This document shows, one piece after another, positions 1-64,000 of a stretch of DNA of 64,000 bases; the first letter of the stretch is position 1, and every line of letters starts with the position of its first letter. Both the position numbers and the translations under genes were made by a program. This stretch comes from an uncultured Planctomycetota bacterium. Lineage in GTDB: Bacteria; Planctomycetota; Phycisphaerae; UBA1845; UTPLA1. The stretch is taken from positions 124,001 through 188,000 of the forward strand of contig CAADGE010000023.1 in the NCBI GenBank assembly GCA_900696465.1, given 5' to 3'. Below the pieces are notes generated by a model, which made no database searches, was not told where the DNA came from, and saw nothing but the letters and a program-made list of their open reading frames with translations.

Positions 1-375
1 ACCGGCGCGGCCGACGAAGGGAATGCCGCTGGTATCCTCATCCTGCCCCGGGCCTTCACCGATGAACATGATCCTGGCAGTCGGATTGCCGACGCCAAAG
101 ACGGTCTTCGTGCGCGTGGAATGCAGACCGCACTTCGTGCAGCCCTTTACTTCGTTATCGTCGATGACCTGTAGCGAGATGCGGCGCGATTCTGCCTCTT
201 CGGCCGTGACATCCTGCGTTGCCACAAACGGCGGGAGCGCTGCCGCGGGCTTTGACGCTTCGGATTTCCCTGCTTCGAGTTTGATCGGCAGCTCCCGCGC
301 GCCGAGGATCGCATCGGACTCGAAGCGATCGCGCAATGCTCGGACAAGCTCGATCTGTTGGGTGTCGGTCATCAT
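1..375 (-). CDS. Uracil-DNA glycosylase, family 4 (N-terminal part, cut by window edge)
   Basis: This removes uracil from DNA as the first step of base-excision repair. Reading the minus strand from an ATG at 375 gives 125 codons without a stop to the window edge. The first about 70 residues are a variable, Ala/Glu/Lys-rich leader. They are followed by CTKCGLHSTRTKTVFGVG, which carries the first two cysteines of the family's 4Fe-4S cluster, and then by FIGEGPGQDED and GIPFVGRAG, the uracil-pocket/active-site signature of family 4 enzymes. The remaining C-terminal half, with the other two cluster cysteines, lies outside the window. A second ATG follows directly (372), so the start is uncertain by one codon. 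The identification is firm. Confidence 0.9.
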   Translation of the reverse strand, partial: MMTDTQQIELVRALRDRFESDAILGARELPIKLEAGKSEASKPAAALPPFVATQDVTAEEAESRRISLQVIDDNEVKGCTKCGLHSTRTKTVFGVGNPTARIMFIGEGPGQDEDTSGIPFVGRAG

Positions 376-447
376 CTGAAGTCCTACTGCGCGCGGGCGG
401 ATTCATCAAGCGCAGGTCGCCCGGGCTGTGAAATGCAATGGCGTGAT

Positions 448-1047
448 TCAACTTGCCCGTCGGTAAATCTTCGAATCCACCGGGCGAATGTCAGAGTATT
501 GGTCGAGACGGCCCGCAGCGGAGCGGTCGTCGATGAGCAGCCAGCCGCCGGGGCGGAGGGCAGCGACGATGTTCGCCAGACCGGCGTCGGGATCGTCGAG
601 CCGGCAGACGACATTGAAGACGCTGATCACGTCGGCGCTCTCGGGCAACTTCTGGAACGAGATGTCAATACAGTAGCACTTCGCATCGGGAAGCTGCCGC
701 GCAACGGCCGCGAGGATTCGCTGCGAACGATCCATCACGACCAACCGATGCGGCACAGTCAAAGCCGACTGCAATTCCACCGGCTCCAGCGTGCGCAGCG
801 GCATACCGGGAATCCGTCGCAGTACCTGATCGCTGTAGCGTGCCGCATCCCCGATGAGCTTCCGCAGGCGCGGGGCCTTTGCGGCGGCGTCATTGAGCAG
901 CCAGCTCGCAGGCACGGTCACACCGCCGGGGCCGACGACCATGACGGTCGGTTCGGCCGGTCCGTGTGCATGCAGAAGCTCATTCAGCCGACGAAAGCTG
1001 GACAGATGACGATTGTGCCAGGAGGTGGAACCGACCGGGTCAAGCAC
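448..1047 (-). CDS. Class I SAM-dependent methyltransferase-like protein
   Basis: About 199 residues from a GTG at 1047. The frame stays open to an ATG at 1122, but that start would lie inside the upstream lipoprotein gene, which ends at 1061. A glycine-rich motif I (TVMVVGPGGVT) is followed by a motif II-like strand ending in an acidic residue (RLVVMD), then SVFNVVCRLDDP and LRPGGWLLIDDRS, the usual post-motif strands of a Rossmann methyltransferase that prepares a substrate-specific report of class identity but not of target. The substrate cannot be told. It lies 13 nt downstream of the lipoprotein gene and is probably cotranscribed with it. The fold assignment is reasonably secure; the function is not. 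Confidence 0.6.
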   Translation of the reverse strand: MLDPVGSTSWHNRHLSSFRRLNELLHAHGPAEPTVMVVGPGGVTVPASWLLNDAAAKAPRLRKLIGDAARYSDQVLRRIPGMPLRTLEPVELQSALTVPHRLVVMDRSQRILAAVARQLPDAKCYCIDISFQKLPESADVISVFNVVCRLDDPDAGLANIVAALRPGGWLLIDDRSAAGRLDQYSDIRPVDSKIYRRAS

Positions 1048-1060
1048 GCCGCGACTCCGA

Positions 1061-2626
1061 TCACGGCAGCATCTTGAACTTGGCAAAGTTGCTTCCGATC
1101 TTGCCGCCGACGACATCCTCAACCTCGACCTTCATTACATATTCGCCGGGGCCGAGCGTCTTGGGAATCGCCAGCGGGCCGATGGTCAGAAAGAAATCGG
1201 ACCGCCGCTGCCGCGACAGGTCTTCGATGTTCTCGTCGCGCATGCTCCAGATTTCCTCGCCGCTCTTGTTGAGCAGACTGGCCCGGACCGACATCAGCGC
1301 GCGATACAGACCGGTGGACGTCTTCTCCGTCTGGAAGTTGTCCACCTCCATATAGACGATAACCTGATTTCGCCCGCCGACGGTGAACTGCGGCGGCACG
1401 ATCGGCTCGTATCGGCCGAAGCCATCGATCGCGCTGCACAACTCGACACGAGGCACGCGCAAATCGGCCTGTGCACGAACCAGGGCGCGAAGGTTCTCGA
1501 TCGCATCGAGCTGGCGGTTGGCCCACAGCGTGGGATCGCGCTCCGAGGTTCCCCGCGCCGTCATCAAAGCGGCTATTTGCCCCCGGACGATCTCCTGCAT
1601 CTGAGAATTGAGGCCGGGAATCGGGTCGGTCGCCCGGTCGTCCTGACCATCGATCAGATACATGAGCCGCAGGCGGAACTGCTCCTCGAGATTGTCCGGC
1701 TCGCGGGCTACCAGCTTCTCCTGCTCGGTGATGCGGGCCTTGATCGCATCCGCCGTCGAGATGGGCGTCGCCGGAATCGCGTTAACGAGTGCCCGTTCCG
1801 AACTTTGTGGCGCCGCATTGTCCGTCGACTTCGGTTGTGGACCGGTGGCACTTTCCTGCTTGGGGGATGCCGGTTCAATGCTGATTTCAGAAAGCACCGG
1901 CGGCTTTGCAGGCGGAGTCGACTCCGTCGAAGCGTTAGCCGATTCCGTTGAGCTCGATTCGGCCGTGCGCTCCGGCTCCGATCGAGTCGGCAGCTCAGAA
2001 ACCTCCGATTGCGTTCCATCACCAGCCCGTGAACTGTGTGCTTCGAACGGCTTCTCGTGATCTCGCGCTGCCGCAGGAGACTCGTTGGCGTCGCCCGACA
2101 CGGTCGGCTCTTCTGTTGAACGCGACACCGGCCGGGCGCCGGCATACCCTTCAGATGCACCGGACGGCGGAAAGTCCGACGCGGATCCTGAACCTCGCTC
2201 CGACGGAGTTTCGAGCGATGAATCGGGCTCCAATGGCGGACGGTCGCCGCGGGCCCGTGCCGCCGTCTGTCGGATTCGGTTCGCACGCTCCGGATCGCTC
2301 TGACGCTGAATCTTGGAATTCAGATCGCCCCGGACATAGCCCGAGTCCGACTGGGTGTTCATGGACTCGACGTATCTGGCGACCTGTTCATCCACCTCGC
2401 GCACCCGCGAATCGTCCGCGGATGATGCGGTCGGCTCCTTCGGACGCGCTGCCGCCGTGCGCGTCTCCGCAGGTGCGGGCTCGGACCGCGTGACCGGCTT
2501 ATCGCGTTTGGCTGTTGCGGAACTGCTTCGACCCCAATTCCAGTCCATTTCCGAGCAACCCGACATAGCGAGCGCGCCGACGACACTGAGTGCCAGGTAT
2601 GGCCGCATCATGATCCTTCTCAGCAT
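1061..2626 (-). CDS. Putative lipoprotein with Ser/Pro/Glu-rich linker
   Basis: A protein of about 521 residues from ATG 2626 (AGGGA five bases upstream). ATG 2608 is also possible, with AGAAGGA upstream. The N-terminus is a signal peptide ending in ALAMSGC, so the cysteine is probably lipidated. Residues about 30-270 are low complexity, rich in Ser, Glu, Pro, Ala and Thr, and probably disordered. The C-terminal about 200 residues look folded, with a helical stretch around AITEQEKLVAREPDNLEEQ and a beta-rich end containing VGGRNQVIVYMEVDNF and PGEYVMKVEVEDV. No characterised family was recognised. It sits between the DNA polymerase III delta gene and a methyltransferase-like gene in one minus-strand run. 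An envelope structural role is a guess. Confidence 0.6.
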   Translation of the reverse strand: MLRRIMMRPYLALSVVGALAMSGCSEMDWNWGRSSSATAKRDKPVTRSEPAPAETRTAAARPKEPTASSADDSRVREVDEQVARYVESMNTQSDSGYVRGDLNSKIQRQSDPERANRIRQTAARARGDRPPLEPDSSLETPSERGSGSASDFPPSGASEGYAGARPVSRSTEEPTVSGDANESPAAARDHEKPFEAHSSRAGDGTQSEVSELPTRSEPERTAESSSTESANASTESTPPAKPPVLSEISIEPASPKQESATGPQPKSTDNAAPQSSERALVNAIPATPISTADAIKARITEQEKLVAREPDNLEEQFRLRLMYLIDGQDDRATDPIPGLNSQMQEIVRGQIAALMTARGTSERDPTLWANRQLDAIENLRALVRAQADLRVPRVELCSAIDGFGRYEPIVPPQFTVGGRNQVIVYMEVDNFQTEKTSTGLYRALMSVRASLLNKSGEEIWSMRDENIEDLSRQRRSDFFLTIGPLAIPKTLGPGEYVMKVEVEDVVGGKIGSNFAKFKMLP

Positions 2627-2759
2627 GGTTATCCCTAACCTTTCGCGGCGGCGATCGATCGTCAAACCCGCCCTTTCCGGGATATTGTCAGGGACGGACG
2701 CCCGGGCCGCCAGTCCCATGTAATTAACCGCCATTGCGACCACCGAACTGCGACTTCGA

Positions 2760-3776
2760 TCAACCCGCAAGACGAGGCCGCGTCGCGCTTCCCGCACAAA
2801 GCGAGACGATGAGCTTTTCGATCGCCTCCCGCGGACTGGCCAGACCGGATTTTGCTCCGAGGTCGATTTCGAGAAGACGCTTGAGCAGGTCTTCCCACTG
2901 GGTCAACGTGAATCGCTGAAGCTGCCGGCCGAGTCGATTGGCATCTGTAAAGAAACCGAATCGACGGGCAGCTTCCGAGACAGCCATCCCGCGCTCGACC
3001 GATCTCTTGGCCTCGGCGAGCCGGCGAAGACTGTAGGTCAGACCACCCACAGCGCGCCATTCGGCATCTCGCTCCAGCGCGACAAGCTGATCCCATAACT
3101 CGAGTGCACGTCGTGCGTCTGCGTCGCAGATGGCATCGGCGATCTTGAAGACCGTCTCGGCGCGCGAGGCACCCACGAGTTCTTCCACGTCCTGCTCGGT
3201 AATCTGCTTTCGCGGGGAGACATAGACGGCGAGCTTGGAAAGCTCCATGTTCAGCACGCCGAGCTGTCCGCCGACCAGTTCCACGAGCCGGCGCGCGGCG
3301 GCGGGATCCATCCGACAGCCGTAAGCACCCTGGCAGCGCGACGTGACCCAGCCGGTCACGGCATTGCCCTTGAGTTCGTTGCAGGCGATGTTGCCGCCAA
3401 GCTGATCGACGATCTTGTAGAGGCGCGTCGACGACGCCCACTTCGTGCACTCCAGCACGAGCACAGCCGTCGTCGAAGGGGACTTCGCATATTTTTCAAG
3501 TGCTTCGCGATGGTTGGAAATAAAGTCATCGGCATCCCGGACGATCACAAGTCGCATCGGCGCGAGCAGTGACGCCGTTCGACACTCATCAAGCACGTCG
3601 GCGAGATCGGCATCCGGCCCTTCATACTCAGCCAGAGCCATCTGCTCGCGCTGCGGCCCGAGAACATCCGCCATGATCCGCGCGAGCGCTTCGGATCGCA
3701 GAAATTCCTCGCTGCCGAAAATGGCATAGACCGGCGAGTGCCGGCGGGTTGTGTTGTCCTCTGCTGCGCGACTCAT
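2760..3776 (-). CDS. holA: DNA polymerase III subunit delta
   Basis: Delta subunit of the clamp loader, the wrench that opens the beta clamp during replication. The 338-residue length matches the family. The N-terminus reads PVYAIFGSEEFLRSEAL, the usual strand plus helix that opens domain I. Later come RLVIVRDADDFI, LNMELSKLAVY and ITEQDVEELVG, the conserved positions around the lid and domain II, and a C-terminal helical collar domain (about residues 210-325). The start ATG at 3776 sits one base after the stop of the upstream TPR gene, so translation is probably coupled. Delta proteins are divergent, so recognition rests on overall layout and these motifs. Confidence 0.88.
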   Translation of the reverse strand: MSRAAEDNTTRRHSPVYAIFGSEEFLRSEALARIMADVLGPQREQMALAEYEGPDADLADVLDECRTASLLAPMRLVIVRDADDFISNHREALEKYAKSPSTTAVLVLECTKWASSTRLYKIVDQLGGNIACNELKGNAVTGWVTSRCQGAYGCRMDPAAARRLVELVGGQLGVLNMELSKLAVYVSPRKQITEQDVEELVGASRAETVFKIADAICDADARRALELWDQLVALERDAEWRAVGGLTYSLRRLAEAKRSVERGMAVSEAARRFGFFTDANRLGRQLQRFTLTQWEDLLKRLLEIDLGAKSGLASPREAIEKLIVSLCAGSATRPRLAG

Positions 3777-3777
3777 C

Positions 3778-5172
3778 TTACTTGGAACGAGCGGGCTCCG
3801 CGGTCCATTCTCCACTGTTGCCGCGATACATCTCCAGACGCGTCCGGGCACGCTGCCTGAACTCGTCGCCGGCGCCTTCCAATTCGTCGATCTTCTGCCA
3901 AGCCGCCAGGGCCGCAGGTCGATCGCCTGTGAAGAGGGCCATGTCGCCAAAGTATAACCAGGCCTCCGGGTCGCGCGGGTCCACGAGCAGCAGTTTTTGA
4001 AGGGTCTCACTCGAGGAGCGGTACTCCTTTCGTCGGGCCTGTAACAGAGCCAGAGTCTTCAGGGACGCTCGATGATCGGGTTCCGCACTCAGAATGCGGC
4101 CCAGTTCCTGCTCGGCCTGTTCGATTCGTCCCAGCAACAACAGAACCGCCGCCAGGTCATGTCGGGCCGCGTGCAGTTGGGGGTCGATCTCTACGGCCTC
4201 CCGGTATCGGGCAATGGCAAGGTCGTATTCTCCCCGCAGACGATGCCAGGTTCCCTGCTCGTAACGCGCCTGGGCCTGTCTGGCAGCGGCATCATCAAGG
4301 GTCGCGGGAGCGGCATCCGGTTCGCCATGCAGCCATGTAACAGTCGGCGGATGGGAGCCCGTTTCGCCCGATTCAGACTTCTGAAGGGCACTGTGATTTG
4401 TCTCCACAGTGCGGTCCGCAGTGACGACGGCGCGGCCATTCGTTGTGATTTCATCAATACGAAGCTGATCGTAAACCGCGCTTCCCCGATGACCGGCGAG
4501 GTCGGTCGCTACGACCTTGATCGTGACACGCCCGTGAACACCATCGGGGACCGTCCAGCAGAAGGCACCGGTCGGTTGCTGCAATTCCGCGAGCGATCGA
4601 TAGCTGCCGGTCTGCTCGGATCGGTATTGCACCGTCACGGGCCGCTCTGGCAGATGATCGCCAATCACGTTCCAGCGGATGGTCACCTGCCGATTGCGAT
4701 CGAAGCGATCATCCGGACGGACAGCCGTGATGCTGACCAGTGGAGCCGACGTCACCACGCGGACCCATTGCATCGGTCGCGTACCGGGTTCCGGCGGCTT
4801 TGCCGACGGACCGACCGCATTGTGCAGAACGATGTAGAACCCATACAGCCCGTCTTCCTCCGCACGAAAAGTAAGCTCGCGCTGCGCCCTCATCGCATCA
4901 GCGAGCGAGGTCTTACGCTCAATGTCCGACACCTGCGACCAGGTCTTGCCCTCGTCGCGGGTGTACCAGAGTTCCGCACGGGTAATGGGACCGCCGGATT
5001 CGTCAGCGTGATAGCGGACGGCGAATTCCTGCGTGCCGACAGTTGGAATCGTTCGCGGATCGATCGCAGGCAGCACCATGTCTCCGCTGGCCACGCCCGC
5101 TGCACCGATTGCGAGCAAGAGGGCCTGCACAACCTTGAAGCGCCAACCAAATGCTGCGGTATGTCGTTTCAT
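3778..5172 (-). CDS. Secreted/periplasmic TPR protein
   Basis: About 464 residues from ATG 5172, chosen because CGGAGGTGG lies eight bases upstream; an upstream in-frame ATG at 5253 lacks this. A signal peptide (hydrophobic VVQALLLAIGAAGVASG) is followed by a beta-rich region (residues 30-280) with two Ig/fibronectin-like segments, for example RAELWYTRDEGKTWSQ and VTIRWNVIGDHLPERPVTV. The C-terminal part (about 310-450) is a series of tetratricopeptide repeats such as GEYDLAIARYREAVEIDP and PEAWLYFGDMALFTGDRP. It is the first gene of a probable operon with holA, separated by one base. Partner and function are unknown; the TPRs suggest protein-protein contacts in the periplasm. Confidence 0.7.
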   Translation of the reverse strand: MKRHTAAFGWRFKVVQALLLAIGAAGVASGDMVLPAIDPRTIPTVGTQEFAVRYHADESGGPITRAELWYTRDEGKTWSQVSDIERKTSLADAMRAQRELTFRAEEDGLYGFYIVLHNAVGPSAKPPEPGTRPMQWVRVVTSAPLVSITAVRPDDRFDRNRQVTIRWNVIGDHLPERPVTVQYRSEQTGSYRSLAELQQPTGAFCWTVPDGVHGRVTIKVVATDLAGHRGSAVYDQLRIDEITTNGRAVVTADRTVETNHSALQKSESGETGSHPPTVTWLHGEPDAAPATLDDAAARQAQARYEQGTWHRLRGEYDLAIARYREAVEIDPQLHAARHDLAAVLLLLGRIEQAEQELGRILSAEPDHRASLKTLALLQARRKEYRSSSETLQKLLLVDPRDPEAWLYFGDMALFTGDRPAALAAWQKIDELEGAGDEFRQRARTRLEMYRGNSGEWTAEPARSK

Positions 5173-5519
5173 GCGGCGGACCACCTCCGAGGATGGATCG
5201 CGCGCAGCGGTCTGCGGCGCGCGGATTGTTCGGCTGCGCTGATTATCGGGCATATCGACCGCAAAGAGCGCCAGGCTTCACCCTGCCTTCGCCTGCAAGC
5301 GAAAGATGCAATTTTCAACATCAGGATGCTTACTTCGATCGCGCGGTCTGCCAGCTAGCGGACCTGGATTTGCCTCTGGGCGACTCTGTTTTCAATACTG
5401 AAAGCGGCGATAGCTCAGGTCGACGTTCGCGGTAAACGATGTACCGGTGCCGCGCGGCCCCAAGTGGGCCGTTGCGGACGGAGGGGAAAGAAGCAAGTTT
5501 TTCGTGGGGGGACTGTGTC
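5173..5519. other. Divergent intergenic region
   Basis: About 350 bases between the TPR gene (leftward) and a small lipoprotein gene (rightward). It should hold both promoters, but no convincing -35/-10 pair stands out. The only clear signal is a run of six G (GGGGGGA) just before the GTG at 5520. Nothing coding was recognised. Confidence 0.4.
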
Positions 5520-5831
5520 GTGACCGCTTCGCGCGTGCTCCGGCGACTCGGCCGAACCTTGTTTGTGGGCGCCGCCGCCGTCCTGATGACCGGCTGCGGA
5601 ATCACCTCGTCGCAGATGGGCGATGCCTCGCCCGCGGTCATGCCACCGCCGCCCCCCTATCGTTACGAACGCAGCTACCGCAGACCGGAAGCCGCGCCGC
5701 CTTATAGATACCAGCGTTCCGTCATCCCGCCGGATCAGCCCGCCAAGCCGGTCGATGCCACCGAAGAGATGCAGGAGCGACACCCGTCGATGTGGAAGCG
5801 TAAGCTCCGGGCGATGTACGCATCGATGTGA
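5520..5831 (+). CDS. Small proline/tyrosine-rich lipoprotein
   Basis: A 103-residue protein from GTG 5520, preceded by GGGGGGA about eight bases upstream. The frame is open farther upstream to an ATG at 5439, but the signal peptide begins naturally at the GTG. The hydrophobic stretch TLFVGAAAVLMTGC ends in a lipobox cysteine. After it comes a tract with MPPPPPYRYERSYRRP and PPYRYQRSVIPP, a twice-repeated PPYRY motif, and a basic C-terminus. No family was recognised. Short Pro/Tyr/Arg-rich lipoproteins of this kind are usually thought to sit in the outer membrane or associate with the wall, but this is only a suggestion. Confidence 0.6.
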   Translation: MTASRVLRRLGRTLFVGAAAVLMTGCGITSSQMGDASPAVMPPPPPYRYERSYRRPEAAPPYRYQRSVIPPDQPAKPVDATEEMQERHPSMWKRKLRAMYASM

Positions 5832-5888
5832 TGGATTGCACGCACAGTCACGACAGGCGGTCGGGCTCGTGCGTGATAACTCACCCAA

Positions 5889-6620
5889 TCAGCTCTTTCG
5901 AATGACGATTGTCTGCCCGCTGATGTACCGACAGGCGGGCGAGAGCACCAACTCCACGAGGCCGGCAACCTGATCGGGCTCCAGACGCTCGGATGCCGGA
6001 AAATCCGGGAAGACACTTCGCAGCATGTCTGTATCCACGGCGCCGGGGGCAATGCCGTACACGCGAATGCCATGCGGCTGCCCCTCGACGGCCATGGCCT
6101 TCGTGTACGCATTTACGAACGCCTTGGCAGCACCATATGCAGCGAAACCCGGGAAAGGATCCTCCGCGGCCACGGATGAAATGTTCACAATTGCCCCGCC
6201 GCCCCGCGCGCACAAATCGCCCCACACGGCCCGGGTACACAGATAAACGCTACGAATGTTGGTGCGGATGATGGTATCGAAGATACCCGGCTCAAGTTGC
6301 TCGATCTTCGCCAGCGGTGCGATGCCCGCGTTGTTGACCAGCAGGTCCACGGGGCCAAATGCCGCGTGGGTTTCGTCGACCAGGCGCTCGACCGCGTTCT
6401 CATCCGTCACGTCTGCGACGACCGAAAGTGCTCGGCCATGATCCCGCTCGATCCAGCGCTGGGTCTGCTCGAGCTGCTCGGCCGTGCGCGAGGTGATGGC
6501 TACCTGGGCGCCCGCAGCCGCCAGCCGTCGCGCTATGGCGCTGCCGATGCCCCGGCCCGCCCCGGTGACGATCGCCGTGCGGCCTCGAAGTCCGGATGAT
6601 GTCTCCGCCTGGTTGGACAT
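5889..6620 (-). CDS. Short-chain dehydrogenase/reductase (FabG-like)
   Basis: A classical SDR of 243 residues. The NAD(P)-binding motif TGAGRGIGSAIARRL is near the N-terminus and NNAGIAP lies at about residue 90. The catalytic serine is in VNISSVAAEDP, and the YxxxK pair is in AAYGAAKAF. The C-terminal IAPGAVDTDML is also typical of FabG-like reductases. The substrate cannot be deduced. The first basic residue after the glycine motif (TSRTAEQ) suggests an NADPH preference. It is monocistronic or loosely linked to the small membrane gene upstream. Confidence 0.88.
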   Translation of the reverse strand: MSNQAETSSGLRGRTAIVTGAGRGIGSAIARRLAAAGAQVAITSRTAEQLEQTQRWIERDHGRALSVVADVTDENAVERLVDETHAAFGPVDLLVNNAGIAPLAKIEQLEPGIFDTIIRTNIRSVYLCTRAVWGDLCARGGGAIVNISSVAAEDPFPGFAAYGAAKAFVNAYTKAMAVEGQPHGIRVYGIAPGAVDTDMLRSVFPDFPASERLEPDQVAGLVELVLSPACRYISGQTIVIRKS

Positions 6621-6683
6621 GCACTAAACTCTGCTCCGGTCATCTCAGCAAATCGCTCAATCGGATGCACCGTCCTGCTGCGA

Positions 6684-6908
6684 TCAGCGTTCCTGCGGTG
6701 AATCAGCACTCGACGCATTGGGGAGGCCGATCGACAGAAGCTCAATCCGTCGTCCCCGGCGATCGGAATCCTTCACCCTTGAATGACTGCATTCACAACC
6801 ACCCGCACAGGCCGTACGGGTGCCGATGCACAGACTGCGAATCATCCGGATCGCGAGATAGACAACCGCGGACGCAACCGCGACCAGCGCGATAATCGTT
6901 TGAATCAT
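6684..6908 (-). CDS. Small Cys-containing membrane protein, FeoB-associated type
   Basis: A 74-residue protein that starts with a single membrane helix (MIQTIIALVAVASAVVYLAI) followed by a short basic segment and clustered cysteines (SLC, then CAGGCEC). This layout matches small FeoB-associated cysteine-rich membrane proteins (usually 45-75 residues), although no feoB is present in the window. The C-terminal 30 residues are unremarkable. It could also be an unrelated single-pass protein. Confidence 0.5.
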   Translation of the reverse strand: MIQTIIALVAVASAVVYLAIRMIRSLCIGTRTACAGGCECSHSRVKDSDRRGRRIELLSIGLPNASSADSPQER

Positions 6909-6980
6909 GGCATGGGATTCTAGCGTGAGAATGGATTTGCAGGAACGGCGGCCTCGTGCGACTACCCTGCACGTTGACTT

Positions 6981-7835
6981 CTATGCAGATTGAGCAGCCG
7001 GCTTCCCGCCGCCCTCCGCGGCCTTCGCAGAGCGCTTTGGCAAGCGCGCCTCTTTTGCCTGCAGGATCAGCCCGAGCAACCAGATCGCGACAATCGAACC
7101 GAAGGTAATTCGAGGTTCTGCGAAGACCGATGCCCGCAGGTCCGGCCGCTGTGCGCACAAGAGCGTCGTGGCGCCGAGTACGGCAAGGATTGCACCGAGC
7201 AGCCCCATCCAGACGACGCTGAAAACGCGAAGTGCCCAGTAGGCCAGCACCGCGCCGAGGATGCAGCCGGCCAGCGGTATAAGCCAGCCGACCGGACCGA
7301 GGGCCTTGAGTTCCTCCATCAGCTTTTCTTTGAACTTCTCGTACTGCACGGCCGCCTGGTTATGCAGCTTTTTCACCTGGTCCTCGGCCGTCGGCAATTC
7401 GGTGATCATGCCGTCTTCGATCCGCTGACTGCCCTGGTCGTTCGCCGGTAAGTACCGTGTCAAATCGCCGCGTCCCAGCTGCAGGGTGACCGCTGCTAAA
7501 AAAAGCACGACCACCGATCCACCGGCCAGCCAGATTCGATACGTTCGGTAGGCGAGCACGGTCAGCAGCACACCTACCACGGCCATGCTGATCGGTCCCG
7601 GCGTACCAATCCATTCCGATGCCCGCCAGCCGATCCAGCCGCCCAGCAGAAAGGCGAAACACGAGACGACCATCCGCTCGGACCTGGCACTGCGAAATGT
7701 GAGGAACAGCCCCGCTGCGATGGCTGCGATGCAGCTCACGACCAGAGGCGCCGCCAGCTCGAGTGGCGGCACATAGTAGTGCAGCAACTCCTGCAACGTC
7801 TGTATCCAGGCCTTGTGATCGACCGGCGTCGTCAT
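6981..7835 (-). CDS. Multi-pass membrane protein, unknown function
   Basis: A 284-residue protein with about seven hydrophobic segments: LVVSCIAAIAAGLFLTF, MVVSCFAFLLGGWIGW, ISMAVVGVLLTVLAY, WLAGGSVVVLFLAAVTL, then a hydrophilic loop with a charged helix (about residues 130-175), then VGWLIPLAGCILGAVLAYW, VVWMGLLGAILAVLGA and SIVAIWLLGLIL. The central soluble helix (EDQVKKLHNQAAVQYEKFK) may form a coiled coil. The C-terminus is Lys/Ala-rich and cytosolic in style. No family was recognised. Confidence 0.6.
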   Translation of the reverse strand: MTTPVDHKAWIQTLQELLHYYVPPLELAAPLVVSCIAAIAAGLFLTFRSARSERMVVSCFAFLLGGWIGWRASEWIGTPGPISMAVVGVLLTVLAYRTYRIWLAGGSVVVLFLAAVTLQLGRGDLTRYLPANDQGSQRIEDGMITELPTAEDQVKKLHNQAAVQYEKFKEKLMEELKALGPVGWLIPLAGCILGAVLAYWALRVFSVVWMGLLGAILAVLGATTLLCAQRPDLRASVFAEPRITFGSIVAIWLLGLILQAKEARLPKRSAKAAEGGGKPAAQSA

Positions 7836-8046
7836 GCTCTTTCAGCCCAGCGCCCGTACTGCTCCGAAATCCGTCTGCAGACAGGACTCCGTCGCCCTGC
7901 CCGTAGAGTATTACGAGGAGCGGCGTCAAAGATTTCGGGCCGATGCCACGCCACGGTGCGTTTGCCCCATCTGGGCGTCTTAGAATAGCTCCGGCCAGTG
8001 GGAAATGCCAATTTTCGCCACTGCTTTCGCTGCCCCGGAGGCGGCC

Positions 8047-9063
8047 CTAGCCACGCAGCAGGCGGCTTTGAGCGGGCGTCTGCATGACGGCGGGCATGGC
8101 GACGCGGTCGGGCCAGGTCATGATGTTGACGTAGGAGCGGTTCATGTCGATCCGGCCCCACTGGCGGTACATCGTCTCCAGAAGGGTGATTTTCTGATCG
8201 GCCGTGATCTCCGTCCCGAACTCCTCGCCCGGGGCGCGGCCCCACCAGATGCGACTGGTCTCCAGCTCCGTGCTCAGCTCGATGTACGGCTTGCTGCGAT
8301 CCTTCCTTCCGTTGTGATTGGCAACGATGACACTCGATAGCTGGTGACGGAAAGGCCGATCGGTCAGCAGCGCTGCCAGCTTCAGCGCGGATGCGAGGTC
8401 TGCGCCTTCCCATGCTGCGCCGACCGGAGGCGGGTCTGCGGCGACGCCTTCGACCAGCAGCATTCCGCCGCCCCGGCAATCCGCCAGGTCGTAAGTGCCC
8501 GGCAAGCGTACGCCCTCGATATCTACAAGATAACCATGTCCCTGATGGCGAACCCAGGCCATCGGCTGACGAAACTGACACTTGATCGAGACTTCGCCGT
8601 TCGGTTCGACCCGCACGCGCTCGACCGCTCGAACCCAGCCCACGCGCGGATCCGCCAAGGCAGCCCCAAGCCGCTCAGCAAGATTGCGATCGAGAAGGCG
8701 ATCGGTGGATTGCAGGTTGATCCGCTGTGCGAGCGCGTCGAGCACATGGCGGTTCTCGGGAATCCGCAGCCACATCGGCAGATCAACCCACTTGAGCATG
8801 AGGGCCCGATCGTAGCGCGGCTGCGCGTGGACATAACGCTCCATCCGGGCGAAACCCATCGAGAGCAGCACGGGGAGCAGAATAATCGAACACAGCGCCA
8901 CCCATCGAACGGCGGGCCATCCGGCCAGAACCGCCCCCATCCGCGCGGCCCCGCTGCGTACAGCGGCAACGAGTATGTTCTCAGCAGTCGCGTCTGTTTT
9001 CTTCGATCGTGCCAAACGATTGATCCTGGGCCAAGGGGTTCTGGCTCTCTGTTGCGAAGCCAT
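8047..9063 (-). CDS. ftsQ: FtsQ/DivIB-like cell division protein
   Basis: A 338-residue protein from ATG 9063, eight bases after the ddl stop. A basic cytosolic N-terminus (about 55 residues) is followed by one membrane helix (WVALCSIILLPVLLSMGF) and an extracytoplasmic domain. The extracytoplasmic part has FtsQ-like features: a region of POTRA/beta character containing VGWVRAVERVRVEPNGEVSIKC, then FRQPMAWVR and YLVDIEGVRLPGTY, which correspond to the family's R-x-P-x-A and 'vD..G' positions. Gene order murC-murB-ddl-ftsQ is the usual order of the division and cell-wall cluster, which supports the call. FtsQ sequences diverge strongly, so the identification relies on topology and context. Confidence 0.78.
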   Translation of the reverse strand: MASQQRARTPWPRINRLARSKKTDATAENILVAAVRSGAARMGAVLAGWPAVRWVALCSIILLPVLLSMGFARMERYVHAQPRYDRALMLKWVDLPMWLRIPENRHVLDALAQRINLQSTDRLLDRNLAERLGAALADPRVGWVRAVERVRVEPNGEVSIKCQFRQPMAWVRHQGHGYLVDIEGVRLPGTYDLADCRGGGMLLVEGVAADPPPVGAAWEGADLASALKLAALLTDRPFRHQLSSVIVANHNGRKDRSKPYIELSTELETSRIWWGRAPGEEFGTEITADQKITLLETMYRQWGRIDMNRSYVNIMTWPDRVAMPAVMQTPAQSRLLRG

Positions 9064-9070
9064 GCCGGCG

Positions 9071-10057
9071 TTAATGCTCACGCGCGCTCTTCGGAAACTT
9101 CCGGCGCATCGCCATGTCCACGATGTACTGACAAAGGTACGGAAACGACAGACCATCCCGTGCGGCGGCCTTGGGCAACAGCGAGTGGTTGGTAAAGCCG
9201 GGTATCACGTTGACCTCCAGCAGGTACGGCTGCATGCGGCTCGTATCAACTCGCCAGTCGGCACGGGAAAAATCCCGGCAGCCCATACCCATGTGGGCCT
9301 CCACGCTCATCCGCATCATGTGGTCGAGCAGGTCCTCCGGCAGGTCGATGTCGAAGACATACTCCGTATCATCATCGACGTACTTGGCCTGGTAGTCGTA
9401 GAAGTCCCGACGGGTGCGAATTTCGATCGGCGAAAGGGCCTGCTCGCCGAGAACGCCAATCGTTATTTCCCTGCCGGGGATGTATTCCTCAATCATCGCA
9501 TCGCCGTAACCGGCCAGGACGGAATCGACCGCCGGTCGGAACTGACCGAAGTCGCGCACGAGGTGACAGTTGAGACTGCTGCCCTCTTTGACCGGTTTGA
9601 CGAAGACCGGCAAGCTCCAGCAGGCCATGGCCTCGCGAACCGTCTGCGGCGTGGCCACCGTGTAGCGCGGCGTCGGCAGACTGATCGCCTCAAACTTCTT
9701 CTTGCAGAGATACTTGTTCATCGCCAGACTGCAGGCGTCCGATGGTGAACCACAGTAGGGAATCTGGCGTCGTTCCAGGATTTCCTGCACCTGTCCATCT
9801 TCACCGAAGCGGCCGTGCAGGGCGATAAAGACACAATCAACGTTGCGCGCCAACGCACCAAGATTGTCCGGGCCGATGTCTTCCAGATACACACTGTGAC
9901 CAAGCGATTCGAGCGCGGTAGCCACCGTCTTGCCGCTGCGCAGACTGACCTCGCGTTCGCCGCTCGGCCCGCCGGCCAGCACCGTAATGGCCAGCTTTTG
10001 AAAGACGGTCGTTCGCGTGATCTTGCTCGCGTCAAACCGGGTTGTGGTGAGTGTCAC
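9071..10057 (-). CDS. ddl: D-alanine--D-alanine ligase
   Basis: ATP-grasp enzyme making D-Ala-D-Ala for the peptidoglycan stem peptide in the cytosol. The 328-residue frame begins at GTG 10057, chosen for AAGGAG eight bases upstream over an ATG at 10108 that overlaps the murB end region. Signature segments are GGPSGEREVSLRSG, ALHGRFGEDGQVQEILE, FVKPVKEGSSLN, YDYQAKYVDDDTEY and LEVNVIPGFTNHSLLPKAA; the last contains the Mg-binding Glu/Asn and the PG-x-T loop. The neighbours murB and ftsQ fit. It is distinct from the second, more divergent ATP-grasp protein at 59741-60766. Confidence 0.93.
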   Translation of the reverse strand: MTLTTTRFDASKITRTTVFQKLAITVLAGGPSGEREVSLRSGKTVATALESLGHSVYLEDIGPDNLGALARNVDCVFIALHGRFGEDGQVQEILERRQIPYCGSPSDACSLAMNKYLCKKKFEAISLPTPRYTVATPQTVREAMACWSLPVFVKPVKEGSSLNCHLVRDFGQFRPAVDSVLAGYGDAMIEEYIPGREITIGVLGEQALSPIEIRTRRDFYDYQAKYVDDDTEYVFDIDLPEDLLDHMMRMSVEAHMGMGCRDFSRADWRVDTSRMQPYLLEVNVIPGFTNHSLLPKAAARDGLSFPYLCQYIVDMAMRRKFPKSAREH

Positions 10058-10112
10058 GATCGGACTCCTTTCCGGACAGCCCTCGCTCGGGCCGCGGTCT
10101 CGCCGCAATTCC

Positions 10113-11087
10113 TCACACCTTCGCGGCCGGTGTGCACCGAACCGAATGTTTCCGGCGGCTCAATGCGTCGGCGGGCCCGCCGGTCACTTTCTCCAGCTCG
10201 TCGGACCAGATCTTAACCTCCGGTTCCAGCCGAATGCCGCAATGTTCCTCCACCCGCTGCGTAATCAGTTGAATCAGGTCGATCACGTCCCGCGCCTTAC
10301 CACCGGGATCCGCGAGGACAAAGTTCGCATGGCGATCCGAAACATAAGCACTGCCAAGGCGCTGCCCCTTCAACCCGGCGGCGTCGATGATCTGACCGGC
10401 AGAGCGTCCATCCGGATTTCGGAAAATGCAGCCGACGCTCTGGGCGCCGAGCGGGGGCTGCGTGTTCTGTTTGTACATCCAGATTTCCCGAAAGAGTCGA
10501 TCCAGCTCAGCCGGGTCGATCGGCGTCAACTTGAAGGTCGCACCGACGACGCAGTCCCCATTCAAGGCACATTGACGATACTCAAATTCCAGATCATCCC
10601 GGTCGCGCGTGTAGGCCTGACCATCCGGGCCGATCACATCAACCTGCTCCACGGCCGTTGCGATCTCGCCGTACTTTCCGCCGCAGTTCATGCTGATTCC
10701 GCCGCCGACCGTCCCGGGAATGCCGGCCAGATGCTCAAGACCCGAAAGCCCCTCCCGCACAAGCCGCCGCACCAGCTTGGTCATATCCACACCGGCGCCG
10801 GCGAACACGCGCCTGCCGTCGATCTTCACATCGATAAAGGCCGGCCCATCGAGTCGGATGACCGCGCCGGCAATTCCCTCGTCGGCGACGATCACGTTGG
10901 CCCCCAGGCCGAGAAATCGGATGGGCATTCCCGAGTCGCGGCAGCATCGAATGATCGATGCCAGCTCCTCCGTGCTGCGCGGAGACATCAGGTACTCCGC
11001 CGGGCCTCCCAGCTTGAACCACGTCAGCGGTCCGAGCGGAGCGCGGCGGCGACAAACGGACTCAGGCAAGTCGTCGAACCAGCTCAT
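10113..11087 (-). CDS. murB: UDP-N-acetylmuramate dehydrogenase
   Basis: FAD-dependent reductase converting UDP-GlcNAc-enolpyruvate to UDP-MurNAc with NADPH. It is 324 residues long. FAD-binding motifs are present: RFLGLGANVIVADEGIAG, LEHLAGIPGTVGGGISMNCG and FEYRQCALNGDCVV. In the catalytic loop the usual general-acid serine position reads SVGCIFRNPDG, so the residue there is cysteine. The C-terminal helix region has the expected conserved glutamate (EEHCGIRLEPEVKIW). The start ATG overlaps the 3' end of murC by 26 bases. The length and motif set match MurB enzymes that have the shorter loop. Confidence 0.92.
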   Translation of the reverse strand: MSWFDDLPESVCRRRAPLGPLTWFKLGGPAEYLMSPRSTEELASIIRCCRDSGMPIRFLGLGANVIVADEGIAGAVIRLDGPAFIDVKIDGRRVFAGAGVDMTKLVRRLVREGLSGLEHLAGIPGTVGGGISMNCGGKYGEIATAVEQVDVIGPDGQAYTRDRDDLEFEYRQCALNGDCVVGATFKLTPIDPAELDRLFREIWMYKQNTQPPLGAQSVGCIFRNPDGRSAGQIIDAAGLKGQRLGSAYVSDRHANFVLADPGGKARDVIDLIQLITQRVEEHCGIRLEPEVKIWSDELEKVTGGPADALSRRKHSVRCTPAAKV

Positions 11088-12537
11088 CCGAAATCTTCCA
11101 TACGTCGCCGGCGCCCATCGTCAGCACCACGTCGCCGGCCCGGGCATGGGTCATTACGTGGTCAACGATCTCTTCGTGGCTCGGCAGGTAAAGCGCATCG
11201 CAGCCGTTGGCGCGAACCCGGTCCACCAGGTGGCTGCTGGAAATCCGTGCCTGGTCGGCCTCGCTATCGCGCACGAAGTAGATGTCGGGCACGAGCAGGT
11301 GATCGGCCTGACCGAAGCTGCGGGCAAAGTCCTCGAGCAGGAAACGCGTCCGCGAGTGCTGATGCGGCTGGAAGATCACCCACAGCCGCCGCCCGGGATG
11401 GTGTTCGCGGATGGTGCGGAGCGTGACACGGACCTCGGTCGGATGGTGGCCGTAGTCGTCCAGCAGGAGGATGCCGCCGACTTCGCCACGGAGCGTAAGG
11501 CGGCGATCAGCGCCGGAAAAACGACTGAGTGCCGCCTCTATGGCATCCGTTGAAACCCCGGCATGATCGGCCAGGGCCGTGGCCACGAGTGCATTGCCCA
11601 CCTGGTGCCGGCCCGGTAGCTGATCCAGACAGGCCCGCAGCAGCCGCACACCGTGCTTCAGCACGTCAAAATGATAACAGCCGCGTCGCGCCTCCAGGCC
11701 GACGGCCTGCCATGTGGCCGCGGATTCAACGCCGAAAGTTTCAACCGGCGCGGCGACCCCGCGTACCGCGCGGGCCACGTTCGGATCGTCGGCGTTGGCG
11801 ATGATCGCGCCGTCTTTCGGCACCTGCCGTGCCAGCGCCCCGAACGCGTCAACGATGTCATCCATACCTGAAAAGTAGTCGAGATGATCTTCCTCGATAT
11901 TGAGGATGGCGGCGTAGGTCGGTGAGAGATTCAGGAACGAACGGTCGTACTCACAGGCCTCGACGACAAAATGCGGGCCGTCGCCGACGCCGCTGGAACC
12001 TTCGAGCTGGACGACTTCGGCGCCGACCACGAAAGTCGGATCCAGCCGGGCCTGTCGAAGAATGTAGGCCGTCAGGGCGGTCGTCGTGCTCTTGCCGTGC
12101 GTGCCGCTGATAGCGATGCCGGTGCGAAGCCGCATGACCTCACCGAGCATCTGGGCATACGAAAAGACCGGCAGCCCCCGCCGCTTCGCCTCGCCGTATT
12201 CCGGATTATCCGGTTTGATGGCCGCGGAGGCGACCACGAAATTGCAATCCGTGGGGATGTTGATCGGCGCCTGGCCGATGCGAATGGTCGCACCGAGATC
12301 TTCCAGCCGCCCCTGCGCCTTGAAAGACGCGCGATCCGAACCACTGACGATTGCACCGCATCGAAGCAGAACGCCGGCCAGACCGCACATGCCGGACCCT
12401 CCGATGCCGATCAGGTGAACGCGCTTGGCAGCGTAGGGGCTGGTCCAATGCTGACCAGCAGCGCTGTGCACGCGTCGCGTGGCAAGGAGGGAATCCGATT
12501 CGAAGGCGATCCGCGATGATCCGATCAAACTCGACAT
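11062..12537 (-). CDS. murC: UDP-N-acetylmuramate--L-alanine ligase
   Basis: Adds L-Ala to UDP-MurNAc, the first Mur ligase step. It has 491 residues from ATG 12537, with the strong CGGAGGTG eleven bases upstream; an upstream ATG at 12678 lacks a ribosome site. Motifs in order: nucleotide-sugar loop VHLIGIGGSGMCGLAG (residues about 38-53), ATP P-loop ISGTHGKSTTTALTAY, EACEYDRSFLNLSP, INADDPNVARAV-type linker (IIANADDPN), LLLDDYGHHPTEV and FQPHQHSRT, all in the right order. It heads the murC-murB-ddl-ftsQ run. Confidence 0.95.
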   Translation of the reverse strand: MSSLIGSSRIAFESDSLLATRRVHSAAGQHWTSPYAAKRVHLIGIGGSGMCGLAGVLLRCGAIVSGSDRASFKAQGRLEDLGATIRIGQAPINIPTDCNFVVASAAIKPDNPEYGEAKRRGLPVFSYAQMLGEVMRLRTGIAISGTHGKSTTTALTAYILRQARLDPTFVVGAEVVQLEGSSGVGDGPHFVVEACEYDRSFLNLSPTYAAILNIEEDHLDYFSGMDDIVDAFGALARQVPKDGAIIANADDPNVARAVRGVAAPVETFGVESAATWQAVGLEARRGCYHFDVLKHGVRLLRACLDQLPGRHQVGNALVATALADHAGVSTDAIEAALSRFSGADRRLTLRGEVGGILLLDDYGHHPTEVRVTLRTIREHHPGRRLWVIFQPHQHSRTRFLLEDFARSFGQADHLLVPDIYFVRDSEADQARISSSHLVDRVRANGCDALYLPSHEEIVDHVMTHARAGDVVLTMGAGDVWKISDELVRRLA

Positions 12538-12934
12538 GCAGGACTCACCTCCGTGTGAGACCGTACCGGTCCGCAATCGGCGATCCAAGGTGGTTCTTAG
12601 CCCGTCCGGACTACCAGCGATCCGGCAAAATTTGCGCCCCCGGCGGCAGTCAGCGGCGCACAGCTCCATGGGCCGCATCGTACCCAGATACGGTACCCCA
12701 TCGCAAGCAGTTCAAGGGTGATTTCACCCCCTTTTCGAGGCCCAGGCGAGCAAGTCCTGACTTCCTCGCGCCACCGTACAGGTATTCCGGACGGACAGGG
12801 CAGCGGCAGGAACGGCATTTCAATCCAATGATATCGGGTGAAAATCAGGCATTCCTTGAAGGTGCGACAAGGCGATCATCGGCCGCGCAGGAGCGCCGAA
12901 ATGGAGCATACGAAGCATGTTCGTGTGTCGAGAA
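12538..12934. other. Intergenic region upstream of murC
   Basis: About 400 bases between the STAS gene and murC, both on the minus strand. It should hold the promoter for the mur cluster, but no convincing promoter hexamers or conserved structure could be picked out by eye. No small coding frame with a ribosome site was seen. Confidence 0.35.
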
Positions 12935-13270
12935 TCAACCTTCAAGCTGAACGCTGGCCAGACCGCTGGGCACGTCGTCGCAGAACTCGAAGATCTTGTC
13001 GAGGCCGGTCACGAGGAAGACGCCCCAAGCCGAAGTGCTGATGCCGCAGAGCTTGAGTCGGGCGCCGGAGGTGGTCATCAGCTTGCGAAGCTTGAGCAGC
13101 TTGGCGATGTTCGAGGAGTTGAGATAGTTGACGCCTGAGAAATCAAGCACCACGTGAGTGCCCGGCCGACGCTCGGCCGTTTCCTGAAGCGTGTTCAGGT
13201 CATCGGAGAAAAGGGGATCATCCTGCAACTCCCCGAGAAGGATGTTCTCTGACCAGTCCTTGATCGACAT
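12935..13270 (-). CDS. STAS-domain protein (anti-sigma factor antagonist-like)
   Basis: A 111-residue single-domain STAS protein from ATG 13270. The characteristic segment VVLDFSGVNYLNSSNIAKLL corresponds to the strand, loop and helix around the regulatory serine of SpoIIAA-type antagonists; two serines (NSS) are candidates for phosphorylation. The C-terminal half (ARLKLCGISTSAWGVFLVTGLDKIF) matches the rest of the fold. Such proteins bind anti-sigma kinases in partner-switching systems. No partner kinase is adjacent, so the target is unknown. Confidence 0.8.
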   Translation of the reverse strand: MSIKDWSENILLGELQDDPLFSDDLNTLQETAERRPGTHVVLDFSGVNYLNSSNIAKLLKLRKLMTTSGARLKLCGISTSAWGVFLVTGLDKIFEFCDDVPSGLASVQLEG

Positions 13271-13408
13271 GATGCACCAAGACCGCCGGGCGGTATTAAC
13301 TGGGAAGGTCACACCGGGCCACGGCTCACCGACGGTAAGCCCCTGCTGATGTCGGTCCTGCATCCTGCCTCGCGAGGCACACGCACCGTCCGACCAGCGT
13401 CCGACACC

Positions 13409-13861
13409 CTACCGACCGGGCGGAACGTTGTCAATCAAATCCGTCTTTGGCACATCATCAAAGCGCAGAAAGGGCGAAATCCGCTGTACCGTGCGCGGGC
13501 CGATTCCTTTGACCTGGGTCAGGTCGACTGGTCGTGTGAAGACGCGACCCGAGTCTTTGAGCTGGTCGCTCCTCCTTGCGGACTGCCGCCGTGCGAGATG
13601 TTCTTCCCGGTGCTCCACCAGGTGCCGCGCTGTCGATTCTCCGAAACCCGGCAACTGGGCAATCTCGTACCATTGCGCTGAGTTGGGATCGATCCGTGTC
13701 TGCACCCATTCTCGATCGGTGGATGGCAACGCTGCCGGAACCTGCGACAACGAATACGACCAGGTCAGCACAAAGAACGCCACGACGAGCCCGAAAGTGG
13801 TGCAGGCCTGCCGCAGGACATGCGGGTCGGGTTCGCGAGTTGTTGCGTACAGTCCCATCAT
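13409..13861 (-). CDS. Membrane-anchored helix-hairpin-helix protein (ComEA-like)
   Basis: A 150-residue protein with one N-terminal membrane helix (FGLVVAFFVLTWSYSL). Two half motifs follow: DPNSAQWYEIAQLPGFGESTARHLVEHRE and PVDLTQVKGIGPRTVQRI. Together they form the helix-hairpin-helix pair seen in ComEA, which binds DNA without sequence preference outside the membrane. A role in DNA uptake is possible but no other competence gene is nearby. ATG 13858 directly follows the first ATG. Confidence 0.7.
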   Translation of the reverse strand: MMGLYATTREPDPHVLRQACTTFGLVVAFFVLTWSYSLSQVPAALPSTDREWVQTRIDPNSAQWYEIAQLPGFGESTARHLVEHREEHLARRQSARRSDQLKDSGRVFTRPVDLTQVKGIGPRTVQRISPFLRFDDVPKTDLIDNVPPGR

Positions 13862-14128
13862 GAATCGTCGCGTCTGATATTACTTGATCGGGCGACGGTC
13901 GCACCAGCATGGTTTTAATCCCGCATGCGATTTCTGCGCTGCACAGAGCGAAAATGAACCGCACAGATGTTGCTAACCATTTGTCAGACAAAGGGTCTAA
14001 ACTCACCGATGGATCGAGTACTGCGCCTGATGAAGCGAGCGACGATCCTTGCTTCGCATGGCGTCAAAATCTATCATCGAGACAGCATCCGGATGACGGG
14101 GGAATCGAGTTCGCGAAAGTCCTGAAAG

Positions 14129-15652
14129 ATGTCCATCGTGCAGTCCATGACCGGCAGTCTCCTCTTTGGCCACAATGCGTCGGCGGTTCGGGAACACTCC
14201 CCGGTTGCCAGCCATGATGAACCCACGCACTCGCGCGAACCTCTTCAGCTCGGACGGCTCGGTCCGGAACGAACACATGAAGTGTTCTGCAAGGTGCTGA
14301 TTGCGATCGGCCTGGCTGTTCTGATCGGCTGGCTGGCGATGCAGCGCGGTACCGTGGATCGCTGGTTTCGATGGCCCGAGACCCATTGGGGTAATCTGTT
14401 CTGGATTCAGTCGCTCCTCTTCGGCGGGATGATGTACGCGGCGCTGGGCTGGCGCCTGGCCCTCTGGCGGCGCTACCGGCCGATGGCCGGCGTATCCGAC
14501 GCACACCTCCCCTCGCTGACGGTCATCATTCCCTGTTTCAACGAAGGCCCGCTGGTGGGCGACGCGATTCGTGCGGCGGCGGCCAGTCGATATCCTGCGG
14601 ACCGACTGGAAATCATTGTCATCGACGACGGCAGCACGGACGACTCGTGGCGGCACATTCTTTCCGCGTCGCGGGAGGTTCGCGATCGCGTGAACATCCT
14701 GACGCTGCGCCATCCGAAGAACCTCGGCAAGCGCCGCGCGCTGTACCTCGGCTTCCAGCGCGGCAGCGGCGAGATCGTCGTCACCCTCGATTCCGACAGC
14801 ATCCTCCAGCCCGACGCGCTGCGAAATGGCGTGGCCCCGCTGGTGCGCGACCGCCGCATCGGCTGTGTCGCCGGCTGCGTTGAAGTGCTCAACCCCGACG
14901 AAAGCGTCTTCTCGCGGTTCCTCAAGTGCAGCTTCAGCTTGTCTTTCAAATTTGTACGCGCCTATCAGAACGAGTTCCGCGGCGTCTTCTGCACCCCTGG
15001 AGCATTGAGCTTCTATCGTGCTGTGGAAGTTCGCCACGTGGCGGATGCGTGGCTGAATCAGCGCTTCCTCGGCTGCGCCTGCACGACGGGCGAGGACCGC
15101 GCCCTGACGAATCTGTTTCTCGAGCGCGGCTGGCTGACGGCCTATCAGCAGAATGCGGTGGTCCGCAGCCGGATGCCCACGACCTACGCGGGGCTGTGCG
15201 GCATGTTTCTCCGTTGGGCGCGGAGCAACGTCCGTGAGACGGTCGTGCTGTTCCGGTTCATGTTCACAAGGTTTCGAAGGGAATATCTGCAATCTTTTCG
15301 ATTCAACATGCTTCTGGCGACGATGGCCCTCGTGCTGCCGCCGTTGTTGATCGTCAACAGCTTCATGATGCTCCTGACGCGCGACGACTACCTGACGCAC
15401 CAGATCGGGATCGTGCTGACCTATTCGCTGCTCTTCGCGTTGATCTACTACGTCAACGAGCGCGACAGCGACTGGCTCTGGCTGATTGTCTATGAGTTCT
15501 TCTGGGTGACGTGCCTGTGGTGGATCCTGCCGTACGCATTTCTGACGCTTCGCAATACCGGCTGGCTCACCCGCCGCGCCGACGTCGGAGTTGGGAATCC
15601 AAGCCGGGAACGTTCGAATCCTGAGTCCTGGGTCCCGGGGCTCGGGACCTGA
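14129..15652 (+). CDS. Processive family 2 glycosyltransferase, NodC/hyaluronan-synthase-like
   Basis: A 507-residue membrane glycosyltransferase. Two membrane segments lie at about residues 54-72 and 88-112. The GT2 domain then shows TVIIPCFNEG, IVIDDGSTDDS (DDG at 166-168), the DSD metal site at 221-223, the GED catalytic motif at 321-323 and FLRWARSNVRE at 360-370, which is the (Q/R)xxRW product-binding motif in the form seen in NodC and hyaluronan synthases. At least three membrane helices follow (to about 490). This layout is that of synthases which build and export a polysaccharide or chito-oligosaccharide. The product cannot be deduced. There is no adjacent export gene. Confidence 0.8.
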   Translation: MSIVQSMTGSLLFGHNASAVREHSPVASHDEPTHSREPLQLGRLGPERTHEVFCKVLIAIGLAVLIGWLAMQRGTVDRWFRWPETHWGNLFWIQSLLFGGMMYAALGWRLALWRRYRPMAGVSDAHLPSLTVIIPCFNEGPLVGDAIRAAAASRYPADRLEIIVIDDGSTDDSWRHILSASREVRDRVNILTLRHPKNLGKRRALYLGFQRGSGEIVVTLDSDSILQPDALRNGVAPLVRDRRIGCVAGCVEVLNPDESVFSRFLKCSFSLSFKFVRAYQNEFRGVFCTPGALSFYRAVEVRHVADAWLNQRFLGCACTTGEDRALTNLFLERGWLTAYQQNAVVRSRMPTTYAGLCGMFLRWARSNVRETVVLFRFMFTRFRREYLQSFRFNMLLATMALVLPPLLIVNSFMMLLTRDDYLTHQIGIVLTYSLLFALIYYVNERDSDWLWLIVYEFFWVTCLWWILPYAFLTLRNTGWLTRRADVGVGNPSRERSNPESWVPGLGT

Positions 15653-15739
15653 GGCGCGAGCGACGGGTATCGGTCGATCACGGCGCTCACTCGTCGTCGG
15701 CAGTGGGCCGGGCGCTGGCGCTTCCGGCTCGGATGGTGC

Positions 15740-16537
15740 TTAGTTTGCAGCCGGGAGGGTGAGGGTGAAGGTCGTGCCTTCGCCGACTTTGCTGTCGACG
15801 CGGATCGTTCCATCCTGTTCAGTCATGAGTTGCCGGCTGATGTGAAGCCCCAGGCCGATGCCGCCGCGCTCGGAGCGGCTTTCGTACTTCTTGGTGCTGA
15901 AGAAGGGTTCGAAGATTTTCTCGAGATGCTCCGAGCAGATACCGCAGCCCGTATCGCGCACCTGGATCTCGATCCGGCCTTCGTGCACCGGCCGGGCTGA
16001 GATGCTGAGCCGCCCCGGCCTGCCGAGCATCGCCTGCCGGGCATTGAGCACCAAGTTGAACAGCACCTGCTGAAGGGCAACCGGGCTGAAGCGTGCCTTC
16101 AGGTGATCGTCGACGTCGATCGACAGCGTGATATCGTCCTTCGAGAGATCGCGCACCAGGCAATCGATGGCATCCTTGACGACCGGCGCGATCGGCGCGA
16201 CCGTCGGTCCGGCGCTGTCGTCTGCGGCCATGCCCAGAATCTTTTCGCAGAGGGTGGCCAGTCGCAGTCCGCTGCCTGCGGCGCGCTCGAGGGCCGTTTT
16301 CATCTGCTGCGGTTCACATTTCTGCAGGGCGTACTGGGCGTGCGTCACGAGCGGCGTGAGCAGGTTGTTGAACTCATGTGCCAGGACCGCCGAGACCGTG
16401 CCCAGTGTCGCGAGCCGCTGCAGCCGCTGGACCTGCTCGGTCAGCGCCGCGAGACGATGCTCCAGTTGATCCAGGTGGAACTGCACCTCGTTCTGGGTGT
16501 CGGAGAGATCGATGTTCATCGACGGATCATTCGGCAT
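15740..16537 (-). CDS. Soluble sensor histidine kinase
   Basis: A protein of about 265 residues; the start could be 16561, 16537 or 16519. The N-terminus is a short coiled coil (QFHLDQLEHRLAALTEQVQRL). The phosphoacceptor box is VLAHEFNNLLTPL, a His followed by EFNN, typical of NtrB-like kinases. The ATPase domain has NLVLNARQAML (N box), VRDTGCGI (G1) and GGIGLGLHIS (G2). There is no membrane segment and no recognisable sensor domain, so it may sense through a partner. No response regulator is next to it; an orphan NtrC-type regulator lies 29 kb away. Confidence 0.85.
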   Translation of the reverse strand: MPNDPSMNIDLSDTQNEVQFHLDQLEHRLAALTEQVQRLQRLATLGTVSAVLAHEFNNLLTPLVTHAQYALQKCEPQQMKTALERAAGSGLRLATLCEKILGMAADDSAGPTVAPIAPVVKDAIDCLVRDLSKDDITLSIDVDDHLKARFSPVALQQVLFNLVLNARQAMLGRPGRLSISARPVHEGRIEIQVRDTGCGICSEHLEKIFEPFFSTKKYESRSERGGIGLGLHISRQLMTEQDGTIRVDSKVGEGTTFTLTLPAAN

Positions 16538-16695
16538 TCGGAGGAGCCCCGCGTCCGGCACGACCCCGGGCCGGAAAACGGCCGGGCCGGTCTGCCTACG
16601 AGCGTGTTATCGGCAGACAGAGCGAAGCCCTTGACTGCAAAGCCCGGCGGAAAGCGGCCTTCCCTGATCCCGATCTTACCGGGAAAATCCTGCGC

Positions 16696-16965
16696 ATGGA
16701 CATACAGGCGGCTCTTGATGAGTTGATCCATCTTGCTGAGCAGATCGGTGTCGACATCCGGCGCGAGGCCCTGGGCGGCGAAGGCGGCGGCCTGTGCGTG
16801 CTTCGCGGTCGGCGCGTGCTGTTTATCGATACCTATGCCGACCTTCAGACCCGATACGACAAGACGCTCGCGGCACTGGCCGGACTGCCGGAGATCGAGG
16901 CGCACTACATTCGTCCCGACCTGCGCGATGCACTGGAGCGCGCACGTCGGGAAGCCGGTGATTAG
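16696..16965 (+). CDS. Small conserved-type hypothetical protein
   Basis: An 89-residue frame from ATG 16696. Composition and codon use look genuine: MDIQAALDELIHLAEQIGVD is an amphipathic helix. GGEGGGLCVLRGRRVLFID and YADLQTRYDKTLAALAGLP follow, then an Arg/Glu-rich end. The central segment resembles a short beta hairpin and helix. No named family was recognised. It sits between the kinase gene (divergent) and the GlmM-like gene (230 bases downstream, same strand). Confidence 0.55.
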   Translation: MDIQAALDELIHLAEQIGVDIRREALGGEGGGLCVLRGRRVLFIDTYADLQTRYDKTLAALAGLPEIEAHYIRPDLRDALERARREAGD

Positions 16966-17192
16966 AAACACTCTCGGAATTGCCGTGGCAACACTTCCAC
17001 GCTGACTATGCATGGGGCGGGACGCCTGTACCGCCCGTACCATCCAAACCTGTCGCATAAAGAACAATCCTTCGAGCTGCTCGCGGCGGTGTCCTGCTGT
17101 GCGAGAAGAGGATTCGATGTACAATCTTAGCTTTTGAGTGGCAGGACCTGTGAGCTTCCGCCCGAGCGCGGACGGCCATCGAGGAAAAAGCA

Positions 17193-18530
17193 ATGACGCT
17201 GATGATGAGCGTCTCGGGTGTGCGAGGGATCATCGGGGAGACGATGACCCCGGAGCTGGCCGCCGGCATCGGTGCGGCCTACGGTACGTTTCTGGGCGGC
17301 GGAACCGTCGTGCTGGGCATGGACTCGCGTCCTTCCGGCGAGATGGTCGAGTCGGCGGTCAAGAGCGGGCTCCTGGCCGCCGGGTGCCATGTTGTCGAGT
17401 TGGGTATCGTCACCACGCCGGGGACTGCGCTGATGGTGACACAGCGGCGAGCCCGCGGCGGCATCGTTGTGACCGCCAGCCATAACCCGATCGAGTGGAA
17501 CGGAATCAAGCTGCTGACAAGTCAGGGGCGAGCGCCGTCCGCGAATACGGCCGAAGAGGTTTTCTCCCTCTATCGAGATCAGCGTGCCCGTTACCAGGGC
17601 GTCGATCGGATCGGGCGTCTTGAACGGGACCTGAGCACGAACGATCAACACGTGGCGGCCGTGCTGCGCGTGGTGGATGCAGCGGCCATCCGCCGCCGCC
17701 AGCTTCGAGTCGTGCTCGACAGCGTCAACGGTGCCGGCGGGGCCAGCGGGCGCATGCTGCTCGAGTATCTCGGATGCAAGGTCACGCACGTTCACGCTGA
17801 GCCGACCGGACAATTCACCCATCCGCCGGAACCGACTGCGGAGAATCTCAAGGGCCTGTGCGAGATCGTCTCGAAGCAAGGCGCCGACATCGGATTTGCC
17901 CAGGACCCGGACGCTGATCGACTGGCCATCGTGGACAACACCGGACGCTACATCGGCGAGGAATATACTCTGGCACTGGCAGCGAAGTTCGTTCTCGGAA
18001 AGACACCCGGCGCGGCTGCGGCGAATCTTTCCACCTCGCGGATTATCGACGACATCGCCCGCGCCGCAGGTTCGGGCTGCATCGTTCATCGGACAGCCGT
18101 GGGCGAGGCCAACGTGGCCGACGCGATCGCGGCGCATCGGTGTGTGATCGGCGGTGAGGGCAACGGCGGGGTGATCGATCCGCGTGTGGTCATGGTGCGC
18201 GACAGTCTGGCGTCGATGGGGCTGGTACTCAACCTGCTGGCGGAAGACTGGCGACCGCTCTCGGCGATCGTGGATGAGCTGCCGCGGTACGTGATGGTGA
18301 AGGTAAAGTACGAAATGGACCGCAAGCAGATAGATACCTGGCTGCAGCGCATACGCCTCGATCCGCACGGCGGAAAGACCAACGATTCCGACGGACTGCG
18401 TATCGACTGGCCGGACGGCTGGGTACATGTGCGGCCGTCCAACACGGAGCCGATTGCCCGGGTAATTGCCGAGGGGCCGGATGAGGAATCGGCACGAACA
18501 CTGGTAAAGCGGGTTGCAGATTTGCGATGA
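17193..18530 (+). CDS. glmM: Phosphohexomutase, GlmM/ManB-like
   Basis: A 445-residue alpha-D-phosphohexomutase. In the cell-wall context it probably isomerises glucosamine-6-phosphate to glucosamine-1-phosphate for UDP-GlcNAc. The phosphoserine loop TASHNPIEWNGIK has the active serine at about residue 96. The Mg loop DPDADRLAI, the sugar-ring loop GEGNGGVIDP and the phosphate-binding loop RPSNTEPIARV are all present in order. The variant GEGNGG (rather than GEESGH) is common to GlmM/phosphomannomutase branches, so a phosphomannomutase role is the alternative. Its stop overlaps the start of the EVE gene (ATGA). Confidence 0.85.
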   Translation: MTLMMSVSGVRGIIGETMTPELAAGIGAAYGTFLGGGTVVLGMDSRPSGEMVESAVKSGLLAAGCHVVELGIVTTPGTALMVTQRRARGGIVVTASHNPIEWNGIKLLTSQGRAPSANTAEEVFSLYRDQRARYQGVDRIGRLERDLSTNDQHVAAVLRVVDAAAIRRRQLRVVLDSVNGAGGASGRMLLEYLGCKVTHVHAEPTGQFTHPPEPTAENLKGLCEIVSKQGADIGFAQDPDADRLAIVDNTGRYIGEEYTLALAAKFVLGKTPGAAAANLSTSRIIDDIARAAGSGCIVHRTAVGEANVADAIAAHRCVIGGEGNGGVIDPRVVMVRDSLASMGLVLNLLAEDWRPLSAIVDELPRYVMVKVKYEMDRKQIDTWLQRIRLDPHGGKTNDSDGLRIDWPDGWVHVRPSNTEPIARVIAEGPDEESARTLVKRVADLR

Positions 18531-18994
18531 AGAAGCCCGCCTGCTGGCTGATGAAAACGGAGCCGGAGACGTACTCGATCGACGATCTGGCGCGAGACGG
18601 ACGCACCTGCTGGGAGGGCGTCCGTAATTATCAAGCACGCAACTATCTGCGCGACGAGATGAAAGTGGGCGATCTCGTGCTGATCTATCATTCCAACGCT
18701 TCACCGCCGTGCGTCGCCGGTGTGGCCAGGGTCGTCCGCTCTGCCTACCCTGACCCGACGGTGCTGGATCGAAGGAGTCCTTACCATGATCCCAAGGCGA
18801 CAGAGGATAACCCGATTTGGATGATGGTGGATCTGGCCTTCGAGGAGAAGTTCGCTCAGTTCGTCACGCTCGACGCACTCAAGAAGGATAAGTCGCTCAC
18901 CGACATGCTTGTCCTGAAGCGCGGGCAGCGATTGTCCATCATGCCCGTCTCAGCGACTCATTTCGAAGGTGTCCGATCGATGGGCAAGAGATAA
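18527..18994 (+). CDS. EVE domain protein
   Basis: A 155-residue protein made of one EVE domain, a PUA-like fold related to YTH readers and thought to bind modified bases. It begins CWLMKTEPETYSIDDLARDG, continues WEGVRNYQARNYLRDEMKVG and DLVLIYHSNASPP, and ends with LVLKRGQRLSIMPV, the standard family line-up. Its ATG overlaps the glmM stop by four bases. The usual length is 135-160 residues. The substrate base is unknown. Confidence 0.92.
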   Translation: MKKPACWLMKTEPETYSIDDLARDGRTCWEGVRNYQARNYLRDEMKVGDLVLIYHSNASPPCVAGVARVVRSAYPDPTVLDRRSPYHDPKATEDNPIWMMVDLAFEEKFAQFVTLDALKKDKSLTDMLVLKRGQRLSIMPVSATHFEGVRSMGKR

Positions 18995-19100
18995 CCGGCA
19001 TCCTACTTACATTGCGCCGTCCCTGCTGAATTCGCAGCCGCATGGGTGCCTCCTGACTGCCCATGACGCACTTGACACATCTGCGGTAAACTCCGCAGTG

Positions 19101-21386
19101 ATGAAGGACGACGCGACGGAACTTGAAACCAGCCAAGTCGGCACGGCTGTAAAGGCAGCCGAATCGAACACGGGCGACGGGCCGTCCGCGACCGGCAGCA
19201 CCAGCGCTCCAACCGCATCGGGCCATGCGGGGGCTGCGACTTCTCCGTCGCCGGTAACGATCGCAGCGGGTGAACGCTTTCGCGCACCGTCACGCCTCGT
19301 TGGGGCACAGTCGAAGATTGAGAGCGGCCGTGCGCTGCTCCTGCTGACGGCGTTGTCGCTGCTGCTGTGCTGCCTGATCTTTCCTGATATCGGCTGGTGG
19401 CCGCTGGCGTACGTCGCACTGGTTCCATGGCTGGTCGCGGTTTGCACGGCGCGTCGGGCGAAGCTGGTCTATTTCACGAGTCTGCTGCTGGGGCTTGGCT
19501 ACTTCCTCATCAATATCCGCTGGCTGATTCCAGTAACCTTGCCGGGCTACTTCGCCCTGTGCTTTTACTATGCAGTCTTTTTTCCACTCGCCGCGTGGCC
19601 GATCCGCCACATGTACCAGCGTCACGGGGTCTCGGTGGCCCTGACTGCCCCGATTGTGTGGGTGGCCACGGAGTACCTCCGCTCCATCGGACCGCTTGCT
19701 TTTCCGTGGCTTCTGATAGGTCATTCGCAGTATCAGTTTCTCACGCTTATTCAGATCAGCGATCTGGTCGGCGCGTACGGGGTGAGTTTTCTCGTGGTGA
19801 TGGTCAGCGGCTGGATCACCGATCTGCTCATCCAGCCCATCCTGATCTGGCGGAGCGACCAGGCCACGCGACTGCCACTTGGAACACTCACCACGCTGAC
19901 GCTTGTGCTGGGGGCGCTTATCTACGGCAGCGCACAATCATCGCGTCGGTACTTCGTCCCCGGCCCGAAGATCAGCATCGTGCAGCACGATTTTCCACTT
20001 TACGTCGATCTCGAGCAGGCCGCGCGAACCTCGCAGGATTCAATCCTGCAGGGCTACCTCGAACTGACGCGTCAGGCGGCTGAGACACGATCGGACCTGA
20101 TCCTGCTGCCGGAAGCGGCCATGTACGGGTCTATCAACACACAGTTCATCGAGGCCACGCCCGATGATCTCGCTGAGATGCAGCGCCGGCGATACCCGCC
20201 CACGTATCAGGATGGCTTTCTGCTCTGGCTTCAGGGACACAGCCGTCGAGTACGCGACAGCTTTCAGGCGATCGCCGATGCATCCGGCGTGCCGATCGTG
20301 CTTGGTTCGTCAGCCATGGAGTGGAAGCCGACGGCCATTCCACCGCGGGTCGATGCCTACAATTCGGCCTTTCTGTTGATGCCCGGCGAAAAGAAGCCCG
20401 TGGCGCGATACGACAAGATTCATCTCGTGCTGTTCGGCGAGTATGTGCCGTTTCGTTTCTCGCACCGCTGGCTGTATGAATGGCTCAACGGCATCACGCC
20501 CTGGGGGCGGATGGGCATTGAGTACTCGCTTTCGCCGGGATCGCAGTACACGGTGTTTGAGTTTCCCGCGGCCTCGCAGGAAGGGCGACGTTATCGCGCC
20601 GCAACGCCTATCTGCTACGAGGAAATTATCCCGTACATTACGCGCGATTTTGTGCGCGGTGACCAGGCCGACGCCGATCGCAAGAACATCGACCTGCTGC
20701 TGTCGATCAGCAACGACGGCTGGTTTCTGCACTCCGCCGAGCTGGAGCAGCATCTGGCCGGCGCGGTTTTCCGTGCCGTGGAGAACCGCATCGCCATTGC
20801 CCGCAGCGTGAACACCGGGGCCAGCGCGATCATTCATCCCAATGGGAAGATTCACGATCGCGTCTCCTTTCCGACGAATCGACTCCAAGCAGTGGACAAT
20901 CTTGCCGGCTCGATGAATCGATTGCATGAGTTTCTCCTCCGACTCCACGAACTCGTCGAACTGCCGGAGAAGTACACTCCCCTTCGGCAGGAGGTGGGTC
21001 GCTTTGTGGCCATGGATATCCGCAAGGATCTGCAGGAGCTCGGCAACGAGTACCTGTTCATCGCTGAGCGACTGGAGCGGATGACCGTCTCACTTGGCGG
21101 GATCAACCCGGAGCAACGTGCTCGGGCCGTCGCCGATCTGAAGAGCCAGGTTGAGCATGATCTGGACACGATCGAGCGATGGAAGTCAAAGCCCCACACG
21201 GCGCCCGGTTTTCGAACATCGCAGATTCAGTGCGATCCACGAATCACGCTCTATACCCGATGGGGTGACTGGTTCGCCCAGGGCACCGTCGCCCTCCTGG
21301 GCATGATGCTTTTGGACTGGTTCCTGCGTAGAATCTGGCGCGCACGGACGCACCATCGTCACAGGGAGGTCGTGGCAGATGCATGA
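19101..21386 (+). CDS. lnt: Apolipoprotein N-acyltransferase with an extra C-terminal helical insert
   Basis: Lnt transfers the third acyl chain to the N-terminal cysteine of lipoproteins in the inner membrane. The 761-residue frame starts at ATG 19101. Residues 1-70 are low complexity. A block of membrane helices (about 75-285) precedes the nitrilase domain. Its triad is present: Glu338 in LLPEAAMYG, Lys439 in YDKIHLVLFGEYVPF and Cys505 in TPICYEEIIP. Between ASAIIHPNGKI (about 573) and ITLYTRWGDWF (about 710) lies an extra charged, mostly helical segment of roughly 115 residues. This and the leader explain why it is some 250 residues longer than typical Lnt. A last membrane helix follows. 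Confidence 0.9.
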   Translation: MKDDATELETSQVGTAVKAAESNTGDGPSATGSTSAPTASGHAGAATSPSPVTIAAGERFRAPSRLVGAQSKIESGRALLLLTALSLLLCCLIFPDIGWWPLAYVALVPWLVAVCTARRAKLVYFTSLLLGLGYFLINIRWLIPVTLPGYFALCFYYAVFFPLAAWPIRHMYQRHGVSVALTAPIVWVATEYLRSIGPLAFPWLLIGHSQYQFLTLIQISDLVGAYGVSFLVVMVSGWITDLLIQPILIWRSDQATRLPLGTLTTLTLVLGALIYGSAQSSRRYFVPGPKISIVQHDFPLYVDLEQAARTSQDSILQGYLELTRQAAETRSDLILLPEAAMYGSINTQFIEATPDDLAEMQRRRYPPTYQDGFLLWLQGHSRRVRDSFQAIADASGVPIVLGSSAMEWKPTAIPPRVDAYNSAFLLMPGEKKPVARYDKIHLVLFGEYVPFRFSHRWLYEWLNGITPWGRMGIEYSLSPGSQYTVFEFPAASQEGRRYRAATPICYEEIIPYITRDFVRGDQADADRKNIDLLLSISNDGWFLHSAELEQHLAGAVFRAVENRIAIARSVNTGASAIIHPNGKIHDRVSFPTNRLQAVDNLAGSMNRLHEFLLRLHELVELPEKYTPLRQEVGRFVAMDIRKDLQELGNEYLFIAERLERMTVSLGGINPEQRARAVADLKSQVEHDLDTIERWKSKPHTAPGFRTSQIQCDPRITLYTRWGDWFAQGTVALLGMMLLDWFLRRIWRARTHHRHREVVADA

Positions 21387-22551
21387 TGCAAAGAGACTCG
21401 TCAAGGAATACGACGCCGGCCGGCAAGCGATACTCGCTCACTTTCGTACCGCAGTAAAGCGCTGCCTCGCATCCGCGCGAAGCAAACGCGCGTGTTTCCT
21501 CTTCCTCCTTCTGATGATCTCACCGATCGGTTGTGTCTCCCCGCAGCGAGAGACGATCTCGCAAGAACAGGCCGTGAGCTTTCGCGAGGATGCGATTGCC
21601 TTTCTCTGCAAAGCCGCCCTTTCAGACGAGCCATTGCTGCGGATGCAGGCCATCGAGGCCTTTCAGGATGTCGCGCCCCGCGAAGGGATCGCCTACCTCG
21701 GAGAAAACCTCCGCAACGGATACTCTGGCATTCGCTTCGCGGCCCTGATGGCCCTGGGGACCATCGGCGATGCGAACTTCATTGAGCAGATACGCACCAG
21801 CGCCGAGACCTCCGACGCCAACGTGCGCATCGCGGCGATTTACGCGCTCCATCGACTCGGCGATCGCCGGCGCACCGGGGAATTGGCAGAGATGCTTCTG
21901 AAAAGCCCGGATGCCCGCATCCGTGCGAATGCCGCGCTGGCAATCGGCCGACTGGCAGAACCGCAATCCGCAAAAGTCCTGCACATGGCCCTGCCGCGTG
22001 AGAAGAAAGATGTCGTCAAGATGCAGATTCTCGAGGCGCTGGCCATGCTGGGCGACACGAACGGGATCGAGCGCCTCAGCTTCTACGGCTACAGCGCGGT
22101 TCCGGATCAGGCGGCACTTTCTTTGATGTTTCTCGCCAATGCCCGTCCGGCGGAGGCCGAGGAACTTTTCCGATATCGCCTCGACGTGGCGGATCATCCC
22201 GAGATCAAGCTTCAGGCGGCGCGCGGGCTGGGTCGGCTCGGTTATGACAGCGGCATGGACACGGCCCTGGCATACCTTTTCTTCAATTCGCCCGACCGCA
22301 AACGTCAGAACGACCCACCGGAGCAACAGATCGTCCGCATCCGTGCCCTATCAGCGCTGGCGCTGGAAGCAATCGGCCGACCTGACGCACTTGGTCCGCT
22401 GCGCCGAGCGTTCGATCAACCGGGTCAGCCCGATCTGGTTCGCATTGCAATTGCCCGAGCGGCGATCTGGATCATCGACCATCGACCGGATTCGCCGCGG
22501 CTGAACCATGCCACGCGCCGGGCGTCGGCCGAGCCGGAAGAATTGCCATGA
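21379..22551 (+). CDS. HEAT-repeat lipoprotein
   Basis: A 390-residue protein starting inside the last bases of lnt. A basic N-terminus leads to a hydrophobic segment CFLFLLLMISPIGC with a lipobox cysteine. The rest is a superhelix of HEAT/PBS-lyase-type repeats, for example LRMQAIEAFQDVAPREGIAY, IRFAALMALGTIGDANFIEQ, VRIAAIYALHRLGDRRRT and IRANAALAIGRLAEPQSAKV. The protein probably acts as a binding scaffold at the membrane. It lies where mreC would be expected, between lnt and mreD, but shows no likeness to MreC. Confidence 0.75.
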   Translation: MHDAKRLVKEYDAGRQAILAHFRTAVKRCLASARSKRACFLFLLLMISPIGCVSPQRETISQEQAVSFREDAIAFLCKAALSDEPLLRMQAIEAFQDVAPREGIAYLGENLRNGYSGIRFAALMALGTIGDANFIEQIRTSAETSDANVRIAAIYALHRLGDRRRTGELAEMLLKSPDARIRANAALAIGRLAEPQSAKVLHMALPREKKDVVKMQILEALAMLGDTNGIERLSFYGYSAVPDQAALSLMFLANARPAEAEELFRYRLDVADHPEIKLQAARGLGRLGYDSGMDTALAYLFFNSPDRKRQNDPPEQQIVRIRALSALALEAIGRPDALGPLRRAFDQPGQPDLVRIAIARAAIWIIDHRPDSPRLNHATRRASAEPEELP

Positions 22552-22667
22552 ACACAATGACCCGCGAGATGAAATCAACGTAGACAGTTTGATGACTGAT
22601 CCGGATATCGACGGCGGCGGGGGTGCGGCTATCCGCCATCGAGCCGGCCGAACCCATCGACCGAAAG

Positions 22668-23195
22668 ATGCGCTGGATTACCTTTGCCATCGTGGTGTAT
22701 CTGATCCTGGCGCTGCAGGGCGCGGTCGCGCCCTACCTGGCCCTGCACACTGTCTGGCCGGACTTTCTGGTGATCGTCGGCGTCTATTTTGCCCTGACAG
22801 CCCGGGCGCCGGATGCGATGCTCGCCTGCTGGATCATCGGACTGATGACGGACCTGGCAAGTCTCAGCTATGGCAACAGATCCAACATCGGCATCCACGC
22901 GCTGTGCTTCGGACTGCTCGCCGTCGGCATTGTTCGAATCCGTGACTTGACCTTCCGCGAGAGCATCTGGAGCCAACTTTTCTACACGTTCACCGTCAAG
23001 CTGCTGCTGGCGTCGGCCGTCGGGCTTTACATGCTGTATTCGATCGGCGCGCTGGATCGATTCGGCGAGGTCTTCAACCGGAGTTTCTACGAGGCGGTCT
23101 ATACGGCAGCCCTGGCCCCGTACGGTCACTGGCTGTTGCGACAGTTTCGCGGTCCGCTCGGCATTACCGCTGTTGAACGATGGGGAGTAAGATAG
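22668..23195 (+). CDS. mreD: Rod-shape protein MreD-like
   Basis: A 175-residue protein from ATG 22668. The frame is also open to a GTG at 22623, which would add 15 hydrophilic residues. Five or six membrane helices are visible: ITFAIVVYLILALQGAVAPY, VWPDFLVIVGVYFALTA, ALCFGLLAVGIVRI, LFYTFTVKLLLASAVGLYML, and a last one near LAPYGHWLLRQF. WPDFLVIVGVYFAL and the conserved WIIGLMTDL correspond to MreD positions. The next genes are PBP2 and RodA, the usual elongasome partners, which carries the call. No mreB or mreC is present. Confidence 0.72.
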   Translation: MRWITFAIVVYLILALQGAVAPYLALHTVWPDFLVIVGVYFALTARAPDAMLACWIIGLMTDLASLSYGNRSNIGIHALCFGLLAVGIVRIRDLTFRESIWSQLFYTFTVKLLLASAVGLYMLYSIGALDRFGEVFNRSFYEAVYTAALAPYGHWLLRQFRGPLGITAVERWGVR

Positions 23196-23297
23196 ACGTT
23201 CGTTGATCAACCGCGGCGTTGATATGAAATCATCCGTGGATCCGACGGTGACTTCTCGTCGGCTGCGCCTGCAAACCACCAACCCCCGATCACTGCT

Positions 23298-25505
23298 GTG
23301 TTCGAGCGTCGTCTCAAGATCATCCTGGCCATCCCGATCCTCTGCAGTGCAGCCATTGTCTGGCGTCTGTACGAGCTTCAGATTGTCCGGGGACCCGATT
23401 TCGTCGAGCGAATGGATACCGCCCTGCTTGCACCGAGGACGTTTCTGCCGCCGCTCCGCGGTCAAATCCGCGATCGCTACGGGCGAACGCTCGTCTCCGA
23501 CGAACCGGCGCACGACGTGACGATCCACTACGGCGCTCTCAGTATGAACGAGGCGTTCCTGTCGCGCGTCGCGGCCGTCCTGCGGCGCCAGGACCCTGCG
23601 CTGGCCACGGCCGACGCCTACACCCTGCAGCATGAAGTGCACCAGCGTATCGCACGGATGTGGCTGACCCTTGAGCGTGTCAGCGGCGTCCCACTGATGG
23701 AGCTGCGCCGCCGTCGCGACGGAATCTGTCGCTCCGTCGAAAATCTACGACTTCACATCTGGGAGGCGCGAAAGCGACAGGGCTTCGATGAGCCGGTCGC
23801 AAAACTGCGCCTGCGCGAGGAGGACCAGTTTCATCCGATTCTCTACGACGTGCCGCCTGCTGTGCGCACCCGCATTGAGATTGAGCTGTCGAACCTGCCC
23901 CTTGTGCGAATCGAGCCGTCCGTCCGCCGAGTCTGGCAGCCCGAGGCCCAATCGCTCTGTCATGTTCTGGGCCGTCTCGGGCAGGTCTCAAGCGAGCAGA
24001 TTGAAAACGACCCCTGGGGACAGGATCGACTCGCCGGCTACCGGCCGGGCGATCTGGTCGGCGTCGCCGGCGTGGAGCGCCTGGGAGAAGCGATGCTCCG
24101 AGGAAAGCGCGGCTACGAGGAGCGTTATCTGGACGGTCGGATTCGAAGCGCCGCACCGCCGATCGACGGGCTTGACGTACAACTGACGATCGATCTCGAT
24201 TTGCAGCAGCGTGTCACGGATATTCTCGTCGACGCCGTTGCCGCTCAGCCGCCTTCCACCGGCGCAAGCTGTGTCCTGATCGACGTTGAATCCCGGGAAG
24301 TCGTCGCCATGGTCAGCGTGCCGACGTTCGACCCGGAACAGCTGCGGACGGATTACGCCCGCCTACGTGATGATACCCGCCATGTACCGCTGCGATTCCG
24401 GGCGGTCGGCGAGGAGTACCAGCCCGGATCGATCCTCAAACCGGTCTCGCTCCTGGCGGGACTGGCGGCTGATGTGACCAGTCCCGCACAGACGGTTTTC
24501 TGCGACGGCTCCTTCATTCCAGGGTCATCTAAATGGCACTGCTGGACGCACTGGCGCGGCATGGCCGGGCACGGCGACATCCGCGCAGAGGAGGCCATCC
24601 AGCACAGTTGTAATGTTTACTTCTACTGGCTGGGTCAGAAACTCGGTGCCGCTCGCCTGACGGGCTTTTATCGCTCGTTTCTCTTCGGGCCTGTCGGCAC
24701 CGGAAGCGCGAAAGAAGCAACGGCGACAGATGCGGGGAAGATCCGCCGCGGAACCGGGCTGATTGAGGAGCGCAGCGGCATCATTCCGGATCGGGCCTGG
24801 ATTCGACAACATGCCCGCCGCGACTTCCGCCCGGCGGACGGCCGCAATTACTCGATCGGCCAGGGCGAGATTCAGATCACGCCGCTGCAGGCCGCGGAGA
24901 TCTTCGCGACGCTCGCGGCAGGCCATTACCGCGAATCGACCCTGATCGCCAACGATCACCGCGAGCGACCTGCGCTGACCATACCCGGCGTCGAGCCGGG
25001 CGACTGGACACTTGTCCGTCGCGGTCTTTTTCGCTGCGTCAACGAGGAAGGCGGCACGGCGTACAAGTATGTACACATGCACGAGGTCGATATCTGCGGC
25101 AAGACCGGCAGCGCTCAGTGCGTGCCTCGCGTGACCCGCCGCCGCTACACCTTCGAGCTGGCCGACGGTACGACGAAATCCATCGTCGCACCAACGATCG
25201 AAGCGGCACGCGAGGCGCTCGAGGTCCCTGCGATGATGAAGCCGGTACGCCGGGAGATCGTCGAGACCTGGCCGCCGCGTCATCCGGACAAGGGCGAAGT
25301 TCCCACGCATGCATGGTTTGCTGGATACGCCCCGTACGACAAGCCGTCGATCGCGATGGCCGTGGTCATCGAATACGGCGGCGGCGGTGGAGCGACGGCC
25401 GGCCCGGCAGCCCGTGCGATCTTTGAGGAACTGCTTCGCAGTCCGCGCGGTTATCTGACATCGAAGTCCATGCGATCACCGCGAATGACGAGTGCCCGAC
25501 CATGA
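23298..25505 (+). CDS. mrdA: Penicillin-binding protein 2 (elongasome transpeptidase)
   Basis: Cross-links peptidoglycan in the periplasm during side-wall growth. 735 residues from GTG 23298. An N-terminal anchor helix (IILAIPILCSAAIVWRLYEL) and the class B dimerisation segment (PLRGQIRDRYGRTLVSDEP) precede the transpeptidase. The active Ser is at about 378 in QPGSILKPVS (SxxK), with SCN at about 437-439 and KTG at about 602-604 (DICGKTGSAQ). The stop overlaps the rodA start (ATGA). An Arg-rich region between about 130 and 270 is somewhat longer than in Escherichia coli. Confidence 0.93.
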   Translation: MFERRLKIILAIPILCSAAIVWRLYELQIVRGPDFVERMDTALLAPRTFLPPLRGQIRDRYGRTLVSDEPAHDVTIHYGALSMNEAFLSRVAAVLRRQDPALATADAYTLQHEVHQRIARMWLTLERVSGVPLMELRRRRDGICRSVENLRLHIWEARKRQGFDEPVAKLRLREEDQFHPILYDVPPAVRTRIEIELSNLPLVRIEPSVRRVWQPEAQSLCHVLGRLGQVSSEQIENDPWGQDRLAGYRPGDLVGVAGVERLGEAMLRGKRGYEERYLDGRIRSAAPPIDGLDVQLTIDLDLQQRVTDILVDAVAAQPPSTGASCVLIDVESREVVAMVSVPTFDPEQLRTDYARLRDDTRHVPLRFRAVGEEYQPGSILKPVSLLAGLAADVTSPAQTVFCDGSFIPGSSKWHCWTHWRGMAGHGDIRAEEAIQHSCNVYFYWLGQKLGAARLTGFYRSFLFGPVGTGSAKEATATDAGKIRRGTGLIEERSGIIPDRAWIRQHARRDFRPADGRNYSIGQGEIQITPLQAAEIFATLAAGHYRESTLIANDHRERPALTIPGVEPGDWTLVRRGLFRCVNEEGGTAYKYVHMHEVDICGKTGSAQCVPRVTRRRYTFELADGTTKSIVAPTIEAAREALEVPAMMKPVRREIVETWPPRHPDKGEVPTHAWFAGYAPYDKPSIAMAVVIEYGGGGGATAGPAARAIFEELLRSPRGYLTSKSMRSPRMTSARP

Positions 25506-26680
25506 CGCGCAGCCACACGCCTCTGCTACCGGCCATCGGATGGCCGATTCTGCTGTCCGCCCTGATGCTGACGGCCCTCGGTCTGCTGGGTGTATATGCA
25601 GCGGAGGTCGACGCGGAAGGACCGGCCGTACAGACGACCCGGCAGGCGATTTACCTGGTCGTCGGTGTCATTGGACTGTTGGCGATACAGGCCGCGGCCT
25701 ATCGTCGACTCGGGCGATGGTCGTATTTCATGTTTGGCGTGACATTGGTCTTGCTGGTCCTGCTTGTCGTGGCGCGATACGTCCCGATGGCACCACTGAT
25801 CACGGCACGACGGAGCACCTACCGCTGGATCGACCTGGGGCCGGTGAGTTTTCAGGTTTCTGAATATGCCAAGGTCGTGTTCATCCTCGCCCTCGCGTAC
25901 TACCTGCGCTTCCGCACGAATTACCGAACACTTTCAGGCCTGCTGGTGCCCTTCGTGATGACGCTGGTTCCGCTCGGGCTGATTCTCAAAGAGCCGGACC
26001 TGGGTACGAGTCTGCTGCTGCTGCCTACGCTCTTCGTCATGCTTTTCGTCGCCGGCGCGAAGAAGCGGCATCTCGCTTCGATCGTGGCGCTCGGTCTGGT
26101 GGCCGCTCCGGCCTTTTATTTCTCGCCGCTGATGAATGAGTATCAGCGTGACCGCATTCGCGCTGTCTTCCGACAGGACGAGACCGACGAGAAGTGGCGT
26201 CTGAACGCCGGCTATCAGCTCAATCAATCCAAAATCGCCCTCGGCAGCGGCGGGCTGACCGGTCAGGGCTTCGCCTATGGCGCCTTCTTCAAGCATGATC
26301 TTCTGCCCGAGGAGCACAACGACTTCATCTTTGCCGTCATCGGCCATCAATGGGGCTTCGCCGGCTGCATGGGAGTGCTGGCGTGTTACCTGGTCATCAT
26401 CGGCTGCGGACTGACGATCGCCAGCATGACCACCGACCCGCTCGGGCGGCTGCTCGCCGTCGGCGTCTGCGTGCTCATCGCCGCGCAGGCGATCATCAAC
26501 ATCGGCATGACGGTCGGTCTGATGCCGATCACCGGAATGACGCTGCCGTTCGTCAGCATGGGCGGCAGCGGTCTGGTGGCCAACTACCTCGCGATCGGCT
26601 TGCTCATCGACGTGGGCCGCCGACGTCCGATCGACATGGGCCCGAAGCCATTTGAGTTTGATGACGAAGATACCTGGTAA
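25502..26680 (+). CDS. rodA: SEDS peptidoglycan glycosyltransferase RodA
   Basis: Polymerises lipid II glycan strands together with PBP2. 392 residues with about ten membrane helices. Family motifs include RSTYRWIDLGPVSFQVSEYAK, LKEPDLGTSLLLLPT (with the conserved Asp), AFFKHDLLPEEHNDFIFAV and PFVSMGGSGLVANYLAIG. The first ATG overlaps the PBP2 stop. Together mreD, PBP2 and rodA form a compact elongation operon. Confidence 0.93.
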   Translation: MTRSHTPLLPAIGWPILLSALMLTALGLLGVYAAEVDAEGPAVQTTRQAIYLVVGVIGLLAIQAAAYRRLGRWSYFMFGVTLVLLVLLVVARYVPMAPLITARRSTYRWIDLGPVSFQVSEYAKVVFILALAYYLRFRTNYRTLSGLLVPFVMTLVPLGLILKEPDLGTSLLLLPTLFVMLFVAGAKKRHLASIVALGLVAAPAFYFSPLMNEYQRDRIRAVFRQDETDEKWRLNAGYQLNQSKIALGSGGLTGQGFAYGAFFKHDLLPEEHNDFIFAVIGHQWGFAGCMGVLACYLVIIGCGLTIASMTTDPLGRLLAVGVCVLIAAQAIINIGMTVGLMPITGMTLPFVSMGGSGLVANYLAIGLLIDVGRRRPIDMGPKPFEFDDEDTW

Positions 26681-26727
26681 GGGAAAAGGACTGCTGTCAA
26701 TGATGCAGTGAGAAAACACCCAAATTT

Positions 26728-26757
26728 TTGACAATCGGATGCGCGAAACGATATGCT
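26728..26757 (+). promoter_or_regulatory. Probable sigma-70 promoter for mntA/hepT
   Basis: A perfect -35 TTGACA at 26728-26733 is followed by an 18-base spacer and TATGCT at 26752-26757. This lies 42 bases ahead of the mntA ATG. Confidence 0.5.
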
Positions 26758-26798
26758 TGAAAGAGTCAGCGAGTACAATGAGGCAGAGCGACTAAGTC

Positions 26799-27110
26799 AT
26801 GAGCATTCAACTCGACATCGATCAAGAACGCATCGTGGCCTTCTGTCGCAAGTGGAGGATCATCGAATTTTCCCTGTTTGGATCGGCCCTGCGCGATGAT
26901 TTTGGACCGGACAGCGACGTGGACGTTCTCGTAAGCTTCGAGCCGGACGCGCCGTGGAGTTTGTGGGACCTGATCGACATGAAATACGAGTTGCAGGATA
27001 TCTTCGGCCGTGAGGTCGACCTCGTGGAGAAGAAGGCCCTTCGCAATCCGATCCGTCGGCGTGCCATTCTTTCAACCCATCGGGTGATTCATGCCGCCGC
27101 CCAAGGATGA
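26799..27110 (+). CDS. mntA: MntA-like minimal nucleotidyltransferase antitoxin
   Basis: A 103-residue nucleotidyltransferase-fold protein. The signature FSLFGSALRDDF followed by DSDVDVLVSF provides the GSx10DxD metal and nucleotide site. In this family MntA neutralises HepT toxins by AMPylating a tyrosine in HepT. The gene overlaps the hepT start by 20 bases, the usual arrangement of type VII toxin-antitoxin pairs. All catalytic residues look intact. Confidence 0.85.
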   Translation: MSIQLDIDQERIVAFCRKWRIIEFSLFGSALRDDFGPDSDVDVLVSFEPDAPWSLWDLIDMKYELQDIFGREVDLVEKKALRNPIRRRAILSTHRVIHAAAQG

Positions 27111-27399
27111 CCAAGCCTACCTCGCGGATATGTGCACTTATGCGCGCGACGTAGTGCGGGCCGTGCAGGATGTAGACTTCTCTGCTTACCTACGTGACGA
27201 CAATCTTCGCCTTTCCATCGAACGCCGAATCGAAATAATCGGTGAGGCGGCGCGGAATGTTTCCGACGAGTTTCGCGCGGCCCATCCCGAGATACCTTGG
27301 CGCTCGGTCATCGGACAACGGCATGTACTGGCCAACGCCTACGGTGAAATCGACCACGAACGCATCTGGCGGCTTGCGATCGAAGGATACCCGAACTGA
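27091..27399 (+). CDS. hepT: HepT-like ribonuclease, catalytic His lost and C-terminus frameshifted
   Basis: A 102-residue DUF86/HepT protein. HepT toxins carry an RX4-6HXY motif: Arg and His form the RNase site and the Tyr is the AMPylation target. Here the motif reads IGQRHVLANAYGEID, with Asn (AAC) where His (CAC) is expected: R-x4-N-x-Y. The frame ends early at TGA 27397. Read in another frame from 27387, the DNA encodes IPELIRLLEPLMPPELEP and a stop at 27441. That matches the expected HepT C-terminus, so a single base has been lost near 27385-27387. The toxin is probably inactive, and the gene may be a pseudogene. The remaining helical bundle is well preserved. Confidence 0.8.
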   Translation: MPPPKDDQAYLADMCTYARDVVRAVQDVDFSAYLRDDNLRLSIERRIEIIGEAARNVSDEFRAAHPEIPWRSVIGQRHVLANAYGEIDHERIWRLAIEGYPN

Positions 27400-27507
27400 T
27401 CCGGCTTCTCGAACCATTGATGCCGCCTGAACTCGAGCCGTAAGGGTCGTGAAGTGCACCTCAAACATTTCACGTTCGCCAGTTGATCTCGTCGAGCGGA
27501 GGCGAGC

Positions 27508-28029
27508 ATGTCCAGGAAGAAAAGCCAGCACCTCTCCCACATCGATGCCCGCGGGAAGGCACAAATGGTGGACGTCTCCGCCAAAAAGGTCACGCGGCGT
27601 CGCGCCGTCGCAACCGCCGAAGTGCGGATGAGGGCCACGACACTGGCACGCATCGCCTCCGGCAAGTTGCCCAAGGGCGACGTTTTTTCCGTTGCCCGGC
27701 TGGCCGGAATTGCCGCCGCCAAGCAGACCGGCCTGCTCATTCCGCTTTGTCACCAGCTCCCGCTGGATCATGTGGACGTGCAGATCGAAGCGTGCCCGCC
27801 GGATCGCGTCCGCATCCGTGCCGAGGCCGTCGTTCGTGCCCGAACGGGTGTCGAGATGGAGGCCCTGACGGCCGCGGCGGTCGCGGCACTGACCATCTAC
27901 GACATGTGCAAGGCAGTGGACCGCGGGATGGTGATCGGTCCGGTCTGCCTCGAAGAAAAGTCCGGCGGCCGATCGGGTCGATGGCAACGGACGCTCGTGT
28001 CCTCACCCCCTCGCAAGCGAAAAACGTAA
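27508..28029 (+). CDS. moaC: Cyclic pyranopterin monophosphate synthase MoaC
   Basis: Second step of molybdenum cofactor synthesis: 3',8-cyclo-7,8-dihydro-GTP to cPMP. 173 residues, ATG preceded by [29 protein letters not shown] is the standard N-terminus. [15 protein letters not shown] is the active-site loop, and [19 protein letters not shown] with CKAVDRGM holds the catalytic Lys/Asp region. No other moa gene is adjacent; the FdhF-like molybdoenzyme at 33964 is a possible consumer. Confidence 0.94.
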
Positions 28030-28084
28030 GTCACCGGCACCACTTCCTTCCGCTTTTCAAATCCGTTGAAAGTCCGAACGGATA

Positions 28085-28114
28085 TTGTGTCGCGTGCGGC
28101 GCGGCCCTTAGAAT
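28085..28114 (+). promoter_or_regulatory. Possible promoter for the polyprenyl synthase gene
   Basis: TTGTGT (28085-28090), an 18-base spacer, then TAGAAT (28109-28114), ending 23 bases before the ATG at 28138. The -10 matches the consensus at five of six positions; the -35 is weak. Confidence 0.3.
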
Positions 28115-28137
28115 CCGGCAGCTCAGCGGGTTTCTCC

Positions 28138-29157
28138 ATGCAGACACGAACGAATACGCTCTCCGACCTGACCAGCCCGATCGCTTCTGCGCTCGACCGC
28201 GTCATCGAAGTTTTCGATGCTGAGCTGCGCACCGATCTTGGCTTCGTAAACCACCTGGTCGAGCAGGTGCGGCGCTACCGCGGCAAGCTGCTGCGTCCGC
28301 GACTGTTGCTCTTGGCGGCCCGCGCAACGGGTGATCTTCGCCAGGAGCACCTCGTGCTGGCCGCCGTCGTGGAGATGGTTCACATGGCGACGCTCGTCCA
28401 TGACGACGTGCTCGACGAGGCCGATGTCCGCCGGAAGGGCGCCACGGTCAATCGCATGGTGGGCAACGAGGCGGCCGTCCTGCTCGGCGACTACCTGATC
28501 TCCCATGCCTATCACCTGTGCAGCAGTCTCGGCTCGACGCACACCTCACGGCGCATCGCCGCCGTGACGAACACCGTCTGCGAAGGCGAACTCATGCAGA
28601 TCGCCCATCGCGGTAACTGCGAACTGACCGAAAGCGATTATCTGGAGATCATCCGCCGGAAGACAGCCGTCCTGACCGGGCTGTGTTGCGAACTCGGGGC
28701 CTGGGCATCGGGGGCAGCGACGGAGACAGTCGAGCACCTCGCCGCTTTCGGTACCGACCTGGGCATGGCCTTCCAGATCGTCGACGATCTGCTCGATCTG
28801 ACTGCCACGGAGAACGAACTCGGCAAGACCGTGGGGCGCGATGCGGAACTGGGCAAGTGGACCCTGCCGGCCATTCACTATCGTGATCATGCCGACGGTG
28901 AGGATCGCGCGAAGATCGTCGCTGCCATGAGCAAACCCGGTGACAAGACCGGGCGATTGCGTGCCATTCTCCTGAACGAGAGCGGAATGGTAAAGGATGG
29001 AGAGCGAGCGTCTGCCGCCGGTTCGATCGACTACGCCATGGACACGGCGCGGTCGTATGTGCAATCCGCCCTGGCGCACCTGGCCGATCTGCCGTCGAGC
29101 GATGCCAAGGATAGTCTCACCGCTGCGGCGGAATACATCGTCACGCGGCGAATCTGA
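28138..29157 (+). CDS. Polyprenyl diphosphate synthase (trans-type)
   Basis: A 339-residue trans-prenyltransferase that elongates allylic diphosphates with isopentenyl diphosphate for quinone side chains or carrier lipids. The first aspartate motif is LVHDDVLDEADVRR and the second is QIVDDLLDLTATENELGK. GKLLRPRLLLLAAR is the conserved substrate-binding segment. It starts at ATG 28138; a longer frame reaches 28066. Chain length cannot be fixed from sequence by eye. Small/medium residues before the first motif (AAVVEMVHMATL) fit a long-chain enzyme such as an octaprenyl or heptaprenyl synthase. Confidence 0.88.
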   Translation: MQTRTNTLSDLTSPIASALDRVIEVFDAELRTDLGFVNHLVEQVRRYRGKLLRPRLLLLAARATGDLRQEHLVLAAVVEMVHMATLVHDDVLDEADVRRKGATVNRMVGNEAAVLLGDYLISHAYHLCSSLGSTHTSRRIAAVTNTVCEGELMQIAHRGNCELTESDYLEIIRRKTAVLTGLCCELGAWASGAATETVEHLAAFGTDLGMAFQIVDDLLDLTATENELGKTVGRDAELGKWTLPAIHYRDHADGEDRAKIVAAMSKPGDKTGRLRAILLNESGMVKDGERASAAGSIDYAMDTARSYVQSALAHLADLPSSDAKDSLTAAAEYIVTRRI

Positions 29158-29195
29158 ACTGCGGGCATCACTCCTGCCGACTGCTTATTAACCCT

Positions 29196-29263
29196 GATGA
29201 CATCTGTGGGACCGCTCTCCCGTTCGGTCTGAAGAACTGTCCTACATCAGTTCTTTGAGAGGT
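29196..29263 (+). repeat. Two-hairpin intergenic repeat, copy A
   Basis: This 68-base element aligns without gaps to 44711-44778, with 53 of 68 positions identical. Two stems are visible: GACCG...CGGTC (29210-29230) and a perfect AAGAACTG-(8)-CAGTTCTT (29234-29257). It lies between convergent genes (polyprenyl synthase and porB). A REP-like dispersed element or a structured 3' element are both possible. Confidence 0.6.
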
Positions 29264-29282
29264 ACTTACATCATCCCGACGA

Positions 29283-30236
29283 TCAGTCGTGTGCACAGTC
29301 GTTGCCCGCCGCCGCGGGAAAGGCCAGGGCCAGCGCATCAAGCCGGTGCCATTGTTCGGCAATTCGCTCACGAATGTGCTTCAGATTGACCTGGCTGCCG
29401 GTATAGCGCCGTTGCCTGGCTGCGTATTCCTCCAGCGGCGTGCCGTCGGGACGTACGTTGATGCGGTATCGCACGCCGTCATAGACCTCGTACAGCGGGA
29501 ACAGGCCGCAGCCGACGGCGTGGCGCACCAGGTCGACACTCTCCTCGGCTTCGGATTTCCAGCCCGTCGGACAGGGCGAAAGCATCAGCAGGAAGCGAAA
29601 GCCGTGCATTCTCCTCGCGGTGCGCACCTTGCGCAGGAAGTCATCGCGATGTGCGACCGACAGCGTCGCCGCGTAAGGAATTGCATGGGCCGCCATGATG
29701 CCCATGATGTCCTTTTTGCGCTCCCCCTTACCGAACGGTGACGTTGTTGTGGTGATGCCCTCAGGCGTGGCGCTGCTGCGCTGACCGCCGGTGTTGCCGT
29801 AGATCTCGTTGTCATAGCAGATATAGATGAGGTCTTCGTTTCGCTCGGCCGCCGCGGACAGAGTCGCCAGGCCGATGTCGTAGGTGCCACCGTCGCCGGC
29901 CCAGCAGATCACCGGCGTGTCCTGGCCATTGAGCCGCTCAATGGTGACGAGACCGCTGGCGACCGCAGCGCTGCTGGCAAAGGTCGTTGCCGCGACCGGC
30001 GCACCGTAGGCCGAATTCGGGAAGGCGCCGGCGGTTACGATGCCGCAGCACGCCGGAATCGCCAGCATCGGCCGCTCCACCCCGAGTGCCTGGTTGAGAA
30101 GTTGCAGTCCCAGCGACATGCCGCAGCCGGCGCAATTGGTGTTGCCGCAGCGCAGGAGGTGCTCACCACCGATATGCCACGCCTCGGCCGGGTCTTTCTC
30201 CCGATCGGCGCACTGTTCGAGCCTGATCGGTGTCAC
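29283..30236 (-). CDS. porB: 2-oxoacid:ferredoxin oxidoreductase, beta subunit
   Basis: Thiamine-diphosphate-binding subunit, 317 residues. Cysteine signature CGNTNCAGCGMSLGLQLL lies near the N-terminus and provides ligands for the proximal 4Fe-4S cluster. The TPP/Mg motif starts at CWAGDGGTYDIGLATL and ends YDNEIYGNTGGQRSSATP. These are the standard PorB features for pyruvate or a related 2-oxoacid. Its start overlaps the porA stop by four bases. Which oxoacid is used cannot be decided here. Confidence 0.92.
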   Translation of the reverse strand: MTPIRLEQCADREKDPAEAWHIGGEHLLRCGNTNCAGCGMSLGLQLLNQALGVERPMLAIPACCGIVTAGAFPNSAYGAPVAATTFASSAAVASGLVTIERLNGQDTPVICWAGDGGTYDIGLATLSAAAERNEDLIYICYDNEIYGNTGGQRSSATPEGITTTTSPFGKGERKKDIMGIMAAHAIPYAATLSVAHRDDFLRKVRTARRMHGFRFLLMLSPCPTGWKSEAEESVDLVRHAVGCGLFPLYEVYDGVRYRINVRPDGTPLEEYAARQRRYTGSQVNLKHIRERIAEQWHRLDALALAFPAAAGNDCAHD

Positions 30237-31405
30237 AGTGCCACCTCCTCCCAGACGGGCTCGGCCTCCGCACTCCGTGATGAGAGATCATCGGCGATGC
30301 CGCTCAGGCAGTCCTCCGTGACATCGCCACCACCGAGACCTACCACGTAATCCTGAAGGAGCAGATCGCTCCGGCCGCGTAAGCTGGCAGCGACCTCCTG
30401 CCAGAAGATGCCGCCCGAGCCGGGCGAATGGTTGCGATCCAGTACGCCGACACGCTGCGCAGTTGCCGTGGCGTCTCGCATCTCCTGCCTCGGGAAGGGT
30501 CGAAACAGCTTCACGCGGATCATGCCGAGGCGTTCGCCGCGCTCCCGACGATGTTTCACGAGGTTTCGGAGCGTTCGAGCCATCGTATTGCAGGCGACCA
30601 TGATCGTGCTCGCGTCCGTCGTCTCGCAGGTCTCCAGTGCACCGACGGGCCGCCGACCAAATAACTTCTCGAACTCGTCGATCGCTTCGGTCAGCACCTC
30701 CGGCACGCGCAGCATCGCCTCCTGAATCTCGTGCCGCATGTGCGCCGTTTCGCGCGGCCAGGTCAGCCCTCCGAAGGTCATGGGGCGTCCGGTGTGGAGT
30801 CGATGGGGGACGTGACACGGCGGGAGGTAGGCGTCGACCTGCTCCTGGGTAGGCAGATCGACCACCATCTGTGTATGCGAGATGACAAACCCATCGAGCG
30901 CCACCAGCGCCGGCAGGAGGATGCGGCGGTCTTCCGCCACGCGGAATGCCAGCAGGATCGTATCCACGAGGTCCTGATGCGAGTCGGTGTAGAACTGCAT
31001 CCACGCCGCATCGCGGAGCGCCAGACTGTCACCCTGGTCCACCCAGATGTTCCACGGAGGACCGAGGGTGCGATTGACCGCGAGGAGCACGATCGGCAGT
31101 CGATAGTAACCCGCGGCGAAGACGTTCTCCGTCATGTAGGAAAGACCGTTGGCGCTCGACGCGGTGAATGATCGTGCTCCGGCCAGGGACGCGCCAATAC
31201 AAACGCCCATGGCACTGTGTTCCGACTCAACCGGTACGACTCGTCCCTTGCTGAAGGAGTGTGCACTGAGGTACTCGATGATCTCTGTCTGCGGGGTGAT
31301 GGGGTAAGCCCCGGCGCAGCAGCCGCGCGCCGTGCGGTTCGCCTCGCCGGCCATGGCCAACGTGCGACCGGCTGCTTGATTTCCTGTCACCAGAACACGA
31401 GGCAT
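30233..31405 (-). CDS. porA: 2-oxoacid:ferredoxin oxidoreductase, alpha subunit
   Basis: 390 residues from ATG 31405; the frame is open upstream to 31564, but that would overlap the flavoprotein gene. The pyrimidine-binding segment CCAGAYPITPQTEIIEYLS is diagnostic. ESEHSAMGVCIGASLAGARS and TASSANGLSYMTENVFAAG follow. The conserved RTLGPPWNIWVDQGDSLALR corresponds to the substrate loop. The C-terminal third is the transketolase-C-like domain (MIRVKLFRPFPRQEM). It forms an operon with porB and the PorG-fusion gene. Confidence 0.92.
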   Translation of the reverse strand: MPRVLVTGNQAAGRTLAMAGEANRTARGCCAGAYPITPQTEIIEYLSAHSFSKGRVVPVESEHSAMGVCIGASLAGARSFTASSANGLSYMTENVFAAGYYRLPIVLLAVNRTLGPPWNIWVDQGDSLALRDAAWMQFYTDSHQDLVDTILLAFRVAEDRRILLPALVALDGFVISHTQMVVDLPTQEQVDAYLPPCHVPHRLHTGRPMTFGGLTWPRETAHMRHEIQEAMLRVPEVLTEAIDEFEKLFGRRPVGALETCETTDASTIMVACNTMARTLRNLVKHRRERGERLGMIRVKLFRPFPRQEMRDATATAQRVGVLDRNHSPGSGGIFWQEVAASLRGRSDLLLQDYVVGLGGGDVTEDCLSGIADDLSSRSAEAEPVWEEVAL

Positions 31406-31428
31406 GTCGCTTCCGCCTTTTTTCGCCG

Positions 31429-33645
31429 TCAGAGTTCCGCCATGTAGATAACGCCGCGCGGACACTCGCTCGCACAGACGCCGCAGCCCTTGCAGTAGTC
31501 GTAGTCGAAGTTGTATCCGTCTCCGTTGCGCCGCAGGATGCCCTCCGGGCAGTACGTCACGCATCGGTCACACTGGTTGCACACGCCGCAGCTCATGCAG
31601 CGCCCCGCCTCCTGCACGGCTGGTTGCACGCCGGAAGTAGAATCCAGTCCGAGCCGGACTTCCTCGAACGTTCGTCGTCTGCGAGTTGCCGGCAGGTGCG
31701 GCGTACGTCGCGCCGGAGCGTGCGTGAAGATGTGCATGTGCATCCGCTCATAGCCCGCGACGGGGCGCTCGCCGCGCGGGAACAGGTCCTCACCGGTCAG
31801 CGTGCGATGGATATGCCACGCCGCACGACGACCGCTTCCGATGGCGGCTGCGACCGTGCCGTCGTTCGTGGCGAAGTCTCCGCCGAGAAACACCGGCGCG
31901 CCCGAGAGACCCAGCAGCCGCTCGCTATCTCGAATCTCGGCGCCTTCCGGAAGGATGGACAGGTCCGCCGACTGACCGAGCGCGAGGATGACCCGATCGC
32001 AGACCACGTCGAAGTCGCTGTCTTCGGTCTCGACGGGCACGGGGGTGCGGCGCCCCGATTCATCCGGCGGACCGAGCATCATGCGCCGACAGGTAAGCAG
32101 CACTTCGTCACCCACGTGTCGTAGATGCAGCGGGGCAACAAGCTCTTCCAGTTGGATGCCCTCTTCGATTGCCTCCTCGATTTCCTCACGAATGGCGGGC
32201 ATTTCGGCGCGCGACCTGCGGTACAGGACTCGAACGCTTCGCGCGCCGACCCGCAGGGCGGAGCGCGCGGCGTCCATCGCCGTATTGCCGCCTCCGATCA
32301 CCACCACGCGCAGCCCGCGGAGCGAGACTTCACCTTGCCGCACGCGATCGAGGAAATCGATACCCTCCTCAACCACGCCGGGCCGCAGACTGCCCAGCTC
32401 CAGGGAGCGAATCTGCTGAAGACCCGTGGCAACGAAGACGGCTTCAAACTCTCGTGTAAGCGCGAGCAGACGCGTCCGGTCGATGAAGCATCGCGTCTGC
32501 ACCTTGACGCCATGCTGAACGATGTAATCAATCTCGGAATCGAGAACCTCCGGCGGCAGCCGATACGCAGGAATGCCGGTCCGCAGCAGGCCACCGAGTT
32601 CGTCACCGCCTTCGAAAATCGTCGCTTCGTAGCCGAGCAGGGCCAGGTGATACGCGGCGCCGAGACCAGCGGGACCGGAACCGATGACGGCGACTCGTTC
32701 ATCTCGCCAGGGCGGCGTTGGCGATGGCCGGCGCCCGTGGTCGGCGGCATAGCGCTCCAGATCGCGAATCTGTATGGGCTCGTCGAACAGACTGCGATTG
32801 CAAGCTTCCATGCATGGAGCAGGGCACACACGGCCACAGACGCCGGGGAGTGGAGTGGTTTCGAGCAGGATTGCCAGGGCCTCATCCGAGCGTCCCGCCG
32901 CGACGGCCTGAACGAATCCCTGTATGTCGTTGCCGGCAGGGCATGCGCCGGAACAGGGCGAAAGCAGATTGCGCCGATGGGGTCGCCTCGTGGCCCAGGA
33001 ACCGGTGCGTATCGGCGAAGGCCGACCGAGGTCTTCGTCGAGAAGGTCGGGCGGCGTCGCAGGTGCCGGCTTCGTTTGAATTACTGCACGCTCACCCGGA
33101 AGCTCCGCGCCGCGCACCCTCTCATATGCCTCGCGGGCGGCCTTCAGATTGCCGCCGCTGAACTTGAGATCCGCCAGCGCCGCCTCCACGGCCTCCCACG
33201 GCTCGTTGAGAACCTTGAGCACCGCGCCAAACATCGTGGTGTTGACGATCGGCACGGTTCGTGTGCCGAGCGAATGAGCGAGCGCGATGGACGTGGCATC
33301 GACGGCGGCCACGCGTCGGCCGGGAAACATCGAAGCCAGCGCCTCCGGCGGCGACGACGCATTCAGAATCAGCCAGCCGTCGGGCTTGAGATTCGACGCC
33401 ACGCTCGGAGCGATGAGCGTGCGGTCCAGCACGATCACATGATCCGGCTCACGGACCTGATTGTGATTGGTGATTTCCTCGTCATCGATTCGGATGAAGG
33501 CCTGAAGCGGCGCCCCGGAGCGCTCGGCGGCATAGACACCGAACGCCTGCGCAAAACGGCCCCGGAGGAAGGCCGCCGTGGCGATCAACTTGGCCAAGGT
33601 CACGCCACCCTGTCCGCCCCGGCCATGGATGGTCATCTCGATCAT
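31429..33645 (-). CDS. Fusion: PorG gamma subunit + GltD-like FAD/NAD(P) flavoprotein + 2x[4Fe-4S] ferredoxin
   Basis: A 738-residue three-part protein from ATG 33645. Residues 1-185 are the gamma domain of 2-oxoacid:ferredoxin oxidoreductase (IHGRGGQGGVTLAKL, YAAERSGAPLQAFIRID). Residues about 230-640 match the small subunit of glutamate synthase: Fe-S cysteines at CSGACPAGND and CGRVCPAPCMEACNR, FAD motif VIGSGPAGLGAAYHLALLG, NAD(P) motif VVIGGGNTAMDAARSALRVG, and ILALGQSAD before the last FAD loop (FLGGDFATNDG). Residues 683-730 are a ferredoxin domain with CMSCGVCNQC/CVTYCP and CKGCGVCASECP clusters. It is the first gene of the por operon. Inference: the fused flavoprotein passes electrons between ferredoxin and NAD(P)H directly at the Por complex. 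Confidence 0.9.
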   Translation of the reverse strand: MIEMTIHGRGGQGGVTLAKLIATAAFLRGRFAQAFGVYAAERSGAPLQAFIRIDDEEITNHNQVREPDHVIVLDRTLIAPSVASNLKPDGWLILNASSPPEALASMFPGRRVAAVDATSIALAHSLGTRTVPIVNTTMFGAVLKVLNEPWEAVEAALADLKFSGGNLKAAREAYERVRGAELPGERAVIQTKPAPATPPDLLDEDLGRPSPIRTGSWATRRPHRRNLLSPCSGACPAGNDIQGFVQAVAAGRSDEALAILLETTPLPGVCGRVCPAPCMEACNRSLFDEPIQIRDLERYAADHGRRPSPTPPWRDERVAVIGSGPAGLGAAYHLALLGYEATIFEGGDELGGLLRTGIPAYRLPPEVLDSEIDYIVQHGVKVQTRCFIDRTRLLALTREFEAVFVATGLQQIRSLELGSLRPGVVEEGIDFLDRVRQGEVSLRGLRVVVIGGGNTAMDAARSALRVGARSVRVLYRRSRAEMPAIREEIEEAIEEGIQLEELVAPLHLRHVGDEVLLTCRRMMLGPPDESGRRTPVPVETEDSDFDVVCDRVILALGQSADLSILPEGAEIRDSERLLGLSGAPVFLGGDFATNDGTVAAAIGSGRRAAWHIHRTLTGEDLFPRGERPVAGYERMHMHIFTHAPARRTPHLPATRRRRTFEEVRLGLDSTSGVQPAVQEAGRCMSCGVCNQCDRCVTYCPEGILRRNGDGYNFDYDYCKGCGVCASECPRGVIYMAEL

Positions 33646-33963
33646 GCGGCACCCGCCGGCGCGGCCGGTTTGCATGCACGGCACGTTTCCCCGCCCGCGC
33701 CGCGAAGGAGGACAATCCCTGCTGCCGGATAGCAGCACGCGGCGCGGGTACCAACCAGCGCCCACCTTCTAGCAAGAGTCGTGCCGTCGAGGCCGATCGG
33801 GTGCGGATGATGGACGCTCGCGATTGCGGATAATCGAAGGTATCGCGGATTCGGGCTGCCGTTGATGCGGAGTTTTCCCCGTTCGGGATGATGGGTCCGG
33901 AGTTACAATCGCATCGAATCGTCCTGCGACGAAATGCACCATTGCGGTCCGGAGTCCTTGTCC
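33646..33963. other. Divergent intergenic region, por operon / fdhF-like gene
   Basis: About 320 bases that should carry both promoters. A perfect small hairpin TGCTGC-CGGATA-GCAGCA lies at about 33719-33736. TACAAT at 33903-33908 is a fair -10 for the rightward gene but has no good -35 at 16-18 bases. No coding frame was recognised. Confidence 0.35.
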
Positions 33964-36207
33964 ATGAATCTTCCTTCGTCCGGCGGCGGCTGGCCGGCCA
34001 TCCGATACGTGCTCTCGCTCGCCGACAAGGTGGGCTGGCGACGGCTCTGGAGGGCCATGCACACGAAAAATGCCTGCAAGACCTGCGCGCTGGGCATGGG
34101 CGGTCAGCACGGCGCGATGAGTAACGAATCCGGCCACTGGCCCGAAGTCTGTAAGAAATCCTTTCAGGCCATGGCGGCCGACATGCAGGACGGGCTTCGG
34201 GCCGAGTTCTTCCGGCGCTACGGGATCGCCGAATTGCGAACGATGTCGCCCAGAGAGCTGGAGTCCGCCGGGCGGATCGTGCAGCCACTCCATGCCGCAC
34301 CGGGCGATACACATTTTCGCGTCATCGACTGGGACCAGGCCCTCGCGCGAATCGTCCAGCAGCTGCGAGCCACGAATCCGAACGAGGCCTTTTTCTACTT
34401 CAGCGGCCGGTCATCGAACGAATCGGCCTTCCTGCTCCAGCTTTTCGCCCGGCTTTACGGCACCAACCAGGTGAACAACTGCTCCTATTACTGTCATCAG
34501 GCGAGCGGCGTAGGGCTGACGGACACCATTGGCACCGGCACCGCAACGATCACGTTGGAGGATGTAGAGCACGCCGACCTTTTCTTCCTCCTCGGCGGCA
34601 ATCCGGCATCGAATCATCCGCGGCTGATGCGGACCCTCATGCAGCTCCGCCGCCGCGGCGGGCAGGTCATCGTCATCAACCCGATGCGCGAGACGGGCCT
34701 CGTGAATTTTCGCGTGCCTTCGGATCTGCGCAGTCTCCTCTTCGGCAGCGAGATCGCAGGGCTGTACGTCCAGCCGAACATCGGCGGTGACATCGCTTTG
34801 CTGACAGGTATTTCCAAGGCCGTCGTCGAACGCGGCGGCGCCGATGAGGGGTTTATTGCTTCAGCCACCGACGGTTGGCCTGCCTTTCGTGAACACCTGC
34901 AGATGACCAACTGGGATGACATCGTGCGAGCTTCCGGCGTCGATCTTTCCACGATCCGCCGTGCCGCCGACCTGTATCTCGCGTCGAAGAATGCCGTCTT
35001 CGGTTGGACAATGGGCATTACGCATCACGTTCACGGTGTCGAGAACGTCCACGCGATCGTGAACCTCGCCCTGCTGCGAGGAATGATCGGCCGACCGCAT
35101 GCCGGCCTGCTGCCGATTCGCGGACACTCAAACGTGCAAGGCATCGGCTCCGTCGGTGTCACGCCGAAACTCAAGGATGCCATCTTCGATCGATTGCAGT
35201 CGCATTTCGGCGTCAAGCTGCCCACGATGCCCGGCCACGATACCATCGGCTGCCTTGAGGCGGCCGCGCGCGGCGAGTTTCGCATCGGCGTGTGTGTCGG
35301 CGGCAACCTCTTCGGCGCGACACCGGACGCCGCCTTCGCCTCGCAGGCGCTCGGCGGGATCGACACGGTCGTCTATCTCAGCACGACGCTTAACACCGGC
35401 CACGCCTGGGGTACGGGCCGAGAGACGCTCATCCTTCCGGTCCTCGCCCGTGACGAGGAGCCACAATCCACGACGCAGGAGTCCATGTTCAATTTTCTAC
35501 GCTTCAGCGACGGGGGCGTTCCGCGGCATCCGGGTCCGCGAAGCGAGGTGGCGATCATTGCGGAGATCGCCCGTGGCGTGCTGGGTGATGCCGGCCCGGT
35601 CGACTGGCGATCGATGCAGCAGCACCACACGATCCGTCAGGCCATCGCCAAGATTATTCCCGGCTTTGAAAAACTCGCGGAGATCGATGCGACGAAGCAG
35701 GAGTTTCATATTTCCGGTCGCATTCTGCATGCTCCGAAGTTTCCGACGCCAACAGGCCGGGCGCAATTCCGCGTGGCGCCTCTCCCGGAGCTGCCGCAGG
35801 CCGATGGCAAACTTCGTCTGATGACGCTACGCAGCGAGGGACAGTTCAACACCGTCGTGTACGATGAGGAGGACATCTACCGCGGCCAGGAGCGGCGAAA
35901 CGTGATCCTGATGAACCAAGAGGACATTGAACGGCTCGGTCTGCGCGTGGACCAGACGGTGATCGTTCGGAGCGAGACCGGTGAGATGTGCGGCATTCTC
36001 GTCCGTGCGTTCGAAATCCGCGCCGGCAATGCAGCGATGTACTTCCCCGAGGCAAACCTGCTTGTGCCACGCGCGGTGGACCCGCGTTCAAGAACTCCGG
36101 CGTACAAATCAATCGACATCGAGATCGTGCCGCAGCTTACAACGGCGGTACCTCTGACGATCGAGCGGAAGAACTCACCACCCCGGCGAGAACTGCGAGC
36201 GTGCTGA
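33964..36207 (+). CDS. FdhF/YdeP-type molybdopterin oxidoreductase
   Basis: A 747-residue Mo-bisMGD enzyme from ATG 33964 (GGAG nine bases upstream). Near the N-terminus CKTCALGMGG (38-47) replaces the classical CxxCx3C cluster pattern of formate dehydrogenases. NNCSYYCHQASGVGL at about 171-185 has a Cys-His pair at the site that carries SeCys/Cys-His in formate dehydrogenases. RGHSNVQGIGSVGV, LLGGNPASNHP and LSTTLNTGHAWGTG are further family blocks. The C-terminal cap is a molybdopterin dinucleotide-binding domain (RSEGQFNTVVYDEEDIYRG). It has no signal peptide, so it is cytosolic. YdeP-like members have uncertain substrates, so formate is not assured. Confidence 0.85.
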   Translation: MNLPSSGGGWPAIRYVLSLADKVGWRRLWRAMHTKNACKTCALGMGGQHGAMSNESGHWPEVCKKSFQAMAADMQDGLRAEFFRRYGIAELRTMSPRELESAGRIVQPLHAAPGDTHFRVIDWDQALARIVQQLRATNPNEAFFYFSGRSSNESAFLLQLFARLYGTNQVNNCSYYCHQASGVGLTDTIGTGTATITLEDVEHADLFFLLGGNPASNHPRLMRTLMQLRRRGGQVIVINPMRETGLVNFRVPSDLRSLLFGSEIAGLYVQPNIGGDIALLTGISKAVVERGGADEGFIASATDGWPAFREHLQMTNWDDIVRASGVDLSTIRRAADLYLASKNAVFGWTMGITHHVHGVENVHAIVNLALLRGMIGRPHAGLLPIRGHSNVQGIGSVGVTPKLKDAIFDRLQSHFGVKLPTMPGHDTIGCLEAAARGEFRIGVCVGGNLFGATPDAAFASQALGGIDTVVYLSTTLNTGHAWGTGRETLILPVLARDEEPQSTTQESMFNFLRFSDGGVPRHPGPRSEVAIIAEIARGVLGDAGPVDWRSMQQHHTIRQAIAKIIPGFEKLAEIDATKQEFHISGRILHAPKFPTPTGRAQFRVAPLPELPQADGKLRLMTLRSEGQFNTVVYDEEDIYRGQERRNVILMNQEDIERLGLRVDQTVIVRSETGEMCGILVRAFEIRAGNAAMYFPEANLLVPRAVDPRSRTPAYKSIDIEIVPQLTTAVPLTIERKNSPPRRELRAC

Positions 36208-36311
36208 AGATGCACGCGAAGCCCGAGGCGGTATGGCCGGGTGGATTGCTAAGGCGATTATTCAATTCGAGTTAGAATCAGCAGCCGACGACAGTTCTCG
36301 GACGCTAACGC

Positions 36312-36340
36312 TTTACTTTTCAACCCAGTTCAGATAAGAT
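36312..36340 (+). promoter_or_regulatory. Possible promoter of the PEP-CTERM gene
   Basis: TTTACT (36312-36317), 17-base spacer, TAAGAT (36335-36340). Each hexamer matches four of six consensus positions. GGAGGGGA lies just upstream of the ATG at 36394. Confidence 0.35.
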
Positions 36341-36393
36341 AGAACACCTGCAAGGGGAATCTGGCAGCCGTACTTGTAAGCGGAGGGGAATAG

Positions 36394-37170
36394 ATGTCGT
36401 TATTGTCTGTTCGTAACATTTGCGCAGCATCTCTCGCTATCGTTCTGATCAGCACGACCGCGGTCCATGCGCGACCGGGATATGGCAACTCGTGCATCCA
36501 GTGTCATGGCAGCGGCGGCTTCGGCAACTCCGTCATCGGTACGATGCTGAGTATCGAAGGAACCAGTTTCGCTGAGATACCTAACGACGCTTTCGGTGAT
36601 CCCGATCGGGGCGAAGGACCTCTGCCGACATACACCACCACGCCGGGCAGCACCTTTGAACTCGTGATCCAACTGGCTGATCCATCTGGGTCAGGATTCA
36701 CGCCGAGTCGTTTCGCCGTCGGCATCAAGAATATCCATCGCACCGACCCGGATTTTCAGGCCGGCGACCCCGATCCGTTTTCCTGGCGGGACAATCAGCT
36801 CCTGCTCGTCGGAGCACCGGATTTCGGTGATGTCTGGCCGGATGATCCCGCACCGCTGCCGACGAACGCGAGCGAATGGACGCTCTATACCCACTGGACA
36901 GACGTGCAATACTACGCATCCACCGGCGACGGCGGACACGAGTGGAACGGACCGGTGACGTTGACTCTGAGTGTCACCGTCCCGGGCGGCGTGTTGCCGG
37001 GCTGGTATGACATCGAGGTAACCACCGCGGGGTGGGACTACGAACACATTTCCGGCCCCTTCGCTTTCGTGGATCAGACCAACTTCTATCTGAATGTCAT
37101 TCCCGAACCGGGGACGTGGCTTCTCGCTGCCAGCGGAGTGGTTCTGCTTCTCAATCGACGCCGCCGCTGA
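36394..37170 (+). CDS. PEP-CTERM protein with a CxxCH haem motif
   Basis: 258 residues. A signal peptide (ICAASLAIVLISTTAVHA) is followed at once by NSCIQCHGSGGFG, one c-type haem-binding motif. The middle is a beta-rich secreted domain of unknown type with repeated Pro/Asp/Gly loops and TLTLSVTVPGGVLPGWYDIE. The C-terminus is IPEPGTWLLAASGVVLLLN followed by RRRR: a PEP-CTERM signal for exosortase-dependent anchoring. The ATG has GGAGGGGA upstream. A mono-haem secreted or surface protein is likely, perhaps involved in electron transfer, but the partner is unknown. Confidence 0.75.
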   Translation: MSLLSVRNICAASLAIVLISTTAVHARPGYGNSCIQCHGSGGFGNSVIGTMLSIEGTSFAEIPNDAFGDPDRGEGPLPTYTTTPGSTFELVIQLADPSGSGFTPSRFAVGIKNIHRTDPDFQAGDPDPFSWRDNQLLLVGAPDFGDVWPDDPAPLPTNASEWTLYTHWTDVQYYASTGDGGHEWNGPVTLTLSVTVPGGVLPGWYDIEVTTAGWDYEHISGPFAFVDQTNFYLNVIPEPGTWLLAASGVVLLLNRRRR

Positions 37171-37225
37171 TCATCACCGACATCGGCATCAACGCGATTG
37201 TCCCGCGAAAGCGGGATGGGTGCGC

Positions 37226-38965
37226 TCAGACTTCAGCATTACGGAAGCTTCGTATCCCAACCTTCATCGCGACCAGTCCGGCACCGAGGCCGATCGCGAC
37301 AATACCCGCCAGCACAAGTACCGATAGCGGATCGAACCGGGCCAGATCGCCCTGGCCGACCAGCCGGTAGCAGATGGTCCCCATCAGGGCAACGTTGACC
37401 GTCACGAGGATCACCGAGGCGATCAGATTCACCGTGCCACCGAGTCCGGATGCCACTCTTCCGGCACTGGATTCATGGAAACTCGGGAGCCGCGCGCCCA
37501 ATCCGACGGCCAGCCCGCACAGGCCCGCGCAGGTCGCCAGCGTTGCCGCCGCCTGGACGATCGCCATCGCCGGCGGAAGATCCAGCGCCCGAATCGAAAG
37601 AATCGTCACGATGACCGCCGCGAGTCCGCATACGGTCACGGCATAGATGAACTTGGACCACAGAACCCGGCCGCGCGGCATCGGCCACAGTCCGACCAGC
37701 CACATCTGCCGGCCTTCCAGACTGATCATGGGAAAAACGAACCGGCTGGTAAAGGTGGAAAGAATGAGCGTGACCGCGCCGTTGTTGAGGAAGCAGATCA
37801 GCGCCTGCCAATGCAGACTGAAGCCCTCGGGCCGGCTGCGCGGCAAGTAGAGCAGGTACAGCCCGAGCAGACCGAAGAGGATGACGAGTTGCGACCACTG
37901 GGCCGGATCCCGAAGAAAGTGCCGCATGTCCTTCAAGACAAGCATTCGCATCTGGAGCGGCAGGTAGAAGAAGAACAGGTTCGTGATCTTGCGCGAGGCC
38001 CGGCCTTCGATGGATCGCGAGCGCCCACCTGCCGTCTGGGCGCTTGCAAATGCCGGAAGTAGATATCTCCCTACACAGGTCACCGCCGCCCAACTTAAGA
38101 AAAGCCCGGTCGCCGCGGTGACGCCGAGATAGAAGAAAGAATCCGCCGGACGGTTCTCCATGGCATGGCGGATCGTGTTCGTCACCCAGGTTGACGGCAG
38201 GAGCGCCGCCTTGAGGTACTGCATCTCTCCAAGAAACTCCTGCAGCCAGGTCGCCGAATCCCGCGATGAGATTCCCCAGAGTCGTCCCCACCACAGAACA
38301 AGCAGCCCGATGACCACGACGCCCGCTGCGAAGAGCGTGCGGCGCGCCAATCGGGGCAACCAGATGGCCACGACGAGCGCCGTGATCAGCCCGATCGCGC
38401 CGGGGATCGGCACGAATGCCAGAAACGACAACACGAACAGGGCGTAGAAATGCCACGGCAGGCCGAGCACGTTCCCGATCGCCAGCATGAGCGGCAGACC
38501 GAACAGCACGAGCGACCAACTCGCGAAGAAGAGCGACTCGAGATACATGATGATGACGACATGGCGCGGACGTGCCGGGGTCGTCAGCAGAAAGGACGGC
38601 TCCTGTCGGGCGAAGAGCGCGCTGTAGACCAGCACGGCCGCGGAAAACGCCAGCAGCACGGTCATGGCCAGGACGAACACGTGAAACACAAGCGGTATCG
38701 CCACGACGGCCTGCTGCTCAAACCGTCGCATGAACGTGAAGACGTAATCGAAGACGGCGTACAGCGAGACCCAGATGACCGCGAGGAAGAGCAGAACCAG
38801 CATCAGTCGCAGCGGCGACTGATCGGCCAGTTGCCGCACGCGATTATGCAGAAGGCGAAGCTTGAGGCGCACGAGCAGTCCCAGTGAGCCCGGACGACTC
38901 CGGTCCGTCGCTTCGAACGTCATCGCGGTAATGCTTGCCGGCAGGTGGGTCATGAAATCACTCAC
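37226..38965 (-). CDS. ABC-2 type transporter, permease subunit
   Basis: 579 residues with about twelve membrane helices, for example LMLVLLFLAVIWVSLYAVF, VLAMTVLLAFSAAVLVYSAL, LLVLWWGRLWGI and VNLIASVILVTVNVALMGTI. A hydrophilic segment lies near residues 330-350. It resembles long ABC-2 permeases that consist of two halves. Its start overlaps the stop of the upstream ATPase gene (ATGA at 38962-38965). Substrate unknown. Confidence 0.78.
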   Translation of the reverse strand: MSDFMTHLPASITAMTFEATDRSRPGSLGLLVRLKLRLLHNRVRQLADQSPLRLMLVLLFLAVIWVSLYAVFDYVFTFMRRFEQQAVVAIPLVFHVFVLAMTVLLAFSAAVLVYSALFARQEPSFLLTTPARPRHVVIIMYLESLFFASWSLVLFGLPLMLAIGNVLGLPWHFYALFVLSFLAFVPIPGAIGLITALVVAIWLPRLARRTLFAAGVVVIGLLVLWWGRLWGISSRDSATWLQEFLGEMQYLKAALLPSTWVTNTIRHAMENRPADSFFYLGVTAATGLFLSWAAVTCVGRYLLPAFASAQTAGGRSRSIEGRASRKITNLFFFYLPLQMRMLVLKDMRHFLRDPAQWSQLVILFGLLGLYLLYLPRSRPEGFSLHWQALICFLNNGAVTLILSTFTSRFVFPMISLEGRQMWLVGLWPMPRGRVLWSKFIYAVTVCGLAAVIVTILSIRALDLPPAMAIVQAAATLATCAGLCGLAVGLGARLPSFHESSAGRVASGLGGTVNLIASVILVTVNVALMGTICYRLVGQGDLARFDPLSVLVLAGIVAIGLGAGLVAMKVGIRSFRNAEV

Positions 38966-39735
38966 GCCGTCAAGCCCATGCGCTGGGCTTCGGCGTCCGG
39001 ATCCGGCTGCGTGAGTTCGAGGAAGATATCCTCCAACCGATGCTCACGCCGAGCGCGGGCTTTCAACTCTTCCAGGGTGCCGCAGGCGATGATCCGCCCG
39101 TGATGGATGATGGCAATGCGGTGGGCGATCGTCTCCGCGATGTCGAGTGTATGGGTGGACATGAAAACCGTCAGCCCGGCCTCGGCTCGCTCGCGGAAGA
39201 GTTCCTTCACGATCCGGACGGTCCGCGGATCGAGCCCGACCATCGGCTCGTCGACGATCAGCACCTTCGGCTCATGCAGCAACGCGGCCGCAAGAACGAC
39301 GCGCTGCTTCATGCCGTGCGAGTAACTCTCGGCGAGCTGATCCGCGAACGGCGTAACCTGCAGGCGGTTCATGTAGTGCCGCGCCCGGGCTTCGATCGTC
39401 GGTGCGTCCAACCCGTACATTCGCCCGACGAAATCGAGGAACTCCCGTGCTGAGAGTTTCTCGTAGAGGTAGGGCTGGTCCGGCACATAGGCGAGCTGAA
39501 CCTTGACATCCTGATCGTCCATCGCCATCGGCCGGCCGCAGACCTCGATCGTCCCTTCATCCGGTGCGAGCAGTCCGGTGATCATCTTGATCGTCGTCGT
39601 CTTGCCGGCCCCGTTGGGCCCGAGGAAGGCGAAGACCTCTCCCGCGCGCACTTCGAAACTCACGTCGTCCACGGCGCGCAATCTGCCGTAGCACTTGGTC
39701 ACGCGGTCAAGCCGGATGGAAATCGCCTCAGTCAT
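38962..39735 (-). CDS. ABC transporter ATP-binding protein (ABC-2 exporter type)
   Basis: 257 residues from ATG 39735. Walker A is FLGPNGAGKTTTIKMI. The signature motif is degenerate: ESYSHGMKQRVVLAAALL, with YSHGMKQR in place of LSGGQ (the pattern of ABC-2/NatA-type exporters). Walker B is KVLIVDEPMVGLDP, and the switch histidine is in MSTHTLDIAE. The first about 25 residues are TEAISIRLDRVTKCYGRL. It overlaps the upstream gene by eight bases and the permease by four. It energises the permease at 37226-38965. Confidence 0.93.
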   Translation of the reverse strand: MTEAISIRLDRVTKCYGRLRAVDDVSFEVRAGEVFAFLGPNGAGKTTTIKMITGLLAPDEGTIEVCGRPMAMDDQDVKVQLAYVPDQPYLYEKLSAREFLDFVGRMYGLDAPTIEARARHYMNRLQVTPFADQLAESYSHGMKQRVVLAAALLHEPKVLIVDEPMVGLDPRTVRIVKELFRERAEAGLTVFMSTHTLDIAETIAHRIAIIHHGRIIACGTLEELKARARREHRLEDIFLELTQPDPDAEAQRMGLTA

Positions 39736-40597
39736 GCGCCTGCTCGTCTTTCTTCGTCGCATGAGGGCCGTTCGCACGGCCTGAAAACGGAGAATCCCCG
39801 CCGCGGATGCGAATGATCGTCGTGCGCATCCGCTCTTTATCGAACGGTTCATCCTCAATGCGCCAGCGTCCCAGAAGCGGAATACGCACCTCCTGCACCA
39901 GCACGCGCCCCTGATCGTCCGCCCATGCCGTCGCACCGTCGGTCTCGATGCGATAACACTCCACCTCGCGGCCGCCGATCCTGATCGTCTCCTGTCCGGT
40001 GACAGTCACCAGTTGGGTTCGAAACTCCACCTTGCCGCCGGTCATCATGGCAAACGGATCGAGCAGCCGAAGCCGCCAGCGCTGACCGACGTGCAGATTT
40101 TCCAGATGCGTAAAGGGGCGAAGCAGTTCACTCAACCCCTCGCTCAAGCGCCAGTCCAGCGGCAGTATGGTGGTCACTTCACCGATACGCGCCGTACAGG
40201 CGAAATCATGCCCCAGCCGCTCACCGCTGACCTCGATCGGCATGCCGGCGCCGTGGAGCTTGAACTCGAACTCCATCAGACCACCGTTGTGCTCGTACGT
40301 CAGATTTGTGTCGACGAGCAGCCGGCCGGCGGCAGGGAGATAGCTGCCCAGCCCTGCGAGATCGATCTCCGTCACGCTCTGGACTGTAACCAGCTGCGGG
40401 CCGGGCGTGTGCGTGACCCAGGTGGTACCGATTCGTTTCCCGGCCTCGTTGGAGATTCCGCACTGGTATCCACCCGCGCGGCTCCATTGGTTGGGCGCGT
40501 CCTGCGCTGTCCAGTACGGCAATACATCGCGCCGAACCAGCGCGGCCATGGCTATCAGCCAGATCACAGTGATCGTAATGCCGAAGAATCGATTCAT
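39728..40597 (-). CDS. Hypothetical membrane-anchored protein, first gene of ABC operon
   Basis: 289 residues. A single N-terminal membrane helix (FGITITVIWLIAMAALV) is followed by a periplasmic beta-rich domain with alternating strands such as TLPLDWRLSEGL-type segments (ILPLDWRLSEG), VGQRWRLRLLDPFAM and IGGREVECYRIETDGATAWA. The latter resembles the arrangement of DUF3108-like outer-membrane-associated proteins, but the match is not close. Overlap with the ATPase gene suggests that it acts with the exporter. Confidence 0.55.
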   Translation of the reverse strand: MNRFFGITITVIWLIAMAALVRRDVLPYWTAQDAPNQWSRAGGYQCGISNEAGKRIGTTWVTHTPGPQLVTVQSVTEIDLAGLGSYLPAAGRLLVDTNLTYEHNGGLMEFEFKLHGAGMPIEVSGERLGHDFACTARIGEVTTILPLDWRLSEGLSELLRPFTHLENLHVGQRWRLRLLDPFAMMTGGKVEFRTQLVTVTGQETIRIGGREVECYRIETDGATAWADDQGRVLVQEVRIPLLGRWRIEDEPFDKERMRTTIIRIRGGDSPFSGRANGPHATKKDEQAHD

Positions 40598-40854
40598 GCT
40601 TCAAGGGGCGTTCCTGTGGCGGCCTGTGACCGGCATCCAGGCGGGATGAGGGTCTTTATCCAGCGGCACCGATTTTATGGAGCCGTCACACACAGGGTCA
40701 ATTCGACCCGTAATCTCCACACGCAATCATCACTTATCATCGACACGTCTGAATCGCTACGCGAACGATTGGACCAATGCCCGACGGATCGGATACCCTT
40801 CGCCACTGGTGGGCGTGATATCGACCCTCCGCAGGAGAGCACCAGCCCGCGAGG

Positions 40855-41631
40855 ATGATCTTGCCGCTTACAAGCCGTCCATCCAGCCAAGCAGCCACCA
40901 TCGCGTCCGGCGACGGGCGACCATCGGCGCTGCGGCGGCCGTTTGTCTGTGCGTCGGCCGGTATCGGCCTCGTGCTTCTGCTGATTCTTTATACCCTGAT
41001 GCGAACGCCCGGTTGGTATGCTCCGCCGGTCATTGCCCCGGAAGAGCGTCAGGCCGTCCGAAACAATCTCATCGACGCCGAGCAGGCCTTCACCGAGAGT
41101 GTGCTCAATCTCGACGTGCCGTTCATCTACCACCTCTATCAGCATGATGTGAATCGCTGGATCGCCATGCGCCGGGAAATCTATCCGCTGATTGATGAAC
41201 TCGCCCCGCCGGTCCTGCAGGAACCCTTTGTCGTCTTCGAGAAGGACCGAATCACGCTCGCAGGTCGCTACCAGACCGCAGGCGTCAGCATGGTCCTCTC
41301 CTGCGACATCGAAGCCCGCTACGATCACGATGCAATCGTGCTGAAAGCCCGATCCGTCCGCTGCGGTTCGATCCGCATGCCGATCGGCTTCGGCCGCCTC
41401 GGACTCTCGCACGCGATCGAACGCCCGGCCGGCAAGACCTGGCCCGGCAGCCCGCGAATCTCGGGAGACTTTGTCAACGGTCTGCGGATCGACGCACAGG
41501 CATGGTGGAAGAACGGCGGTGTCGACTATCGCGTGGTCAGCTTCGAAGTGAAACCCGGACAGATCGACTTCGGAATCCAGCCCCTGGGGCGTCATGCCTC
41601 ACGGCAGCGCAGCGACCAGCCCGATTTCTGA
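40855..41631 (+). CDS. Hypothetical single-pass membrane protein
   Basis: 258 residues. A 27-residue hydrophilic N-terminus leads to one membrane helix (FVCASAGIGLVLLLILYTLM), and the rest (about 200 residues) is predicted outside. It contains AEQAFTESVLNLDVPFIYHL, DRITLAGRYQTAGVSMVLSC and ISGDFVNGLRIDAQAWWKN. No family was recognised. Its 3' end overlaps the convergent phosphoesterase-like gene by 40 bases. Confidence 0.55.
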   Translation: MILPLTSRPSSQAATIASGDGRPSALRRPFVCASAGIGLVLLLILYTLMRTPGWYAPPVIAPEERQAVRNNLIDAEQAFTESVLNLDVPFIYHLYQHDVNRWIAMRREIYPLIDELAPPVLQEPFVVFEKDRITLAGRYQTAGVSMVLSCDIEARYDHDAIVLKARSVRCGSIRMPIGFGRLGLSHAIERPAGKTWPGSPRISGDFVNGLRIDAQAWWKNGGVDYRVVSFEVKPGQIDFGIQPLGRHASRQRSDQPDF

Positions 41632-42053
41632 TCTTCGTCGCGGACAAGCTCAAAGCGACCTCGCAACAACCGGCCGCAAAACTGAATGCACCATCGCTCC
41701 ACCGAATCGCTCAGCTCGGCCGGCTCGCGGTCGTAGGCGACCGGTCGATCGACCCGGCAGGTACCCTCGTCGTGGCGCGTCACGTGGCCACGATCGCCCG
41801 AGACGGGGCCTTCGTAGGTGAGATATGCGCGTCGATGGTCTCCGATACGCCGGCCATTTAACACCGGTGGCCAATGAAGTGACGACGCGGCGGTAGCGCC
41901 GGCAGAAACCGATTCGGGCGCAGTTGGAAATTTCCACGTCGCCAACCGCTCGCCGGACTCGATCATCAGATCGAAATGCAGACCCTCCCGATCTTCGTGG
42001 CGTAGGACCACGAAGCGCCGTTCGGATCGATCATCGTTGACTTCACCCATCAT
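41592..42053 (-). CDS. Stand-alone LigD 3'-phosphoesterase-like domain protein
   Basis: 153 residues. RRFVVLRHEDREGLHFDLMI followed by GERLATWKFP matches the beginning of the 3'-phosphoesterase (DNA polymerase/ligase N-terminal) domain of LigD, including a His-Glu-Asp and His-x-Asp pair in the place of the metal site. The end carries WCIQFCGRLLRGRFELVR and GWSLRC, the last strands of that fold. LigD PE domains trim 3' ends in non-homologous end joining. Here there is no ligase or polymerase part and no Ku gene nearby. The assignment is by fold pattern only. Confidence 0.6.
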   Translation of the reverse strand: MMGEVNDDRSERRFVVLRHEDREGLHFDLMIESGERLATWKFPTAPESVSAGATAASSLHWPPVLNGRRIGDHRRAYLTYEGPVSGDRGHVTRHDEGTCRVDRPVAYDREPAELSDSVERWCIQFCGRLLRGRFELVRDEDQKSGWSLRCREA

Positions 42054-42217
42054 TCGCTCATGTTCTGCTGCGGACGATCAGTCGTTCGATGTCGCCCAAC
42101 TGAGTCGGCCGCATGGCCATGATCGCCCTCTTGCCTGCCATGCCCGCCCAGCGGTAGCATCCCTGCCAGTAAGGGGTATGTGAATTGATAGCGCCAGAAC
42201 CCGGATTTCGCCGATCC

Positions 42218-42922
42218 ATGATTACCATGCCAAGACGCTCGACCGCACGCATGTTCATCCTGCTGCTGGCCCTGATTGTATCGGGTTGCGGCAAGCCGCG
42301 CGCTGAGTTTGACGAGATCATGGCCACCGGTCTCCATGACTACGAACAAGGCCGCTACCACGAAGCGCTGAGTATGTTCAAGCATGCAGCCGAGGTGGAC
42401 CGCGAGCGTCCCGAGCCGTCGTACTACTTCGGCCTGTGCTACATGGGCATGGCTGATCAGCATTTCAGAAATGACAATCTCCCTGCGGCCCTGCGCTGCT
42501 GCGATCAGTCCGTCGCCGCATTTGATGCCGCCATCGGCGCCTTTCCCGGCTTCAGCAAGGCCGTCCAGGGAAAGGCGGACGCGCTCCGCCTGAAGGGCAA
42601 GCACCGTGCCGCGCTCGATATCGCCAACTGGGCGGCCACCCAATCCGGACCGCAGGCCAAGATGCTCATCCTCAAGGGTCGCCAGCTCGCGCAGGCCGGT
42701 GACATTGATCGCGCCGAACTCTCCTTCAAGCAGGCCACCAGCGTCGAGCCGGAGAATGCCGCCGCCCACGCAGAACTGGGACTCTTCTATCTCCGCTGCG
42801 GCAACGATCCGGCAGCCATACGTGCCTTGCAGAAGGCCTACGATCTGGACCCGGGGGCGCCCGGTGTCGTCGCAGCCCTCGCCCGCCTCGGTGCCATGCC
42901 GGAAGAATCGCCCGCACGCTGA
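42218..42922 (+). CDS. TPR lipoprotein
   Basis: 234 residues from ATG 42218 (ATG 42227 or a TTG at 42185 are alternatives). The hydrophobic segment ending LIVSGCGK has a lipobox cysteine. The rest is tetratricopeptide repeats: LHDYEQGRYHEALSMFKHA, PSYYFGLCYMGMADQHF, GKADALRLKGKHRAALDIAN, LKGRQLAQAGDIDRAELSFK and LGLFYLRCGNDPAAIRALQ. Such proteins often organise outer-membrane or secretion complexes. It ends 170 bases before the subtilase gene on the same strand. Confidence 0.72.
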   Translation: MITMPRRSTARMFILLLALIVSGCGKPRAEFDEIMATGLHDYEQGRYHEALSMFKHAAEVDRERPEPSYYFGLCYMGMADQHFRNDNLPAALRCCDQSVAAFDAAIGAFPGFSKAVQGKADALRLKGKHRAALDIANWAATQSGPQAKMLILKGRQLAQAGDIDRAELSFKQATSVEPENAAAHAELGLFYLRCGNDPAAIRALQKAYDLDPGAPGVVAALARLGAMPEESPAR

Positions 42923-43094
42923 CTACGAATCCTCGCCATTCTCGCTCGAACAGCCCGCTTATCGGTGCCGGTACGCCTCGGAAGTCGATATGGCCAGTTC
43001 GATTTTCTTCCAGCAGCCGATCGCCGTGCGTTACAATGACCCTGCACGGTTCGATGAAACCATCGAAACGTCGTCGGACGGGGAATGGACGATC

Positions 43095-44690
43095 ATGAAG
43101 CGGCAGCGCGCAACCCTCGGCAACTGGCTGGTACTTTGCGTGGCCGCAGCCATGTTCAGTGCAGCAGCATCCTTCGCCTGGTCGGACGAAATCCCCCTGC
43201 AGCAAATCATCGTTCAATATCGCATCGGCACCGACCTGAGCGGACGCAGCGCCGCTCGCGGTCCGGATCGCATGAATGCCCTTCGTGTGGCGACTGATAC
43301 GGAACTGACGTACTATCGCGAGATGTCCGGAGATGCCCATGTGCTGCGCCTCCCGGCGCCGTTGCACGCGGATGAAGTCGCCGCCATCGCCGAACGGATC
43401 GCCCGTTTACCGGATGTCGCCTACGCCGAGCCGGACGGCGTGATGACGCTCGCCATGAGCCCTAACGATCCTGAGTACGGCAATCAGTGGCACTGCTTCG
43501 AGACCTACGGCATGAACGCGCCGACTGCCTGGGATATCACCACCGGTTCGACGAACATCCGTATCGCCGTGCTGGACAGCGGGATCACCGAGCATGTTGA
43601 TCTGGCCGGCCGCTGGATCGGGGGATACGACTTCATCTCCAGCGCAGCGTGGGCCAACGACGGCGACGGACGAGATGCCGATCCGCGAGACCCCGGCGAC
43701 TGGGTCAATGCCAACGAGTGTTTTCAGGGATCGCAGGCACGTTCGAGCAGCTGGCACGGCACACATGTCGCCGGAACGATCGGCGCGGCGGGGAACAACG
43801 CCCTCGGAGTTACCGGCGTGAACTGGAACTCGACCATCATTCCCGTGCGCGTCGTCGGAAAATGTGGCGGGCTCATCTCCGACATTGCCGACGGCATTCG
43901 GTGGGCGGCAGGCCTGACGGTCAGCGGTGTGCCCGACAATCCGCACCCCGCTCGCCTGCTGAATCTCAGTCTGGGCGGCCCCGGCGTGTGCAGCCAGACT
44001 TATCAGAACGCGATCGACGCGGTCAATGCCATCGGGGCCATCGTGGTCGTGGCGGCGGGCAACAACGCCGCCAACCTGAATACCAACACCTACCAACCGG
44101 CCAATTGCAGCGGCGTCATCACGGTGTCGGCAACCGATCGCAGCGGAGATCGCGCGATCTACAGCAACTACGGCGCCATTGTAAAAATCGCCGCGCCCGG
44201 TGGTGAGAACATTCCCATTCTGCAGGATGGCGTGTTGTCCACTTCCAACGCCGGACCGACCTTCCCGACGACCGACTCGTATCGTTACTCTCAGGGAACC
44301 AGCATGGCAGCGCCACATGTATCCGGGGTCATTGCGCTTCTGCTCTCCCTTGATCCGATGTTGACTGCATCCGAAGTCCTGTCGATTCTGCAGACGACCG
44401 CGCGCCCTTTTCGTGCCGGCAGCGCCTGTAACACGTCGAATTGCGGAAGCGGCATGCTCGACGCCGGATCCGCAGTCGCATTGATCGCCCCCGAATGCCC
44501 GAACAACTGCTCCGGCCACGGTGTCTGCATGGCCGGCAAGTGTGTCTGTGAAACCGGCTGGAGCGGCGTGGACTGCTCCAAGCAGGTTGTACCCGTGCCT
44601 TCCGCATCGACATGGGGTCTTGCGATGCTCTGCGCGATGGGTATTGTCTCGACCATCCTGCGATCATGGCGCAGGATCGAAGCAACGTAA
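43095..44690 (+). CDS. Secreted subtilisin-like serine protease with EGF-like motif and CTERM sorting tail
   Basis: 531 residues from ATG 43095. A signal peptide (LVLCVAAAMFSAAASFAW) is followed by an I9-like pro-region (about 30-125) and the S8 catalytic domain. Asp is at about 161 (IAVLDSGITEH), His at about 221 (SWHGTHVAGTIG) and Ser at about 403 (QGTSMAAPHVSG). The oxyanion Asn is in VVVAAGNNAAN. Toward the end CPNNCSGHGVCMAGKCVC and GWSGVDC form one EGF-like motif. The last about 30 residues are VPVPSASTWG, a hydrophobic stretch and RSWRR, which resemble an IPTL/VPxxS-type CTERM sorting signal. The protease is therefore probably exported and surface-anchored. Confidence 0.88.
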   Translation: MKRQRATLGNWLVLCVAAAMFSAAASFAWSDEIPLQQIIVQYRIGTDLSGRSAARGPDRMNALRVATDTELTYYREMSGDAHVLRLPAPLHADEVAAIAERIARLPDVAYAEPDGVMTLAMSPNDPEYGNQWHCFETYGMNAPTAWDITTGSTNIRIAVLDSGITEHVDLAGRWIGGYDFISSAAWANDGDGRDADPRDPGDWVNANECFQGSQARSSSWHGTHVAGTIGAAGNNALGVTGVNWNSTIIPVRVVGKCGGLISDIADGIRWAAGLTVSGVPDNPHPARLLNLSLGGPGVCSQTYQNAIDAVNAIGAIVVVAAGNNAANLNTNTYQPANCSGVITVSATDRSGDRAIYSNYGAIVKIAAPGGENIPILQDGVLSTSNAGPTFPTTDSYRYSQGTSMAAPHVSGVIALLLSLDPMLTASEVLSILQTTARPFRAGSACNTSNCGSGMLDAGSAVALIAPECPNNCSGHGVCMAGKCVCETGWSGVDCSKQVVPVPSASTWGLAMLCAMGIVSTILRSWRRIEAT

Positions 44691-44710
44691 CACGAACAAA
44701 CTCAGTGCAC

Positions 44711-44778
44711 CTGAAGATACCTGTGGTACCGGTCTCCTGACCGATAGGAAGATCTGTCCCACAACAGTTCTTTGGGAG
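44711..44778 (+). repeat. Two-hairpin intergenic repeat, copy B
   Basis: Gap-free match to 29196-29263 (53 of 68 identical). The first stem here is CGGTC-TCCT-GACCG, the second AAGATCTG-(8)-CAGTTCTT with one mismatched pair. It sits 20 bases after the subtilase stop and about 120 bases before the AMMECR1 gene. Confidence 0.6.
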
Positions 44779-44897
44779 GATCATAATATCGTGGCGACTT
44801 TCACCCTGCCGGTCTGGCAGCGACGCGGGCCGAGGTCTATACTTCTTTCGTCCGCAGAGTCTCGGCGAACGAAAGTCCATCGCAACGGGATTCGCGC

Positions 44898-45452
44898 ATG
44901 TCGTCACTCGATGCTTCAACACGACACACGCTGCTTCAGATGGCGCGTGAGGCCATCGCCTCCGATCTGTTCGGCACGCCACCTTCCGACCGGCTGATCG
45001 TGCCTTCCGACCTGCCCTGTTCCGGAGTCTTCGTCACGCTCCGAAAGCAGGGGCGGCTGCGCGGCTGCATCGGGACTTTTGAATCGTCATCAGACCTCGC
45101 CCGAACCATTCGCACGATGGCCGTATCCGCGGCTCACGACCCTCGCTTCATCGAAATGCCGATCGGGGCCGACGAGATCAGCCGGCTGGAAATCGAGATT
45201 TCCGTATTGTCACCGCTGAAGAAGATCAGCGATCCGTTGGATTTCGAACTCGGGCGGCACGGCATCTACATCCGGCGGGGCTTTGCCAGTGGCTGCTTTC
45301 TGCCGGATGTGGCTACTGAACACGGCTGGTCCCGCGAGGTATTTCTGTCGGAATGCTGCACGCACAAGGCGGGGCTGGAGCCGACGGCTTGGAAGGACCC
45401 GACCACCGAGATTTTCGTCTTCACCGTGGAAAAGTTCTGCAGCGATGCGTGA
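44898..45452 (+). CDS. AMMECR1-domain protein
   Basis: 184 residues. The hallmark is RLRGCIGTFESSSDLA (LRGCIG). SGVFVTLRKQG precedes it, while DPRFIEMPIGADEISRLEIE and HGIYIRRGFASGCFLPDVA follow, the usual family order. AMMECR1 proteins occur in bacteria, archaea and eukaryotes; their biochemical function is not established, though bacterial members often accompany radical-SAM and MEMO proteins, none of which is seen here. Start ATG 44898. Confidence 0.9.
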   Translation: MSSLDASTRHTLLQMAREAIASDLFGTPPSDRLIVPSDLPCSGVFVTLRKQGRLRGCIGTFESSSDLARTIRTMAVSAAHDPRFIEMPIGADEISRLEIEISVLSPLKKISDPLDFELGRHGIYIRRGFASGCFLPDVATEHGWSREVFLSECCTHKAGLEPTAWKDPTTEIFVFTVEKFCSDA

Positions 45453-45474
45453 ATCAGCAGCGCCAGGGGCAGGA

Positions 45475-46992
<1,518 letters not shown>

Positions 46993-47250
46993 GTGAGTGT
47001 TTCGATGACAATCCGCACTGGGGCGGTCCGGAAACGACTGCGGGCACGTCCGCAAAACATTGCAGAAGCATACAGGCAACCGGCTGTGTCGTCCGCTCAG
47101 TGCCGTAACTTCTGTAATCAACAATACTTTTGACCGGGTGGGGTTGTCAAGGGTAAATTAACCCACGCTGCCGATACTTTCGGGATTCGAGCCAATACAA
47201 GACCGGTAGAACATGCTGGGGCCTATGTGCGTAAGAATGGCAGGTAACAG

Positions 47251-47880
47251 GTGAACCGACGAGAAGACCGGAGTAGCAGCGCTTCGGATGAAAGCTTGCT
47301 GGCCGATTTCCTCGCGGGAAGCCAGGCCGCTTTTGAACGGCTGGTTCAGCGCCACAGCGACGACCTGTTTCGGTTCGTGGGGCGGTTTATTCGAAGTGCC
47401 GCCGCCGCCGAGGACGTTGTGCAGGAGACCTTCGTTCAGGTCTTCCAGTCGGCGTCGGGTTTTGATTTATCCCGACGATTTCGACCGTGGCTGTACACCA
47501 TCGCAGCCAACAAGGCGCGGGATCACCTGCGATCAAAGGTGAGGAAGAAGGAGTTGCCGCTGTCGCCGGCCGGAGGTTCTGACGACGCGGAAGGTGCGAG
47601 TTATCTCGATTTTCTTTCGGATGATTCGTCACCGCCCGAAGCGGCCATGGAGGTGGAGGAAACACGCAAGCGCGTCGGTGAAGTCGTCTCCCGGATGCCC
47701 GACAACCTTCGGGAGGTCCTTCTGCTGGGATACTTTCAGCGATTCGCTTACAAGGAGATTGCCGACATCCTCTCGATCCCCCTTGGCACGGTGAAGAGTC
47801 GACTGCATGCCGCCGTCGCCCACTTCGCCGAGCAATACAAGCGGCTCGAAAAAGAGGAAGGCCGATCGATCCAGCGTTAA
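47251..47880 (+). CDS. ECF-type RNA polymerase sigma factor
   Basis: 209 residues from GTG 47251 (CAGGT just upstream). Region 2 is LVQRHSDDLFRFVGRFI with AEDVVQETFVQVFQ and FRPWLYTIAANKARDHLRSK. Region 4 is RMPDNLREVLLLGYFQRFAY and KEIADILSIPLGTVKSRLH. These match a sigma-70 ECF protein. The linker between the two regions (about 105-135) is acidic. It precedes an anti-sigma-like gene by 36 bases, the classical pair. Confidence 0.93.
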   Translation: MNRREDRSSSASDESLLADFLAGSQAAFERLVQRHSDDLFRFVGRFIRSAAAAEDVVQETFVQVFQSASGFDLSRRFRPWLYTIAANKARDHLRSKVRKKELPLSPAGGSDDAEGASYLDFLSDDSSPPEAAMEVEETRKRVGEVVSRMPDNLREVLLLGYFQRFAYKEIADILSIPLGTVKSRLHAAVAHFAEQYKRLEKEEGRSIQR

Positions 47881-47916
47881 CCCGGACGACCGGCTTCGGC
47901 AGATGAAACGAGAACC

Positions 47917-48942
47917 ATGACCACACGATCCGACGGCATTCAGGAATCATACGACCCGCGACAGCCCGCGGAACTCATCGGCTACGCCCTCGGGCTTTGC
48001 GACTCGGACGAACGACGGCGCATCGAGGCCGCCTTCACGCAGCCCGGCGAACTGGACAAAATCACCGCCCGCGTCCACCGGCTTCTTGCCCCGCTCGATC
48101 TGGATCCCGAACCCGCTGTCCCAACTGATCTTTCCGCACGCATCCTCGCCCGAATCGACCGCGAAAGCGGCATCCTCAAATTCCCTCGCGCTGCACAGTT
48201 GCCGTCCGCTGCGGAAGTTGCCGGTGGCGGCCCGCTCCTGCCACTTCGTGAGCTGGTCGGCCTGGCCGCTGCCATTCTGCTCTTCATCGGTATCCTCGTG
48301 CCCGGCTATCGCTCGGCGCGAACCGCCGCCCAGCGAACCGTCTGCGCAAACAATCTGCGAATGATGGGCACCGGCTACGCCGCCTATGCCGAATCGAACG
48401 CCGGCCAGCTTCCTTTCACCGGAGCGATTCCCGCCGGCTCGGCGTCATGGGCCCCGTCAGACCGCACCGGCATCCCGCACATCAGCAATTCGCAACACGC
48501 GTTCCTGCTGGTGCGTGGTCGGTTTGTCTCGCCGTCGGCGTTTGTCTGCCCCGGCCGGCCGAACGACTTCGCCGCCGACGCCGACGCCCTCGATCACTTC
48601 GACAACTTCCCCGACCTGCGAAACAACAGCTATTCGCTCGATCTCGTGACCGGCCCCTGGCGGCAGAACGAGTTCGAACCCGACATGCCGCGGGCCGCCG
48701 ACATGAATCCGCTGGTCAACGATGATCGGCGACTGATCTCCACCGGCCAGGCGCCGGATAATTCCCAGAGCCACGGCCGGTTCGACGGGCAGAATGTCCT
48801 CCGCGCCGACATGCGCGTTAACTGGTTCCGCACGCCGCGAGTCGGCATCGACAACGACGACATCTACCGGGTCGTCGGCGTTGAGCGCTACACGGGAACG
48901 GAGATCCCCAGCTTTCGCAGCGATGCCTTTCTCGTCCCGTAA
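47917..48942 (+). CDS. Anti-sigma-like membrane protein with DUF1559/H-X9-DG-like extracytoplasmic domain
   Basis: 341 residues. N-terminal about 110 residues are cytosolic and helical (ELIGYALGLCDSDERRRIE, LDKITARVHRLLAPLDLDPE), like the start of ECF anti-sigma factors. One membrane helix follows (LVGLAAAILLFIGILVPG). The outside domain begins with SARTAAQRTVCANNLRMMGT, which resembles type II pseudopilin/DUF1559 proteins, and near the end has SHGRFDGQNVLRADMRV, similar to the planctomycete H-X9-DG signature, except that ADM replaces ADG. Inference: it restrains the adjacent sigma factor and uses the outside domain to sense an envelope signal. Confidence 0.7.
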   Translation: MTTRSDGIQESYDPRQPAELIGYALGLCDSDERRRIEAAFTQPGELDKITARVHRLLAPLDLDPEPAVPTDLSARILARIDRESGILKFPRAAQLPSAAEVAGGGPLLPLRELVGLAAAILLFIGILVPGYRSARTAAQRTVCANNLRMMGTGYAAYAESNAGQLPFTGAIPAGSASWAPSDRTGIPHISNSQHAFLLVRGRFVSPSAFVCPGRPNDFAADADALDHFDNFPDLRNNSYSLDLVTGPWRQNEFEPDMPRAADMNPLVNDDRRLISTGQAPDNSQSHGRFDGQNVLRADMRVNWFRTPRVGIDNDDIYRVVGVERYTGTEIPSFRSDAFLVP

Positions 48943-49050
48943 GCACACGACAAATATTCCTGCCGCATCACGATTTGAAGCCGATGGATTGCAGTCCTTC
49001 GGCTGCTTCGCTTTAATCCGTTCGCAGGGTTTCAATTGCGGAGCGCAATA

Positions 49051-49599
49051 ATGTCCACGGCATGGGTCTGGGAACGAATCGAAATACGCGAAGGCGACCT
49101 GACCCGAATCGCCTGTGATGCCATCGTCAACGCCGCGAATACCTCGCTGCTCGGTGGCGGCGGTGTCGACGGCGCCATTCATCGCGCTGCCGGCCCGGCA
49201 CTGCTCGCCGAATGTCGGAAGCTCGGCGGCTGCCCGACCGGCGAAGCGAGAATCACCCGCGGCTACGATCTGCCTGCGAAGTACGTCATTCACACCGTGG
49301 GCCCGGTCTATCACGACGGCCGACACGGCGAGCCGGAGCTGCTTCGGTCCTGCTATGCCCGATCGCTGGAGCTGGCCGCGGGGCACGACATCCGCACGAT
49401 TGCCTTCCCGGCGATCAGTTGCGGTGTTAACGGCTACCCGCTGGCGGATGCCGCGCGGATCGCCCTGACGACGACGATCGCCTTTCTGGAAGCGGATACG
49501 CGGATTGAGAAGGTTTACTTTGTGTTGTTTCTGCCGGAGGTTTTGTCCGCGTACAAAGCCGCGTTCTTGGAATTGCGAGACGAGCAGGTCTCGAAATGA
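49051..49599 (+). CDS. Macrodomain protein (ADP-ribose/O-acetyl-ADP-ribose hydrolase type)
   Basis: 182 residues from ATG 49051 (GGAG seven bases upstream). Macrodomain signatures are clear: GDLTRIACDAIVNAANTSL, GGGGVDGAIHRAAG, KYVIHTVGPVYHDG and AFPAISCGVNGYPL. These are the TARG1/YmdB-like residues binding ADP-ribose. It likely removes ADP-ribose from small molecules or proteins. It lies 108 bases after the anti-sigma gene. Confidence 0.93.
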   Translation: MSTAWVWERIEIREGDLTRIACDAIVNAANTSLLGGGGVDGAIHRAAGPALLAECRKLGGCPTGEARITRGYDLPAKYVIHTVGPVYHDGRHGEPELLRSCYARSLELAAGHDIRTIAFPAISCGVNGYPLADAARIALTTTIAFLEADTRIEKVYFVLFLPEVLSAYKAAFLELRDEQVSK

Positions 49600-49631
49600 A
49601 GATTGCAGCGACAGCGGAACCGGATGTTTTC

Positions 49632-53733
<4,102 letters not shown>

Positions 53734-54000
53734 TTCAAACGGCTCTGGCTGTACGGGGGTAGCTGTCCACCAACGGCAGTGACTCGATGCTCCAGTTGCA
53801 GCATAGTCTATCGCGCGCGAGCGGGCCGTGCGCAAAAAGAAAGCGCCGAGATTCGCTAGGAATACCCGACGCTTTCCGGAGGGGAAAGAAGCCGTGCCTC
53901 TTTTCGGCTCCTGATTAGACAAGGGCCGCTCGCCCTCGTTAGGTATGATCCGATTTTCTCCATGGCCGGCAGCACGGGCTACCGGCCTGCCACGATTCCG

Positions 54001-56664
54001 CTAGCAATGCGCGTAACCGCAACTGTGGCACTTTGTGCAACCCTCGCCGGTATCGAGCACGCCGCCACACTCCGGACACTTGAGCTTGTAGGTATCTCTC
54101 GGGGCATCCAGGCCGGCGATTTCCTGAAGTCGGTTGGCCGCCGCAAGGGTGCGATCTTCACCGTCGCCGTGGCCGCCGTTGCCATGATCGCCGTTTCCAT
54201 TCCCGCCGGTTCGCTTCGTCCGGCCGCCTTCCAGCTCGCTCGGATCAACTTCGCCGAGCAACAGGGACCGCAGACCGTAGCGCTCCTTGGCGCGAACGTA
54301 CTTCTTGAGTCCCTGGGCAAGACCGTCGCCGAGGGACATGATCCGCCCGTCTTTCGTGGGGATCTGCAGCGACGAACCGATGCCCGACAGCTGCTTGATG
54401 ACGTGGTTGAGCCGTCCGCCGGCGCGGAGCCAGAGACTGATCATCCGGCAGATGGCCTCCAGATCACTCGTGGCGATGTCGCCGCCCTTGCCGAGCTGGG
54501 CGAAGACTTCCAGCTCGCGCTGCTCGTGCGGATCGACGGTGATCTGAATGTGCATGTTGCCGAAGGGTGTCTGCTGGCGAACGCGGATGCCGCTGGTGAT
54601 CGACGGCAGCTCGCGCGGCTCCAGCAGCGGGGGCTGCTTCTTTACTTCCGTCACCCGCTCACCGAAGAGGTTCGTCTCCGTCGTGATGCGGGTGTGTTCG
54701 CCTTCGTTCTTCACTTCGATCACCTCGCTGACCGGCAGATCGGCCTTCGCCGTCATTTCCTTGTGTTTCTTCTCGGAGTCGGCCAGGGCCATCGGCTGGC
54801 TGGAGCGACACCCGTCGCGGTAGACGGTGACGCCTTTGCAGCGCAGGTCGTAGGCCATCCGGTAGATCTTCTCAACGTCGCCCGGATCGGCGTCGTGGGC
54901 AAAGTTGATCGTCTTGCTGATCGAGGAATCGCAGTGCTTCTGAAAGGCGGCCTGCATCCGAATGTGCCACTCCGGCGTGATGTCGTGGGCACAGACGAAG
55001 ACGCGCTTCACGTCCTCCGGCAGGTTGTCAATATGAGCGAGGGTGCCTTCCGTGGCGATCTGGTCCATCAGTCCCTCGCTGTAAAAACCCCGCTGACGAG
55101 CGACCTGTTCGAAGGTCTCATTGATCTCGATCATGGGGGACTTGCCTTCTTCCTGTCCCTTGAGGACGTTTCGATAGAAGGCAAGACTGAACATCGGTTC
55201 CACGCCGCCCGAACAGTCGGCGATGATGCTGATCGTCCCCGTGGGGGCAACCGTCGTCACGGCGCTGTTGCGCATCGGGCGGTGGAACGTGGTATCCCAG
55301 ATGCTGTTGGCCCAGTTCGGGAAGCTGCCGCGCTCCACGGCGAGCTTCTCGGAGTAATTGTGGGCCTCGTCGTTGACGAACTTCATCAACCGTTCGCCCC
55401 AGGCGATGCCCTCGTCGGAGTTGTAGGCCACGCCGAGCTTGTAAAGCGCGTCGGCAAAGCCCATCACACCCAGGCCGATCTTGCGGTTGGCCTTGCAGAT
55501 GTCGTCGATCTGCGGGAGCGGGTAGTTGTTCGCATCGATGACGTTGTCCAGAAAACGCACCGACTCGTGCACCGTCTCACGCAGCGCGTCCCAATCAACC
55601 TGCGCCTCGGGGGTGCAGGAATCCTTCACAAACAAACCGAGGTTGATGCTGCCGAGATTGCACGCTTCGTACGGCAGGAGCGGCTGCTCCCCGCACGGAT
55701 TCGTCGCTTCGATGCGTCCGACGTGCGGCGTCGGGTTCGCCTCGTTGATGCGATCGATGAAAACCACGCCCGGCTCGCCGGTCTGCCAGGCGTGCTTGAT
55801 GATGATGCCCCAGATGTCCCGACGGGTGTAGACGGGCGACTTGCCGTCGTACTTCTCGACCGGGATCAGGTCCTTGATGCTGTAGGCGTGGATGTTCACA
55901 TCCCGCGGGATGTAGAACTCCTGCCCGTTGCGGGGATTGCGGGTCAGATGCGGTGAATCGGCATTCTTAAGGAAGCCGTTCATCCACTCGTCCGTGATCT
56001 TTACGGAGATGTTGTAATTGGTGAACTGGGTCAGGTCCTGCTTGGCATACAGGAACTTCACGATGTCAGGATGATGAACGTACATCATTCCCATGTTCGC
56101 GCCGCGACGGAAGGCGCCCTGCTGGATGGCATTGGTCGCCTCGGAAAAGGCCCGCCAGAAGGAGATGGGCCCGCTCGTGGTGCCGCCGCTGGACTTGATG
56201 AAGTCCCCCGTCGGGCGCAGGGCATCGAAGGCGAAGCCCGTACCGCCGCCGGCCTTCTGGATCAGTGCGGTGTGCTTGATCGAATCAAAAATGCCGTCGA
56301 TCGAATCGGGCACGGGAAGGACGAAACAGGCGCTGAGCATCCCCATCGAGCGGCCGGCATTCATCAGCGTCGGGCTGTTGGGCATGAACTTGCGGGAGGT
56401 CATGAGCCGCTTAAATCGCGTCTTCCACTCGCTGCGGCAGGCCTCGTTTCCGCCGTACATGACTTCCACATCCGCCACCGTACGGGCAACCCGCTCGAAC
56501 AGGGCGTCCGGCGTTTCGGTGCAGCGGCCGGTCTCGTCCTTCTCCAGGTAGCGGGCGCGCAGAACGCGCGCGGCATTTTCCGTCAGACCGTACTGGTCAT
56601 AACGGGAAGATTGAGCGACCTCCGTGTCGCGAAGGGTGATTCGATCCGTCGAAAGCGTTACCAT
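54001..56664 (-). CDS. nrdJ: Class II (adenosylcobalamin-dependent) ribonucleotide reductase
   Basis: Reduces ribonucleoside di- or triphosphates to deoxyribonucleotides with B12. 887 residues from ATG 56664. Blocks: FMPNSPTLMNAGRSMGMLSA, LSACFVLPVPDSIDG, IQKAGGGTGFAFDALRP, NPCGEQPLLPYEACNLGSI, MGFADALYKLGVAYNS and VAPTGTISIIADCSGG, all of the vitamin B12-dependent NrdJ type. The C-terminal tail has CPECGGVLDTGEGC and KCHSCGYAHC, a zinc-ribbon with the redox-active cysteines. No NrdA/NrdB or NrdD was seen. The upstream region holds a promoter and putative NrdR sites. Confidence 0.96.
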   Translation of the reverse strand: MVTLSTDRITLRDTEVAQSSRYDQYGLTENAARVLRARYLEKDETGRCTETPDALFERVARTVADVEVMYGGNEACRSEWKTRFKRLMTSRKFMPNSPTLMNAGRSMGMLSACFVLPVPDSIDGIFDSIKHTALIQKAGGGTGFAFDALRPTGDFIKSSGGTTSGPISFWRAFSEATNAIQQGAFRRGANMGMMYVHHPDIVKFLYAKQDLTQFTNYNISVKITDEWMNGFLKNADSPHLTRNPRNGQEFYIPRDVNIHAYSIKDLIPVEKYDGKSPVYTRRDIWGIIIKHAWQTGEPGVVFIDRINEANPTPHVGRIEATNPCGEQPLLPYEACNLGSINLGLFVKDSCTPEAQVDWDALRETVHESVRFLDNVIDANNYPLPQIDDICKANRKIGLGVMGFADALYKLGVAYNSDEGIAWGERLMKFVNDEAHNYSEKLAVERGSFPNWANSIWDTTFHRPMRNSAVTTVAPTGTISIIADCSGGVEPMFSLAFYRNVLKGQEEGKSPMIEINETFEQVARQRGFYSEGLMDQIATEGTLAHIDNLPEDVKRVFVCAHDITPEWHIRMQAAFQKHCDSSISKTINFAHDADPGDVEKIYRMAYDLRCKGVTVYRDGCRSSQPMALADSEKKHKEMTAKADLPVSEVIEVKNEGEHTRITTETNLFGERVTEVKKQPPLLEPRELPSITSGIRVRQQTPFGNMHIQITVDPHEQRELEVFAQLGKGGDIATSDLEAICRMISLWLRAGGRLNHVIKQLSGIGSSLQIPTKDGRIMSLGDGLAQGLKKYVRAKERYGLRSLLLGEVDPSELEGGRTKRTGGNGNGDHGNGGHGDGEDRTLAAANRLQEIAGLDAPRDTYKLKCPECGGVLDTGEGCTKCHSCGYAHC

Positions 56665-56896
56665 AGTTCCCACCGATTTCCCGAAAAATGCCACCGGTAC
56701 ATGCCCGGCGACTGCGCCACGCAAAAACCAGCCGCCGACGCCCGTGCCATCGAACACGACTGGAGAATTCCAAACTGCCCTGCGATTGCGACCTCGAAAC
56801 GGCCAACGATTCCGACAGCCATCCCCTTGCGGCTAGGCCTCATGCGGCCCCGCATTAGTGCAGGCGTCGGAAGTCAATTTCGGGTCGTCCCCAACG

Positions 56897-56916
56897 ACAA
56901 CTTGAGGACAAGTTGT
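56897..56916 (-). promoter_or_regulatory. Perfect palindrome around the predicted nrdJ transcription start
   Basis: ACAACTTG-AGGA-CAAGTTGT, an 8-base perfect inverted repeat immediately downstream of the -10. It would overlap the transcription start, so it may be an operator or the foot of a 5' hairpin. Confidence 0.45.
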
Positions 56917-56945
56917 TTAATACCCCAAGATGTAGTGGGTGTCAA
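56917..56945 (-). promoter_or_regulatory. nrdJ promoter
   Basis: On the minus strand: perfect TTGACA (56940-56945), 17-base spacer, TATTAA (56917-56922). The start site is expected near 56910, leaving a 5' leader of about 245 bases before the ATG at 56664. Confidence 0.6.
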
Positions 56946-56969
56946 CCAAAACTTATCGAAATATTGTAG
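56923..56969 (-). promoter_or_regulatory. Tandem NrdR-like boxes
   Basis: Two imperfect copies of the NrdR core CWATATATWG: CAAGATGTAG at 56926-56935 and CGAAATATTG at 56957-56966, each 8 of 10 on the given strand. They are 31 bases apart start to start, the spacing typical of paired NrdR boxes. The first lies between the -35 and -10 hexamers; the second lies just upstream of the -35. The placement fits repression of nrdJ when dNTP levels are high. nrdR itself is not in the window. Confidence 0.5.
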
Positions 56970-57174
56970 TTTCGTTAAGATCAGCTTTCCTGACCGCTTA
57001 CGGTCAAATCGCCCAGTTGCTGCGGATTTGAGATCGGTTCTCTCACAAGTTGCGTCGTCGTTTGACGTTGTCCTGCACGGAGATTCTCGGACGTAACCGT
57101 AACGTTCTGCATCATCCCGGAAACGCTCGAGTTACAGTAAAAAACGTGTGGGATTCTCCGGCAATTGGAGTGCA

Positions 57175-57912
57175 ATGACGCCGTTGCATGTGCAGCGGTG
57201 GAGGCCCGGCCGACCACAGCGCCGAGGACAATGTGCCGACGTGACTCGACACGACGACAACAATCGCGAGCCCTGTCCCCTGTGCGCGGAAGTGGCGCCG
57301 CGATTCTTCCGGCGCGAGGAGCGCGCGTTTCATCTCTGTCCGTGTTGCGACCTCGCGTATGTGCCACACAGATGTCACTTAAGCCCCGACGCCCAGCGTG
57401 CTCGCTACGCCGCGCACCAGAACACGCTTGACAACGCCGGGTACGTGGCGAGATTCGAAGCATTGCTCGATCCGTTCGCCCGACACACCCGCGATGTGCG
57501 GCGCGTGCTCGATTACGGCTGCGGCCCCGGGCCGGTGCTGGTGGAACTGCTACGTCGGCGGGGATATGACGCAGAGGGCTACGACCCCTACTTTGCAGCA
57601 CAGACGGATCTGTCGCGACCCTACGACGCTGTGTTTTCCACGGAAACCTTCGAGCATCTCGCGGATGTTGATGGTGAAATCCGGCGAATCCTGGGGCTGA
57701 TTCGTCCCGGCGGCTATCTGGCGGTGATGACAGAGCTTCATCGGGGACCGGATTCGTTCACAGACTGGTACTACGCCCGCGACCCGACGCACGTCGCCTT
57801 CTATTCGTCGAGGACATTCGAGTACATCTGTAAGCGCGATTCGCTGGTTTCGTTGTTTCGGAACGGGCGGAACATACTTCTGTTGCGAAAAAGGGAGGTT
57901 GGTCCTTCATGA
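57175..57912 (+). CDS. SAM-dependent methyltransferase with N-terminal zinc-ribbon
   Basis: 245 residues from ATG 57175 (GGAG five bases upstream). The N-terminus has CPLC and CPCC pairs (EPCPLCAEVAPRFF, HLCPCCDLAYVP), a likely zinc-binding knuckle. The methyltransferase core is VLDYGCGPGPVLVELL (motif I), AVFSTETFEHLADVDGEI and LIRPGGYLAVMTELHRG. The pattern matches methyltransferases often found in surface polysaccharide or peptide tailoring clusters (Methyltransf_13/11 type). Its stop overlaps the start of the next gene (ATGA). Confidence 0.82.
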   Translation: MTPLHVQRWRPGRPQRRGQCADVTRHDDNNREPCPLCAEVAPRFFRREERAFHLCPCCDLAYVPHRCHLSPDAQRARYAAHQNTLDNAGYVARFEALLDPFARHTRDVRRVLDYGCGPGPVLVELLRRRGYDAEGYDPYFAAQTDLSRPYDAVFSTETFEHLADVDGEIRRILGLIRPGGYLAVMTELHRGPDSFTDWYYARDPTHVAFYSSRTFEYICKRDSLVSLFRNGRNILLLRKREVGPS

Positions 57913-58961
57913 AACACGTGACGCAAATCATCCCGAACGGCACGCTGGCGATCGCCTGCGTCTTCCTCTACGCGTCCGCACTGCGCGGCGAAGACCCTTC
58001 GAGCGTCAAGTCCGCAGTGGATTCTCCCGCTCTCGCAAAACTGCATGAAGAGGCAGCAGCAGTCCGGCCGCTGTCGAAGTCACGTGTCGCACGGGACTTT
58101 CTCGCGGCTGTCGAGCATCTGACTCCCCCTTCGCCTCGCAAACTGTATCGCGATGAAGCGCGCCAGTTCCATTGCGAGTCATCCGCCTTGAAGCTGACAG
58201 CGCCGGAGCGAGAAAAGCTGGAAGAAGTGCCCTTCACGGACCTGCTTTTTTACTACACGAAGTACGGCACGCCGCTGGCCTACGTGCGTCCGCTGGAGTT
58301 GCTGGGAGAGAGCGGCATCAAGACCATCCGGGGCAAGCGCATTCTTGACTACGGTTACGGCACGGTCGGCCACTTGCGGTTGCTGGCTGCCTGCGGCGCG
58401 GATGCCGTGGGCGTCGACGTCGATCCGTTTCTGCGTGCACTCTACAGCCGGCCGGACGATCAGGGCAAGCTTCGTATCGACGGAAAAAGTGTCGGAAGCG
58501 TGACACTCGTGGATGGCCGATGGCCCGGTGACCGCGCCGCGCGCGAGTCCATCGGCATTGGCTACGACCTGATCCTTTCCAAAAACACGCTCAAGAACGG
58601 CTACCTTCATCCCGAGCGAGAAGTCGATCCGCGGATGCTCGTCGACCTCGGCGTGAGCGAGGAGGAATTTGTTCGCGCTCTGTATGCATCGCTCAAGCCC
58701 GGCGGTCTCGTGATGATTTACAACCTCAGTCCGGCTCCTTCTCCGCCGGACCAACCGTACAAGCCCTGGGCTGACGGTCGTTGCCCGTTTCCGCGCGCAA
58801 TGCTCAGCGAAGTCGGGTTTGAAATTCTGTCGTACGATCAGGAGGATTCCGCTGCCGCTCGCGCGATGGCGCGGGCATTCGGCTGGGATCAGGGCCAAGG
58901 GGGAATGGACCTCGAAAACGATCTCTTCGCTCACTATACCCTTCTGCGGCGTTCAAAATAG
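57909..58961 (+). CDS. Methyltransferase-fold protein with a signal peptide
   Basis: 350 residues. The N-terminus has a classical signal peptide (LAIACVFLYASALRGE), so the protein should be exported. Residues about 140-330 show a Rossmann methyltransferase: RILDYGYGTVGHLRLLAACG (motif I with YGYGTVG instead of DxGxGxG), AVGVDVDPF (motif II, acidic), YDLILSKNTL (motif IV region) and SLKPGGLVMIYNLSPAPSPP. Such enzymes need SAM, which is absent outside the cytosol. It may bind another ligand, or the N-terminal segment may be a membrane anchor with the domain inside. It overlaps the upstream methyltransferase by four bases. Confidence 0.65.
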   Translation: MKHVTQIIPNGTLAIACVFLYASALRGEDPSSVKSAVDSPALAKLHEEAAAVRPLSKSRVARDFLAAVEHLTPPSPRKLYRDEARQFHCESSALKLTAPEREKLEEVPFTDLLFYYTKYGTPLAYVRPLELLGESGIKTIRGKRILDYGYGTVGHLRLLAACGADAVGVDVDPFLRALYSRPDDQGKLRIDGKSVGSVTLVDGRWPGDRAARESIGIGYDLILSKNTLKNGYLHPEREVDPRMLVDLGVSEEEFVRALYASLKPGGLVMIYNLSPAPSPPDQPYKPWADGRCPFPRAMLSEVGFEILSYDQEDSAAARAMARAFGWDQGQGGMDLENDLFAHYTLLRRSK

Positions 58962-59016
58962 ACATCTACCAGCGCAATCGCTGGGCTGTGAAAATAATCC
59001 CAAGTGGAAAATCCGG

Positions 59017-59046
59017 TTGGAATTCACAGGCCAAAAGCCCCATAAT
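59017..59046 (+). promoter_or_regulatory. Possible promoter of the gene at 59104
   Basis: TTGGAA (59017-59022), 18-base spacer, CATAAT (59041-59046; five of six consensus bases). The ATG is 58 bases downstream and has GGAAAGGGG ahead of it. Confidence 0.4.
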
Positions 59047-59103
59047 ATCGCTTTCGGGAGGGGGTTCTTCCCGATTTCATCTTCTTGGAAAGGGGTAAAG
59101 CAA

Positions 59104-59619
59104 ATGTCGATTCCGAACCCGCGTTTCTATGAACGTCTCATGAAGGACATCCGCTACGTTCTCGGGCACTTTCCGACGCGAAACTTGGTGCGATTGCGCG
59201 CCGAGGTGAGACAAGGCGGTGTCATCCGTCATACCTATACGGACAATGATGGCCGCGGCTGCGTCCTGAACGTGCTCTCTCGGGGGATGCCGCCGGGCAT
59301 GCAGATCACGGACAAGCCGTCGCTCGTACGGTTCTTCACCGGTGGATTCAGTGCCGCTCACATGGGTCTGCCGGAGTACCAGCCCGCGAAGTACCTGGTG
59401 AAGATCTGGGACGGCAATCCGGAGGCCATCGAGCGTTACGGTACCGCCGTCCCGCTCTCGGAGGAGGTGCTGATCGAGATTCTCAACCAGGTGATTCGCG
59501 AGCGAATCGCACTGCATGAGCAGGAGCGACAGGTCCGCACCCGGGCGCTGGAGCGCCTTCAGACCAGGTCGGCACGAGTCGAAGATGGAACGCGCATGAG
59601 CAATCCGGGGGGCATCTGA
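59104..59619 (+). CDS. Hypothetical protein, monocistronic
   Basis: 171 residues from ATG 59104 with GGAAAGGGG upstream. It opens MSIPNPRFYERLMKDIRYVL and contains a beta-type core (VRLRAEVRQGGVIRHTYTDN, GRGCVLNVLSRGMPPG) and a helical acidic C-terminus (EEVLIEILNQVIRERIALHE). No signal peptide or membrane helix. No family was recognised. It has its own promoter candidate and a strong terminator, which indicates an independent unit. Confidence 0.6.
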   Translation: MSIPNPRFYERLMKDIRYVLGHFPTRNLVRLRAEVRQGGVIRHTYTDNDGRGCVLNVLSRGMPPGMQITDKPSLVRFFTGGFSAAHMGLPEYQPAKYLVKIWDGNPEAIERYGTAVPLSEEVLIEILNQVIRERIALHEQERQVRTRALERLQTRSARVEDGTRMSNPGGI

Positions 59620-59669
59620 TTCGATCGGGCGCTGTGATTGAATCGGCGCTAAGCATGTAAACTTTCAAT

Positions 59670-59713
59670 ACGGCCCATGGCTGAGGATCACCTGGTCATG
59701 GGCCGTTTTATTA
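59670..59713 (+). terminator. Rho-independent terminator
   Basis: A perfect 10-base stem, ACGGCCCATG (59670-59679) with CATGGGCCGT (59697-59706), a 17-base loop, then TTTATTA. It ends the transcript of the gene at 59104. The T-run on the other strand is poor, so it is mainly one-directional. Confidence 0.8.
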
Positions 59714-59740
59714 TCGCGTGATCTTCGGCTGCTGCTTCAT

Positions 59741-60766
59741 TCAAGCATGCCTGCCGAAGCTGTCCTGAAGGCCGAGGTTCAGGATTTTCTGGATGAGCTG
59801 GTCGTACCGAATGCCGGCTGCTTCCGCGGATTCGGCAAAGTCCTCTCCGTATGCAATGTTGGGATTGGGATTCGATTCGAGCAGGAAGACCCGTCCATCC
59901 GCAGCCAGTCGCAGATCGAGCCGCGCGTAGCCGCTCTGTCCGAGGATGTGATAGGCGCGCCGGCAGAGCTTGCGAACATAACGCGCAGTTTCCTCGGAAA
60001 GATTCTCTGCCGCAGCCGTCTGGATGCCGCGCTCCTTCTGATAGCGCAGATCCCACTTGACCTTGTCGGTGGCGATCGGCAGGGCGCCGTTGGCCAGATT
60101 GGTGAAATGCATTTCCCAGATCGGCAGCGTCTGCAGACGATGATTGCCGATGACACCGACATAGAGCTCGCGTCCGTCGATGTATTCTTCCGCCATGGCG
60201 TCCGCCTGCAATTGCTCGTGAATAAAAGCCACGCGCTCGCGCAGCTTGTCATCGTCCTGAACCACCGAGGCCTGCGAAATACCGACGGATCCGTGTTCGG
60301 CGACGGCCTTGACGATCAGCGGAAACGAGAGGCGGGCGGGCCTGCGAATGACCTTTCCGCGCGGGAAAACCGCGAAATCCGGCAGCAGGATACGATGATA
60401 GCGCAGGAGCTTTTTGGTCAGGGCCTTGTTGTCGGAGAGCACGAGGCCCCGGGGGTTGCAGCCGGTGTAGGGCTGGCCGGTGAGTTCGAGGTACCCGAGA
60501 ACGTACGGGACATAGGTCCCCAAACCGCGGAATTCTTCGAGGAGGTTGAAGACAATGCTCGGCTGGAAATCCTTGAGTGCCTCATCGATGACACCGAGCT
60601 GGCTGCCCACACCGAGCGGTAGCGTCTCGTGCCCCAGCTCACGGAGCGTGGTGAGCACGTCGTATTCCATCTTCCAGGGCGACATCTCCTTTTCGCTGAT
60701 TCCCTCAACCGACGCCGGAGGAATCAGGTCCTTGTCCATCAATGCCAGGACGCGGAGCTTTTTCAT
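59741..60766 (-). CDS. ATP-grasp ligase, Ddl-like but divergent
   Basis: 341 residues. It resembles D-Ala-D-Ala ligase-type ATP-grasp enzymes (FPLIVKAVAEHGSVGIS, AEEYIDGRELYVGVIGN, LLESNPNPNIAYGEDFAES) but lacks the canonical EREVSL N-terminal loop of Ddl (here DVLTTLRELGHETLPLG). The ATP and Mg ligands (Glu/Asn in VFLLESNPNP) are present. The true Ddl of the cell-wall cluster is elsewhere (9071). The downstream partner is a zinc-peptidase gene in the same direction. Its substrate is unknown; it may condense other amino acids or peptides. Confidence 0.8.
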   Translation of the reverse strand: MKKLRVLALMDKDLIPPASVEGISEKEMSPWKMEYDVLTTLRELGHETLPLGVGSQLGVIDEALKDFQPSIVFNLLEEFRGLGTYVPYVLGYLELTGQPYTGCNPRGLVLSDNKALTKKLLRYHRILLPDFAVFPRGKVIRRPARLSFPLIVKAVAEHGSVGISQASVVQDDDKLRERVAFIHEQLQADAMAEEYIDGRELYVGVIGNHRLQTLPIWEMHFTNLANGALPIATDKVKWDLRYQKERGIQTAAAENLSEETARYVRKLCRRAYHILGQSGYARLDLRLAADGRVFLLESNPNPNIAYGEDFAESAEAAGIRYDQLIQKILNLGLQDSFGRHA

Positions 60767-60789
60767 CGTCGTTTCCGCCGGTCGCCACG

Positions 60790-61887
60790 CTACAGGGCGA
60801 TCTGGTGATAGCCGCTGTGCAGATAATTCATCGTCTGAACAGTCAACAGAATCGCAGCTTCCATCCGCGTCTGGTCCTCGCCGCGGGCCACGCGGAGCTT
60901 GAGCTCCCGGCAGCGCCGCGTCATCTCGCCGAGGACCTGGTCGATCCGATACTGGTATTCCCCCGTCCAGCGGGCTACCAGTTTTCGGAGCTCTCTTCGG
61001 TTGCGACGCAGGAATCGCACGGCCAGTTCGTTGCCGGCATGATCCGGCGCATCGGTGAAGAGCCGCCGCAGATCGCGGTCGTAGAAATCCGGATAGTCCG
61101 TCCCGTAGCGAGCGCGTTTCTCGTCGTAGTGCTCCTTGAGCGTGGTGCGCAGATGACGAATGTGATCGACCTGTGTGCGGCGCCGAAGTTTGGGCTGCTG
61201 ACCGCCGACCTGCTTCATCAGGGCATCGACGTATTCGAGCTTTTTGAGCGCCGGCCAGCCCTTGTAGCGCGTCCGCCAGTCGAAACCGGGCGTGAGCCAG
61301 ACGGCAAAAGTCTCAGCGAAGTCCTCCACGGGATGGCTCTGGGCATACCAGGAATCGAGATGCAGCACGTAGCGCTTGCTGAAGGGCTTCGGCATGTAAT
61401 ACTCAGGATATGGTACGGAGGCCTTGCCGAAGACCTGCCGCCAGCTCTTGAGCCGGTGGAGCCGGTAAGCGTTGTCGATGGCGTGCCCGACCTCGTGGCG
61501 CAGGATGCGCATGCACCAGTCGCGCGTGCCGCCTTCGACCTCCAGCATCATCCGTTCTTCGAGTTTCATCAGCCGGGGATGGGCCAGGTAGAATGGAATC
61601 GCCACGCCGGCGACACCATCCGGTGTGAACCATTCATCCGACAGCCAGAAATGCGGGCGGAAGACCAGGTTCTGTGCGGCCATCTCCGCGTACAAATCGC
61701 GGACATAGTCTTCCAGATCAGAATTGCGTATGCTCAGGCCCAGATCGCAGAACCGCATCTCCAGCAGTTGCTCATCGGAGAAGCCGATCCAAGGCGGCTC
61801 GTCGCCCGTGCGACGGCGCCGTCGCGAAGGAGCCGGCGGCGAGCTGGAGCTCTCCGAGGTCGTCGTCACCACAGAATGCTCCATCAT
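60790..61887 (-). CDS. Putative zinc metallopeptidase
   Basis: 365 residues. The zincin motif HEVGH lies at 131-135 (ILRHEVGHAIDNAYRL), and VEDFAETFAVWLTP (187-200) supplies the downstream acidic ligand. An Arg-rich start (APSRRRRRTGDE) precedes the domain; the C-terminal third is helical and Arg/Lys-rich. No signal peptide was seen, so it is cytosolic. It is the upstream neighbour of the ATP-grasp gene with 23 bases between them. Family resembles predicted bacterial zinc-binding metallopeptidases of unknown role. Confidence 0.75.
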   Translation of the reverse strand: MMEHSVVTTTSESSSSPPAPSRRRRRTGDEPPWIGFSDEQLLEMRFCDLGLSIRNSDLEDYVRDLYAEMAAQNLVFRPHFWLSDEWFTPDGVAGVAIPFYLAHPRLMKLEERMMLEVEGGTRDWCMRILRHEVGHAIDNAYRLHRLKSWRQVFGKASVPYPEYYMPKPFSKRYVLHLDSWYAQSHPVEDFAETFAVWLTPGFDWRTRYKGWPALKKLEYVDALMKQVGGQQPKLRRRTQVDHIRHLRTTLKEHYDEKRARYGTDYPDFYDRDLRRLFTDAPDHAGNELAVRFLRRNRRELRKLVARWTGEYQYRIDQVLGEMTRRCRELKLRVARGEDQTRMEAAILLTVQTMNYLHSGYHQIAL

Positions 61888-61914
61888 CCAGACCCACGAT
61901 GTGATCGATTGTGC

Positions 61915-62799
61915 CTAGGAGCGCGAGACCAGTGAGCGGGCGGCTTCGTAGGCCGCCTTGTTCGGTTCGGTGAACCCCTGAATGCCCAGTTGCTCGCAGA
62001 GCTTCGCGTTGTTCTTCGCTTCGTTCAGCAGGTACTTTCGGAGCTTTTCGACGGTTTGCGGGTCGGCCTTCGGACCGGCCACAATTACCATCTCCGGCAC
62101 ATCGATCGTGTGTCCGACAATCTCCAGCTGATCCTTCGAAGGACCGGTGATGGGATTGCCGCCGGTGTCGGGCAGTCTGGAATATACAACCTCGTCCACC
62201 ACGCCGGCGTTGATCGTCAGGTCCCAGACGACGAGCGTGGGAACGCGATCGCCGGCGTAAAGACGGCCTTCAATGGGTACCGCAACAGTGGTCGGCACCA
62301 GTTCGGGCAGCAGCTTGTTGACCGGCACACCGCCCTTTTCCAGCGCATCGCGAACGGCCCAGTCCGTGACGGCGTCCCGGTGGTGACCGAAGGCAAAGCG
62401 CTTGCCGGCACAGTCTGCGATCGACTTGAGATGACTCTTCGCGCGGATGACAATGTGCCCCTGTCGAGTCGTTTTGCCCAACGGATTGATCGCAGTGGCC
62501 AGGAGGGTGAGCTTGCTGGTGTCTTCGATCTCGGCGTACTCGGCGGCCGAAAGAATGGCAAACTCGATGTTGCCGTGTTCAAGCTGCACGCCGATCGCAC
62601 GACCGTTTGACTGGGCCGGAAAACTGATCGGGTAGTCCAGCTCCTTCTCCAGTGCCATGTGCAGGGCTCGATACTCCGCAGGAACACCAAAGAGATCGGC
62701 CTTGGTCGTGCCGAATTCGATCACTTCCGTCTGCTTCTCGCAGCCGACGGCCGCGTGCATCAGGAACACCAGCGCGAGGAACGTGCAAGTGCTTCGCAT
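61915..62799 (-). CDS. PhnD-like phosphate/phosphonate-type substrate-binding lipoprotein
   Basis: 294 residues from ATG 62799 (GGAG nine bases upstream). A signal peptide ending VFLMHAAVGC has a lipobox. The body is a type II periplasmic binding fold as in PhnD: FGTTKADLFGVPAEYRALHM, VQLEHGNIEFAILSAAEYAE, GHIVIRAKSHLKSIADCAGK and AFGHHRDAVTDWAVRDALEK. It likely captures a phosphorus oxyanion or another small anion. No ABC permease or ATPase is adjacent; it heads a separate unit next to the peptidase gene. Confidence 0.82.
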   Translation of the reverse strand: MRSTCTFLALVFLMHAAVGCEKQTEVIEFGTTKADLFGVPAEYRALHMALEKELDYPISFPAQSNGRAIGVQLEHGNIEFAILSAAEYAEIEDTSKLTLLATAINPLGKTTRQGHIVIRAKSHLKSIADCAGKRFAFGHHRDAVTDWAVRDALEKGGVPVNKLLPELVPTTVAVPIEGRLYAGDRVPTLVVWDLTINAGVVDEVVYSRLPDTGGNPITGPSKDQLEIVGHTIDVPEMVIVAGPKADPQTVEKLRKYLLNEAKNNAKLCEQLGIQGFTEPNKAAYEAARSLVSRS

Positions 62800-62929
62800 G
62801 ACAAGGGTCTCCAATTGCAGGTCCTGCGGAGGAACGCCGAGCACCCGGGGGGGGCAGGGCGGACACAGGCCTGTCACGATCCGGCAGTATAGCTGTGGAC
62901 GTGGGGAGTGCTCAAGCAAGCCGAGTCGA

Positions 62930-63439
62930 TCAGCAAGCGGCACGATCCAACTGAACCAGCGAGAAAAACTCACCAAAGCCAGTCCGCTCGGCGGCTGCCG
63001 TGGAATGGGGCCATTTCATCAGAACCTGCACGTCCCTTGCGAGCGTGGCGGCGCCTTGTTGAGCCGCGGCGGGTGCGGGATTGAGCGACACCCGATCACC
63101 ACCCTCGATCGAAGGCGTCGAGGCGCTGGCCGTAAAGTTCAGAATCTCGCCGGCATCGGTGAGGAGCGTCCCCTGGCGGGAGGCGGGACGATAGACAAGG
63201 ACATAACCCTGCATGAAGGCGTACTCCGGAGTGGTTCCTGCAAATGAGATTGCACCAGGAATCCATTCCTCGTCGCGCGGTTCGGCGAGATGTGGTCCGC
63301 GCTGCCTCCATGTCGAATATGTACCCGAAGCAGGATACCTTGCCACGAACGGAATGCACGCAAAAAATCGGGTTGATGCAGCACCGCGCGCTTTGCGATC
63401 ATGTAATGCACGGGCAATTTCCGGGATCAGCCCTGTCAC
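62930..63439 (-). CDS. Possible hypothetical protein (uncertain)
   Basis: An open frame of 169 codons from GTG 63439. The downstream half looks coding (AEPRDEEWIPGAISFAGTTP, EYAFMQGYVLVYRPASRQG, ILNFTASASTPSIEGGDRVS), whereas the first about 45 codons have poorer third-position GC. It might be a small gene with a later start (ATG 63211 is in frame) or a decayed remnant. No family or signal peptide was recognised. It lies divergent to the cysteine attenuator. Confidence 0.4.
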   Translation of the reverse strand: MTGLIPEIARALHDRKARGAASTRFFACIPFVARYPASGTYSTWRQRGPHLAEPRDEEWIPGAISFAGTTPEYAFMQGYVLVYRPASRQGTLLTDAGEILNFTASASTPSIEGGDRVSLNPAPAAAQQGAATLARDVQVLMKWPHSTAAAERTGFGEFFSLVQLDRAAC

Positions 63440-63490
63440 TGCTGGTCGGCCAGGATTCAGTTGATTATCAGACCCCCAGATTGCCGGGGC

Positions 63491-63519
63491 TTGAACCGGC
63501 CATGTTGAATCACTAGGAT
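63491..63519 (+). promoter_or_regulatory. Promoter of the cysH leader
   Basis: TTGAAC (63491-63496), 17-base spacer, TAGGAT (63514-63519). The expected start lies near 63526, i.e. 0-3 bases ahead of the leader ATG at 63529, so the leader peptide would be leaderless or nearly so. Confidence 0.45.
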
Positions 63520-63528
63520 AGATGTTGT

Positions 63529-63654
63529 ATGAGCCACCGCGAAGTACTCATGTCAGCTCGAACGCGACCCGCTTCCACGGGGCTCGGGACGAGCGCGCCG
63601 TGGGTGAGCTGTTGCTGCTGTTGTTGTCGATACGGCAGAGGAGGAACCTCCTGA
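63529..63654 (+). CDS. Polycysteine leader peptide (attenuator uORF)
   Basis: A 41-codon frame: ATG 63529 to TGA 63652. Its product ends SCCCCCCRYGRGGTS. Codons 63610-63627 are TGT TGC TGC TGT TGT TGT: six cysteines in a row. The rest is Arg/Ser-rich (MSHREVLMSARTRPASTGLG). It lies between a promoter and an intrinsic terminator ahead of cysH, as expected of a leader whose translation reports Cys-tRNA supply. The frame one base over, from ATG 63522, would encode six leucines, but the predicted start site excludes it. Little or no ribosome site precedes ATG 63529. Confidence 0.7.
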   Translation: MSHREVLMSARTRPASTGLGTSAPWVSCCCCCCRYGRGGTS

Positions 63655-63745
63655 AGACAGCCGCACAACTCTGAAGTTCGCCTCGTAGCGGACGAAGTGT
63701 TTTAAAACGGCTCTCGGGAAGGTTCCTGAGGGCCGTTCTTTTTTT
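63639..63745 (+). promoter_or_regulatory. Cysteine-responsive transcription attenuator
   Basis: Alternative pairings are visible. Protector: AGGAGG (63639-63644) with CCTCCT (63647-63652). Antiterminator: AACCTCCTGAAGACAGCCG (63645-63663) can pair with CGGCTCTCGGGAAGGTT (63708-63724) with about 17 pairs and small bulges. Terminator: 63706-63737. The antiterminator strand overlaps the leader stop codon (63652-63654). A ribosome that reaches the stop would cover it and let the terminator form; one stalled at the cysteine codons would cover the protector's 5' half and leave it free. Low cysteine should therefore switch cysH on. Confidence 0.65.
63706..63745 (+). terminator. Intrinsic terminator of the cysH attenuator
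   Basis: 13-base stem (two G-T wobbles) between 63706-63718 and 63725-63737, loop AAGGTT, followed by C and seven T (63739-63745). It lies 42 bases ahead of the cysH start and 51 bases after the leader stop. Confidence 0.85.
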
Positions 63746-63750
63746 ATATC

Positions 63751-63767
63751 GCACGACATCGTCGTGC
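63751..63767 (+). promoter_or_regulatory. Palindrome between terminator and cysH
   Basis: GCACGAC-ATC-GTCGTGC, a perfect 7-base inverted repeat ending 6 bases before the AAGGAG ribosome site. Candidate operator or hairpin affecting translation. Confidence 0.45.
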
Positions 63768-63787
63768 ATGGAGAAGGAGTCGTACCG

Positions 63788-64000
63788 GTGGGACTGCCCG
63801 TACTTCAGGGTGCACAACGTCCCCGTGTCGGTGAATCCAGCCATCCGCAGGAACTGGTGGAGTGGAGCTTGAAGCACTTCGCCGGCCGACGGATGGAAAT
63901 GAGCACGTCTTTCGGCATGGAGGGCTGCGCGCTGATCGACATGTACGCCCGACACGGCGTGCCGCTGGTCGTTTTCTATCTCGACACTATGTTTTTCTTC
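63788..64000 (+). CDS. cysH: Phosphoadenosine/adenosine phosphosulfate reductase (N-terminal part, cut by window edge)
   Basis: Reduces (P)APS to sulfite in assimilatory sulfate reduction. The frame starts at GTG 63788 with AAGGAG (63774-63779) eight bases upstream and runs to the window edge, 71 codons. After LPVLQGAQRPRVGESSHPQE, the segment MEMSTSFGMEGCALIDMYAR is the PP-loop (SxxFGxEG) and VPLVVFYLDTMFFF is the next family block. The C-terminal half, which would tell APS from PAPS use through its Cys motifs, is missing. Regulation by the polycysteine attenuator just upstream fits a cysteine-synthesis gene. Confidence 0.88.
   Translation, partial: MGLPVLQGAQRPRVGESSHPQELVEWSLKHFAGRRMEMSTSFGMEGCALIDMYARHGVPLVVFYLDTMFFF

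Follow-up and report, generated by a model that had tools for sequence, protein, structure and literature searches.

Classical attenuators of the trp and his type combine a leader peptide with control codons, an antiterminator that competes with a terminator, and masking by a ribosome at the leader stop codon. Mycobacteria reportedly carry polycysteine leaderless short ORFs, in work attributed to Canestrari in 2020. The available portion of a 2010 survey places leader-peptide systems in Proteobacteria and Actinobacteria and adds a His leader in bacilli (PMC2965389), ilvB1 of M. tuberculosis serves as an example of the classical type in excerpts of a further paper (PMC13236596), and LeuL1 of Streptomyces lividans is presented, in the accessible passages of its description, as a leaderless leader without a typical terminator (PMC8079986). 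The mycobacterial poly-Cys leaders are treated as regulatory Cys-rich sORFs in the excerpted sections of Smith 2022 (PMC9094748); the accessible part of Seliverstov 2005 (PMC1262725) gives no conserved hairpin able to serve as terminator for mycobacterial cys leaders, and PMC13236596, in its excerpts, describes translation attenuation as the mode of control for the cysteine genes in M. smegmatis. The uORFC-8-2 motif found before cysS in Rhodobacterales is, in the partial text of PMC8632094, a candidate Cys-sensing transcription attenuator with a uORF and an intrinsic terminator, two tandem Cys codons, a cysteinyl-tRNA synthetase target and an alphaproteobacterial host range. A search of open-licence papers turned up no Cys leader described for Planctomycetota or Gemmatimonadota. 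Ribosome-mediated attenuation and poly-Cys leaders are already known; what is new here is a predicted poly-Cys attenuator that stands before cysH in these phyla, works through a terminator and probably has a leaderless start.

The window, a 64,000-nucleotide stretch of a planctomycete genome (4.14 Mb, 96.8% complete), ends in a cysH gene preceded by such a leader. A sequence-only reading had proposed a 41-codon frame with six Cys codons and a following terminator, acting as a cysteine-sensing attenuator of cysH with classical geometry, and direct reading found the frame and all six codons at the positions given below. The run of six TGY codons occurs once in the source genome.

63491..63519, + strand: promoter-like sequence, TTGAAC (63491-63496), a 17-nt spacer and TAGGAT (63514-63519)
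63529..63654, + strand: leader peptide frame of 41 codons, MSHREVLMSARTRPASTGLGTSAPWVSCCCCCCRYGRGGTS, from ATG 63529 (9 nt past the -10 box) to TGA 63652-63654
63604..63664, + strand: predicted protector structure, from the fold of this one sequence
63610..63627, + strand: six Cys codons, TGT TGC TGC TGT TGT TGT, the proposed sensing site
63645..63663, + strand: antiterminator 5' arm (region 2), AACCTCCTGAAGACAGCCG, including the leader stop TGA 63652-63654
63706..63745, + strand: intrinsic terminator, hairpin 63706-63737 (regions 3 and 4) and seven T at 63739-63745
63788..64000, + strand: start of cysH, which continues beyond the window as L032:3788-4501

This locus resembles the mycobacterial leaders in that a short upstream frame has a Cys run close to its stop and cysteine-pathway genes downstream; to judge from the title of the mycobacterial paper and from the promoter position here, a leaderless start may be common to both. 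The likeness drawn in the sequence-only reading calls for some qualification: in the accessible texts the mycobacterial leaders lack a conserved terminator and are described as translation attenuation, whereas the planctomycete design has a recurrent intrinsic terminator with a matching antiterminator, in a different phylum. Because of that terminator, we did not class the planctomycete leader as mycobacterial in type. As far as the excerpted descriptions go, the mycobacterial poly-Cys leaders are closest by sensor, and uORFC-8-2 is closest by mechanism and amino acid; in contrast to the latter, the leaders described here have 4 to 7 Cys in 7 residues (46/50 loci), a cysH operon downstream, hosts in other phyla and a probable leaderless start. 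Unlike trp and his attenuators, the element would sense cysteine, its region 2 includes the leader stop in most loci, and its leader probably starts at the mRNA 5' end.

We examined the parts of the window locus individually. The promoter-like sequence was too weak to be listed in a stricter promoter scan. The terminator hairpin has 14 pairs (-23.9 kcal/mol), one more than the 13-base stem counted earlier, and its run of seven T was as described; its 5' arm is the partner of the antiterminator. AGGAGG was read directly at 63639-63644. In the predicted protector, the pairing partners of the Cys codons are ACGGCAG and GACAGC, and GGAGG pairs with CCUCC; an AGGAGG/CCTCCT pairing had been proposed from the sequence. 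The ribosome-free fold of 63601-63745 contained both protector and terminator, and by this computation the protector would conceal the antiterminator arm if the ribosome is absent. A small hairpin (63676-63693, GTTCGCC..GCGGAC) lies between the antiterminator arm and the terminator and may draw the antiterminator and terminator arms together. An Rfam scan of 63000-64000 returned four matches, none at gathering score, and the best of them, ctRNA_pGA1 (33.7 bits versus a gathering score of 45), was taken as a hairpin resemblance.

We then compared the locus with its relatives. CysH was searched in 114 genomes of the window's order and was present in 62, with 63 matches, for all of which DNA was taken. 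Fifty-two were close (50-100% identity), and 50 of these had usable upstream DNA; L080 and L082 were excluded (upstream missing, or an assembly gap), and L042, which begins at a contig end, was kept with merely 241 nt upstream. Frames with 4 or more Cys per 7 residues lay within 450 nt upstream of 46 of the 50 close cysH genes, compared with a mean of 0.65/50 in dinucleotide shuffles (20 rounds), which excludes a chance Cys run; the opposite strand gave 5/50. The sequence-only reading had staked its proposal on the Cys codons being kept in close relatives, and they are. No such cluster was found upstream of the 11 divergent cysH genes (30-38% identity; <450 nt upstream in 3/11). Family f7 of the same order (L085-L094) has divergent CysH at 33-38% identity, and no Cys leader was found there. 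The four close loci missed by the threshold (L045, L049, L073, and L076) had smaller Cys clusters and then, by eye, a terminator-like hairpin. Across the 46 loci, the maximum number of Cys in 7 residues was 4 in 13, 5 in 15, 6 in 14, and 7 in 4, and the distance from the end of the Cys cluster to the end of the stop was 21-39 nt in 39/46. Outside the Cys cluster the leader peptides were highly divergent, and the four leader peptides tested matched no NCBIfam family; several terminate in GGAS or GGTS, the site of the RNA motif GGAGGAnCGTCCTGACGG. L083, whose terminator was the weakest of all (-12.4) and whose Cys cluster is ill-placed, may owe its leader to chance.

By script, a terminator was found after the leader in all 46 planctomycete loci (52/53 leader loci overall, including Gemmatimonadales), its 5' arm beginning 25-61 nt past the leader stop in the planctomycete set. 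It reached -15 kcal/mol or better in 45/46, while shuffles gave a mean of 1.6 and a maximum of 6/46 (10 rounds). In alignment A2, which holds 30 of the 46 loci (sixteen were omitted as near-copies or odd), 92.4% of the terminator pair cells were paired, compared with 31-59% when slid and 86.0% in column shuffles (0/500 as high), and 7 pairs were changed on both sides. The antiterminator helix joins CCUG(A)CGGG at the leader stop, the bulged A coming from UGA, to CCCGCAGG in the terminator 5' arm. Its pair cells in the same 30 loci reached 74.0% (slid, 27-49%; column shuffles, 71.3%, 8/500 as high), 6 pairs were changed on both sides versus 4.0 in column shuffles (46/500 as high), and the outer pairs, at columns 61 and 62, were unpaired in 18 and 24 of the 30 rows. 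Covariation support for the antiterminator is modest, and its position and energy weigh more: in 33/46 loci the sequence best able to pair with the terminator 5' arm overlapped the leader stop (shuffles, mean 18.1, maximum 26; 100 rounds), with a mean energy of -18.3 versus -14.0 in shuffles. Taken singly, 19/46 loci reached p <= 0.05 for arm complementarity, and at the window locus the 2:3 complementarity was moderately better than in shuffles (p = 0.075). Two mutually exclusive structures, which the sequence-only reading had expected from folding, were both found in the window RNA, which folded as the antiterminator when cut before the 3' arm (-28.4 kcal/mol) and as the terminator when started past the stop codon (-34.8 kcal/mol), and both were kept across the 30 aligned loci. 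Of the protector, antiterminator, and terminator geometry, all parts fold; the terminator is clearly conserved, the antiterminator less strongly so. The parts, their order, their conservation and their complementarities can be read directly from these loci.

These data bear on an alternative suggested by M. smegmatis, in which the poly-Cys leader would act on cysH translation, with a stalled ribosome exposing the cysH ribosome-binding site. The poly-Cys leader and the probable leaderless start do resemble the mycobacterial case as set out in the excerpts of PMC13236596, but this alternative is made unlikely by the strong T-tailed hairpin past the leader in 46/46 planctomycete loci, far rarer in shuffles, by the overlap of the best partner of its 5' arm with the leader stop in 33/46, and by the distance from leader stop to cysH match, which ranges from 75 to 366 nt and is a poor fit to a fixed pairing at the cysH start.

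The conserved Cys cluster, the terminator and the complementarities support instead, with high confidence, the view that transcription of the cysH operon is attenuated by way of a leader ribosome in response to cysteine, and very probably more of the sulfur-assimilation enzyme is made only under cysteine shortage. Leader translation, stalling, read-through and the cysteine response are what we infer for its operation. From the promoter position, transcription would begin a few bases 5' of the leader ATG, and a ribosome would load at the near-leaderless end. When Cys-tRNA is abundant, the ribosome would pass the Cys codons, reach the UGA and mask the stop-codon region, in which case the terminator would form and transcription would stop ahead of cysH. 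When Cys-tRNA is scarce, the ribosome would stall on the Cys codons, about ten codons 5' of the stop, and the free stop-codon region would pair with the terminator 5' arm, such that the polymerase would continue into cysH and the sulfite reductase gene. If no ribosome is present, the Cys codons are predicted to pair downstream and termination would be the default, as computed for the window's sequence.

We modeled the stalled and stop-codon states with a 15-nt forward ribosome footprint and scored how the terminator 5' arm pairs immediately before synthesis of the 3' arm. The mean fraction of the 5' arm paired upstream was 0.77 when the ribosome sat on the Cys cluster, compared with 0.34 when it sat at the stop. 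The difference, 0.43, compared with 0.09 for shuffled linkers (maximum 0.16, 30 rounds), and it was at least 0.3 in 34/46 loci versus 8.5 when shuffled; the stall-over-stop advantage was absent in L060, L074, and L077. In the full-length equilibrium fold of the window locus, the terminator was favored in both states (0.82 stall, 0.97 stop), so the switch would have to be kinetic, as in classical attenuators. An exclusive antiterminator, free on stalling and masked at the stop, is thus predicted by the model for the locus set, and weakly for the window alone.

The conserved RNA motif GGAGGAnCGTCCTGACGGC and the accompanying hairpins would also be expected of a riboswitch or T-box-like ligand-sensing RNA, with the Cys codons arising only because the RNA sequence is conserved. 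We regard this as highly improbable, since Cys is kept despite varied layouts (CCCCCC, CCACCRCCC, CACCCVCCC, and others) with both TGT and TGC in use, the window frame runs uninterrupted between the promoter-proximal ATG and its stop, and no Rfam family reached gathering score in 63000-64000.

To look for a regulon, we searched the 114 genomes of the order with a covariance model, scoring 30 candidates per genome. Among the matches listed, full-model matches at E <= 4.5e-10 were found in 41/114 genomes, one each, of which 30 had trained the model and match by construction; 40 of the 41 lay immediately 5' of cysH, and the remaining one was at a contig end (G102:C34). Weak full-model matches at cysH were also listed in G002, G068, G095, G109, and G113. 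An ordinary terminator of an upstream transcript next to a chance Cys run, a non-regulatory reading that could appeal to the abundance of terminators in these genomes and to the weaker model matches listed, most of which were the terminator half alone, is scarcely credible given the constant order of Cys cluster, promoter and terminator ahead of cysH throughout the order and the 40/41 listed full-model matches directly 5' of this gene, including the 30 training genomes. The attenuator may have a further target beyond cysH in these genomes.

A search of 392 genomes drawn from the phylum (9 candidates scored in each) gave four matches at E <= 1e-6 besides the window. Three of them span model positions 37, 38 or 45 to 125 only; the fourth, in G145 (L194), was rejected as a Cys attenuator because by eye the terminator was present and the Cys leader absent. 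A pattern of five Cys codons was rejected as a sole marker because it is too common, with matches in 17/17 family genomes and often more in the reversed control. From the six-codon and five-codon patterns together, 31 loci were translated, with neighbors listed for seven; three of the seven were cysH leaders (L001, L010, and L016), and no cysH was seen by eye near the other four (L006, L009, L013, and L014).

We further analyzed the start of the leader transcript. The layout TTGAnn, 16-19 nt, TAnnnT, ending 4-11 nt before an in-frame start, was found in 35/46 planctomycete leaders, compared with a mean of 0.2 and a maximum of 2 in shuffles of these regions, and also in 7/7 Gemmatimonadales leaders; the 11 misses among the 46 include L042, at its contig end. 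Transcription usually starts 6-8 nt past a -10 box, which would leave a 5' UTR of 0-4 nt, too short for a Shine-Dalgarno site. The window transcript is expected to start at about 63526-63528, and the promoter position suggests that the leader mRNA is probably leaderless. For Planctomycetes, the excerpted text of PMC5397173 reports, for one genome, a leaderless or S1-type bias among non-SD genes.

Codon choice also set the leaders apart. TGT and TGC were used 185 and 73 times in leaders versus 63 and 225 times in cysH genes, and the TGT share was greater in the leader than in the cysH gene at 45/46 loci. The contrast was small in the window genome (leader TGT 4/6 versus 17/47 in six other operon genes). 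The UGU preference could reflect slower decoding, structure avoidance, or pairing needs.

A GTDB scan with the CysH alignment returned 68 loci, labeled Phycisphaerae, Phycisphaerales or Planctomycetota, a Pirellulaceae-like group, eight Gemmatimonadales, and some odd labels. The closest GTDB CysH was from the Planctomycetota isolate PLA2 (L096, 85%). Odd labels, such as 'Alphaproteobacteria' for L111, indicate that MAG labels can be wrong. With L135 omitted (2 nt upstream), a three-Cys leader (ACCCM ... TT stop) was present in 7/7 Gemmatimonadales-labeled cysH loci with upstream DNA (L122, L127, L132, L134, L136, L140, and L142), about 300 nt 5' of cysH, behind a promoter of the form TTGACA-17-TAnCnT, 6/7 nt, ATG. 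A GCCCGCAGG..CCTGCGGGC-like terminator was found in 6/7 by script, and the same hairpin was seen by eye in L122. Since three Cys are common in shuffles (about 10/50 shuffles of planctomycete regions reached this level), the assignment of the Gemmatimonadales leaders rests on their shared layout. Among the Pirellulaceae-like loci, L144-L147 and L161 had, by eye, a T-tailed hairpin and a small frame rich in Cys 5' of cysH, both lying about 300 nt ahead of the CysH match in L144-L147; upstream of most other cysH genes in this group, no frame reached 3 Cys per 7 residues.

A tree of 89 CysH rows, with a midpoint root only, many weak inner forks and four long-branch rows, united the Gemmatimonadales in one clade (100/98) within a fork shared with 41 planctomycete rows (98/82). 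The simplest reading is that cysH and its leader may have moved between phyla by transfer. A joint reading would have a leaderless poly-Cys attenuator traveling with the cysH operon between Planctomycetota and Gemmatimonadota, leaderless 5'-end ribosome loading sufficing for a classical attenuator, an origin independent of the mycobacterial system, and the minor codon UGU sharpening the stall. We put it forward tentatively, as somewhat more apt to fail than to hold, and do not rate it higher because of the MAG labels and the weak codon contrast in the window genome.

The predicted attenuator offers a concrete, testable regulator of how sulfur is assimilated by a planctomycete lineage that is represented here by metagenome assemblies alone, and it would extend ribosome-mediated attenuation to Planctomycetota and probably to Gemmatimonadota. 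If the leaderless start is true, attenuation would run without a Shine-Dalgarno step, ribosomes entering at the very 5' end of the RNA. In their divergence, the many leader copies amount to a series of natural mutants of the attenuation mechanism.

Finally, we annotated the genes under the putative attenuator. Visual comparison with related genes makes GTG 63788, preceded by GGAGAAGGAG, the most likely start of cysH, in preference to 63764. Its product matched the NCBIfam phosphoadenylyl-sulfate reductase family (1.6e-69), with APS or PAPS as the substrate, and a sulfite reductase gene follows downstream (3.6e-217); both act in the pathway leading to cysteine, the amino acid proposed to be sensed, as expected of genes behind an attenuator. 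Further 3' of cysH are hemA and genes for a HemC/CbiX-like protein and a uroporphyrinogen-III methyltransferase/synthase protein, as well as hemB and hemL. L032:7463-9229 is a single frame whose N-terminal half is CbiX-like (below cut-off) and whose C-terminal half is HemC (above cut-off), and it is possibly a chelatase-hydroxymethylbilane synthase fusion within the cysH operon.
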